Origin: Ignavibacteriota bacterium
Lineage (GTDB): Bacteria > Bacteroidota > Ignavibacteria > Tepidaquicellales > Tepidaquicellaceae
Direction of reading: 5' to 3'
Assembly (NCBI GenBank): GCA_020437545.1
Contig: JAGQWH010000011.1
Location: 1 to 45,640 of the forward strand
Length of the DNA: 45,640 nt
In this document: in pieces, positions 1 through 45,640 of the stretch
Layout: each line of letters starts with the position of its first letter
Numbering within the stretch: the stretch's first letter is position 1
Notes under the pieces: generated by a model
What the model saw: only the letters and a program-made list of their open reading frames with translations
Database searches by the model: none
Told to the model about the DNA's origin: nothing
Translations under genes and position numbers: made by a program

Positions 1-248
1 AATATCTGCAATACTTTTTCATGTTTGCAATAAATCCGGTTAAGGATATTATTTAGAGCTATTGAATTGAAATTAATCGCGCTTCCGGAAATTCATTTAA
101 ATATATATTACCTGCCTGCTTAAGATATAAAGCTGATTTATTGTTAATTATCGTCATACCGCAATAAAAAAAAACTATTCTCTGTTAACAGAAAATTGGT
201 CATTCAGAAATCAAAATGAATCATTTCCAAATAACAATAAATATTTTT

Positions 249-479
249 TTATACTTCCTGATTTTCGTATCCTATACTTATCTCGCCCGAATTGAATTTC
301 TTTCTGTTGTTTTTTTTATCGACAACTATCAGTCCCCCGTCAGAATCTATATTTGCAACTGTATAGCGTTTTCCTTCCTCATCATTGAATTTTCTGAAAC
401 TGATCTCTTTACCTATGATATTTGTATTACTTTTCCATAAGGACATAAGCTTTTTTCCATCCGTTACAAAATCCAGATT
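249..479 (-). pseudogene. birA: Detached C-terminal domain of biotin protein ligase (birA), after an in-frame stop
   Basis: This stretch is in the same frame as the catalytic part of birA at 480-1043 and directly continues it after a single TAA codon (480-482). Its translation holds the motif WKSNTNIIGKEISF, which is what follows the catalytic domain in bacterial BirA, where a small SH3-like C-terminal domain begins with a W-K-x-x-S-x-T-x-G-K-E-type sequence. Reading through the stop gives an uninterrupted protein of about 264 residues, near the usual length for a BirA without an N-terminal DNA-binding domain. An internal ATG at 446 could start a 65-residue fragment, but a free C-terminal domain has no known role. 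I infer a nonsense mutation, a sequencing error or recoding at the TAA. Confidence 0.72.
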
Positions 480-1043
480 TTAATAAAAATCCAGAATGAT
501 ATTCTTAAGCAGTGTTGTATTGTCCATTTCAATGCCTGACTCTTTTAAAATAGAAGTGGCTTTGTTTTTTATTCCGTCACTGAATTCGTCACAGTTAACG
601 TTTATGCCTGCACCTATAATGAAATTCTTGGTTTCAGATCTGAGATCCTGTACATCGGTAAGTATGCCTGAAATTTTTTTACCATTAAACAAAATATCAT
701 TCGGCCATTTCAGAAAAAGATTTTCAGTCGATTTACCTGAGCAGATATTTTTTATTGAATTAAAAATAATATAGGAGGTATAAAAATTTATGAGATAAAT
801 ATCATCAATTCCGATCCTGAACTTTTTCACAAGTGTAAATGTGAGATCTTTTCCGGGAGTGGATTCCCAGAAGCGGCTGAATCTGCCTGATCCTCTGGTT
901 TGCCTGTCTGTAATAAGAAGAGTGTTGTCGGGAAGATCATGTCTCTTTGCATATTCATTAGTAGATCCGATCTCATCAAAGAATATTAAATCACTTAAAC
1001 AGTTATCTTTTATTAGTTCACTCTTTAATAGTTCAATGTTCAA
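480..1043 (-). CDS. birA: Biotin--[acetyl-CoA-carboxylase] ligase, catalytic domain, truncated by an in-frame TAA
   Basis: BirA makes biotinyl-AMP and attaches biotin to the lysine of biotin carboxyl carrier proteins. Visible family motifs are GSTNEYAK near residue 26, the adenylate-binding glycine/arginine loop RGSGRFSRFW near residue 50, KWPNDILFNGKKISGIL near residue 112 and IGAGINVN near residue 142. There is no N-terminal winged helix, so this is a class I ligase without repressor function. Two oddities: the only start available is TTG (1041-1043) with no Shine-Dalgarno site, lying at the edge of a heptamer repeat array that seems to have replaced the normal upstream region; and the frame stops at 480-482, cutting off the C-terminal domain, which continues in frame to 249. 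The catalytic core may still fold, but in BirA enzymes the C-terminal domain contributes to ATP and carrier-protein binding, so activity is doubtful. Confidence 0.85.
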   Translation of the reverse strand: MNIELLKSELIKDNCLSDLIFFDEIGSTNEYAKRHDLPDNTLLITDRQTRGSGRFSRFWESTPGKDLTFTLVKKFRIGIDDIYLINFYTSYIIFNSIKNICSGKSTENLFLKWPNDILFNGKKISGILTDVQDLRSETKNFIIGAGINVNCDEFSDGIKNKATSILKESGIEMDNTTLLKNIILDFY

Positions 1044-1107
1044 AGTTGAAAGTTGAAAGTTAAAAGTTTAAAGTTAAAAGTTAAAAGTTGAAAGTTGAAA
1101 GTTAAAA
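1041..1107. repeat. Heptamer tandem array A (AAAGTTG/AAAGTTA)
   Basis: About nine degenerate 7-bp units of AAAGTTG or AAAGTTA run from the birA start codon into the gap before the subtilase gene. The same unit forms the longer array after lysC (17765-17887). A GC-rich palindrome-like element (1108-1121) follows directly. Confidence 0.9.
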
Positions 1108-1121
1108 TCCGCGGTGGCGGA
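1108..1121. repeat. Variant copy of a 14-bp GC-rich palindrome
   Basis: The sequence TCCGCGGTGGCGGA matches the perfect palindrome TCCGCCGCGGCGGA, found at 7321-7334 and 40363-40376, at 12 of 14 positions. It stands out sharply from its AT-rich surroundings and lies between two heptamer arrays. Confidence 0.75.
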
Positions 1122-1144
1122 AAAAGTAAAAAATTAAAATCTGC

Positions 1145-1206
1145 ATACCTAATACTTAATACCTAATACCTAATACTCAATACCCAATACTCAATACCCA
1201 ATACCC
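1145..1206. repeat. Heptamer tandem array B (TAATACC/CAATACC), next to the subtilase stop
   Basis: About nine 7-bp units of TAATACC, CAATACC or CAATACT end right at the TAG stop codon (1208-1210) of the minus-strand subtilase gene, so the array occupies the start of its 3' untranslated region. No hairpin strong enough to be an intrinsic terminator is visible. Confidence 0.9.
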
Positions 1207-1207
1207 G

Positions 1208-2875
1208 CTATTCAGGCTTTGCCGGTTTCGAATCTGTTTTCGCTTTAGACGGCTTATCATTATCCTTCAGATCATCCTGAAGATCTTTTTCCAGTTTTTC
1301 TTTAGTTGAAGATTTTTCTTTTTTCAGATCATCCTTATTACCGTCAATACTATTTTTATTTGTCGGGTTATCGTCTTTAGTTATTCCGTCATAATCATAG
1401 GTCAATGCTGCATAACAATCAACTCTTCCAAACCCGTAATATTTATCCCAGCCGGGTTTATCTTCATTTGGGTTGCCGGTCAGATCTTTGGCAGAATATT
1501 TGATTATTTTTTTCAATTCCTCACTTGTTCTGGATTTATCCTGAGCCAGTAAAAGAGAAGCAATGCCGCTTACAATAGCTGTTGACTGGGAAGTTCCGCT
1601 CCAGTATACATCATAATTGGTATCGCTTTCATAATCAAGACCGTAGATCTTGTTGCCCGGAGCTACTACTGAAATATGCGGACCGTAACAGCTTCCTCCG
1701 CCCCAGGAGAATTTTTTGCATCTGCTGTCATCTGTATCAGTTGCTCCAACTGCAAACACACCCTGAAGACTTGCAGGATAATAATCCCTGTCATCACCTT
1801 TATTCATCATTGCGGCAACAATAAGAATTCCGTTCTCATTTGCATAGTCAACTGCAGTATTCAGAACTCTTGAATAATCATCTCCTCCTTCGCTCATATT
1901 AATGATGTCTGCACCATTATCCACTGCATACTTGATTGATTTTGCCCACCATTTATATTCACCGCTGTTATTATCATTCAGATTTTTAACATTCATCAAT
2001 TTGCATTTACCGTCTATACCTGCAAATCCAATTGTATTATTAAGATCAGCGCCGATCACAGTTGCTATGTTGGTACCGTGCCCGAAACCGTCATATGGTT
2101 TTCTGTCATTATATGCAAAATCCCATCCTCTGACATCGTCAACATATCCGTTATTATCGTCATCAATTCTGTTGTTGGGAATCTCTTCTGTATTTATCCA
2201 CATCCTGTTTACCAGATCCGGATGATCATCCTTTATTCCCGAATCAAGTATTGCCACTACGACATCATCACTTCCGGTCTCTATCTCCCATGCAGCCGGC
2301 ATTTTAATATCGGCTCCTACTTTCGCATTCCTGCCGCCTGATGAAGGTTCTACAGATCCGGAATTCTTCAGATACCACTGTTTGTAATACATTTCATCAT
2401 TAGGCTCAAAGTAAGCGATCTTCTTACTGAACAGCCTGTCAAATTTTGTGCCCTTTACTCCTGCAGCGTATCCTTTATAATTCAGTTCGGAATATTCTAC
2501 ATTTTCATTTTTATTAAATTCTTTTACCGCATCTTTCAATTCTTCATCATCAGAATATCCGGCATCATTATTTAAGCTGAATGAATAAATCCTTTCCATG
2601 CCGAGTTTATCGTAAATATTTTTATTTCCGTTATCGAGATTGAAAACTTTTGAAATTCCGGTTACCCTGTATTTCCGGATAATATCGTCGAGCGAACTCA
2701 GACCTGTCTGAAGTGAGATCTTTCCTGTAGCTTCAGAAACCGGCAGAATGGTTTTGGTTTTCACAAAAAATTCTTCAGATGAGAAATTTTTGTTTTCTTT
2801 TATATTTGTTTTAGAACTGCCTGTAATAAAGACAGTAATTGTAAAAACGAAAATCAGGAGAAATATTTTTTTCAT
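1208..2875 (-). CDS. Secreted subtilisin-like serine protease (S8 family)
   Basis: An exported peptidase. Residues 1-20 form a signal peptide (MKKIFLLIFVFTITVFITGS). Residues 35-160 resemble a propeptide or N-terminal region. The S8 catalytic domain spans roughly residues 185-490, with the triad Asp211 in VVVAILDSGI, His266 in GFGHGTNIATVIG and Ser429 in WSGTSQSTAIVSGIASLL; Asn358 is the likely oxyanion residue. The last 60 residues are a low-complexity Lys/Asp/Ser tail (DDLKKEKSSTKEKLEKDLQD) with no T9SS sorting domain, unlike other secreted proteins here, so it may stay in the periplasm or leave another way. The outer-membrane protein gene upstream ends only 9 bp before this start, so the two are probably one transcript. 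A heptamer array begins right after the stop. Its substrate is unknown. Confidence 0.93.
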   Translation of the reverse strand: MKKIFLLIFVFTITVFITGSSKTNIKENKNFSSEEFFVKTKTILPVSEATGKISLQTGLSSLDDIIRKYRVTGISKVFNLDNGNKNIYDKLGMERIYSFSLNNDAGYSDDEELKDAVKEFNKNENVEYSELNYKGYAAGVKGTKFDRLFSKKIAYFEPNDEMYYKQWYLKNSGSVEPSSGGRNAKVGADIKMPAAWEIETGSDDVVVAILDSGIKDDHPDLVNRMWINTEEIPNNRIDDDNNGYVDDVRGWDFAYNDRKPYDGFGHGTNIATVIGADLNNTIGFAGIDGKCKLMNVKNLNDNNSGEYKWWAKSIKYAVDNGADIINMSEGGDDYSRVLNTAVDYANENGILIVAAMMNKGDDRDYYPASLQGVFAVGATDTDDSRCKKFSWGGGSCYGPHISVVAPGNKIYGLDYESDTNYDVYWSGTSQSTAIVSGIASLLLAQDKSRTSEELKKIIKYSAKDLTGNPNEDKPGWDKYYGFGRVDCYAALTYDYDGITKDDNPTNKNSIDGNKDDLKKEKSSTKEKLEKDLQDDLKDNDKPSKAKTDSKPAKPE

Positions 2876-2884
2876 AATATTTTT

Positions 2885-3631
2885 TTAGAAGTTATATCCG
2901 ACTCCGAGACTAAGTCTCAGTCCGTCAACATATATTTTTGAATTTAAGTTTTTATCAAGCTGATAAATTGTTCCGTTTGAATTAATGACTGATGCCGGGT
3001 ATTCACTTTTCACTGTATATTCTCCCTGACTGAACCTTATCTCAAACACTCCCGAAAAATGCTTTGAGATCAGAAATTCCATTCCGCTTAATACAAGAAA
3101 ACTGTATCCCGGTTGTTTGGATACTGTTTTACTTTCAAGATTTAAAATTGTCCGTTTCCTGTCCCCGAAATATGCGCCAAGTCCTCCTCCTAAAAATATC
3201 TCTATGTCATCCGAAAAATTGGGAATATTAAAATATCCCGTAAATTCCACAGGTACCATCCATAGTTCTTCCGTTACTCTAGCTCTCACCCTGGTATTTT
3301 CATCCTGAAAAGTCTGTATGATCTCATTATCATAGATATACAGATAATTTACATTAATCCCAAAGGCAAGATCCTCATTGAACATTTTTTTCCGGATGGT
3401 GATCCCGTAACCATAACCTCCGCTTAATTCTTCCGTCTGCGCTCTTTCGAACGCACTTTCGGAAAACGCATTTAATTGTATTACTGCAGATGATACGTAA
3501 TTTACAGTCGGAATGATACTGTAACCTCTGCCTAAACTTAAGCCTTCTATTCTCTGAGAAAACACATCCGAGAAACCGAGGAAAAAAAATAAGGGTATAA
3601 ATACATGGGAAATTAATTTAAATTTATTCAT
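2885..3631 (-). CDS. Outer-membrane beta-barrel protein of unknown function
   Basis: The start is placed at the ATG at 3631 rather than 27 codons upstream, because a clear signal peptide (MNKFKLISHVFIPLFFFLGF, cleavage probable after DVFSQ) begins there, preceded by GGTGG 6 bases before the ATG. The mature part alternates polar and aromatic residues in strand-like stretches (GYGYGITIRKKM, LAFGINVNYLYIY, IEIFLGGGLGAYFG, SGVFEIRFSQGEYTV) and ends in Phe (RLSLGVGYNF), as expected of barrels inserted by the BAM complex. About 249 residues would fit a barrel of 8-10 strands. It is probably co-transcribed with the downstream subtilase, but no functional link can be shown from sequence. Confidence 0.78.
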   Translation of the reverse strand: MNKFKLISHVFIPLFFFLGFSDVFSQRIEGLSLGRGYSIIPTVNYVSSAVIQLNAFSESAFERAQTEELSGGYGYGITIRKKMFNEDLAFGINVNYLYIYDNEIIQTFQDENTRVRARVTEELWMVPVEFTGYFNIPNFSDDIEIFLGGGLGAYFGDRKRTILNLESKTVSKQPGYSFLVLSGMEFLISKHFSGVFEIRFSQGEYTVKSEYPASVINSNGTIYQLDKNLNSKIYVDGLRLSLGVGYNF

Positions 3632-3769
3632 AAAAAATCCACCGTACATTTTATACAGTGGATTATAATTAACACTTTTATATTTAAAATAAATCCAATT
3701 TTTATTGCCCAACTAATCTCTGCCCTCAATACTCAAAATTAAGCAGCAAATGATCAGCAGGAATTATAA

Positions 3770-5908
3770 TCAATAAAATTTATCCCTGTTATCGACTATA
3801 TCAGCTTCATTCTGCATTTTGTTCAGCCAGTCTGTTACTATTGACTGCTTTTTCGCATTTAAAAGATTTTTTCTTATATCCGACGCCTTCAGCAGATAAT
3901 CCTGTTCATTAAACTCGGTAATTGAATTAAGTTTAACTATATAATATCCTTTTGAACCTTTTATAGGTTTTGAGATCTCACCCGGTTTCATACTCATGAC
4001 TGCAGTACTTAAAGCATAATCCTGACCTATCTTTGGATTTGGAGCTGATACTTTAAAACTATCAATTGTCTCATAGGTATATTGCGGAGCGATCTCTTTC
4101 AGAGAAAACAGATCCGAGTTAGTGATCTTGGACTCCAGATCTTTTGCAATGTTTTCAAGAACCGCGTATTTTTTCTGATTTACCAATTTAGGTTTTACCA
4201 TAGTAACCTTGATAGAATCAAAGTTTAAAAAACCTTCGGGTTTCTTGTCAATGGATTCGTATATAGCATATCCTCCCTGAACTTTTACCGGTGCAGTAAT
4301 GAATCCAACCTTATTGTCGAAAAGTGATCTTATGGTTTTTTTATTACTTCCTGCAAGCGGCACCTGTCCGTCTCTTAAAATATCTCCGGATGTCTGAACT
4401 ACAACATTATTTTCCTTAGCCAGTGAATCAAGAATTTTTCCCTTTTCAAGCTGATAATAAAATTCCTCTGCCTTGCTTTTTACAAGCTGTTTGCTTCTGC
4501 TGCTTGGAACGACAGGTTTGTTTATCAAGGCAACTTTGAATTCTTTCTTTTCCTTTCCGAAAACTTTTATTACATGAAATCCGAAATTTGTCTTTACAGG
4601 ACCTACCAATGATCCGACGCTTGCTCCGAAAGCTGCATCTTCAAATTCTTTAACCATAGCACCTTTTGTGAACCAACCAAGATCTCCTTTATTCTGCTTT
4701 GCAGAAGGATCATCCGATAACTGCTCAGCTAATACTTTAATATCTTCTCCGTTTTTAATTCTGTTGTAAATATCCTGAGCTTTATTTTTTGCTGCAGCGG
4801 TATCAGTTCCGAAATTCACAAGTACGTGAGTCGCATTAATGTAAACATTTTCACCTTCTTTTGAATCAAGAAGCTTTATAGCCTGATATCCTTCATCAGT
4901 TATAAGTACATCCGAAACGTCTCCCGGTTTTGCATTAAAAAGGAAAGTGGTAGCAGGACCTTTGAATACGTTTGACGGCTGATATTCATCTTTAAATGGT
5001 ATTGAAGAATTCTGATTCACAAGTTTTATAAGTGAAGAATCTTCAAGAGTAGCTTTCTTCATATCTTTTGCATAAGCTTCGATATCTCTTTTCATAGAAG
5101 ACGAATCATCGGCGGTTGCCGCATCAGAAAACAGAACATATTTCATTTTTACACTTTCATTCTGTTTGAAATCTGACTTATTCTTCTCGTAATAATCTTT
5201 TAGCTCGGAGTCAGTTACGGCAAACTGAGTTGTATCTGTTAAAGAATTTAGATCAAGAAGGGCGTAATCAAAATTTGCCATTATATTTTCTTCCTTATAC
5301 TTTTCAAGCACTTCACTTTCAGTTACTACAGCACCCTGAGTCAGAATGTTCTGAAGCTTTTCAGACAACAAGGTCTCTCTGCAGTAATTTTCTACTGACT
5401 GCCAGAACTGTGTCGCTTCAGGTGTTTTCATACCAAGCGCTTGCTGATAAAAGCCTGCGTTGAAAACCCCGGTAGAATCCATGAAATTTCTTTTAATAGG
5501 TTCGGGAAGAGTCTCAGGTCTGTTGTAGATCCAGTCAAGTATTTCCTTATCTGAAACGGTTATGCCGTATTTTTCTATAGCCTGCTGAGAAATGGTCTGA
5601 CTTACAAGACTGTTCCATACCTGATCTCTTATCTGATTCATTGTAGCTTCATCGATATCCTGATCCGGATTCTGCTGTCTCATTTGATCTATCTGCTGCG
5701 ATACTATTCTTTCAAATTCCTGATAAGATATTTCCTTGGAATTGATCTTTCCGAAAGCATCACTTCCTCCGCCTAATCCTACATAATTCATTCCCCATTC
5801 AAAAACTATGGTGGCAAGAAAAGCTATGATCAGTATTATAATGATCAGAGGCATCTTATCCCGCATCTTATTCATTATTCCGGTATTCTTAATTTTATTT
5901 TTTTCCAT
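3770..5908 (-). CDS. ppiD: Membrane-anchored periplasmic peptidyl-prolyl isomerase/foldase (PpiD/SurA-like)
   Basis: A chaperone for proteins leaving the Sec translocon. Residues 20-38 are a single N-terminal membrane segment (MPLIIIILIIAFLATIVFEW) that would anchor the protein with its body in the periplasm. Residues 50-200 form the helical SurA_N-like chaperone region, beginning with KINSKEISYQEFERIV. Residues 356-452 are a clear parvulin (PpiC) domain: INATHVLVNFG, SDDPSAKQNKGDLGWFTKG, FEDAAFG and TNFGFHVIKVFG. A weaker PpiC-like segment lies near residues 635-665 (MKPGEISKPIKGSKGYYIVK). At 712 residues it is longer than E. coli PpiD (623), as is common in Bacteroidota. The ATG is preceded by GAGGAG about 12 bases upstream. 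In a cell with many exported beta proteins it likely supports outer-membrane assembly. Confidence 0.9.
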   Translation of the reverse strand: MEKNKIKNTGIMNKMRDKMPLIIIILIIAFLATIVFEWGMNYVGLGGGSDAFGKINSKEISYQEFERIVSQQIDQMRQQNPDQDIDEATMNQIRDQVWNSLVSQTISQQAIEKYGITVSDKEILDWIYNRPETLPEPIKRNFMDSTGVFNAGFYQQALGMKTPEATQFWQSVENYCRETLLSEKLQNILTQGAVVTESEVLEKYKEENIMANFDYALLDLNSLTDTTQFAVTDSELKDYYEKNKSDFKQNESVKMKYVLFSDAATADDSSSMKRDIEAYAKDMKKATLEDSSLIKLVNQNSSIPFKDEYQPSNVFKGPATTFLFNAKPGDVSDVLITDEGYQAIKLLDSKEGENVYINATHVLVNFGTDTAAAKNKAQDIYNRIKNGEDIKVLAEQLSDDPSAKQNKGDLGWFTKGAMVKEFEDAAFGASVGSLVGPVKTNFGFHVIKVFGKEKKEFKVALINKPVVPSSRSKQLVKSKAEEFYYQLEKGKILDSLAKENNVVVQTSGDILRDGQVPLAGSNKKTIRSLFDNKVGFITAPVKVQGGYAIYESIDKKPEGFLNFDSIKVTMVKPKLVNQKKYAVLENIAKDLESKITNSDLFSLKEIAPQYTYETIDSFKVSAPNPKIGQDYALSTAVMSMKPGEISKPIKGSKGYYIVKLNSITEFNEQDYLLKASDIRKNLLNAKKQSIVTDWLNKMQNEADIVDNRDKFY

Positions 5909-5988
5909 TAAATAGAACTTCTCCTCAGTGAGTTTTTTATATTAAATTAATTTCTTTTTATTTTTTAAGAATCTGAAAACTAAAATTT

Positions 5989-6005
5989 TTGCTTTGCAAA
6001 AGCAA
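5989..6005 (-). terminator. Possible weak terminator hairpin after meaB
   Basis: A perfect 7-bp stem with a 3-base loop (TTGCTTT, GCA, AAAGCAA) lies 41 bp past the meaB stop codon. On the minus strand it is followed by AAAAATTTT rather than a long T run, so termination would be weak; it may only be a hairpin in the ppiD leader. Confidence 0.3.
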
Positions 6006-6045
6006 TGAATTTATTATAATCAAATCCCGTTAATTTGTCTATTTT

Positions 6046-7002
6046 TCAATTTTTGATTCCGGTTATCTCTTCGACAAAGCTGTATGGATCTTCCTTCTTT
6101 ATCAGAATATCATCGATCTTTCCGTCAAGAAACTCAAGCTTTTTCCTGTCCCAGAATTCCACTTCCAGTTTATTGTGAATCAATCCTTTTATTTTTTTAT
6201 TCAGATTATCTTTTCTTTTCAACTTCAGATAACCGGTCTTTTCCAGATGATCCTTATGTTTCATGATCTCATTGAAAAGCTCTTCAGTGCCTTTATTCTG
6301 ACTTCCTACGGTTTTCAATACTTCTATAATCCAGTTATCTTTGGATGGAGGTTTCAGATGTATAATGTTTTTAATAGTGGAAACAATTCCATCAGCGCCT
6401 TCCCTGTCTGATTTATTCAGAACAAATATATCCGCAATTTCCATCAATCCCGCTTTCATTGCCTGTACAGAGTCTCCGGATTCGGGTACAAGTACTACTA
6501 TTGTAGTATCTGCTGTCTGTGCTATGTCAAGCTCGGATTGTCCAACGCCTACTGTCTCAATTATAATAAAATCCTTGCCTGATGCATCCAGTATGTCACA
6601 GGCTTCAACTACGCTTTTGCTTAATCCTCCGAGACTTCCTCTTGTAGCCATCGAACGGATGAATACATCTTCAAGCAAACCGGAATCCTGCATCCTTATC
6701 CTGTCTCCGAGCAATGCTCCGCCGGTAAACGGACTCGTCGGATCAACGGCTATCACACCTATTTTGTATCCCTTTTCTTTTAATAATTTTATAAGATTAT
6801 TCGTTAAAGTGGATTTCCCGGCTCCGGGAGGTCCTGTAATTCCTATCCTGTATGCGTTACCAGTATGTTTATAAAGTAATTTTAATAATTCTTCACTGTT
6901 GCTGTCCTCATTCTCAATTATGCTCAATGCCCGCGCAACTGACCTCTTATCAGAAGATATTATCTTATCCGCAAAATTTTTCAATCTATTTTCCTGTTCC
7001 AA
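6046..7002 (-). CDS. meaB: MeaB/ArgK-family GTPase, chaperone of methylmalonyl-CoA mutase
   Basis: A P-loop GTPase that in characterised cases guards adenosylcobalamin loading of methylmalonyl-CoA mutase. The Walker A motif is GITGPPGAGKSTLTN (about residues 54-68), followed by VIAVDPTSPFTGGALLGDRI, RSMATRGSLGGL, the switch-like ETVGVGQSELDIA, VPESGDSVQAMKAG and the base-recognition NKSD. These strings are diagnostic of the family (the old name, LAO/AO transport ATPase, is misleading). At 318 residues the length is normal. No mutase subunit (mutA/mutB) is in the window, so partnership is inferred from the family alone. The 360 bases upstream are mostly a 9-bp tandem array. Confidence 0.95.
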   Translation of the reverse strand: MEQENRLKNFADKIISSDKRSVARALSIIENEDSNSEELLKLLYKHTGNAYRIGITGPPGAGKSTLTNNLIKLLKEKGYKIGVIAVDPTSPFTGGALLGDRIRMQDSGLLEDVFIRSMATRGSLGGLSKSVVEACDILDASGKDFIIIETVGVGQSELDIAQTADTTIVVLVPESGDSVQAMKAGLMEIADIFVLNKSDREGADGIVSTIKNIIHLKPPSKDNWIIEVLKTVGSQNKGTEELFNEIMKHKDHLEKTGYLKLKRKDNLNKKIKGLIHNKLEVEFWDRKKLEFLDGKIDDILIKKEDPYSFVEEITGIKN

Positions 7003-7076
7003 TATGACTATAAAATTATTTGTATCATTATTTTTTCAATCTCTCAAAACAATCTTTTATACTCTAATCGCTCTGC

Positions 7077-7361
7077 TCACTAACTCACTCTATTCACTCT
7101 ATTCACTCTATTCACTCTATTCACTCCACACACTCTACACACTCTTCACACTCTACTCACTCTACACACTATAAACACTCTACACACTCTACACACTCTA
7201 CACACTCTAAACACTCTACACACTCTAAACACTCTACACACTCTAAACACTCTACACACTCTAAACACTCTAAACACTCTAAACACTCAACACACTCTAA
7301 ACACTCAACACACTCTACACTCCGCCGCGGCGGACTACACACTCTAAAAACTCTACACACT
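7077..7361. repeat. Nonamer tandem array C (CACTCTA-based), next to the K+ channel stop
   Basis: About thirty 9-bp units fill the gap between the meaB start and the channel gene stop. The left part uses TTCACTCTA and the remainder alternates CACACTCTA and AACACTCTA. The array runs up to and into the TAG stop codon (7362-7364). It is interrupted once, at 7321-7334, by the GC palindrome TCCGCCGCGGCGGA. A 9-bp unit keeps frame, so minus-strand translation yields a meaningless Val-Glu-Cys repeat. Confidence 0.95.
7321..7334. repeat. Perfect 14-bp GC palindrome TCCGCCGCGGCGGA
   Basis: An exact self-complementary 14-mer within nonamer array C, identical to 40363-40376 and 12/14 identical to 1108-1121. 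All three copies sit in or next to a short tandem array just past a minus-strand stop codon. Confidence 0.9.
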
Positions 7362-8342
7362 CTATTTAGGTGTTCTCAAAACAATAAGCTCATCATTTTT
7401 ATTTAAAATAGTACTGCCATTAGGTTTAAAATTCAATTCATCCTCCGATTTTATTGCAATGATAAGAGAATCCTTAAATTTACTGTCTTTTAAATTCGCT
7501 ATACTTTTTCCGTCTTCTTTATCTGTTACTATTATTTCTTCTATTTTAATATTTTTATGTTTTTCCCCGCTCACAATATCGAGAACGTGAGTACTTGAAG
7601 GGCGGAGCATCTCGGAAGCCATTCTGAGTCCGCTGATATAATTAGTAGAAACAATCTTATTGGCTCCGGCTAATTTGATCTTGCTCAAATTCCTGTGATT
7701 TACACACAATGAAACTATCTTTATATCCGGGTTCAACCTTCTTGCAGATAAGCATATAACAAGATTCAGATTGTCATCGCTGGTAGATGCGAAAATTCCT
7801 TCGGCTCTTTCAATTCCGGCTTTCAGCAAGACCTCATCTTCACTTGCATCACCTTCAATGTATGACATCTCTGTAAAAATTTTTTTTACATTTTCAATTA
7901 CATCACTGTTTATTTCTATACATACATTATCGGTGCTGTAATAAGAAAGCTCTTCCATTAGGTGAAGTGAATGTCTGCCGATTCCGCAAACTATATAATG
8001 TTTTTCCATATTTTTAATATTTTTTTCCATCTTTCGTTTTTTAAAAGATTTTCTTAAATGACCGTCGACAAATACAACGGATACGGTGGACACAAAATAT
8101 GTTAACAGACCAATTCCAAGAAATGCAAGTACCATTGTAAACATCCTGATATTTGTCTGATCTTCCATTAATACAACTTCATCAAATCCTATTGTCGTAA
8201 TTGTTATTACCGTAAAATACAGACAAGTAAATAAATTGTATCTTTCATCTGAAAGAAAATAATAACCGAAAGTTCCTATAGATAGAATTGTCAGCAACGC
8301 AATCCCGGTACCTAATAGTCTTCTTTTTAGATCTTTATCCAT
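7362..8342 (-). CDS. Two-TM potassium channel with RCK (TrkA-N/TrkA-C) domains
   Basis: A Kch/MthK-like ion channel. TM1 covers about residues 10-30, the pore helix and filter about 38-55, and TM2 about 67-90; a basic linker (RKSFKKRKMEK) leads to a cytoplasmic RCK domain starting with YIVCGIGRHSLHL (residues 116-128), a Rossmann GxGxxx motif, and ending with a TrkA-C-like region (residues 250-326, NDELIVLRTP). The filter reads TTIGFDE where most channels have TxGYGD or TIGFGE; the second glycine is replaced by Asp54, which may alter selectivity. The reading frame ends inside the nonamer array. It appears to be transcribed alone, with a 207-bp AT-rich divergent spacer to the amidohydrolase gene. 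Confidence 0.92.
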   Translation of the reverse strand: MDKDLKRRLLGTGIALLTILSIGTFGYYFLSDERYNLFTCLYFTVITITTIGFDEVVLMEDQTNIRMFTMVLAFLGIGLLTYFVSTVSVVFVDGHLRKSFKKRKMEKNIKNMEKHYIVCGIGRHSLHLMEELSYYSTDNVCIEINSDVIENVKKIFTEMSYIEGDASEDEVLLKAGIERAEGIFASTSDDNLNLVICLSARRLNPDIKIVSLCVNHRNLSKIKLAGANKIVSTNYISGLRMASEMLRPSSTHVLDIVSGEKHKNIKIEEIIVTDKEDGKSIANLKDSKFKDSLIIAIKSEDELNFKPNGSTILNKNDELIVLRTPK

Positions 8343-8549
8343 TTAAATCCATATTGTGTAAATTAGATATTAACTGAATAAATTAAAATTGAAATTTGTG
8401 TATAAACATATTAAAACTATAAATGATACAATAGCAAAATTCATCGTGATTTTTTTATCAGCCTATTTAAATAGTCTTGTTAAGAGTATTGAATTTTTAA
8501 ATATAATATTTAATTTTATTCACAATCCAAACTTAAACCTTTTTTATAA

Positions 8550-10280
8550 ATGAAATTTATCAATACTCAGAAATTATTATTTATTATATGTTTTACTTTC
8601 TCTGTTATTTACTGCTCTTGCAACCAACAAACTCAAAAAATTGCTTCTAAAGATGCAGCAGATATCATATACTTCGGCGGTGACATAATCACTATGGAAG
8701 TTGACAGCTCAAATTATGCTGAAGCCATAGCAATAAAAGACGGTAAGATAATTTTTGTGGGTAAGAAAGCAGATGCCGAAAAGCTACAAGGCGACAGTAC
8801 AACAATGACAGATCTTAAAGGTAAGACAATGCTTCCCGGTTTCATAGACGGACATTCTCACTTTGCCGCATTTTCAAATCAGGCAATTGGTGCACAAATT
8901 CTTCCTTCCCCTGATGCAAATGTAAACAGTATTCCTGATCTGATAAATGAACTCAAAAACTGGCCTACACCTGAGAATATTGCTCTTACAGGCTGGATCT
9001 TCGGTATGGGGTATGATGATTCGGTCCTGGAAGAAAAAAGACACCCTACAAAGGAGGATCTGGATAAAGTTTCCACTGAAACCCCGATCATGATCATTCA
9101 TATATCAGGACATTTTGCAGCAGTGAATTCCAAAGGTCTTGAGATGCTCGGTATAAATTCTGATTCAAAAGATCCTGACGGCGGTATAATAAGAAGAATA
9201 CCGGGATCTACTGAACCAAACGGAGTGCTTGAAGAACTTGCTGCAATACCTTATTATGTAAAAGCGCTTACACCGGCAAATAAAGATTCTATGTTAAAAT
9301 TCATGAAAGCCGGACAGGAAATGGCAATGAGTTACGGTTATACTACAGCGCAGGAAGGAAGAGCTATGGAAAACCATGAACTGCTTGCCGGACTTGCTGA
9401 AACAGGATTTCTTAAAATTGATGTCGTTTCATATATTGATTATTTGTTTACAAAATATATGGAAACGAAATGGTACAGTAAAAATTATATTAATCATTAC
9501 AGGATCGGTGGGGAAAAAGTAACACTCGACGGTTCACCGCAGGGTAGAACTGCGTGGAGAACAATCCCTTACCTCATTCCTCCTCCGGGAGAAGATAATA
9601 ATTATCTTGGTTACCCTGCTATTAAAAATGATAAAGACGTTGAAGAAATTTATAAAACTGCATTTAAAAATAACTGGCAGATACTCACTCATGCAAATGG
9701 AGATGCTGCAGTAGATCAGATGATCAGAACAATGGATGTGGCGGCAAAAGAATACGGCAGCGAAGGAAGAAGAAATGTATTGGTTCACGGGCAATATGTG
9801 AGAATGGATCAGCTTGACTCTTTGAAAAGATTAGACGTAATAGCTTCCTTATTTCCGCTTCATACATTTTACTGGGGTGACTGGCATAAACAAATTATAG
9901 GTGACTCACTCGGCAATGTGATCAGTCCTACCCGTTCAGCATTAAACAAAGGTTTGAAAATAACTATCCATACAGATGCACCTGTAGCTTTGCCGAATCT
10001 TATGCGTGTAATCTGGACAGCTGTTAACAGAACTTCCCGATCAGGAGTAATCATTGGTGAAGAAGAAAGACTTACTCCTTATGAAGCATTGCAAGCAATT
10101 ACGATCTGGTCAGCATATCAGCATTTTGAAGAAAATAACAAAGGTACCCTAAAAAAAGGTAAGCTTGCGGATCTTGTAATACTTGATAAGAACCCTTTAA
10201 AAGTTGCTCCGGATGACATCAAAGACATCAATGTTGAAGAGACAATAAAAGAAGGGAATACAGTTTACAGGAAAAACTGA
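8550..10280 (+). CDS. Amidohydrolase family 3 (YtcJ-like) lipoprotein
   Basis: A metal-dependent hydrolase of the amidohydrolase superfamily, YtcJ/AepA-like branch; the substrate is unknown. The N-terminus is hydrophobic and followed by two cysteines (FIICFTFSVIYCSCNQQ), so it is probably a lipoprotein acylated at Cys22 or Cys24, though the lipobox is loose. Metal-site motifs follow the family order: GFIDGHSHFAAF (His102, His104), TGWIFGMGYDD, ILTHANGDAAVDQM, NVLVHGQYV and ITIHTDAPVALPNLM, ending with KGTLKKGKLADLVILDKNPL, the composite beta-sandwich typical of these enzymes. The length of 576 is normal. It stands alone on the plus strand, converging with the RAYT gene 24 bp downstream. Confidence 0.92.
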   Translation: MKFINTQKLLFIICFTFSVIYCSCNQQTQKIASKDAADIIYFGGDIITMEVDSSNYAEAIAIKDGKIIFVGKKADAEKLQGDSTTMTDLKGKTMLPGFIDGHSHFAAFSNQAIGAQILPSPDANVNSIPDLINELKNWPTPENIALTGWIFGMGYDDSVLEEKRHPTKEDLDKVSTETPIMIIHISGHFAAVNSKGLEMLGINSDSKDPDGGIIRRIPGSTEPNGVLEELAAIPYYVKALTPANKDSMLKFMKAGQEMAMSYGYTTAQEGRAMENHELLAGLAETGFLKIDVVSYIDYLFTKYMETKWYSKNYINHYRIGGEKVTLDGSPQGRTAWRTIPYLIPPPGEDNNYLGYPAIKNDKDVEEIYKTAFKNNWQILTHANGDAAVDQMIRTMDVAAKEYGSEGRRNVLVHGQYVRMDQLDSLKRLDVIASLFPLHTFYWGDWHKQIIGDSLGNVISPTRSALNKGLKITIHTDAPVALPNLMRVIWTAVNRTSRSGVIIGEEERLTPYEALQAITIWSAYQHFEENNKGTLKKGKLADLVILDKNPLKVAPDDIKDINVEETIKEGNTVYRKN

Positions 10281-10304
10281 TTTAGTTAATTTTAAGAAAT
10301 GATT

Positions 10305-10913
10305 TTATTTTTTTAATCTTCTTTTTTTATAAAATTTATCACTGTTCCATTTCTTAGGGTTATCAGCAATATAATTTTGAATTCGTTCAAACGATCCGGC
10401 ATCACGAATTATATGATCATGAAAACGCGGATGCCATCCAAAACCGGGATTAATTTTATGAATTTCAAATGTACACCTGCCTTTATACCATCTGATAATC
10501 CGTGAAATATTATCATAAAACATTGGGTTCTTTTCACCCGTTACCCCACCCCGCTTATCCGTACACACGCGATTTATCGCGTCTCCTCCACCAACATCAG
10601 AATCCTTATTCGTCCCATCCACATATTTATCAAAATCCGATTTTTCTATTATCAATATTCCATGAACATGATTTGGCATTACAGTATAATTACCTAACTC
10701 TATAAATGGATAATGATTTGGAATATCAACCCAATATTCATCTGCCAGTTTCCCGGTTTCATTCAAATGCATTTCTTCATTTGTAATTACACCAAAAAAA
10801 TGTTCACGGTTCTTTGTACAAATGGTTATAAAATATGCGCCATTATTTCCGTAATCCCATGACTGTAATCGGGCAGATTCAATGCGGTATTTATTTTTGA
10901 ATTTATCTGACAT
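10305..10913 (-). CDS. REP-associated tyrosine transposase (RAYT, IS200/Y1-like)
   Basis: A single-strand HUH nuclease related to IS200/IS605 TnpA, thought to mobilise REP palindromes. The opening RIESARLQSWDYGNNGAYFITICTKNREHFFG is family-typical. The HUH motif is NHVHGILII (His82, His84) and the catalytic tyrosine is probably Tyr181 in FERIQNYIADNPKKW, following GFGWHPRFHDHIIRD. At 202 residues it is full length and uninterrupted. Its upstream side (10976-11128) carries at least three REP palindromes with the core GACGCGATTTATCGCGTC. A further copy lies inside the gene at 10567-10585, encoding about residues 110-116 in a variable linker between the HUH and Tyr parts. It is a domesticated, single-copy type with no flanking transposon ends seen. 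Confidence 0.93.
   Translation of the reverse strand: MSDKFKNKYRIESARLQSWDYGNNGAYFITICTKNREHFFGVITNEEMHLNETGKLADEYWVDIPNHYPFIELGNYTVMPNHVHGILIIEKSDFDKYVDGTNKDSDVGGGDAINRVCTDKRGGVTGEKNPMFYDNISRIIRWYKGRCTFEIHKINPGFGWHPRFHDHIIRDAGSFERIQNYIADNPKKWNSDKFYKKRRLKK
10567..10585. repeat. REP palindrome copy inside the RAYT gene
   Basis: ACGCGAT-TT-ATCGCGT forms a perfect 7-bp inverted repeat and continues as CTC, exactly as in the intergenic copies. It is read in frame by the transposase gene as Gly-Asp-Ala-Ile-Asn-Arg-Val, without disrupting the conserved motifs. Confidence 0.85.
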
Positions 10914-10975
10914 AGCATATACGTTATCGTTTTCAAAATTGAATTCTATATTTTATCGTAACATTTTAATTCGCA

Positions 10976-10997
10976 GAGACGCGATTTATCGCGTCTC
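10976..10997. repeat. REP palindrome, copy 1
   Basis: Arms GAGACGCGAT and ATCGCGTCTC are perfectly complementary around a TT centre. It lies 62 bp upstream of the RAYT start and is a likely substrate of that protein. Confidence 0.88.
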
Positions 10998-11045
10998 ATT
11001 AAATTGTTTTTTGGTTGAATTGTTTTTTCGGTTGAATTGACAAAA

Positions 11046-11061
11046 GCGATTTATCGCGTCT
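11046..11061. repeat. REP palindrome, copy 2 (degenerate left arm)
   Basis: GCGAT-TT-ATCGC with CGTCT following on the right; the left arm beyond GCGAT has decayed to AAAA. Copies 1-3 are separated by imperfect direct repeats of GGTTGAATTGTTTTTT, so palindrome plus spacer seems to have been duplicated as a unit. Confidence 0.75.
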
Positions 11062-11096
11062 GTATATTTCGTGTTTTGGTTGAATTGTTTTTTTGG

Positions 11097-11128
11097 TTGT
11101 AGAGACGCGATAAATCGCGTCTCTACAA
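11097..11128. repeat. REP palindrome, copy 3 (longest, 15-bp arms)
   Basis: TTGTAGAGACGCGAT and its exact complement flank an AA centre: a 32-bp cruciform-capable sequence. The centre is AA rather than TT, so relative to copies 1 and 2 it is in the opposite orientation, as in paired REP/BIME arrangements. The rest of the gap up to 11380 is AT-rich with nothing recognised. Confidence 0.9.
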
Positions 11129-11380
11129 TGATTGGGTAAAATAATAAAATATATTTCAAAAATAAATATTTATATCATGTTAAATTTCAGATATATTTAA
11201 TATAACATATCTGTATGAACTTTGCATATTTACATTAATAATGGCAGATTTATACTTTTTTTCCATTTCAATTATTTTATATTAAACCCTTTATTTCAGG
11301 TATGATCCTTTAAATCTAACCCGGACAAAAAATACGTTCTTCATAAAATAAATCTGATATTAAATTTAAAAAAATATGAT

Positions 11381-12433
11381 ATGAAAAAATTCAAAATAAT
11401 TATTTCATTTACCGGCTTATTCTTTGCTTTGATACTTATGCGGTCTTCATTTTTATATGCATGCACAAGGGTAGTATATCAGGGTCCTGGCAATACAATT
11501 ATAACCGCCAGATCCATGGACTGGAATGAAGATATCGGAACCAATCTCTGGATCTTTCCGAGAGGAATGAATAAAAGCGGTGAGACTCCGCCAAATACAA
11601 TCGAATGGACTTCTAAATACGGAAGTGTGATCGCATCAGCTTATGATATTTCAAGTACTGACGGAATGAATGAAAAAGGTCTGGTTGCAAATCTGAACTG
11701 GCTTGCAGAATCCGAATATCCGATATGGGATAAACAAAAAGCAGGTCTGACTGTTGCTGCCTGGCTCCAGTATGTTCTTGACAATTTCGCAACTGTTGAC
11801 GAAGCTGTCACGGAACTTCAGAAAGAAAACTTTACTATTATTACATCAAACATCCCGGGTACGGACAGGATCGTCACTGTTCATCTTTCTGTATCTGATC
11901 CCACAGGGGACAATGCAATTTTTGAATTTATAAATGGTAAACTGGTAATTCATCATGACCGCTCTTATAATGTTATGACCAATTCACCTGTTTTTGATAA
12001 ACAGCTTGCGCTTGAAGAATACTGGAGTGATATCGGAGGGACAGTTTTCCTCCCCGGCACAAACAGGGCTGCTGACAGATTTGTAAGAGCTTCATTTTAT
12101 ATAAAAGCCATTCCACAAACTGATGACATAAGATTAGCAGTTGCAAGCGTATTCAGCGTAATAAGAAACTGTTCCGTACCGCTCGGTATCACCACACCAG
12201 GTCAGCCGAATATATCTTCTACCCGGTGGAGATCTGTTTCAGATCAGAAAAACAGAGTTTATTATTTTGAAACTACAACTACACCAAATACCTTCTGGGT
12301 GGATTTTAAGGATGTCAATTTTTCAGAAAACGCTCCTGTCAAAAAACTCAGTCTTACAAAAGGTGAAGTATACTCTGGAAATTCTGCAGATAAGTTTGTT
12401 GAAACATCTCCTTTTAAGTTTGAAGGGTTATAA
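11381..12433 (+). CDS. Choloylglycine hydrolase/penicillin V acylase-like Ntn hydrolase
   Basis: A linear-amide C-N hydrolase. A signal peptide (residues 1-27) ends in LYA immediately before Cys28; removing it would expose Cys28 as the N-terminal nucleophile, as in this family. Other active-site positions are visible: Arg44 and Asp47 in ITARSMDWNED, Asn201 in YNVMTNSPVFDKQ, and a late Arg in SSTRWRSVSDQ. Length (350) and motif order fit periplasmic Gram-negative members. LYAC also resembles a lipobox, so lipidation at Cys28 cannot be excluded, but it would block the nucleophile. Family substrates are conjugated bile acids, penicillin V and N-acyl homoserine lactones; sequence alone does not decide, and a free-living host would make quorum-signal or peptide amides more plausible. 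It seems monocistronic. Confidence 0.93.
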   Translation: MKKFKIIISFTGLFFALILMRSSFLYACTRVVYQGPGNTIITARSMDWNEDIGTNLWIFPRGMNKSGETPPNTIEWTSKYGSVIASAYDISSTDGMNEKGLVANLNWLAESEYPIWDKQKAGLTVAAWLQYVLDNFATVDEAVTELQKENFTIITSNIPGTDRIVTVHLSVSDPTGDNAIFEFINGKLVIHHDRSYNVMTNSPVFDKQLALEEYWSDIGGTVFLPGTNRAADRFVRASFYIKAIPQTDDIRLAVASVFSVIRNCSVPLGITTPGQPNISSTRWRSVSDQKNRVYYFETTTTPNTFWVDFKDVNFSENAPVKKLSLTKGEVYSGNSADKFVETSPFKFEGL

Positions 12434-12587
12434 TTTTTTTTAATTTTGATAATCAATTTGTAAGTTATCTGAAATTTATTCCGGGCACATTGTTTTTTAT
12501 AAAAAGAAAATAATTTTGTTAAATTGAATAGACAGGTTTGCTTCAGAAACTAAATTTCTGAAAATTAACTTAACTTGTATTATCAAG

Positions 12588-13850
12588 ATGAAACGAATAA
12601 TTACGCTTTCAATTGTTATGCTTTCATTCTGCTCTGCATCCTTCCCGCAGACGGAGATCTGGAAAATGCAGGATTACAGTATCGGGCAGACTATAAATAG
12701 TTTCCCTCCGGGTTTTCAGAATTCGACTGTGACAATGGCTGAAGTGATAAGACTTCCAGATGGAAATTACAGAATGTACTTTAATTTACAGCAAGCCGGT
12801 CCTGTCATAAAGCAATGTATCGGATACGCTTCATCTGCTGATGCTGTTCACTGGTCTTATAATGACACCTGCTTCTGCGGTCCTCTTGATACGACTGCAA
12901 GAAATTATATAGTTGGCGGCGCAAGTGTCGTCAGACTTAATTCAGGTCAGTACAGAATGTATTACCGGGCTACACAAAAATTTTCAACCTCTCCGTCCTA
13001 CCACATTAGAAGCGCAATTTCAAATGATGGTATAAATTTCGTACAGGAAGGCATAAGGATTGACATAAAACCTTATGATATAAATTCACCTTTCCTGCTT
13101 GCAGCGCACGGCTCTTTCTGGATGCAGTCTGACGGAACTTTCGCAGCCATCTTTTCAGGAAATCCGGATACTTCTTCTCTCATGACACCAAGTCATCTGA
13201 TCTATGGAACTTCTCCTGACGGAATGAACTGGGGAAATTTCAGAGTGCTGTATCAGAAATTTCATGATCCTAAAGTCCTGAAAGTAAACGGCGAGTATAT
13301 CATGTATGCAATGAATCTGATAAAATATATGGGTAAAGCAGTTTCACCGGATGGTATCAACTGGCCCGCAGACGCTGACAGTGTAAGCTTTCTGGATACT
13401 ATGAATTTCCCATTGATAATAAATAATACAAAAAAGATCGGGGATATTGCCGGAGTTGTAATGCCTGATAATGAAATATATCTTTACTCTAATTTCGGAA
13501 CGATAACAGGTCCTTCAAGGGAAATAATCAGATTTGAACTGCAGAATCCTCCTACTGGAATTTTACCTTCAACCAATACCGGCATTTCCGGCACAAACAG
13601 CGAATCTGATCCCGTGCATATATATCCGAATCCATTCTCTGACAGAACTTCCATAAGCACTAATAAAGTTTTAAAAAAATCTGTACTCACTATATTCAAT
13701 TCGCTTGGGCAGGAAGTAATGAGGATCAACAATATTTCCGGAGAGTCATTTACCATCCCCCGGGCAGGTCTTCCAGCAGGACTTTACTTTTTGCATCTTA
13801 TGGATGAAGGTAAGATATATACTCATAAGCTTATCATCACTGACAAATGA
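12588..13850 (+). CDS. T9SS-secreted five-bladed beta-propeller (GH43-like fold) protein
   Basis: A signal peptide (MKRIITLSIVMLSFCSASF) is followed by repeated propeller elements: RMYFNLQQAG, GYASSADAVHWSY, YRMYYRATQKF, SAISNDGINFVQE, LIYGTSPDGMNWG and AVSPDGINWPAD. These resemble the S-x-D-G-x-x-W and R-M-Y-Y blades of glycosidase families with a GH43/GH32-type fold, but I cannot assign a catalytic triad or substrate. The C-terminus (about residues 345-420) is a type A sorting domain: VHIYPNPFSDRTSIS, LTIFNSLGQEVMR, LPAGLYFLHL and THKLIITDK, directing export by T9SS and cell-surface attachment or release. The sorting domain is of canonical sequence, unlike the heptamer-derived type at 22873-35990. 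Confidence 0.88.
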   Translation: MKRIITLSIVMLSFCSASFPQTEIWKMQDYSIGQTINSFPPGFQNSTVTMAEVIRLPDGNYRMYFNLQQAGPVIKQCIGYASSADAVHWSYNDTCFCGPLDTTARNYIVGGASVVRLNSGQYRMYYRATQKFSTSPSYHIRSAISNDGINFVQEGIRIDIKPYDINSPFLLAAHGSFWMQSDGTFAAIFSGNPDTSSLMTPSHLIYGTSPDGMNWGNFRVLYQKFHDPKVLKVNGEYIMYAMNLIKYMGKAVSPDGINWPADADSVSFLDTMNFPLIINNTKKIGDIAGVVMPDNEIYLYSNFGTITGPSREIIRFELQNPPTGILPSTNTGISGTNSESDPVHIYPNPFSDRTSISTNKVLKKSVLTIFNSLGQEVMRINNISGESFTIPRAGLPAGLYFLHLMDEGKIYTHKLIITDK

Positions 13851-14363
13851 TCTTCTTATAACTTTTTATTGATATGAAAGGATTTATATAACGTAAAATT
13901 TTTCATTAATATACTTTGTCAGATAATTACAACAATTAACGCCGCGAAAACAAGACTTCTCTCTTTATTTTAATCAGTTATCTTTATTATAACAGATATT
14001 AAGATAAGATATACTATTCCGTTAATTTACAAATTTAAGTTTTAAACTAAATTCACACTTCAGACAATGCTTTTTCACATTTTTGAATATTAAAACTTAC
14101 TTTTTTTTCGTAAATTTGCAGGTAATTTTTGAATATAAATGCAGTAATTACCGTAATCCTGAAAGCCAATTAAAATCCCAAATTCATTTCAGAGATTTTT
14201 ATTTCCATACTAACAAATTCTTATAAAAGCTTTTGTGAGGTTAATATTACCCGTATCAGATTTCCCGATTAAAAAAAGGAACCTAAACCGGAAATAAATT
14301 ACTTGAGTCATAATCTCCTTAAAGCAAAGAGACTTAGCCTTTGATACAAATAAATTTTATTTA
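13851..14363. other. Long non-coding gap upstream of the lysine cluster
   Basis: 513 bp with no gene seen on either strand. A TAAATTTG box at 14111-14118 matches the Bacteroidota -7 consensus TAnnTTTG, and a TTTG lies at 14082-14085, but the 25-bp spacing is too long for the usual -33/-7 pair. If used, it would leave a leader of about 240 nt before dapE. I found no L-box lysine riboswitch core and no attenuator hairpin with a T run. Confidence 0.4.
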
Positions 14364-15359
14364 ATGCAGAATTTTTTATTAGGCATAATGAAAATCGACT
14401 CCACATCGGGAAGTGAAAATTCCGTTGCGGATTATCTGATAAACGGATATAGACCCGAAGGATCTGTCTTGGATGTTATTAATATAGAAAACGGAAAGAA
14501 GAATCTATTTTATAAATGGGGTGAACCCGTGATAATATTTTGTTCACATTTTGATACCGTGCCTCCTTATATTCCTCCTTCTATGGATGGAGATATCATT
14601 AAAGGCAGAGGATCCTGTGACGCAAAAGGTCAGATCGCTGTAATGTCATCTGTCTGTGAAAGACTTTTTGAATCCGGTGAAACTAATTTCGGACTGCTGA
14701 TGCTGGCCGGAGAAGAAGTTGGTTCTTACGGAGCGATTGCTGCCAATAAAGTCATTAAGGGTTGTAAGTATGTGATAGTCGGCGAGCCGACCGGGAACAA
14801 GCTCATCCGCGCATCAAAGGGTAATATTCTTGCCGAGATTGTTTTTAAAGGAAGATCCTGTCATTCGGGATATCCTGAAAACGGAGATGATGCAGTTATG
14901 AGAATGGCTTCATTTATAGAGAGGTTAAGAATATATGAATTCGCCAAAGATGAAGTTCTAGGTGAGACAACTTTCAATATTGGTAAAGTCTATTCCGATA
15001 ATGCGCATAATGTAGTTTCGGATAAAGCGGGTTTGAAGATTTTTTTCCGTACTACAAAGACGACTCATGATCTAATTAATGAGATCATTCCCCTTCTTAT
15101 CGACGAACATACAGAGGTGAATTTTAAATATGGTGATAGGCCAATGGACTTTGTTACAGTCGATGGTTTTGAAATAGGTGTGGTTTCCTATGGAAGTGAT
15201 GCTCCTGAATTATATAATCTCGGCGAATGTCTGTTATATGGTCCGGGCAGCATTCTTGATGCTCATACGGAGAATGAGAAAGTCAGAATTTCAGATATGA
15301 ACAAAGCAGTTGATGACCTTATAGATATTTATCATAAGTTAAAACAAAAATTAAGCTGA
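14364..15359 (+). CDS. dapE: M20 metallopeptidase, probable succinyl-diaminopimelate desuccinylase
   Basis: Proposed reaction: N-succinyl-LL-diaminopimelate + H2O to succinate + LL-DAP. The di-zinc M20 ligands are all visible: His62 and Asp64 in CSHFDTVP, Asp86 in GRGSCDAKGQIAVM, Glu117/Glu118 in LMLAGEEVGSYGA, Glu141 in VGEPTGNKL and His301 in ILDAHTENEKV. The inserted dimerisation domain spans about residues 150-260, with GRSCHSGYPENGDDAV at its start. At 331 residues it is shorter than E. coli DapE (375). Sequence alone does not separate DapE from ArgE or LysK (acetylornithine or LysW-lysine deacylases); the choice rests on its place at the head of a cluster with dapD and no argB/argJ genes. 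asd begins 18 bp downstream. Confidence 0.82.
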   Translation: MQNFLLGIMKIDSTSGSENSVADYLINGYRPEGSVLDVINIENGKKNLFYKWGEPVIIFCSHFDTVPPYIPPSMDGDIIKGRGSCDAKGQIAVMSSVCERLFESGETNFGLLMLAGEEVGSYGAIAANKVIKGCKYVIVGEPTGNKLIRASKGNILAEIVFKGRSCHSGYPENGDDAVMRMASFIERLRIYEFAKDEVLGETTFNIGKVYSDNAHNVVSDKAGLKIFFRTTKTTHDLINEIIPLLIDEHTEVNFKYGDRPMDFVTVDGFEIGVVSYGSDAPELYNLGECLLYGPGSILDAHTENEKVRISDMNKAVDDLIDIYHKLKQKLS

Positions 15360-15377
15360 TCTTTAATTAATATTAAA

Positions 15378-16415
15378 ATGGGTATAGAAAAAATAAAAGC
15401 CGGAGTACTCGGATGCACAGGAGCGGTTGGACAAAAGCTTATCGCACTTCTTGATAAACACCCTCTTTTTGAAGTAACTGAAATAGCAGCTTCAGAAAGA
15501 TCCGCCGGTAGTATTTATGAGAATACTGTAAACTGGCTCGAACCAAATGACATTCCCGGAAACATTGCCGGAATGAAGATCAAAAACTGCTCACCTGATC
15601 TTGACTGCAAAGTTTTATTCTCCGGACTTGACTCTAAAGTAGCCGGTGAGATCGAAAGCACCATGGCTGAGAACGGATATGTCGTTGTAAGTAATTCGAG
15701 AAATCACAGAATGTTTGATGACGTGCCTCTTATCATTCCTGAAATAAACGCCGAACATTATAAACTGATAGATGCTCAAAAACAAAATAACAGGAAAGGA
15801 TTTATTGTTACAAATCCTAACTGCTCGACTATAGTTTTATGTCTCTCTCTTTATCCTGTCTATAAAAGCTTCGGATTGAAAAAAGTAATGGTAACAACCA
15901 TGCAGGCAATCTCGGGCGCAGGATATCCGGGAGTCCCCTCTCTGGACATACTCGGCAATGTTGTTCCGCACATTCCGGATGAGGAAGCGAAAATGGAAAC
16001 CGAGACACTTAAGATTTTCGGTAAATATGAGAACGGAAAAATCAACTTTGCTGATTTTAAAATTTCGGCAATGTGCAACAGAGTTCCTGTCAGAGACGGA
16101 CATACTATCTCAGTTTCATTCGAGACCGAAAAGAAAGCAACAGCTGATCAGATACTGAACAGTTTTGATGAATATAATACTGAATTTTTAAAAGACACCG
16201 GAATAGATGTCATAAGATATTTTGAAAATCCGTTCAGACCACAGCCGATACTTGATGCGGGAAAAGGTAACGGCATGACAGTATCAGTTGGTAATCTTCG
16301 TGAATGCAGAGTACTTGACTGGAAATATACAGCACTCGGACACAACACTATACGCGGCGCTGCCGGAGCTGCGATCATTAATGCGGAATATCTCGTAAAG
16401 GAAGGATTATTATGA
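15378..16415 (+). CDS. asd: Aspartate-semialdehyde dehydrogenase
   Basis: Reduces aspartyl phosphate to aspartate semialdehyde with NADPH, the second step toward lysine, threonine and methionine. The dinucleotide loop is GVLGCTGAVGQKL (residues 9-21), the catalytic cysteine is Cys149 in TNPNCSTIVLCLSLYP, and the substrate side is AISGAGYPGVPSLDI. CNRVPVRDGHTISVSFE with a downstream GLGHNT-like ALGHNTIRGAAGAA segment identifies the archaeal/fungal-type ASADH rather than the E. coli type. The length of 345 is normal. The stop overlaps the lysC start as ATGA, so the two are likely translationally coupled; substrate channelling with the kinase is plausible but not shown. Confidence 0.95.
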   Translation: MGIEKIKAGVLGCTGAVGQKLIALLDKHPLFEVTEIAASERSAGSIYENTVNWLEPNDIPGNIAGMKIKNCSPDLDCKVLFSGLDSKVAGEIESTMAENGYVVVSNSRNHRMFDDVPLIIPEINAEHYKLIDAQKQNNRKGFIVTNPNCSTIVLCLSLYPVYKSFGLKKVMVTTMQAISGAGYPGVPSLDILGNVVPHIPDEEAKMETETLKIFGKYENGKINFADFKISAMCNRVPVRDGHTISVSFETEKKATADQILNSFDEYNTEFLKDTGIDVIRYFENPFRPQPILDAGKGNGMTVSVGNLRECRVLDWKYTALGHNTIRGAAGAAIINAEYLVKEGLL

Positions 16416-17764
16416 TAGTAATGAAATTCGGCGGAACATCCGTGCAGGATTCTGAAGCGATTGACAGGCTCTGCAGCATTGTAAGATCTAAACTTGACAG
16501 GCAGCCTGTTGTTGTTCTGTCAGCCATTTCAAAAGCTACTGATACTCTTATAAATTGCGCCAACCTCGCTGCAGCCGGTGAACTTGCTAAGGCAAATGAA
16601 GATATTGAGAATCTCAAAACAAGACATATTGAAATTTCTACAGGACTAGTTGAAGATGAGACTTCCCTGTCCGAACTCATACAAAAATTAACAATTTATT
16701 TTTCAGAAATAACAGATCTGCTGAAAGGTGTTTCTCTTTTATCTGAATTATCTCCTAAGAGTCATGTGAAAATTGTTTCTTATGGTGAACTAATGTCAAC
16801 TCTGATAACATCCTGCGCAATGAAAGAAAGAGGAATAAATTCTTTGCTTCTTGATTCGAGAGAATTTATAATTACTGACAATAACGTTCTCAAAGGCGAA
16901 CCAAATATTTCTGAAATTACGCTAAGGACACAGAACACATTATCAGCAAGTATTCAAAATGGATTCGTACCGGTCATACAGGGATTTATTGCAAGTTCGA
17001 TGGACGGAACTCCCACTGTTCTCGGCAGAGGAGGATCGGATTATACGGCATCACTTGTTGGAATGGCATTGAATGCTGAAGAGATACAGATCTGGACAGA
17101 CGTTGACGGAATGCTTACTGCCGATCCCGGCAAAGTAACGGGGACCAGAATAATTTCAAAAATATCTTTTGAGGAAGCTGCTGAGATCACATACTTCGGT
17201 GCAAAAGTTCTGCACCCGATGACAATTCAGCCGGCTGTCGAAAAAAATATCCCGGTATGGATAAAAAATTCAAGGTCACCTGAGACTGAGGGAACAATAA
17301 TTCTTAACTACGTTTCAGATAATGAGAAGGAAGTAAAATCAATTTCATGTAAGGAAAATATTACGGTGATGAATATATTTTCCATGAGGATGCTTAATTC
17401 ATACGGCTATCTAAGAAAAATTTTCGAGGTTTTTGACCGGCATAAAACATCCGTAGATCTAATCACTACATCTGAAGTTAACGTTTCGGTTACACTTGAC
17501 AACAATGAATATCTTGAAGATATTAAATCCGAACTCTCGGAATTTGCCAAAGTGAATGTCGAAAAGGACAAATCTCTTGTTTGCGTTGTGGGAAGTAATA
17601 TCAGAAACACAAAAGGAATTGCCGCTAAAATATTCGGTGTGCTTTCTGATTATAATATTACAATGATCTCTCTCGGGTCATCATTGATCAATATTAGTTT
17701 TGTGGTGGATAAAGATAAATTGAAAGATGTACTGCAGAAATTGCATGATACGTTTTTTAAATAA
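16412..17764 (+). CDS. lysC: Aspartate kinase, LysC type with C-terminal ACT domains
   Basis: Phosphorylates aspartate, the committed step of the aspartate family pathway. Residues 4-9 are KFGGTS; VSYGELMSTLI, GFIASSMDGTPTVLGRGGSDYTASL and WTDVDGMLTADPG are the substrate and ATP motifs; EAAEITYFGAKVLHP closes the kinase domain. From about residue 305 two ACT domains follow (ITVMNIFSMRMLNSYGYLRKIFEVF and VCVVGSNIRNTKGIAAKIFGVL), the usual site of feedback control by lysine or threonine, here presumably lysine given the neighbours. It is not fused to homoserine dehydrogenase. The start ATG sits 7 bases after AAGGA and overlaps the asd stop. A heptamer array begins immediately after the TAA stop. 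Confidence 0.96.
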   Translation: MIVMKFGGTSVQDSEAIDRLCSIVRSKLDRQPVVVLSAISKATDTLINCANLAAAGELAKANEDIENLKTRHIEISTGLVEDETSLSELIQKLTIYFSEITDLLKGVSLLSELSPKSHVKIVSYGELMSTLITSCAMKERGINSLLLDSREFIITDNNVLKGEPNISEITLRTQNTLSASIQNGFVPVIQGFIASSMDGTPTVLGRGGSDYTASLVGMALNAEEIQIWTDVDGMLTADPGKVTGTRIISKISFEEAAEITYFGAKVLHPMTIQPAVEKNIPVWIKNSRSPETEGTIILNYVSDNEKEVKSISCKENITVMNIFSMRMLNSYGYLRKIFEVFDRHKTSVDLITTSEVNVSVTLDNNEYLEDIKSELSEFAKVNVEKDKSLVCVVGSNIRNTKGIAAKIFGVLSDYNITMISLGSSLINISFVVDKDKLKDVLQKLHDTFFK

Positions 17765-17887
17765 GTTAAAAGTTAAAAGTTAAAAGTTGAAAGTTGAAAG
17801 TTAAAAGTTGAAAGTTGAAAGTTAAAAGTTGAAAGTTGAAAGTTGAAAGTTGAAAGTTAAAAGTTGAAAGTTGAAAGTTGAAAGTTT
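17765..17887. repeat. Heptamer tandem array D (AAAGTTA/AAAGTTG) splitting the lysine cluster
   Basis: About 17 units of 7 bp begin right at the lysC stop codon. The first three are AAAGTTA; the rest mix AAAGTTG and AAAGTTA. It is the same unit as array A near birA. The remaining 113 bp to dapB include a segment CTCAGTGCCTTTGTGG (17921-17936) and no clear Shine-Dalgarno site. The array separates lysC from dapB by 236 bp where the flanking genes are otherwise spaced by 0-18 bp. Confidence 0.95.
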
Positions 17888-18000
17888 ATTTGGTTGAGTT
17901 TAGAATAGATTTTAAGAAAACTCAGTGCCTTTGTGGATTAGTGGCTTTTTGGTAAAGAAACATTTTTTCAGAAGTCCAGGGTAGATAAAAAATTAAAATT

Positions 18001-18693
18001 ATGAATATAGTATTAACCGGTTACGGAAAAATGGGTAAGGTCATTGAGGGTATTCTCATGAAGAGAAATCATAACCTTTTAAAGACAATAGATTCAGAAA
18101 AAGAGCTTGCTGAATTTCCGTCTTCCGATGCTGTCTGTATTGACTTTACGACACCGGAAGCATTTAAGGCAAATTACAAAACTCTTGCAGATAAATTCAG
18201 CAGTGTAGTAGTCGGTACAACAGGATGGGACGATATCAAATCTGAAGTCATTGATTATTTTAAAAAGAATAACACGAACCTAGTGTATGCCACTAATTTT
18301 TCGCTTGGAGTGAATATATTTTTTGAAGCAGTGGACTTTATTTCAGGACTGATCTCAGAACATGCGGATTATGATCCGTATGTTATAGAACTCCATCATA
18401 AGGAAAAACTCGATATACCTTCAGGTACAGCGATAACTACTAAAAAAATTATTGATAAGAATATTAAAAAAGAAAAAGAAACTGAAATATCCTCTGTCAG
18501 AACTGGCTTCATAAAAGGTATCCATGAAGCAGGATTTGAATCGGAGTATGATAAGATCTCAATAAGGCATGAAGCTTATTCTCGCGAGGGCTTTGCTCTT
18601 GGAGCTGTAATTGCCGCTGAATGGATCGCTGAAACCGGAGGCATCTGGGATTTCAGGGAGATGTTAAAATCTAAAATAATAAATAAAAAATAA
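18001..18693 (+). CDS. dapB: 4-hydroxy-tetrahydrodipicolinate reductase
   Basis: Reduces the dapA product to tetrahydrodipicolinate with NAD(P)H. The Rossmann start is VLTGYGKMGKVI (residues 4-15), then DFTTPEAF and VVGTTGW; the catalytic and substrate motif is ELHHKEKLDIPSGTA (about residues 131-145), matching the family's E-x-H-H-x-x-K-x-D-x-P-S-G-T-A. HEAYSREGFALGAVIAAEW closes the protein. At 230 residues it is shorter than E. coli DapB (273), as in many Bacteroidota. The dapA ATG follows one base after the stop. It opens the second, tightly packed block of the lysine cluster after array D. Confidence 0.96.
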   Translation: MNIVLTGYGKMGKVIEGILMKRNHNLLKTIDSEKELAEFPSSDAVCIDFTTPEAFKANYKTLADKFSSVVVGTTGWDDIKSEVIDYFKKNNTNLVYATNFSLGVNIFFEAVDFISGLISEHADYDPYVIELHHKEKLDIPSGTAITTKKIIDKNIKKEKETEISSVRTGFIKGIHEAGFESEYDKISIRHEAYSREGFALGAVIAAEWIAETGGIWDFREMLKSKIINKK

Positions 18694-18694
18694 T

Positions 18695-19573
18695 ATGGAA
18701 ATCAAAGGATGCGGTACGGCATTAATTACACCTTTTAAGGAAGATCTATCAGTTGACTATGATGTCTTCAGAAGTCTTGTTAAAAGGCAGATAGATAACG
18801 GGATACATTTTATTGTTCCGCTCGGAACTACAGGAGAGACTCCATGTCTCGAAGATGATGAAAAAACCAAGCTGCTGGAAATTTCGGTAGAAGAGGCTAA
18901 AGGTAAAATTCCGGTTGTAGTCGGCGCAGGAAGTAACAGCACAAAACAAGTAATTAACAACATCAGAGAATTTGAATATACGGGAGTAGATGCATTTCTG
19001 ATCGTTACACCTTATTATAATAAACCGACGCAGGCAGGAATGTATAATCATTTTAAGGCTATCTCTGAAAGTACTGATAAAAACATTATCATGTATAATG
19101 TACCTGCGAGAACATCTGTAAATATGAATGCTGATACATGTCTCAGACTTGCCGAACTCGAAAATATTATTGCAACAAAAGAGGCTTCAAGCAATTATGA
19201 TCAGATAAGCGAGATCATCAGAAATTCCCCGGAAGGATTTTCAGTACTTTCCGGAAATGATGATGAGACTCTTTCGCTTTGCGTAACGGGTGCAAAAGGA
19301 GTTATCAGTGTTGCATCAAATCTTGCCCCGAAAGAATTATCAGATTACTTGACTCTGATAATGAAATTTGATTTTGAAAATGCAGCAAAAGAACATCACA
19401 GATTAATGCCGTTATTTAAAAATTGTTTTATTGAAAGCAATCCGATACCGGTGAAAGCAGGTTTTGCGTATTTGGGGCTGATCGAAAATGTACTTCGTCC
19501 TCCTCTTTATACGTCTACACGAAAGACGTTTGATATCATGGCCGGCACTTTGCAAAATTTAAAAATTAAATAA
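18695..19573 (+). CDS. dapA: 4-hydroxy-tetrahydrodipicolinate synthase
   Basis: Condenses pyruvate with aspartate semialdehyde, the branch point into lysine and DAP. It is a TIM-barrel class I aldolase. Seen in order: [10 protein letters not shown] at the N-terminus, [11 protein letters not shown] with Thr45/Thr46, [16 protein letters not shown], Tyr134 in [12 protein letters not shown] and the Schiff-base Lys162 in [11 protein letters not shown], then LSGNDDETL and [11 protein letters not shown]. The length of 292 equals E. coli DapA. The dapD start overlaps the stop by one base (TAATG), so translation is probably coupled. Confidence 0.97.
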
Positions 19574-20397
19574 TGTCAATTTTAGAAAAGTACAACGAGT
19601 TAAAAACAAATTCTGATATTTCGAGAGAGGAAGTTCTTCCTTTTTATGAAGAATTCCTTGCAGCTCTTGAGGATGGCAGTGTGAAAGTTGTTGAGAATAC
19701 TGACGGTAACTGGATCGTAAATACCTGGGTAAAGGAAGCGATCCTAATTGGTTTTAAACACGGTAAATTGTCTGAGGTTAATATCGGAGAATGGAGTTTT
19801 TATGATAAAGATACATTATCATACAGATATTTTAATGTAAGTGATAATGTCAGACTTGTTCCCGGAGGATCTATAATCCGGAGCGGAGCTTATGTTGCGG
19901 GCGGTACAATAATAATGCCTCCGTCTTATATTAATATCGGCGCTTATGTAGATGAAGGAAGTATGATCGATTCACATGCACTGGTAGGTTCTTGTGCAAG
20001 GATCGGAAAAAATGTTCATCTCTCTGCAGCTTCGCAGATAGGTGGTGTACTCGAGCCTGTAGGCGCATTGCCTGTCATAATTGAGAATGATGTTTTCATA
20101 GGAGGCAATTGCGGAATTTATGAAGGTACAATTATTAAAAAGAATGCAGTGATCGGAACCGGTGTAATTTTAAATGCATCAACTCCGGTATATGATAATG
20201 TAAACGGAAATTTTATAAGAAAAGAGGAAGGCAAGACTCTGGTCATTCCTGAAAATGCAGTGGTAGTAGCAGGTAGCAGACCTGTAAGCTCGGGTAAAGG
20301 TGTTGCGGAAAATATACATTTATATTGCCCTGTGATCATAAAATACCGTGATGAAAAAACAGGAAAATCCATCAGTCTGGAGGATCTGTTAAGATAA
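19573..20397 (+). CDS. dapD: 2,3,4,5-tetrahydropyridine-2,6-dicarboxylate N-succinyltransferase
   Basis: Transfers succinyl from succinyl-CoA to tetrahydrodipicolinate, so this cluster uses the succinylase branch rather than DapL or meso-DAP dehydrogenase. The N-terminal helical part (1-100) contains [13 protein letters not shown] left-handed beta-helix follows with hexapeptide turns ([28 protein letters not shown]), then the signature [39 protein letters not shown] and [16 protein letters not shown]. The length of 274 matches E. coli DapD exactly. It is translationally coupled at both ends through one-base TAATG overlaps. Confidence 0.97.
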
Positions 20398-21620
20398 TGT
20401 TTTTTAATAAATCAGATATTGGGAAGCACAGATTTTTTAAGATCAATAAATTGGAAAGCCTTAAGCCTTTCATTGATAATTATAAAAGCCCGTTTTATCT
20501 TTATTCAAAAAAAGTAATTGAACATCAGTATGAATTATTCCGGAAAAATATCCCGGGAAATTTTAATGTTTTTTATGCACAGAAGAGCAATCCGAATAAA
20601 GAGATTTTAAAATTCATTCACGGGCTCGGAGCAGGTTGTGATACTGCATCGCTGATGGAAATGAAGAATGCAATGGATGCAGGTTTTGACAATCTTCATT
20701 TAATGCTGACCGGTCCGGGTAAAACAGAAGAGGAGTTAAAGTTTGCTATATCAGAAAAGATACTCAGCATAAATGTAGAATCGTTTCAGGAACTTGAGTT
20801 AATTAACACAATTGCAAAACAAACTGATATTAAACAGGACATACTTGTAAGAATAAATCCGCCGTTTGATTCAAGCGAAAAGAACAGGATCATAGGAGGA
20901 AGCGGTATAAGTAAGTTCGGTATAGACCTGGATCAGATCCCTGAATTTATTGAACTAGCTCAAAGTATGAGCAATGTCAATCTTAACGGAATTCACATTT
21001 TCAATTCATCACAAATTCTTGATCACAATAAAATTCTGCAGAATACGAAAGACGTAATAAATACGGCTATACATTTTAATGAGCATAATGATCTTAAAGT
21101 GAAAAGAATAGATCTCGGCGGCGGGTTTGGAATTCCTTACAGTGAGGATGAGAGTGAGATGGATATAAATTCTCTCGGAGAAGGTCTGAATGAATTTTTT
21201 AAGGAAGAAAAGATCCGGAAGTTTTCAGAGAAAGTTGAAATGTATTTTGAACTGGGAAGATACCTGTCAGGACTTTGCGGAATTTATTTAACAAAAGTAC
21301 TGTACACAAAAATTTCCCGGGGAAAAAACATTGCTGTAACTGACGGCGGCGTCCATCATCTGGTCAGACCTGCTCTGATAGGTCAGAATCATCCGATTGT
21401 TAATCTTACTGCCCTGCTCGAGGAAAGAACAAGTAAAGGAAACTACCTGATTGCAGGACCGCTTTGTACTTCGCTCGATGAATTTGATGACAATGCAGAA
21501 TTACCCGAAACCAAACCCGGAGACATACTTGCCATTCTGAATGCCGGAGCTTATGGCTTTACAGAAAGTATGCCCGATTTTCTCTCACATAAAAAAGCAT
21601 ACGAGGAGTTCATAAATTAA
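20397..21620 (+). CDS. lysA: Fold-III PLP-dependent decarboxylase in the lysA position (BtrK-like active site)
   Basis: By position this should be diaminopimelate decarboxylase (meso-DAP to lysine). The fold is right: PLP lysine Lys63 in VFYAQKSNPNKEIL, the glycine-rich phosphate loop IDLGGGFGIPYSEDE (from residue 238) and FELGRYLSG. But motifs that hold the substrate in LysA differ: the usual H-x-H-I-G-S-Q is GIHIFNSSQ (198-206), the usual G-P-x-C-E-S-x-D is GPLCTSLDEF (354-363), and the end reads GAYGFTESMPDFLSH (384-398). These features recall the BtrK/exosortase-associated decarboxylase branch as I remember it. The protein may be a divergent lysine-forming enzyme or may act on another intermediate. 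It overlaps dapD and the next gene by one base each. Confidence 0.8.
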   Translation: MFFNKSDIGKHRFFKINKLESLKPFIDNYKSPFYLYSKKVIEHQYELFRKNIPGNFNVFYAQKSNPNKEILKFIHGLGAGCDTASLMEMKNAMDAGFDNLHLMLTGPGKTEEELKFAISEKILSINVESFQELELINTIAKQTDIKQDILVRINPPFDSSEKNRIIGGSGISKFGIDLDQIPEFIELAQSMSNVNLNGIHIFNSSQILDHNKILQNTKDVINTAIHFNEHNDLKVKRIDLGGGFGIPYSEDESEMDINSLGEGLNEFFKEEKIRKFSEKVEMYFELGRYLSGLCGIYLTKVLYTKISRGKNIAVTDGGVHHLVRPALIGQNHPIVNLTALLEERTSKGNYLIAGPLCTSLDEFDDNAELPETKPGDILAILNAGAYGFTESMPDFLSHKKAYEEFIN

Positions 21621-22810
21621 TGAGCAAAAAAGTTAACAAAGAAAAAGAAGAAAAATATTTTCTTCAGACATACAATCGGCTCGAACAGGAAATCGAATAC
21701 GGCAAAGGAGTCTGGTTATATTCCAAATCAGGTGAGATATATCTTGACATGTTTGCAGGTCTGGCAGTGAATATTCTGGGATACAATAACCCTGCAGTAT
21801 CAGAAGCGATTACAGAACAATTGAAAAAATATAATCACCTTTCAAATTATTTCCTTCAGGACACTCAGATAGCATTTGCAGAGAATATTCTGAGACTTTC
21901 AGGTTATGATAAATTATTTCTGACATCTTCCGGTACCGAATCTATTGAAGCTGCCATAAAACTTGTCCGGAAATATGCAAATCCGCTTGGCAAAAATGAG
22001 ATCATTTCTTTCAAAGGAGGATTTCACGGAAGGACATACGGAGCTTTGTCTTTGACATATAAAGAAAAATACAGAACAGGTTATGAGCCTTTAATGCCCG
22101 GAGTTATATTTCTGACACATAATAATGAAAAAGAATTAACCGAAGCCGTTAACGAAAATACCGCAGCAGTATTTCTTGAATTCATTCAGGGAGAGGGGGG
22201 ATTAAGTACTGTGAGCGAGAGTTACATTAACAAACTTGCAGAACTGAAACGAAAATATAATTTTCTTATAGTTGCAGATTGCATACAGTGCGGAGCGGGC
22301 AGAACGGGTAAGTTTCTTTCGATTCAGCATTACAATATCACTCCCGATATATGTGTCGTTGCAAAAGGGATCGGAGGCGGACTTCCTCTTGGCGTTGTAT
22401 TAATAAAAAATGATTTAAAAGATATAATAAAGACAGGAGAGCACGGAACAACCTTTGGAGGCAACCCTGTTTCATGCGCAGCAGGTATTGCAGTGATGAA
22501 AGAACTTGAAAACGGAGTCATGGAAAATGCTGATAATATGGGGAAATTATTGAAAACGGAACTCGAAAAATTACAGGAAAAATATCCTGAGATCATAAAA
22601 GACATCAGAGGAATAGGATTGATGCTTGGTGTAGAAGTAGAAGACGAATTCGCAAAAACATTAATGCAAAAATTCGCAGAGAAGAATATTTTTGTAAATA
22701 TTACAAACAACAACGTTCTCAGAATTATCCCGCCACTGATTATTTCGAAAGAGAATATAGATTATTTTATTACAGCGTTTAGGTCGATACTTGAAAGTTA
22801 TAAATTATAG
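21620..22810 (+). CDS. argD: Class III aminotransferase, ArgD/succinyl-DAP aminotransferase-like
   Basis: Within this cluster the expected job is DapC: glutamate-dependent amination of N-succinyl-2-amino-6-ketopimelate, which ArgD-family enzymes perform in E. coli. A role in arginine synthesis (acetylornithine aminotransferase) is equally compatible with the sequence. Motifs: FLTSSGTESIEAAIKLVRKY, GGFHGRTYGALSLT, EFIQGEGGLS, the PLP lysine Lys249 in CVVAKGIGGGLPLG and TTFGGNPVSCAAGIAV. The cofactor-ring Asp220 is present, but the motif is ADCIQCGAGRTGK where most relatives have D-E-x-Q; Cys221 replaces that glutamate. The length of 396 is normal. It is the last gene of the cluster, followed by a strong hairpin at 22826. 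Confidence 0.88.
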   Translation: MSKKVNKEKEEKYFLQTYNRLEQEIEYGKGVWLYSKSGEIYLDMFAGLAVNILGYNNPAVSEAITEQLKKYNHLSNYFLQDTQIAFAENILRLSGYDKLFLTSSGTESIEAAIKLVRKYANPLGKNEIISFKGGFHGRTYGALSLTYKEKYRTGYEPLMPGVIFLTHNNEKELTEAVNENTAAVFLEFIQGEGGLSTVSESYINKLAELKRKYNFLIVADCIQCGAGRTGKFLSIQHYNITPDICVVAKGIGGGLPLGVVLIKNDLKDIIKTGEHGTTFGGNPVSCAAGIAVMKELENGVMENADNMGKLLKTELEKLQEKYPEIIKDIRGIGLMLGVEVEDEFAKTLMQKFAEKNIFVNITNNNVLRIIPPLIISKENIDYFITAFRSILESYKL

Positions 22811-22825
22811 TTTATTAAATTAAGC

Positions 22826-22851
22826 AGTGCCGGGACTTTCGTTCCGGCACT
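22826..22851. terminator. Hairpin terminator between convergent gene blocks
   Basis: AGTGCCGG and CCGGCACT pair perfectly and the stem extends inward (GAC/GTT with one G-U) to 11 bp around a TTTC loop. It lies 15 bp after the aminotransferase stop and 21 bp before the stop of the opposing gene. T runs are short on both sides, but the symmetric position suggests it ends both transcripts. Confidence 0.75.
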
Positions 22852-22872
22852 TATACAACTATAAAATCGCTG

Positions 22873-24852
22873 CTACTTCAAAACTACCAACTTCTTAACT
22901 GCAACAAAATCCCCTGCTGTCATTTTGTAATAATAAACTCCACTGGATAAATTAGCTGCGTTGAATTTTACTCTGTAATATCCCGGCTCTTTAATTTCAT
23001 TAATAAGAGTAACCACTTCCCTTCCCATTACATCATAAACTTTTAAAGACACTAATCCCAATTCCGAAATTCCAAATTCCAAATTAGTAACCGGATTGAA
23101 CGGGTTTGGATAATTCTGACGTAATTCAAATTTTTCCGGAACTACAGAACTTATCTGATTTATCCCGATGTATACCTCAGGATTTTCTTTAAATCTCATT
23201 ACGATAAGATCCCAGTTGCCTGAACTTGGAAATTTTGAACCTCCTGTGAGTATATATTTTCCATCGCTTTGTTTTGCTATAGAACTTACAAAACTCTGAA
23301 CAGTATTATTATTTTCCTTAAGTTCAAAAAAAGAAGTTCCGAACTCTGTCATAATTTGTCCGGTCAAAGACAGTTTGGCTATTGACCATCTGTTATTCAA
23401 AGTCGTTGTTCCGATCACTATATTATCATCATTTCCAAAGACCATCCCACAGGGAGTATCTCCTGAATATGTAGGGTCATAGTAAACCAAACCATTATCA
23501 CCAAAAGATGAAATGGATGAACCATCCGAAGCATCTTTCTTCATTGTCCAGAATGCAAAAGTGTTGCTTCCTCCCATTAAAATAAGTGATCCGTCAGGAG
23601 CTTTCGCGAGGGACTTCACATATTGATTGTTGTGATAACCCGGTCGCATTTCGAGAACAGCTCCGCCTGTTCCAAATCCTGTTACAAAATTTCCGTTTTC
23701 ATGAAGTTTGTATATCACATTACCATTCATCCCGGATTGAGCAGATGCTGTAACTCCAATATAAAAGCTTCCGTCACCGGACTGAGTCGGAGGAATTATG
23801 GATTCTGCATATCCTCTGTAAGTGATATACAGATCAGGAGTAACTTTTCCTTCTGTCCCGAATAAATTGTCCGGACTGCCGTCACTGTTGTATCTTGCTA
23901 TGACAGGTCTTCCGGGGAAAAACGGCAGATTCACAATTGATCCGCCTGATACTAAAATTTTTCCGTCATACTGAACTTCTATACATCTCATATCATCATC
24001 GCAGTAATTCGCCGGCTCATTTGAATAACGCATATTTGTAATGACAAGTCCGTTTGTTCCGAAACTGTTATCAGGCTGACCGTTAATTGTATATCTCATC
24101 ATCATAAATGCATACATCCTGTTACTTCCCTGTATCACACCATTTCCTCCTACTATTATTTTTCCGTCAGACTGGACTGCCATAGCTTTTAATTCTTTTG
24201 CACTGATAGTATTAAAAGAAGTATGAACAATTCCGTTTTGTCCGAAACTATTATCCAGCGTTCCGTCTGCATTGAATCTTGTCACCGTGAATTCATTCAT
24301 CTCAAAATTATCAGGATCCAGTATTCCTGTTTTTGCCGTGCCTGCAACTACTATCTTATCATTGTTAGTAATTTTAACAACCGTTCCCCAGTTGTCAAGA
24401 TTATTCAGCAACACATCACTTCTGTAAATGCCCCCGTTCTGAAAAGCGGAATCATGAATGGCTCCCTGCTTTATAAGAAATGTTGGACTTGTGCATATTT
24501 TATCGTATCCGTTTCCTCTGAACATTCTGAAATTAAAAAGTCCTGTCTGCTCGATCTCTTTGAACATAAGATTACCGTTTACACTTGTATCAATATACTG
24601 ATATGTCAGATATCCAAGATCATTAGCATCCACAGGATATAAGCCGATCCAGCTTCCGCTTATACCACTAGCATTGGAATAAGATATATTCAGATATGAT
24701 AAAGTGCCGATCGTACTTCCGGGTAAAGTTATGGTTTGTGATTTAACTGTTAAAGCGGACAGCGAAATAAACAGAATTAAAGTAATGATGAATCTATTAA
24801 TAATTCTTCTGCCTTTGCTTTTTCCGATAGGAATTGAATTTAAGGTTTTCAT
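22873..24852 (-). CDS. T9SS-secreted protein with delta-60 repeats
   Basis: A signal segment lies after a basic start (residues 15-38, RRIINRFIITLILFISLSAL). Residues 40-130 are a sandwich-like domain of unknown type. Then come about six delta-60 (DUF5122) repeats, recognisable by R-x-N-x-D-G-x-x-D-x-x-F-G-x-x-G: RFNADGTLDNSFGQNG, RYTINGQPDNSFGTNG, RYNSDGSPDNLFGTEG, then weaker copies ending FGTGG, FGDNG and EFGTS. These probably build a beta-propeller. The last 90 residues are a T9SS type A sorting domain (RQNYPNPFNPVTN, LKVYDVMGREVVTL, KKLVVLK), nearly identical to those of the next four genes. Its function at the cell surface is unknown. Confidence 0.9.
   Translation of the reverse strand: MKTLNSIPIGKSKGRRIINRFIITLILFISLSALTVKSQTITLPGSTIGTLSYLNISYSNASGISGSWIGLYPVDANDLGYLTYQYIDTSVNGNLMFKEIEQTGLFNFRMFRGNGYDKICTSPTFLIKQGAIHDSAFQNGGIYRSDVLLNNLDNWGTVVKITNNDKIVVAGTAKTGILDPDNFEMNEFTVTRFNADGTLDNSFGQNGIVHTSFNTISAKELKAMAVQSDGKIIVGGNGVIQGSNRMYAFMMMRYTINGQPDNSFGTNGLVITNMRYSNEPANYCDDDMRCIEVQYDGKILVSGGSIVNLPFFPGRPVIARYNSDGSPDNLFGTEGKVTPDLYITYRGYAESIIPPTQSGDGSFYIGVTASAQSGMNGNVIYKLHENGNFVTGFGTGGAVLEMRPGYHNNQYVKSLAKAPDGSLILMGGSNTFAFWTMKKDASDGSSISSFGDNGLVYYDPTYSGDTPCGMVFGNDDNIVIGTTTLNNRWSIAKLSLTGQIMTEFGTSFFELKENNNTVQSFVSSIAKQSDGKYILTGGSKFPSSGNWDLIVMRFKENPEVYIGINQISSVVPEKFELRQNYPNPFNPVTNLEFGISELGLVSLKVYDVMGREVVTLINEIKEPGYYRVKFNAANLSSGVYYYKMTAGDFVAVKKLVVLK
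23054..23088. repeat. 7-bp periodic sequence inside the sorting-domain coding region (copy 1)
   Basis: Five consecutive heptamers on the plus strand (AATCCCA, ATTCCGA, AATTCCA, AATTCCA, AATTAGT) encode, on the minus strand, the NLEFGISELGLV segment of the T9SS sorting domain. Four further copies lie at 25112, 28631, 31028 and 33286. Confidence 0.8.
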
Positions 24853-24930
24853 TTTCTCCCTCTTGGTTTAAATTGGATTAATTTTATTTATTACTTTATT
24901 TTTAAAGCAAACACTTTTAAAAAAAATTAT

Positions 24931-27900
24931 TTATTTAAGTATTACCAACTTCTTAACTGCAACAAAATCCCCCGCTGTCATCCTGTAAAAGTATACACCG
25001 CTTGCAAGATTGGCTGCGTTGAATTTTATTGTATAATATCCCGGCTCTTTAATTTCATTTACTAAAGTAACAACTTCTCTTCCCATTACATCATATACTT
25101 TTAAAGATACCAATCCCAATTCCGAAATCCCAAATTCCAAATTCGTAACCGGATTGAACGGGTTCGGATAATTCTGTGAAAGTTCATATTTATCCGGAAT
25201 GCCGATAGTGACTTCTTCAGGAAGTTCGTAATATGTGAAATTGCCGTTGAAGTCAATCTGCTTCAGTCTGTAATTATACTTTCCTGATTGCAGACCTCTA
25301 TCAGTAAAGGAGTAATTCACTGGAGTATTTAAAGTACCACTTCCTTTAACGAAACCGGCTTTTATCCAGTCTGAGCTGATAGTTTTTCTTTCAATATCAA
25401 AACCGGAGTTATTGAGTTCGGATGATGTAGTCCAGTTTAGAGTAACATTTCCCGAATTAACTGATGAAATAAAAGCCGTTAGTTCTGCAGGCAATGGTGC
25501 ATCCACGTAAACGTGCTTTGAACAGTAAAGAGTTGTATTGTCCTGATAATAAAGCACAAAATGTCCGATCACTCCGCCGGGATCGACATAGACTGTGTCA
25601 TCAGAAGCACCGGATACTATTGATGCCTGAGTCTGATCGTAATTTGAAAGTATCCAGTAACCGATATTATTGGAAACTGAATAAGAAACAGGTTGTGAAT
25701 TTACCGTCACACTGGAAGGTCCTGTTATGATACAATTTATATTGGAATTGATATACAGTTTACCGTTCCCTGAATTCAGCATATCAATATCCCCGTCTCC
25801 ATCAAGATCTGCAGTATAAAGAATCTGATTGATATCATTTGAAATCAGATTAGAATCTAAGGTGAAATTTCCATTCCCGTCATTTATAAGGATTATTCTT
25901 TTGGGCAGAAATGACCGGTATGAGACAAATATGATATCCTGATCCCCGTCTCCGTCAAGATCAGCAGAATGGAGAGTATTGAACATATTATTGACGGGAT
26001 AGAATTGAAAGTTTCCGTTACCTTGATTTGTACCTTTTTTATATGAAGTTAAAATATCTACATCATTATCGTTGTCATAATTTAATAAAGCAAAGCTGTA
26101 TTTATCCAGGACAGAATATCCTTCAATGAAATTCTCAGTAATTAGTGTAGTGTCAGTAAATATTCCCTGTCCGTTGTTTTTCATTAACTCCAGAGATTCA
26201 CAACCTGTAAAAATCCCCGAGATATAATCAAAAAATGCAAGATTAAACTCTGTTATGTCCGGATCCCCATCATTATCCATATCAGCAATTTCAATGAACG
26301 GATACAAATAAAAATAGGATTCCTGACAATGCTCCGGAATGATAATACTGTTTTGAGGAATGAATGATCCATTCTGATTCTTTGCGGTAATTACATCATT
26401 TCCTGAATAGATCCTTGCAATATCCGGATCTCCGTCATTATCGAGGTCTGCCGGTATTCCCGTAAAACCTCCGGATACAATTGAAGGAGAGAAGTTGCCA
26501 AGACCGTCGTTAAGAAATAATCTGACCTGGTCATTTTCGGCTTCAGATAAAATATCAGGATCACCGTCCGTATCAAAATCAGCAACAGTGAATGACTGGT
26601 ATGCTCCCTGAACGTCCGTGAAATAACTGAAATGACCGCTCCCGTCATTCTTGTATATCTTTACCTGCTGCATTGAATTCAATGTATTATTTCCGACTAA
26701 GATGTCTATATCACCGTCAGAGTCAATATCCGCTATATTTACCGAACCTGTAATTTCAATTGAATCAGTGATTGCAAATCTTGCTGATCCGCCTGTCGCT
26801 TCCGTAGTAAAAGAAAATGAAAAAGGCGATACATTCATATTTTCAAATGTCTTTACACCGGAAGTAATAGTAACATTTATTTTCTCCCCTGCGATGAAAT
26901 CCTCAAAGGGATCTATTGTCAGTTTTTTCAGCAGGGAATCATAAGTTAAAATTGCATTCTGTATCCCTGAATATTCTGCATACACTTTAATGTTTGAAGA
27001 ATTCAATGAGGAAGAATTCATATCCCTGTTAAAAACTATACTAACATCAGTTGATCTGTTCACATTATTGCTATTAATCCCCGGTACAGTATTCAGAATA
27101 TAATTAATGATACCTGAAGTATCTGTTGATCCATAAAAACCATATGCTCTGCCATCTCTAAATGTTAGTATATCAGAAATATTATCACCATTTATATCAC
27201 CATATGACAAATGATATGAATTGCAGATTAAAATAAGCGGAATATTATTCAGACCTGATGAACTTCCATAAAAAACATTAGCATTGCCACTATTATTATC
27301 TACAGATATGTCTCCATATCCGTCATTGTTAAAGTCACCGGCTGAAGAAGTTACATAACCATAATAATTAAATAGCCCGCTGTCAGTCCAATCCGGTGTA
27401 TTTGCAATTCCGTTAGATGATCCGAAAAAAGCAAATACTATTCCACCTCTGCTTCCAATTGATATATCATCATATCCATCAGAATTTACATCTCCTGCCC
27501 CCGAAACAGAATAACCAAATTCATATGTGCTATTATGGTATATTTGATCAGCAGGTTCATTAAATCCTTTATTTTGTGAACCATTGTAAATAAATATAGT
27601 ATTTGAATTACTAAGTCCTATTAGCACATCTTCATATCCGTCATTATTAATATCTCCTGCATTTGTTACATAACTATAAGCAGCATCATATGTATTTACA
27701 GGAATTGTGGAAATCCAACCCGGATATGAATTAATACCATAAGAAGACCCTAAAAATACATGAGCAATGGCAATTAAATCTGAAGAATAAGGCTGATCAG
27801 CTATACTTGAAATAATATCTGAATATCCATCACCGTTAACATCGCCTGAAGATATTGTTTTTCCAAAATTAAAACCGCCGGGAAGTATGTTTGTCAGTAA

Positions 27901-28341
27901 TTGATCAGCTGAATCTGGTAATCCAGTTGATGACCCGTAATAAATAAATATTTTATCGAAACTGGGATTTCCAACTACAAGATCTTTATAACCATCATTA
28001 TTAAAATCCCCTTTACAATCTATACTCGTTCCAAATCCGTATAATTCTCCAGTGTAAATTTTATCAGGTGTTATTGACGGACCATTTTGAGTTCCGTAAT
28101 AAATAAAAGCCTCTCCACCAGGTTCGCTTGCTGGTGAACCTAATACAACATCATCATAACCATCTCCATTTAAATCACCTGAAGAAATTGCATTACCGTA
28201 ACCGGAAAATTGCAAATCACAAACCACTTCCCAGTCCGGAAAAACTGAATCTGCATTTTCATTACCGTTATCAAAAAAATTAGCATTCAGTAAGATTGTA
28301 CCAAGAAGAATCAATGAAACAATTAATATTATTTTTTTCAT
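24931..28341 (-). CDS. Large T9SS-secreted protein: two FG-GAP/VCBS propellers plus Ig-like domain
   Basis: Signal peptide MKKIILIVSLILLGTILLNA. Residues 30-400 contain seven FG-GAP blades with DxNxDGxxD calcium loops (SGDLNGDGYDDVVLGS, KGDFNNDGYKDLVVGN and so on), the integrin-alpha-type propeller. About residues 420-520 are a Big_5-like Ig domain (VPGINSNNVNRSTDVSIVFNRDM). About 535-850 hold a second set of seven VCBS-type blades (IADIDSDGDIDILVG, ADLDGDGDQDIIFVS). An FnIII-like domain follows (PAELTAFISSVNSGNVTLNW), then the sorting domain (SQNYPNPFNPVTNLEFG, KKLVILK). The FnIII segment reads IERKTISSDWIKAG and lacks the 7-residue repeat present in two paralogues. A surface adhesin-like or structural role is plausible; none is established. 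Confidence 0.9.
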   Translation of the reverse strand: MKKIILIVSLILLGTILLNANFFDNGNENADSVFPDWEVVCDLQFSGYGNAISSGDLNGDGYDDVVLGSPASEPGGEAFIYYGTQNGPSITPDKIYTGELYGFGTSIDCKGDFNNDGYKDLVVGNPSFDKIFIYYGSSTGLPDSADQLLTNILPGGFNFGKTISSGDVNGDGYSDIISSIADQPYSSDLIAIAHVFLGSSYGINSYPGWISTIPVNTYDAAYSYVTNAGDINNDGYEDVLIGLSNSNTIFIYNGSQNKGFNEPADQIYHNSTYEFGYSVSGAGDVNSDGYDDISIGSRGGIVFAFFGSSNGIANTPDWTDSGLFNYYGYVTSSAGDFNNDGYGDISVDNNSGNANVFYGSSSGLNNIPLILICNSYHLSYGDINGDNISDILTFRDGRAYGFYGSTDTSGIINYILNTVPGINSNNVNRSTDVSIVFNRDMNSSSLNSSNIKVYAEYSGIQNAILTYDSLLKKLTIDPFEDFIAGEKINVTITSGVKTFENMNVSPFSFSFTTEATGGSARFAITDSIEITGSVNIADIDSDGDIDILVGNNTLNSMQQVKIYKNDGSGHFSYFTDVQGAYQSFTVADFDTDGDPDILSEAENDQVRLFLNDGLGNFSPSIVSGGFTGIPADLDNDGDPDIARIYSGNDVITAKNQNGSFIPQNSIIIPEHCQESYFYLYPFIEIADMDNDGDPDITEFNLAFFDYISGIFTGCESLELMKNNGQGIFTDTTLITENFIEGYSVLDKYSFALLNYDNDNDVDILTSYKKGTNQGNGNFQFYPVNNMFNTLHSADLDGDGDQDIIFVSYRSFLPKRIILINDGNGNFTLDSNLISNDINQILYTADLDGDGDIDMLNSGNGKLYINSNINCIITGPSSVTVNSQPVSYSVSNNIGYWILSNYDQTQASIVSGASDDTVYVDPGGVIGHFVLYYQDNTTLYCSKHVYVDAPLPAELTAFISSVNSGNVTLNWTTSSELNNSGFDIERKTISSDWIKAGFVKGSGTLNTPVNYSFTDRGLQSGKYNYRLKQIDFNGNFTYYELPEEVTIGIPDKYELSQNYPNPFNPVTNLEFGISELGLVSLKVYDVMGREVVTLVNEIKEPGYYTIKFNAANLASGVYFYRMTAGDFVAVKKLVILK
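25112..25146. repeat. 7-bp periodic sequence inside the sorting-domain coding region (copy 2)
   Basis: Plus-strand heptamers AATCCCA, ATTCCGA, AATCCCA, AATTCCA, AATTCGT, encoding the same NLEFGISELGLV segment as in the neighbouring genes. Confidence 0.8.
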
Positions 28342-28449
28342 GATCGTATAAATAAGTTTATTAATATTAGAATTAATCTATTCATATACCATAAATTTTA
28401 ATTCAAATGCAAAGTCTCTCTATTGAAAGTTTCTGAATCAGATTCGTTA

Positions 28450-30753
28450 TCATTTCAATAAAATAAATTTCTTCACTGCACTGAAATCCCCCGCTGTCAT
28501 CCTGTAAAAGTAAACACCGCTTGCAAGATTGGCTGCGTTGAATTTTATTGTATAATATCCCGGCTCTTTAACTTCATTAACAAGAGTAACCACTTCTCTT
28601 CCCACTGCATTATAAACTTTTATAGTAACCAATCCCAATTCCGAAATCCCAAATTCCAGATTCGTGACCGGATTGAACGGATTAGGATAGTTTTGGGAAA
28701 GACTGAATTTATCCGGAATGCCGATACTGACTGATTCAGAGAGATCATAGTATTCATAGTTACCATTGAAGTCGATTTGTTTCAATCTGTATTTGTAATT
28801 TCCTGTCTGGAGATTCTTATCAGTGAAAGTATAATATCTCGCTTCATTGACTGTACCACTACCTTCGACATATCCTGCCTTACTCCAACTATCAATTATA
28901 AATTGTCCATTATCAATTATCTTTTGTCCATTATCAACTGCTCTTTCGATTTCGAAACCTGAGTTGTTTGTCTCGGTAGATGTTGACCAGTAAAGTGTAA
29001 CATCTCTACCGGAGACAGAAGAAGTAAAAGATGAAAGTTCGACCGGTAAAGGCGCATCGACAGAAACAGTTTTACTGCAATACACAGACTGATCAATAAT
29101 ATAATTCAGTATAAACTGTCCCATCTCATTTCCCGCATTAATGAATACTGAATCATTATTGATTTCAGATATTATAGAAGCCTGAGTATTTTGTGTATTA
29201 ATAAGTGTCCAGTATCCAGCCGGTACATCACTGTAGTAAAGTACAGAATCTGTCTGAGCAGGAATATTATCCGGACCCTGAATGATACAATCCGGTAGCG
29301 GATTATTGTATTTAAATATATATGCTCCTCCGAAACCGTTTTGGATATATGCGCCTATCACTATTTCATTATTCTTTTCACCATCAAAATTTCCTGCAGA
29401 GGCTAAAGAATATGCGAATCTGCTGTGAGAATATTTACCATCCAATAATGCATCGGGATCGTTATCAATATTTTCTCCTCCGTAATAAATGTATGCTCTT
29501 CCGGTTTCAGAGTTGAAAAGGAAAGCGCTTATAATAATATCAGGATAAAGGTCGCCATTAACATCACCTAATGCTGCACAGCTTTTACCAAACTGGTCAC
29601 CTGCAAACTCACCGGTAAAAACCAGATCAGCTGTATTATCCATATTGACTCCGCCAAAGTAAAGATATGCTCTTCCGGTAAAATTATTATATGCCTGAGC
29701 TCCGATTAATACATCGGAATATCCGTCCTTGTTTACATCGCCTGCGTTTGAAACACTTCCAAGTCCATCGGATATTGATTCACCTGACATAATGACATCG
29801 GCAGTTGTATCAATTATAGTTCCGCCTAAATAAATATAGGCTTTGCCTGTCATTGTAGCTCCTACAATTATATCAGAATATCCGTCTCCGTTCACATCCC
29901 CTGCAATCGAAACATTAACTCCGTAATTACTATTGGCTGACTCTCCGGTCATTCTGCCATCAGCAATATTATCCATGTCAGGTCCGCCCAAATAAATATA
30001 AGCCCTGCCCATTATAGAACGATAATATCTGGCACCGATTACAACGTCATCATAGCCGTCTTTATTCATATCTCCTGCAGAAGATACTGAATAACCGAAA
30101 AGACTGTACGGCTCTTCTCCGTCCATAATTACATCCGGGGTTGAATCCATTAACTTTCCTCCAAAAAAAATATAAGCCCTTCCTGTATAATTAAAAGCCC
30201 TATAATGTCTGGCTCCAATAATCACATCATCATATCCGTCACCATTTACATCACCTGCTGATGCTACTGACCATCCGAATTCAGTATAAAGATCTTCTCC
30301 ATTCAGTTGTATATCAGCAACAGTATCCATTTCCGGTCCTCCGAAATAAATATATGCGTTTCCTGAGGAAGAAGCGGGAGCGCCAATAATTATATCACTA
30401 AAACCATCTCCGTTCACATCACCGGCAGAATTAACTGATAATCCAAACCAGTTATTAATTCCTCCTGATAGTATTTCTTTTCTTATCCATATGCTGTTTC
30501 CAGTATCCTGAACAAAACGAATTTTACCATCAATATTCATTCCTGTTGTTCCAAAAGCATCTTTATCAATAATAAAAGGGAAGGGTTTCGATTGATTATT
30601 CCTGAGATCATTTTCAGAAAAAGAATAGAAATCCGGATAAATTAAATCAGGTTTTCCTGCAGCATTCAAATTTAAATGAATAAATACTAAGGATGACAGA
30701 AAATATATTATGCAGAAAAAAGCTGTTCTTTTTAAAACATTATGCTTGTTCAT
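28450..30753 (-). CDS. T9SS-secreted seven-bladed FG-GAP (integrin-alpha-like) protein
   Basis: The start is taken at the second ATG (30753), which lies 7 bases from AAAGGAG; the ATG two codons upstream would be only one base from it. A signal peptide (RTAFFCIIYFLSSLVFIHLN) precedes seven regular FG-GAP blades at about residues 95-500, each with a calcium loop such as SAGDVNGDGFSDIIIGA, SAGDVNGDGYDDVIIGA and SAGDMNKDGYDDVVIGA, and an inter-blade strand GRAYIFFGG or GRAYIYLGG. An FnIII-like domain (LPVELSSFTSSVSGRDVTLYW) and a sorting domain (SQNYPNPFNPVTN, KKFILLK) follow. In the FnIII domain a duplicated 7-residue unit, VDNGQKIIDNGQFIIDSW, is encoded by heptamer-like DNA. It is a paralogue of its neighbours. 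Confidence 0.9.
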   Translation of the reverse strand: MNKHNVLKRTAFFCIIYFLSSLVFIHLNLNAAGKPDLIYPDFYSFSENDLRNNQSKPFPFIIDKDAFGTTGMNIDGKIRFVQDTGNSIWIRKEILSGGINNWFGLSVNSAGDVNGDGFSDIIIGAPASSSGNAYIYFGGPEMDTVADIQLNGEDLYTEFGWSVASAGDVNGDGYDDVIIGARHYRAFNYTGRAYIFFGGKLMDSTPDVIMDGEEPYSLFGYSVSSAGDMNKDGYDDVVIGARYYRSIMGRAYIYLGGPDMDNIADGRMTGESANSNYGVNVSIAGDVNGDGYSDIIVGATMTGKAYIYLGGTIIDTTADVIMSGESISDGLGSVSNAGDVNKDGYSDVLIGAQAYNNFTGRAYLYFGGVNMDNTADLVFTGEFAGDQFGKSCAALGDVNGDLYPDIIISAFLFNSETGRAYIYYGGENIDNDPDALLDGKYSHSRFAYSLASAGNFDGEKNNEIVIGAYIQNGFGGAYIFKYNNPLPDCIIQGPDNIPAQTDSVLYYSDVPAGYWTLINTQNTQASIISEINNDSVFINAGNEMGQFILNYIIDQSVYCSKTVSVDAPLPVELSSFTSSVSGRDVTLYWSTSTETNNSGFEIERAVDNGQKIIDNGQFIIDSWSKAGYVEGSGTVNEARYYTFTDKNLQTGNYKYRLKQIDFNGNYEYYDLSESVSIGIPDKFSLSQNYPNPFNPVTNLEFGISELGLVTIKVYNAVGREVVTLVNEVKEPGYYTIKFNAANLASGVYFYRMTAGDFSAVKKFILLK
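28631..28665. repeat. 7-bp periodic sequence inside the sorting-domain coding region (copy 3)
   Basis: Plus-strand heptamers AATCCCA, ATTCCGA, AATCCCA, AATTCCA, GATTCGT at the NLEFGISELGLV position of the sorting domain. Confidence 0.8.
28887..28945. repeat. In-frame heptamer-like insertion in an FnIII coding segment (copy 1)
   Basis: AT-rich repeat built of ATTGTCCATTATCAATTATC-type units. It encodes DNGQ-KIIDNGQ-FIID, a 7-residue repeat (21 bp, three heptamers). The paralogue at 24931 lacks it, and similar CAATTATCAATTTTCAATG sequence occurs between genes at 38381-38399. Confidence 0.75.
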
Positions 30754-30846
30754 GATCATACTCCTTTAAAACTTTTAAAAACCTGTTTAAAATTTTTTTA
30801 TTTCTGTTGAATAAATTTAATTAAAGAAATCATTATTGAATTTTTA

Positions 30847-33030
30847 CTACTTCAATATCACAAATTTCTTCACTCCAACAAAATCCCCTGTTGTCATCCT
30901 GTAAAAGTAAACACCGCTTGCCAGATTGGCAGCGTTGAATTTTATTGTATAATATCCCGGCTCTTTAATTTCATTAACAAGAGTTACCTCTTCTCTTCCC
31001 AATGCATCATAAACTTTTATAGACACCAATCCCAATTCCGAAATTCCAAATTCCAAATTCGTGACCGGATTGAATGGGTTAGGATAGTTTTGTGAAAGAC
31101 TGAATTTATCCGGAATGCCTATGATTACTGATCCTTCAAGTTCGAAGTAGTCAAAGTTGCCGTTGAAGTCAACTTGTTTGAGTCTGTATTTGTAATTTCC
31201 TGAGTTAAGATTTTTGTCAGTGAAAGTATAATCTCTCGGTTCACTTACAGTACCATTCCCGTTGACATTTCCGATCTTACTCCAGCTATCAACTGTCATC
31301 TGCTCATTATCAAATGCTCTTTCGATATCGAATCGTGAGTTGTTGAGTTCTTTTACTGTAGACCAGCTGAGCGTAACATCTCTTTCTGAGACAGAAGAAG
31401 TGAAAGATGAGAGTTCGACCGGTAATGGATAATCCCATACCACGAACGCCGTATCATAAATATTTTCATAAGATGCAATGATCGTATCCCTTCCTGTTGA
31501 TTGAGCTGTATAGCAAAATCTTGAAACACCAGTGCTATCTGATATGGAATTACCGGAAGCAGAATTTGCTCCTTTTACATTATAAATAATTGATACTCCT
31601 GACATTGGAAGTCCGTACTGACTTTTGACATGAGCGTTAATACAAAGTTGATCCGTCTGGAAAAGAGCGGTATCTTTTGGGGTAAAAGTTATATATTGAA
31701 CTCTTTCAGAGGAACCGAAAAAGCCGAAACCACAAATATCACGATTATCTATTGCTCCTACTACATCACTTATACCATCACCGTTAATATCACCGTTTGA
31801 TAAATTTATTGCCTCTCCGTTTAATATAACAGGTGTTGTATCAATTCCTGCCTGAGAGCCAAAAAATAAATTAGTTTTACCGGGATAACCATATTCAGCA
31901 GAAACTATATCATTAAATCCGTCATTATTAAAATCACCTGCTGATGTCACAGTATTTCCATCTGAATTGATAATCTCAAAGTTTAAACTCAGACCGGTTT
32001 GCGAACCAAAATATACAAATGCTTTTTCTGCAGCTATTGCAATATCATCAAATCCATCAGCATTAATATCACCAGCCGTTGAAACTGATCTTCCAAACCC
32101 GGAATATGGCTGAGATATAACCTCATCTGCCGGTTCGTAGATACCTCTGTTTGAAGCACCAAAGAAAACAAATATGTAGTTTGAAAAAGATCCGAGTATT
32201 ACATCATCAAAACCGTCATTATTAATATCTCCGGCATCAGATACACAATAGTAAAGTCCCCAACAATTTAAACTTGCCGGGACTGATGCTGTCCATGAAA
32301 AAAGTGGACTAATGCCTGAAGATGATCCAAAATATATATATGCACCTACATCCAAAGTATCATTATATACCTTTTGAATACTGGCAATTAAGTCAGAATA
32401 TCCATCACCATTTACATCTGCACTTGATACACAGTAACCAAAATTAATTACTCCCATTGGTCCATCTAACCTGTTGTCTGCAGTATCTGAGATGCCTGTT
32501 GATGATCCGTAATAGATCCAGACTATTCCGGCTCCAAGGAATGGATCCCCAACAATCAGATCTTTGTAACCATCATTATTGAAATCCCCTTTACAGTCCA
32601 CCCTGTTGCCAAATCCAATATCTGTTCCGAACAATGTCTTATCAGGATTGATAGAAGGACCATTGACAGAGCCTAGATAAATAAAGACAGCTCCACTGGT
32701 ATCATAAGCCGGAGCCCCGATCACAACATCATCATACCCATCATCGTTAAGATCGCCTGCTGAAATACCATCTCCGTATCTGGTAAACAAAACAGAATAG
32801 GTAATCCAATCCGGTTCAATTTCTATTAGATTCTCTTGATTTTGGAAATTGTTTTTTAAAATATCTGATGAAATGACTCGAAATTTACCAGTCTCAGAAA
32901 TTTTATAAACATTATTACTTTCATGATTCAAACTTTTGATTCCAGAAAAATCCTGCTCTTCAGTTATATAATTTCCGGCAGTAAGAATTCCAAATAGAAT
33001 CATTGATAAAATTAGTATTATTCTTTTCAT
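30847..33030 (-). CDS. T9SS-secreted FG-GAP propeller protein
   Basis: The start is placed at ATG 33030, 15 codons inside the longest frame, because it begins a signal peptide (MKRIILILSMILFGILTAG) very like those of the paralogues. Seven FG-GAP blades span about residues 75-460 (SAGDLNDDGYDDVVIGA, KGDFNNDGYKDLIVGD, SSADVNGDGYSDLIAS, DAGDINNDGFDDVILGS, and others). A Big_1/Ig-like domain follows (TPKDTALFQTDQLCINAHVKSQYG), then the FnIII-like domain with a shortened repeat (FDNEQMTVDSWSKIG) and the sorting domain (SQNYPNPFNPVTN, KKFVILK). Closest in plan to the 33105 gene, with which it shares the Ig-like segment. Confidence 0.9.
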   Translation of the reverse strand: MKRIILILSMILFGILTAGNYITEEQDFSGIKSLNHESNNVYKISETGKFRVISSDILKNNFQNQENLIEIEPDWITYSVLFTRYGDGISAGDLNDDGYDDVVIGAPAYDTSGAVFIYLGSVNGPSINPDKTLFGTDIGFGNRVDCKGDFNNDGYKDLIVGDPFLGAGIVWIYYGSSTGISDTADNRLDGPMGVINFGYCVSSADVNGDGYSDLIASIQKVYNDTLDVGAYIYFGSSSGISPLFSWTASVPASLNCWGLYYCVSDAGDINNDGFDDVILGSFSNYIFVFFGASNRGIYEPADEVISQPYSGFGRSVSTAGDINADGFDDIAIAAEKAFVYFGSQTGLSLNFEIINSDGNTVTSAGDFNNDGFNDIVSAEYGYPGKTNLFFGSQAGIDTTPVILNGEAINLSNGDINGDGISDVVGAIDNRDICGFGFFGSSERVQYITFTPKDTALFQTDQLCINAHVKSQYGLPMSGVSIIYNVKGANSASGNSISDSTGVSRFCYTAQSTGRDTIIASYENIYDTAFVVWDYPLPVELSSFTSSVSERDVTLSWSTVKELNNSRFDIERAFDNEQMTVDSWSKIGNVNGNGTVSEPRDYTFTDKNLNSGNYKYRLKQVDFNGNFDYFELEGSVIIGIPDKFSLSQNYPNPFNPVTNLEFGISELGLVSIKVYDALGREEVTLVNEIKEPGYYTIKFNAANLASGVYFYRMTTGDFVGVKKFVILK
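31028..31062. repeat. 7-bp periodic sequence inside the sorting-domain coding region (copy 4)
   Basis: Plus-strand heptamers AATCCCA, ATTCCGA, AATTCCA, AATTCCA, AATTCGT, at the same sorting-domain position as the other copies. Confidence 0.8.
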
Positions 33031-33104
33031 GATATTTGTACTATTTAAATTTAAAATAAATTGCAGTAAGCACATTAGTCCTTAATGCAATTATTGTTAT
33101 ACAT

Positions 33105-35990
33105 TTATTTCAACACTACAAACTTCTTCACAGCAACAAATTCCCCTGCCGTCATTCTGTAGAAATATGCGCCGCTTGCCAGATTCGCTGCGTTGAATTT
33201 TATTGTATAATATCCCGGCTCTTTAATTTCATTAACAAGAGTTTCAACTTCTCTTCCCACTGCATCATAAACTTTTATAGACACCAATCCCAATTCCGGA
33301 ATCCCAAATTCCAAATTCGTAACCGGATTGAAAGGATTAGGATAGTTTTGTGAAAGACTGAATTTATCCGGAATGCCGATACTGACTGATTCAGAGAGAT
33401 AATAGTATTCATAGTTACCGTTGAAGTCTGTTTGTTTCAGGCGGTATTTGTAATTTCCTGTCTGGAGATTCTTGTCAGTGAAAGAATAGTTTTTCGGTTC
33501 ATTGACTGTACCATTGCCTTCAACAAATCCTGCCTTGCTCCAACTATCAATTATCAATTGTCCATTTTCAATTATCTTTTGTCCATTATCAACTGCTCTT
33601 TCGATATCGAAACCTGAGTTGTTTGTTTCTGAGGTTGTTGACCAGTTGAGAGTAACATTTCTTTCTGAGACAGAAGAAGTAAAAGATGAGAGTTCGACAG
33701 GCAAAGGGAAATCCCAGGACACATACGCCGTATCAACAATATTATCTGCAGAAACAATTATGGTATCAAAACCGGAGTATTCGGAAATGTAACAGAATTG
33801 AGACATTCCGTTAATGTCTGAGGGAACTGAAGCTGACAAAGTGTTTCTTCCATGAACATTAAATTGGATCATCATACCATCAACCGGTAATCTATACTGG
33901 CTTCTTGCATAAGTTGTGCAGCAATATTCTGTATTTGACTGAAGGAAAGTCTGTTTTGGTGTAACGTGAACTGAGTACAATATATCTGCAGCACCATAAA
34001 AAGCATTAGCAGATGGTTCACCTCCTGTAATTATATCCGAATATCCATCACCATTAACATCTCCTGCACCGGATACTCGCACACCATATCCCTGCAAAGA
34101 AACAGGTGTGGTATTTATGCTAATTGAATTTCCAAAATATAAAAAAGCTCCGCCATTAAAATATCCTTCGCCTACAACAACTTCATCAAATCCATCTCCG
34201 TTAAAATCCGGCACACCCGATACAGAGTAACCATATCCTCCTATACTTGGCTCACCAAATATAATAACAAGATCAGAATCGTTTAGACCGGAAGAAGAAC
34301 CAAAATAAACATACACTATTCCGGTATCAGTATTTCCCCAGCCCGCAGGAGGAGAACCTATTACAATATCATCATAACCATCATTATTGACATCACAAGC
34401 TGATGAAACAGAAAGACCCAGCTGATTATTGTAATTGGAATCTGTGTTTTCCCAGTCTGCCGGTGCAAACATAGGTCGGTCAGGTGAACCGTAATATACC
34501 AATGCTTTGCCGTATTGTGAGTTAAACGGAGCCCCAACTATGACATCATCATATCCGTCTCCGTTTACATCACCTGCTCCTGAAACTGACCATCCCATTC
34601 CGTATAAATTTATTTCCTGACTTGTCGATGCTGTCCATGCAGGTTGATTTCCGGTAATACCCTGAGCTGAACCAAGAAAGACATATGCTCCTACATTGTG
34701 TGAAAGATAATTCTGCGGTTCACCTGTGCCTATTACTATATCATCATAACCATCACCATTAAAGTCTCCGAACCCTATAGATTCAGGATCACCACAGCAA
34801 ATAACAATTCCCGAATCATTACCTGCTAAATACCAGGATGCTGTATCATTTATCCCGGAAGCAGATCCCTGATATACATACGTTGTTCTGTCTCCCCCAT
34901 TCTGGATCACTAAATCATCAAATCCATCTGAATTCACATCACCTGCCGATGAAAGAACTTCACCGAATCCAAAATCGCCTGATAATATCTTGCTTGCGGT
35001 ATCAGGCAGACCATTAATTGAACCATAATAAAGAAAAACCTTATCATAACTAGTAGCTCCTATTGCTACATCATCATATCCATCCCCATTGACATCCCCT
35101 GCATCAGCCAAACTCCAGCCAAATCTTCCTCCTATCCCACTCATGGTCCAGTCCGGCGCTAAGGACAGCGGATCGATCGTCACCGGATATTCAGCATCCC
35201 TGTCATCAACTCTAATTGCAAATTGCTTATCATCTGTTTTCTCAAAGTATGCATTAAGCTCTTTCAAATTTGCATCCCATGCTTTGAGCGAAGCATACTG
35301 CATTTTTTCCGAGCCGTCGTTTGAACTGAATGAGACTGCATCATTTCGGACTGTCATTTTCAAAGATGTATTTGCATTTATTGTAAGACTCAGATCATTT
35401 TCATCTGACAATTTTTTCTTAACAATAAAATCCTGTCTCATCCCTTCTTTTGTATTTGTATAATCGATTCTTATATTCTCATTTTCTATCCAGGCTTTAT
35501 TTCCGGCTGAGGTAAGATCTTCATTCGTTATCCCCGTAGCATTATCTTTAATTATCAGATCTACATTCCAGTCTTCCACTTCCTTATATTTTCTGTCCGT
35601 CTCTCTGATATTCCTGTCATTTGCATCAAACAACGGTATCTTCGTCTCTCGTGCCGCTGCCTTAAATCCGTCTTTGTGATAAGTAAACCTGATGTTGTTA
35701 GCCCTGTTGGGTGACTGATAAGTATTCAGTTTTTCATTGTAAGTAATATTGTATTCCTCAAGGCTTATCTTTTCAATTGCCGCTGAATACCAGTCATGTG
35801 AGATATTCCCTGAGGTATTCAATTTACTGTCACTTAAATTCTGAGAGACCGGAATCTGATACGTGTTATCAGTTTTTATTAAATTTCTCCCGTTGTTTTG
35901 TGTAAATAATTTACTGTCAGTTTCATTCATTTTATTAAATTGAATGAAACATAAAAGTATCAATGATACAATTAATATTAACTGTTTCAT
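33105..35990 (-). CDS. T9SS-secreted FG-GAP propeller protein with extra N-terminal domain
   Basis: The start at ATG 35990 is supported by AAGGAG 6 bases upstream and by the signal peptide (MKQLILIVSLILLCFIQF); the longer frame adds 12 residues without a ribosome site. About residues 60-280 form a domain not present in the paralogues, starting around ISHDWYSAAIEKISLEEYNI and ending REDYPVTIDPLS-like (RDAEYPVTIDPLSLAPDW). Similar leaders precede FG-GAP domains in other secreted proteins. Seven FG-GAP blades follow (GRFGWSLADAGDVNGDGYDD and others), an Ig-like domain (HVTPKQTFLQSNTEYCCTTY), the FnIII-like domain with the VDNGQKIIENGQLIIDSW repeat, and the sorting domain (SQNYPNPFNPVTN, KKFVVLK). 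It is the first gene of the minus-strand paralogue row. Confidence 0.9.
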   Translation of the reverse strand: MKQLILIVSLILLCFIQFNKMNETDSKLFTQNNGRNLIKTDNTYQIPVSQNLSDSKLNTSGNISHDWYSAAIEKISLEEYNITYNEKLNTYQSPNRANNIRFTYHKDGFKAAARETKIPLFDANDRNIRETDRKYKEVEDWNVDLIIKDNATGITNEDLTSAGNKAWIENENIRIDYTNTKEGMRQDFIVKKKLSDENDLSLTINANTSLKMTVRNDAVSFSSNDGSEKMQYASLKAWDANLKELNAYFEKTDDKQFAIRVDDRDAEYPVTIDPLSLAPDWTMSGIGGRFGWSLADAGDVNGDGYDDVAIGATSYDKVFLYYGSINGLPDTASKILSGDFGFGEVLSSAGDVNSDGFDDLVIQNGGDRTTYVYQGSASGINDTASWYLAGNDSGIVICCGDPESIGFGDFNGDGYDDIVIGTGEPQNYLSHNVGAYVFLGSAQGITGNQPAWTASTSQEINLYGMGWSVSGAGDVNGDGYDDVIVGAPFNSQYGKALVYYGSPDRPMFAPADWENTDSNYNNQLGLSVSSACDVNNDGYDDIVIGSPPAGWGNTDTGIVYVYFGSSSGLNDSDLVIIFGEPSIGGYGYSVSGVPDFNGDGFDEVVVGEGYFNGGAFLYFGNSISINTTPVSLQGYGVRVSGAGDVNGDGYSDIITGGEPSANAFYGAADILYSVHVTPKQTFLQSNTEYCCTTYARSQYRLPVDGMMIQFNVHGRNTLSASVPSDINGMSQFCYISEYSGFDTIIVSADNIVDTAYVSWDFPLPVELSSFTSSVSERNVTLNWSTTSETNNSGFDIERAVDNGQKIIENGQLIIDSWSKAGFVEGNGTVNEPKNYSFTDKNLQTGNYKYRLKQTDFNGNYEYYYLSESVSIGIPDKFSLSQNYPNPFNPVTNLEFGIPELGLVSIKVYDAVGREVETLVNEIKEPGYYTIKFNAANLASGAYFYRMTAGEFVAVKKFVVLK
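33286..33320. repeat. 7-bp periodic sequence inside the sorting-domain coding region (copy 5)
   Basis: Plus-strand heptamers AATCCCA, ATTCCGG, AATCCCA, AATTCCA, AATTCGT, encoding NLEFGIPELGLV. Here Pro, the residue usual in sorting domains, replaces Ser. Confidence 0.8.
33545..33600. repeat. In-frame heptamer-like insertion in an FnIII coding segment (copy 2)
   Basis: Same type and position as 28887-28945: units of ATCAATTATCAATTGTCCATTT and TATCTTTTGTCCATTATC encode VDNGQ-KIIENGQ-LIIDSW. Confidence 0.75.
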
Positions 35991-36357
35991 AACTGCTCCT
36001 TGTGTTAGAAAGTTGATAAAATTCAACGGATGCTGAATTTCAGTGGTGGAATAACTGTGCGGATCCTATATCCGTTACTGCGGCGATTTTGAAAAGAATA
36101 AATCCAGAAAATTATATATAGAAAGCGAATAGTTATCCTATCCGTTTTTCTTAAAATTAGTTTAATTGATGCATTCTTTAAATTCAATAATTCAGGATAA
36201 TGACTTTTTCGGAAAAGTGTCAGGAAATCAAAAAATCATTATTTTACAATATGTTTTTATGTAAAATAAGTTTATCATTTAAATACTTTTCAATTAAGTG
36301 TAACTTTGATAAATTCAATTATAGAAATTCTAAAAATTATAAAAAGGAAACAGCAAT
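35991..36357. other. Divergent AT-rich gap with a 10-bp inverted repeat
   Basis: 367 bp between divergent secreted-protein genes, with no gene seen. A perfect inverted repeat TTATTTTACA (36239-36248) and TGTAAAATAA (36260-36269), 11 bases apart, lies about 90 bp upstream of the Asp-box gene. A TAACTTTG box (36301-36308) matches the Bacteroidota -7 consensus TAnnTTTG, 49 bp before that ATG, though no TTTG sits at the -33 distance. AAAAAGGAAACAGCAAT before the ATG supplies a ribosome site. The inverted repeat could be an operator. Confidence 0.4.
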
Positions 36358-38169
36358 ATGAAAAAGTCTATTCCTTTATTTATATTTTCTTTTGTTCTGT
36401 TTAATATAAGTTTTGCTCAATATACAAATGTACTGATCTTAAATACAGGTTCGCCCAATGAACCTTCAATCTGCATTAATCCCAAAAATACAAATCAGAT
36501 AGTAGCCGGATCCAATTTGAACTATTATTTTTATTCGACAAACAGCGGGCTTAACTGGACTAAAGCAACATTGACTTCCACTTACAGTGTATGGGGAGAT
36601 CCGGCAATTACAGTAGATACATCCGGAAATTTTTATTATGCGCATTTAACAAATCCGGCTGGTTCTTATTTTATTGACCGGATCGTAGTACAGAAATCTA
36701 CAAACGGAGGGGCTAACTGGAATAACGGAACTTTCACAGGTTACATCCCGCCAAAGCAGCAGGATAAAGAATGGCTTTGCGTAGATCCTCTCAGCAATAA
36801 TATCTATATGACCTGGACACAATTTGACAGATACAACAGCGGTAATTCTCTGGACAGTTCGGTAATATTGTTTTCACGTTCGACTGATGCAGGTGCTACC
36901 TGGAGCAATGCGATGAGAATAAATAAAACAGCTGGTAATTGTCTGGACAACTCTTATACAGTCGAAGGTGCTGTTCCATGCACGGGACCTGATGGTGAAA
37001 TATATGTATCATGGTCCGGTCCTCTTGGAATTGTTTTTAACAGATCCACGGATAAAGGATTAACCTGGCTTGGTGAAGAAAAATTTGTTACTTCACAACC
37101 CGGTGGATGGTATTATTCGATTCCGGGTATTTACAGAGCTGACGGATTTCCTGTAACAGCCTGTGATATTTCCGGCGGTCCGAATAATGGAACGATCTAT
37201 ATAAACTGGTCAGATCAGAGAAATGGTTCGACCGACACTGATGTATGGCTTATAAAATCAACAAATGGAGGAAATACATGGAGTGATGTAAAAAGAGTAA
37301 ATGATGATCCTCCCGGAAGGCAGCAATTTTTTAACTGGATGACAATTGATCAGTCTACAGGTTATTTATATTTTATTTTTTATGACAGAAGAAATTATTC
37401 AAATAATCAGACAGATGTATATATGGCAAGATCTACTGACGGCGGAGAGACATTTGATAATTTCAAAGTAAGTGAGTCCCCTTTCACTCCTGTATCATCA
37501 GTTTTTTTTGGGGATTATACAAATATATCCGCATCCCACGGCAAAGTCAGACCGATATGGGGAAGACTTCATAATTCAGTCAATAGTATTTACACTGCAA
37601 TAGTTGATTTTACAAATCCCATTCAAATTAAGTTAACGGTTTTATTGGAAGGATTGTATTCACCCTTGTTTAATCAGATGGAAAGACGAGATACAGTAAT
37701 AGTTTATTTAAGAAACGCCACAGCGCCATTCAATATTGTCGATAGTACAAAGAGTTTATTGGATTCAAACAGTTTTTCAGCAGTGTATCAGTTCCCGGAT
37801 TTATTAAACGGCACATATTATTTAGTAGTAAAACATTTTAACAGTATTGAAACGTGGAGTAAAGCCGGCGGTGAATATTTGAATTCAGACAGTTCAATTT
37901 TGAATTATGATTTTACAGCTGCTGATTCAATGGCATACGGAAATAATTTATCTTTAAAAGGGATCAGATATTGTCTCTTCAGCGGAGATGTAAATCAGGA
38001 TGGATTTATTGATCTGGAAGATCTGATCAGTGTGATTAATGACGCATCGGAATTTGCAGCAGGAAGTTATCTCGTAAATGATTTGAATGGTAACAGTATT
38101 ATTGATCTTACGGATGCTGCAATATGTTACAATAATGTTTCAAACTTTGTACAAAGAATCAGACCTTAG
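36358..38169 (+). CDS. Secreted Asp-box (sialidase-fold) protein with C-terminal dockerin-like module
   Basis: Signal peptide MKKSIPLFIFSFVLFNISFAQ. Residues 25-420 carry six Asp-boxes of the S-T-D/N-x-G-x-x-W/F type (STNSGLNWTKA, STNGGANWNNG, STDAGATWSNA, STDKGLTWLGE, STNGGNTWSDV, STDGGETFDNF), which mark the BNR/sialidase beta-propeller fold. Catalytic sialidase residues cannot be confirmed, and many such proteins are not enzymes. A beta-sandwich-like part (430-530) resembles VSTVQYPFPDLLNGTYYLVV-type linkers. Residues 540-603 form a dockerin-type pair of EF-hand-like loops: SGDVNQDGFIDLEDLISVIND and VNDLNGNSIIDLTDAA, with Ca ligands at Asp544, Asn546, Asp548, Asp555 and Asp575, Asn577, Asn579, Asp586. 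There is no T9SS sorting domain, unlike the neighbouring secreted proteins. Confidence 0.88.
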   Translation: MKKSIPLFIFSFVLFNISFAQYTNVLILNTGSPNEPSICINPKNTNQIVAGSNLNYYFYSTNSGLNWTKATLTSTYSVWGDPAITVDTSGNFYYAHLTNPAGSYFIDRIVVQKSTNGGANWNNGTFTGYIPPKQQDKEWLCVDPLSNNIYMTWTQFDRYNSGNSLDSSVILFSRSTDAGATWSNAMRINKTAGNCLDNSYTVEGAVPCTGPDGEIYVSWSGPLGIVFNRSTDKGLTWLGEEKFVTSQPGGWYYSIPGIYRADGFPVTACDISGGPNNGTIYINWSDQRNGSTDTDVWLIKSTNGGNTWSDVKRVNDDPPGRQQFFNWMTIDQSTGYLYFIFYDRRNYSNNQTDVYMARSTDGGETFDNFKVSESPFTPVSSVFFGDYTNISASHGKVRPIWGRLHNSVNSIYTAIVDFTNPIQIKLTVLLEGLYSPLFNQMERRDTVIVYLRNATAPFNIVDSTKSLLDSNSFSAVYQFPDLLNGTYYLVVKHFNSIETWSKAGGEYLNSDSSILNYDFTAADSMAYGNNLSLKGIRYCLFSGDVNQDGFIDLEDLISVINDASEFAAGSYLVNDLNGNSIIDLTDAAICYNNVSNFVQRIRP

Positions 38170-38253
38170 CATTAAATTTGTTCAGATATAAATTCTGTAT
38201 TCAACAAAATTCATTGAATATTTATCTAATTATTGAAATAAAATTCTAAAATA

Positions 38254-38287
38254 AAAAAAGCCCTGCGACAAAAAGTCTTTGGGCTTT
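38254..38287 (-). terminator. Intrinsic terminator of the tRNA-Thr transcript
   Basis: On the minus strand AAAGCCC pairs with GGGCTTT around a 17-base loop that can itself pair (GAC/GTC), followed by a run of seven T. It lies 10 bp past the tRNA 3' end. On the plus strand the hairpin has only three T, so it is a weaker terminator for the Asp-box gene. Confidence 0.85.
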
Positions 38288-38296
38288 AATCCAGAG

Positions 38297-38369
38297 AGCT
38301 GGAGAGCAGATTTGAACTGCCGACCTGCTGATTACGAATCAGCTGCTCTACCAACTGAGCTACTCCAGC
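38297..38369 (-). tRNA. tRNA-Thr (anticodon CGT)
   Basis: A 73-nt cloverleaf. The acceptor GCTGGAG pairs perfectly with CTCCAGC; the D arm is GCTC-AGTTGGTA-GAGC; the anticodon stem GCTGA/TCAGC encloses the loop TTCGTAA, giving anticodon CGT, which reads the ACG codon; the T arm is GGCAG-TTCAAAT-CTGCT with one G-U pair; the discriminator is T. CCA is not encoded. Variable loop AGGTC is short (class I). Confidence 0.97.
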
Positions 38370-38394
38370 TTTTCAATGTTCAATTATCAATTTT

Positions 38395-38413
38395 CAATGT
38401 TCAATGTTCAATT
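38395..38413. repeat. Left inverted repeat flanking the four-helix-bundle gene (heptamer CAATGTT)
   Basis: CAATGTTCAATGTTCAATT is an exact inverted copy of 38819-38837. It overlaps the TGA stop (38408-38410) of the four-helix-bundle gene and belongs to a wider CAATGTT/CAATTAT heptamer array from 38373, which starts 3 bp from the tRNA 5' end. Confidence 0.85.
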
Positions 38414-38764
38414 ACTTTTTCTTGTAGTTGAAATGATCTTACCTGTTAGTCTTAAAATTTCTTCGCAATCAAATAAAAGAGATTCAGATATATTATGTTC
38501 CAAATAATCTGAATCTCTTAATAGTCTTATCCAATAATGTGTCTCTCTTGCTTTTTTATATGCAATGAAGATTTTATTGATAAAATCTTTTTTTGAAATA
38601 TCTCCAATTGCTTCTTCTATATTAGCGCCAACTGAAGTTCCACATCTCAAAACTTGTTTACTTAAAGTATATTCATTTCTATTTTCAATCAGATATTTAT
38701 AAAGTTTTACAATTCTGAGAGAAAATTTATATGACTTTTCCTGTACAATGTTTTCCTTTTCCAT
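38408..38764 (-). CDS. Four-helix-bundle protein (23S rRNA intervening-sequence/S23 type)
   Basis: A 118-residue, all-helical protein matching the IVS-encoded family first seen inside 23S rRNA insertions of spirochaetes: SYKFSLRIVKLYKYLIENRNE, the signature QVLRCGTSVGANIEEAIGD, FINKIFIAYKKARETHYWIRLL and CEEILRLTGKIIS. Family members form pentameric bundles; their function is unknown, with nucleic-acid binding suspected. Here it is not in an rRNA gene but sits between ahcY and tRNA-Thr and is bounded by 19-bp perfect inverted repeats, the left overlapping its stop codon and the right ending at the ahcY stop. That layout suggests the gene arrived as a unit, though no transposase is nearby. Confidence 0.92.
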   Translation of the reverse strand: MEKENIVQEKSYKFSLRIVKLYKYLIENRNEYTLSKQVLRCGTSVGANIEEAIGDISKKDFINKIFIAYKKARETHYWIRLLRDSDYLEHNISESLLFDCEEILRLTGKIISTTRKSN

Positions 38765-38818
38765 AACTACTTTTCCTTTTCATATTATTAACCAAATTTA
38801 CCATCACTTATAATTTAA

Positions 38819-38837
38819 AATTGAACATTGAACATTG
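38819..38837. repeat. Right inverted repeat flanking the four-helix-bundle gene
   Basis: AATTGAACATTGAACATTG, the exact reverse complement of 38395-38413. It lies 4 bp past the ahcY TAA stop (38842-38844). Confidence 0.85.
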
Positions 38838-38841
38838 TACA

Positions 38842-40167
38842 TTAATACCGGTACATTTCCGACTTATAAGGTCCCTCAACCGGAACTCCTATATAATCAG
38901 CCTGCTCCTGTGTTAATGTCTCAAGAGTTGCACCTACTTTTGCTAAATGAAGTCTGGCTACTTTCTCATCAAGATGCTTTGGAAGTACATATACATTATT
39001 TTCATAACTATCTGAATTTGTCCAAAGTTCGATCTGTGCTAATACCTGATTGGTAAATGAATTAGACATTACAAATGACGGATGTCCCATTGCACAACCG
39101 AGATTTACAAGTCTTCCTTCTGCTAATATTATAATTTCATTTCCGTCTACATTATAGATATCGACCTGAGGTTTAATTGTATTTTTTGTATCTCCGTGAT
39201 TCTTGATAAGCCACGCCATATCTATCTCATTGTCAAAATGACCGATATTACATACGATCGCTTTGTCTTTCATTTTCTTGAAATGTCTGTCAGTGATGAT
39301 CTTGTAATTTCCTGTAGCTGTTACAAATATATCAGCCATTGTAGATGCCTGATCCATTGTTACAACCTGGAATCCGTCCATTGCTGCCTGTAATGCGCAG
39401 ATAGGATCGATTTCAGTAATAAGTACTCTTGCGCCTGCTCCTCTTAATGACTGAGCTGAACCTTTACCGACATCTCCGTATCCGGCCACGACTGCCACTT
39501 TTCCGGCCATCATTATGTCTGTTGCTCTTCTGATAGCGTCTACCAATGATTCTTTACATCCGTATTTATTATCAAATTTGGATTTTGTTACTGAGTCATT
39601 GACATTGATCGCAGGCATTGGAAGTGTGCCTTTTTTAATTCTTTCATAAAGTCTCAGAACTCCTGTTGTAGTCTCTTCTGATAATCCTTTGATACCGCCA
39701 ACCAGTTCAGGATAATTATCTAGAACCATATTGGTAAGATCTCCACCGTCATCCAGAATCATATTCAATGGCTGTCTGTCAGGTCCGAAGAATAATGTCT
39801 GCTCAATACACCAGTTGAATTCTTCTTCGTTCATTCCTTTCCAGGCATAAACCGGAATTCCTGCTGCTGCAATTGCTGCTGCTGCGTGATCCTGTGTTGA
39901 GAAGATATTACAAGATGACCATGTGACTTCTGCTCCGAGTTCTTTTAAGGTTTCGATCAATACCGCTGTCTGAATTGTCATATGAAGACAACCGGCGATT
40001 CTTGCGCCTTTCAGAGGTTGTGCGGATTTGTATTCTTCCCTAATTGCCATTAATCCCGGCATTTCTGCTTCGGCAAGTTTTATCTCTTTTCTGCCAAATT
40101 CAGCAAGTGAAATATCCTTTACTTTATAAGGCAAAACTGTTGTTTTATCTATTGTTTCTGTGCTCAA
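38842..40167 (-). CDS. ahcY: S-adenosyl-L-homocysteine hydrolase
   Basis: Splits S-adenosylhomocysteine into adenosine and homocysteine, relieving product inhibition of methyltransferases, with bound NAD. Strong full-length match: [80 protein letters not shown], the NAD-binding [18 protein letters not shown] and the C-terminal [23 protein letters not shown] with PYKSEMYRY end. At 441 residues it lacks the roughly 40-residue insert seen in some bacterial and plant enzymes. The start is TTG (40165-40167), 7 bases from AGGAG; no in-frame ATG precedes it. No SAH riboswitch core is apparent in the 212-bp upstream gap, which holds array F. Confidence 0.97.
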
Positions 40168-40307
40168 GTTAAATCTCCTTAGTTTTTGTTTTTATAAGCT
40201 GTAAGATACTATATATATAGCTTTAAATAAATTGCTTTTTTAAAGTACTTTTTGTTTTCTGAGTTCCATACCAATTTAGCAAATGTCACTCTTCCTCTTA
40301 ATTAAAA

Positions 40308-40362
40308 CAATTAACACAATTAACACAATTAACGCAATTAACACAATTAACACAATTAACGC
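40308..40362. repeat. Nonamer tandem array F (CAATTAACA), next to the response-regulator stop
   Basis: About six 9-bp units of CAATTAACA or CAATTAACG between ahcY and the response regulator, followed directly by the GC palindrome (40363-40376), which ends 4 bp from the regulator stop codon. Confidence 0.93.
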
Positions 40363-40376
40363 TCCGCCGCGGCGGA
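40363..40376. repeat. Perfect 14-bp GC palindrome TCCGCCGCGGCGGA (second exact copy)
   Basis: Identical to 7321-7334. In the regulator mRNA it would form a short GC-rich self-complementary element within 4 bases of the stop codon. Confidence 0.9.
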
Positions 40377-40379
40377 TAA

Positions 40380-41036
40380 CTATATCTCTCCAAGCAACTT
40401 CTTATTCTCTATGGCAAATTTAACCAGACTATGACTTCCCTTCAGATTCAGCTTACCGGAAATATTTGCCCTGTGATTTTCAACGGTTCTGTAACTGATA
40501 AAAAGTATCTCAGCGATCTCCTTACTGGTCTTATTCTCTGCGATATATTTCAGGATCCTTTTTTCGGATAAAGTAAGGTCCTTTAGTTCAGGATTATTGT
40601 TATTGAGTTCTGAGAATTTCTTTTTCCGGTTTACTAAAAAATCAGTCATGGAAGGGCTTAAATAATATTTGTCTTCCATTACGGAATATATGCAGTCTAT
40701 AATATCCGTAACTGCACTGTCCTTTATTACATATCCTTTGATACCGAGATTCATTGCCTCTTCAAAAATATCCTCCTCTCCGTACATCGTCAGAAATATC
40801 ACTTTAACTTCTTTTTCTTTAAGCTCTTTAAGAACTTCAAGTCCTGTCATCCGGGGCATGTCTATATCCAGGATTGCAATATCAGGTTTTTTATCAATTA
40901 TCATTTCAAGTGCTTTCTTTCCGTTATCCGCTTCACCAATGATCTTAATATTATCCTCTTCATTGAGCATTTGTCTTAGCCCTTTCCTGAAGATCGGATG
41001 ATCATCTGCTATTATTACTGTTATGTCTTTATCCAT
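40380..41036 (-). CDS. LuxR/NarL-family response regulator
   Basis: Residues 1-125 are a receiver domain: acidic pocket IIADDHPIFRKGL (Asp11, Asp12), phospho-acceptor Asp57 in IAILDIDMPRMTG, Thr in IFLTMYGEEDIFEEA and Lys in GYVIKDSAV. Residues 150-212 are a LuxR-type HTH: LTLSEKRILKYIAENKTSKEIAEILFISYRTVENHRANISGKLNL. Its gene lies 16 bp after the sensor kinase stop, so it is the obvious partner, and the HisKA_3-type kinase next door is the class that pairs with NarL-like regulators. Target genes are unknown. Confidence 0.95.
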   Translation of the reverse strand: MDKDITVIIADDHPIFRKGLRQMLNEEDNIKIIGEADNGKKALEMIIDKKPDIAILDIDMPRMTGLEVLKELKEKEVKVIFLTMYGEEDIFEEAMNLGIKGYVIKDSAVTDIIDCIYSVMEDKYYLSPSMTDFLVNRKKKFSELNNNNPELKDLTLSEKRILKYIAENKTSKEIAEILFISYRTVENHRANISGKLNLKGSHSLVKFAIENKKLLGEI

Positions 41037-41052
41037 AAATTAAAATGATAAA

Positions 41053-44000
41053 TTATAATGGTACTGTTATTTTAACTTCTGTTCCATTCTCCGCAGAAGA
41101 GTTTACTTCAAGTTTTCCGTTAAATAATCTGATCCTTTCGGAAATACCTTTTAATCCAAAACCATGTCCTGAAGAGTTTGATTTTACTTTAGCCAAGCTA
41201 AAGCCCACCCCGTTATCTGATATTAATACCGATAATTCATTTTCAGACCTGCTTATATTTACAATTACACTGTCTGCCTTCGAATGTTTTATAATGTTGT
41301 TTATGCATTCCTGAACTATCCTGTACAAACTTATCTCCACATCGGACTTCAGGAGTTTATCTATTTTATCGGAATTGAATATGAAACTTATTCCGGTAGA
41401 ACCAGCTGCTCTGTCCGAAATTGACTGAATTGCTTTTGATAATCCCAGACGCTCTATCTGATAAGGATGCAATGAATATGAAATTTCCCTGACATCCTTT
41501 AATGTATCCGTTATAATTTTGGAAACTTCATTTATATTCTTTCCGACCGATTCTGTAATTTCAGGATTCTTTAGACTCATTTGCAGTTTATTCTTTGAAA
41601 TCAGCAGATCACTGCCTATACTGTCATGAAGTTCTGCTGAAATTCTTTTTCTGTCATTCTCCTGAACTTCCAAAAGACGTTTTGTAAATTCCGTCTGAGC
41701 TTTTTGTTCTTTTTCAATTTTTTTCAATTTATTATTGTAAAAACTTGCTGCTGTCCCCGCTACTGCCATCATTCCCATTCCTTTAAACCATAAAGTTTTC
41801 CAGAACGGAGGCTTGATTTTTATTTTTAATGAAACACCTTCCTCATTCCAGATCCCGTCATTATTGGATCCCTTAACTCTGAAAATATATTCACCGGGAT
41901 CAAGGTTAGTATATGTTGCCTGATTGTTATTTCCGGAGTATACCCAATCCTTATCAAATCCGGTCATTTTATATGCATATAAATTTTTACCGGGTACAGT
42001 AAAATCCAGAGAAACAAACTCAAAAGAAAATACACTGTCTTTGTATGATAGTCCGATTTCTTTTTCCAGAGAAATACTTTTATTCAGGACAGAACCATTT
42101 TCAGAAATTGGAACGGTTTTATTGAACAGTAAAAAATCTGTCAAGACAACGTTAGGTTTAATCTGATTATCACTTAAATCCTCGGGATTGAAAATATCAA
42201 ATCCATTTCCCCCGCCGAATGCAAGTTCACCGCTTTTTAGTTTGAGTCCGCACAAATGAAAATAAGAATTACCCTGAAACCCGTCTCTGGCATCATAATT
42301 CTTAAAGGTTTCTGACTTAGGATCAAACTTTGATAATCCAAAGTTAGTACTTATCCATATATTTTTTTCATTATCTTCCAATAATTTATATATCATATCA
42401 TTTGGCAAACCGTCTTTTAATGTATATCTTTTAAAAGTTTTATTTGTTTTGTCAAATCTGTTAAGTCCACCGGTAGTTCCTGCCCATATGTTTCCTGAAG
42501 AATCCTTTAATAAAGATATCACATTATTATTACTCAGACTTTTTGTATTCCCTTCTTCATTCTTATAGCAGTAAAATTTTTGCTCACTGATGATAAATTT
42601 GTTTAAACCTCCATGATCCGTACCTATCCATAAAGTATCTTTGCCATCTTTGATCATATAACGGATCCTGTTGGAACTTAAACTTAATTTATCATTTGCA
42701 TCAAAAGAATAGTTTGTAAATTTTTCGGTTCTCATATCAAACTTATTTAATCCTCCACCAAGCGTACCTAACCAGATTATTCCGTCATTATCATATACTA
42801 TATTGACAATTGTATTCTGCCCAAGAATATTTTTTTCCGTTAATTCATTTAAGTATTGCTTGAATTTTCCTGTATTTTTATCAAGCTTCCATAATCCATC
42901 AAGATCTACACCTATCCATAATGTATTTTTATCTGATTCAATTATAAAACTTACATTATTATTTGAAATACAATCCGGAGCATTTTCATCTTCAGTAAAA
43001 TTTGTAATAATATTTTTTGCTCTGTCCAGTCTGTGTAATCCTTTATCCAGTGTTCCTATCCAGATTATTCCTTCAGAATCCTCATACAAAGACCTTATAA
43101 GATTACTTTTCAAATTGCCGACAGATTTCAATTTGTCACAATAGTGATCTATAAGAAGAAATTTCCTGTTAAACTTATTCAATCCGCCTGTATTTGTTGC
43201 AATCCATAAAATTCCTGATCTGTCTTCTAGCATACCCCATATTGAATTGCTGTTAAGACTGTATGGATTATCCTTTTCTTCTCTGAGGTTGTAAAACTTC
43301 TGCTCATTAAGGTCAAACAGATCCAATCCGGCTTCACGAGTCCCAACCCATAAATTTTTTGTGCTGTCCTCAAACACAAAGGATACAAGATTCTGACTGA
43401 TGGAATTTTTATTTTCACTTTCATTTGTGAAATGAATAAAACTTTCCTCATTATTTTTTCTTACAAACAAACCTAAATTTGATGAAATGAAAATATTTCC
43501 GGAAGAGTCTTCATAAATTGAATTTATTCTGCTTATGCTGGAATTGGGAGGATGTTTATCGGTCAGTATGACATCTGTGAATTTTTGATTGGAATGATCA
43601 AATATCTGAATTCCTCCGCCCCAGGTTCCAATCCATAATATTCCTTTTGAATCGCAAAACACAGAATTCACTTTGATCTTTTTGCTGCTGTTATCTCCCT
43701 CATTATCAGATAAATAATTTTCAAAACTGTTATTCTGATAATCAAATCTGTTGAGACCTCCGTCATAGGTTCCGATCCAGAGGTTCAAATTTTTATCCTG
43801 ACAAATTGATCTTATCTGATTTCCGGAAATTGAATTCTTATTTCGTTCATCATTTTTGTAAACTATAAATTCATCTCTTTCTCTGTCGTATCTGTTTAGT
43901 CCGTCCTGTGTTCCAAACCACAGATTTTTAAACTTATCTTCAAATCCGCACCTTATATAATTTGAAGATAAACTTTTTTCATCATCCGGATCATTTCTGT

Positions 44001-44163
44001 AAATTTTAATTTTCTTCCCATCATAGCGATTCAGCCCGTCCTGAGTTCCAAACCACAAGAAACCTATATAGTCCTGAAGAATGAAAAGAGTTGATGATTG
44101 TGATAAACCATCCTCTGTAGTTATTTTTTCGAATTTTATATTTTTAAAAGGGAAAGGTTTCAA
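41053..44163 (-). CDS. Sensor histidine kinase with fourteen Reg_prop blades and Y_Y_Y domain (HisKA_3 type)
   Basis: About residues 10-720 carry roughly fourteen Reg_prop blades (LWFGTQDGLNRYD, LWIGTYDGGLNRFD, IWLGTLGGGLNKFD and similar), enough for two seven-bladed propellers. A Y_Y_Y domain follows (NLYAYKMTGFDKDWVYSG, YTNLDPGEYIFRVKGSNNDG), then one membrane segment near 788-810, a HisKA_3 dimerisation domain with the phospho-acceptor His846 in RISAELHDSIGSDLL, and a HATPase_c domain (N box INNIIKH, G1 SDNGVGFS, G2 GHGFGLKG). Relatives sense extracellular polysaccharide fragments through the propellers. Oddly, no signal peptide precedes the first blade: the start is TTG (44161-44163) with an in-frame TAA two codons upstream. 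Its downstream partner is the NarL-type regulator. Confidence 0.93.
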   Translation of the reverse strand: MKPFPFKNIKFEKITTEDGLSQSSTLFILQDYIGFLWFGTQDGLNRYDGKKIKIYRNDPDDEKSLSSNYIRCGFEDKFKNLWFGTQDGLNRYDRERDEFIVYKNDERNKNSISGNQIRSICQDKNLNLWIGTYDGGLNRFDYQNNSFENYLSDNEGDNSSKKIKVNSVFCDSKGILWIGTWGGGIQIFDHSNQKFTDVILTDKHPPNSSISRINSIYEDSSGNIFISSNLGLFVRKNNEESFIHFTNESENKNSISQNLVSFVFEDSTKNLWVGTREAGLDLFDLNEQKFYNLREEKDNPYSLNSNSIWGMLEDRSGILWIATNTGGLNKFNRKFLLIDHYCDKLKSVGNLKSNLIRSLYEDSEGIIWIGTLDKGLHRLDRAKNIITNFTEDENAPDCISNNNVSFIIESDKNTLWIGVDLDGLWKLDKNTGKFKQYLNELTEKNILGQNTIVNIVYDNDGIIWLGTLGGGLNKFDMRTEKFTNYSFDANDKLSLSSNRIRYMIKDGKDTLWIGTDHGGLNKFIISEQKFYCYKNEEGNTKSLSNNNVISLLKDSSGNIWAGTTGGLNRFDKTNKTFKRYTLKDGLPNDMIYKLLEDNEKNIWISTNFGLSKFDPKSETFKNYDARDGFQGNSYFHLCGLKLKSGELAFGGGNGFDIFNPEDLSDNQIKPNVVLTDFLLFNKTVPISENGSVLNKSISLEKEIGLSYKDSVFSFEFVSLDFTVPGKNLYAYKMTGFDKDWVYSGNNNQATYTNLDPGEYIFRVKGSNNDGIWNEEGVSLKIKIKPPFWKTLWFKGMGMMAVAGTAASFYNNKLKKIEKEQKAQTEFTKRLLEVQENDRKRISAELHDSIGSDLLISKNKLQMSLKNPEITESVGKNINEVSKIITDTLKDVREISYSLHPYQIERLGLSKAIQSISDRAAGSTGISFIFNSDKIDKLLKSDVEISLYRIVQECINNIIKHSKADSVIVNISRSENELSVLISDNGVGFSLAKVKSNSSGHGFGLKGISERIRLFNGKLEVNSSAENGTEVKITVPL

Positions 44164-44406
44164 TATTTAATTGTTCCTCTAAAAATTTATGTTCCGGAAT
44201 ATTTGTTTCCCAAAAATACATTTATAAGTTTTCAAGTTCAATTTGAAAATTAAAATTAATCTTTAAAAAGAAGCAATCAACCGGATGATAATTTATGATT
44301 AAAGCATTACGCTATTCATTTAATAAATGAATATAAGGAGGAGAGAATATTTAAATATCAGTTTTATATATTTAAAGCATAAATAAGATCAAAGATATTT
44401 AAAATA

Positions 44407-45324
44407 TTATTTTATTAATACCATGCGAATTGTTTCGGTTTTATATTGAGTAATCAATCTGACAAAATAAGTACCGCTGTTGGAATTTAAACCATCCCAT
44501 TTTACAGCATAGCTTCCTGCATTTAAATTTTCATTCAATAATTCTGTAACTTCCCTTCCAAGTTCGTTGAAAACGGAAATTTTCACATTGGAATTTTTTG
44601 GAATACTGAATTTAATATTGGTTTCCGGATTGAAGGGATTTGGATAATTCTGAAACAACTTAAATTCAACCGGGATCTCAGATGAAATTGGCTCAATACC
44701 GACAGTATTATAAATTATTTCTAACTTTGGTCTTTTATCAAAGAGAATGCAATCTCCGGAAGCAAAGTTTAAGCATTTATATAACTCTTCATATTTATTC
44801 ATAAATATGAATCCAAAATTGCCTGATGGTTCAAACACCATCTGTCTTACAAGCTCTGTGACATCTAAATCGGGATAATCCTGAAAATAATAGAGACTCT
44901 GATGCAGCGACACCTGACCTTCAATTGTATATGAAGGCTGATTCAGGAATGTAGCCGTATTCTGATTCCAGTCAGAAGTGACTTTCCTTAAATAGCTTTC
45001 ATTTAAACCGTAATGAGTATTGCTGATCGGATATGGATTACCGTATAAAGAAAGTTTTGCACTTATTATCTGAGCTCCGGGAGGGATTTCACTTAAATTA
45101 AATTTGAACAGAGACCTCCAGACATTAAATTGAGTATTATATGTCCAGGTGGCTGCCACCATTTCAGTAGAATTAGGGTTTGGTGAATTCATCTGGAAAG
45201 TTGCAATCTGACAATCCTGACCTGTTTCAGGACCAAGTCTAATTGAAACAGTTGTCTGCGAAAACAAGTAATGTGAGATTGTTAAAAAAAATATTAAAGC
45301 AGGAAGTAATGATTTCGTTTTCAT
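44407..45324 (-). CDS. T9SS-secreted DNRLRE-domain protein
   Basis: Signal peptide MKTKSLLPALIFFLTISHYLFSQ. Residues 25-205 match the DNRLRE/CBM96-like beta-sandwich: VSIRLGPETGQDCQIATF, a conserved RSLFKFNLSEIPPGAQIISAKLSLYG, VTSDWNQNTATFLNQPSY, DLDVTELVRQMV and FASGDCILFDKRPKLEIIY. Such domains occur in secreted polysaccharide-binding proteins; a carbohydrate-binding role is possible. Residues 220-305 form a T9SS type A sorting domain (FQNYPNPFNPETNIKFSIP, ISVFNELGREVTELLNE, SGTYFVRLITQ, IRMVLIK). The sorting domain is of the usual IKFSIP type without the heptamer-derived segment of the 22873-35990 proteins. It stands alone, 243 bp upstream of the sensor kinase and transcribed in the same direction. 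Confidence 0.9.
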   Translation of the reverse strand: MKTKSLLPALIFFLTISHYLFSQTTVSIRLGPETGQDCQIATFQMNSPNPNSTEMVAATWTYNTQFNVWRSLFKFNLSEIPPGAQIISAKLSLYGNPYPISNTHYGLNESYLRKVTSDWNQNTATFLNQPSYTIEGQVSLHQSLYYFQDYPDLDVTELVRQMVFEPSGNFGFIFMNKYEELYKCLNFASGDCILFDKRPKLEIIYNTVGIEPISSEIPVEFKLFQNYPNPFNPETNIKFSIPKNSNVKISVFNELGREVTELLNENLNAGSYAVKWDGLNSNSGTYFVRLITQYKTETIRMVLIK

Positions 45325-45502
45325 AACTATATGAGTTTGAAATGGAAAATTCTTAAGATTAAAAACACTTAAACTACATATACTCTGAATATAATTTGTC
45401 CTTCTCCGGTTATGATCATAATAAAATATTGATTCTAAATAAGTATCGAGTCTAATTTAAAATTAAATACTGCAAATAGAAAGGTTTCATTTTTAGCTGA
45501 AC

Positions 45503-45538
45503 AAAAAAGCCACAGCAAATTTCTCTGCTATGGCTTTA
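45503..45538 (-). terminator. Intrinsic terminator for a minus-strand gene beyond the right edge
   Basis: On the minus strand AAAGCCATAGCA pairs with TGCTGTGGCTTT (one mismatch) around an 8-base loop, followed by six T. No minus-strand gene lies between it and the window end, so it probably ends a transcript from outside. The rest of 45325-45573 is AT-rich with nothing recognised. Confidence 0.75.
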
Positions 45539-45573
45539 TATTAAGAATTGATTACTATTATTTTAAGTTTAAA

Positions 45574-45640
45574 CAAACTCCACAAACTCCACAAACTCCA
45601 CAAACTCCACAAACTCCACAATCTCTATACACTCTATACA
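45574..45640. repeat. Nonamer tandem array G (CAAACTCCA, then CACTCTATA), cut by the window edge
   Basis: About five 9-bp units of CAAACTCCA pass into CACTCTATA units, the latter related to the CACTCTA core of array C. By analogy with the other arrays it may adjoin the stop codon of the next minus-strand gene. Confidence 0.9.

Follow-up and report, generated by a model that had tools for sequence, protein, structure and literature searches.

A RAYT transposase gene of an Ignavibacteriota bacterium carries a copy of its own REP palindrome in frame. Palindromes at the same place recur across the RAYT family, where they occur far more often than synonymous codons would yield, are confined to certain codon phases, match the REPs flanking their own gene much more often than those of a relative, and show coordinated changes of both arms, in step with the flanking copies. 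On balance, we lean towards the explanation that locally copied REPs settle in a tolerant loop of the protein, stay palindromic by re-copying or template switching and need no function of their own. The spread of REPs, and the way in which a RAYT stays matched to its REPs, are unsettled questions in the field, and RAYT genes holding their own REP provide an in-frame record of REP replacement.

The RAYT gene and the palindromes at its locus

The window, that is, the whole stretch of DNA analysed, comprises 45,640 nt (GCA_020437545.1, contig JAGQWH010000011.1, positions 1 to 45,640). The RAYT protein encoded in it has an HUH motif of the form NHVH (residues 81-84), WH at 160-161 and Y181 within YIADNP, and in the alignment with homologues NHVH and Y181 occupy invariant columns. 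It matched the NCBIfam model REP_Tyr_transpos (NF047646) with an E value of 6e-13 and 48.9 bits, short of the equivalog cut-off of 80 bits, and the match was broken into two stretches around the linker; the match to Pfam Y1_Tnp (PF01797) barely exceeded the cut-off of that model. The best PDB match of an AlphaFold model built from 54 aligned relatives (mean pLDDT 80.5) was 4ER8 (E 2e-6). The name RAYT, or TnpA_REP, is given because of homology and fold, not of the NF047646 cut-off. In the same model, linker residues 100-123 had pLDDT below 50 and are predicted to be disordered. By eye, the open reading frames flanking the locus are amidohydrolase-like (8550-10280) and choloylglycine-hydrolase-like (11381-12433).

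Table 1. Features of the RAYT locus, in positions of the window
Feature	Positions	Strand	Description
RAYT / TnpA_REP gene	10305-10913	minus	202 aa, intact ORF
Variable linker DNA	10530-10650	minus	HUH motif to IIRWYKG helix, about residues 88-128
In-gene REP core	10567-10582		ACGCGATTTATCGCGT; 16 nt, 7-bp perfect arms, 2-nt centre
Wider in-gene REP copy	10558-10590		outer stem and feet partly decayed
Upstream REP 1	10976-10997		perfect arms, GAGACGCGATTTATCGCGTCTC
Upstream REP 2	11042-11061		degenerate AAAAGCGATTTATCGCGTCT, one side decayed
Upstream REP 3	11097-11128		double-foot GTAG...CTAC, 15-bp perfect arms
Two direct repeats	10981-11106		61 nt each, 82%, start-to-start 65; REP + TTGAATTGTTTTTT-type spacer, BIME-like array

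The initial annotation had placed three REPs upstream of the gene, one of them in the opposite orientation with 15-bp arms, and a fourth inside it, and all four were recovered, the second upstream copy in degenerate form. REP 3 is the one turned round, its loop being in the opposite orientation (ATAAAT as against ATTTAT). The in-gene palindrome is perfect over its core, and the sequence that it has in common with the flank REPs extends to 10585. In gene sense it reads GAC GCG ATA AAT CGC GTG and encodes DAINRV (D111-V116), which falls within the stretch of low pLDDT. The description of the linker as non-conserved, with the HUH and Tyr motifs intact, also held; linker peptides vary among the homologues.

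The in-gene REP agrees with the consensus core of the three upstream REPs (10976-11128) at 19 of 20 positions. Compared by eye with the 28-nt double-foot sequence GTAGAGACGCGATAAATCGCGTCTCTAC of REP 3, it agrees at about 24 of 28, and its outer stem is therefore partly decayed. As folded single-stranded DNA it reached -6.3 kcal/mol (z -3.0), the intact flank REPs -10.7 and -16.2 kcal/mol and the degenerate REP 2 just -3.7 kcal/mol (z -1.45).

A scan of the window gave four matches to the REP, against a mean of 0.86 in shuffled sequences, none of which had four. Random draws of synonymous codons for the same protein produced a 19/20 match to the flank REP, at whatever position in the gene, in 7 of 20,000 trials. 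With up to three mismatches allowed, the assembly of the window's genome contains the REP five times, of which four are at the RAYT locus and one is on another contig (C62), a count to be taken with caution because the assembly is in 429 contigs and repeats may be under-assembled. The palindrome of the window is thus a local, low-copy element and not an abundant genomic repeat; the initial annotation had not noted this low copy number, and the count ruled out a high-copy REP family in this genome. The gene is flanked by a REP palindrome with a GTAG foot (REP 3); as regards copy number, the word REP is a generous one.

On contig C62 (L003, 1430-1524), intergenic tandem half-palindromes GTACAGACGCGATAAATCGTA are followed by a full palindrome with the window REP core, and no RAYT was found among the open reading frames listed at that site. 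A second RAYT of the same genome (contig C96, L005, 1-441, minus strand) runs past the contig end; its linker consists of peptide repeats (LGVETP, LGVSTH) for which REP-like palindromes code.

Linker palindromes across the RAYT family

The homologue set was gathered from RAYT loci of relatives, of the phylum, of a genome-wide scan and of the genus of genome G283, and comprised 201 distinct full-length genes. Taking a score of at least 9 as a strong palindrome, a threshold above the score of the window's own copy, we found one in the linker of 139 of the 201 genes, where shuffling the synonymous codons of each gene would lead one to expect 2.5; the remainder of the same genes had seven. The alignment of relatives proposed in the initial annotation revealed palindromic DNA at the same place, with differing peptides and differing palindromes. 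Linkers with a palindrome were longer (median 66 vs 62.5 aa, p 0.005).

The centres of even palindromes fell in the three codon phases 66, 40 and 0 times, the unused third phase being the frame that reads the GTAG foot as a stop. Among palindromes of the GCGAT type, to which that of the window belongs, each of two frames was used 17 times, and the peptides read from them resemble either DAINRV or ETRLIAS. One palindrome is thus read in two frames with different peptides, and it is therefore the DNA palindrome that recurs, not the peptide.

Strong palindromes were kept in both members of 19 of the 22 gene pairs with at least 80% core identity. The palindrome itself was common to nearly all pairs at that level and to only 29% of those at 60-70%. 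Some linkers, and one extragenic site, contain half-REPs or REP units repeated in tandem. In one Flavobacterium RAYT (L251) the linker has grown to roughly twelve 42-nt units. A GCGATTAATCGC palindrome is present in most of these, and the frame, which stays open, is 363 aa long.

The exact sequence AGACGCGATNNATCGCGTCT was searched for in 15 genomes: it had 1-6 copies in 11 of them, 9, 13 and 18 copies in G479, G516 and G505, and none in G115. In Flavobacterium G628 the in-gene copy is the sole exact REP of the genome, and G530 and G556, also Flavobacterium, have two exact REPs each, one in the gene and one just downstream. With an exact REP just once or twice in the genome, such loci have a simplicity that suits an in vivo test of the internal palindrome.

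Match to the flanks, coordinated change and possible origins

The 20-nt in-gene core matched its own flanks at 17 or more of 20 positions in 57 of the 139 genes; the expectation derived from other loci is about 4. As a control for kinship, we compared related genes whose in-gene REPs differ, in 48 disjoint pairs. The match was better to the gene's own flanks in 37 pairs and to those of the relative in 10 (p 1e-4); at the 17/20 level, own flanks matched in 40 of 96 cases and the relative's in 8 of 96. Downstream matches lay close to the gene, at a median of 44 nt past it (first quartile 18). On the RAYT tree, REP stem type switches at least 58 times, compared with 113-117 (about 114) in three shuffles of the labels.

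Both arms of the palindromes showed coordinated changes. In two loci (L164 and L194) with neighbouring sequence in agreement on both sides of the gene and 90% RAYT core identity, the in-gene and downstream REPs both differ in the inner stem, on both arms; the metagenome-assembled genomes concerned are labelled as different orders, Flavobacteriales and Cytophagales. Five Flavobacterium RAYTs share a site next to one tRNA gene, with one downstream sequence common to three of them (L037, L225, L226) and another common to the remaining two (L227, L228). Their in-gene palindromes differ by two double changes, both compensatory, and no change in the inner arms is left uncompensated, a pattern that selection would fit as well. 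Across disjoint close pairs we counted 16 compensated double changes and 39 single ones, where the divergence of the remaining linker predicts about 4 and about 108; the null is a simple one, a few pairs are misaligned, and each pair's reference was chosen to be palindromic, which favours the result.

We suggest that the RAYT locus itself would be where REP copies originate, the simplest agent being the HUH transposase, which would cut and join REP hairpins as single strands near its own gene. Copies in the gene would survive just in the disordered linker and in frames that avoid the REP's own TAG stop. Re-copying, conversion or template switching at replication might then keep a settled palindrome near-perfect and replace it jointly with the REPs of the flanks; failing this, it would decay, as the copy in the window has begun to do. 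We infer both the role of the transposase as copying agent and the lack of a needed function for the in-gene copy. The idea of a tolerated insertion, raised in the initial annotation, fits the disordered linker (residues 100-123) and the unused TAG frame, but clean empty and filled insertion ends, sought in four gene pairs, were not found, the candidates differing across a wide stretch. The 19/22 retention counts against a merely tolerated insert, and the genomes in which the in-gene copy makes up all or half of the exact REPs (G628, G530, G556) leave little donor pool, which counts against local copying.

The same retention, together with the near absence of other copies in some genomes, means that a function in cis has to be considered. 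The in-gene palindrome may serve in autoregulation or in something similar, as the initial annotation had proposed. As a working element it would be bound by RAYT in the gene itself (as single-stranded DNA at the fork) or in the mRNA, limiting expression, or would form a second substrate end with the REP past the stop codon. Judged from the sequences, we hold this to be unlikely, yet a serious possibility. Its stereotyped position and deep retention argue for it, as do the nearness of the downstream matches, the genomes in which the in-gene and one downstream REP are the whole REP set, and the compensatory changes that preserve the palindrome in RAYTs of the same site. Moreover, among same-REP pairs at 60-70% core identity, which were selected for similarity, 92% of the palindrome was kept against 34% at fourfold sites. 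Against it, about a quarter of the homologues (50/201) have no linker palindrome scoring 8 or more while their catalytic core is intact, the tree requires at least 38 changes in the presence of the palindrome, and the tandem REP arrays of some linkers resemble unchecked expansion. A slightly less probable version of such a role is that the palindrome is a maintained cis component of the RAYT element, replaced in place along with the flank REPs, gene and substrate thereby changing their stem type jointly.

Copying by the transposase would be dispensable if an ancestral insertion had been perfected by template switching (quasipalindrome correction) and expanded by slippage. This established mechanism can yield compensatory changes during replication without selection (PMC8794818), and the surplus of compensated changes and shortfall of single ones relative to expectation, as well as the half-REP tandem arrays, agree with it. 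It acts within one palindrome, however, and alone leaves the sharing of a new stem between gene and flank unexplained, so we think it rather improbable as the whole account. Least credible by far is an accidental match, or one imposed by a conserved peptide. The window copy is short, with 7-bp arms and a score under that of the family count, but the synonymous-codon controls, the two peptides read from one palindrome and the local position of four of the five assembly copies speak against accident. A conserved peptide over non-palindromic DNA is the opposite of what the homologues show, and they, the synonymous controls and the two-frame use refute this reading.

Relation to known REP systems

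The window gene is most likely a RAYT of subclass 2.4, or group 4, with its own REPs in and around the gene. In the passages of Quentin et al. 2018 (PMC6006769) that concern it, TnpA_REP subclass 2.4, onto which RAYT group 4 of Bertels is mapped, is marked by in-frame REPs lying between the HUH motif and the Tyr motif. The window shares with this subclass an HUH-Tyr RAYT with a variable insertion between the two motifs (beta3 to alphaC) that carries an in-frame REP, and a flanking double-foot REP of the form GTAG...CTAC (REP 3). Of the motif set NH[IFV]H, WQ and YIxNNP given there, NHVH agrees, whereas WH and YIADNP are each one residue off; most homologues in the alignment have WQ and NNP, unlike the window protein.

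The in-gene REP was thus already described in 2018, and the window gene adds one more case. The passages concerned report the insertions without own-flank match, coordinated switching, compensatory change or synonymous-codon tests. As far as they show, and with the proviso that work after 2018 may have been missed, what is new here is the own-flank match, the bias in reading frame, the controls with synonymous codons and the switching in coordination.

The E. coli TnpA_REP (4ER8, bound to a REP hairpin) resembles the window protein as its best structural match and as a hairpin-binding HUH enzyme. It differs in belonging to subclass 2.2, in-gene REPs being assigned by Quentin et al. to subclass 2.4 in the passages cited, and in having many REPs, whose stems are bulged. 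REPs usually have a high copy number genome-wide, though this is no defining feature of the enzyme, in contrast to the five copies of the window REP. Palindromic repeats read in frame within genes are also known from the GTAG/CGTC REPs and the Rickettsia palindromic elements; these differ in lying in unrelated host genes, such as uvrA and recB, mostly at different sites, and not in the transposase's own gene (Di Nocera et al. 2013, PMC3733652). A third RAYT from the genome of the window (L006, on contig C3) is flanked on both sides by GGACGCATATATGCGTCC palindromes, with no linker palindrome reported.
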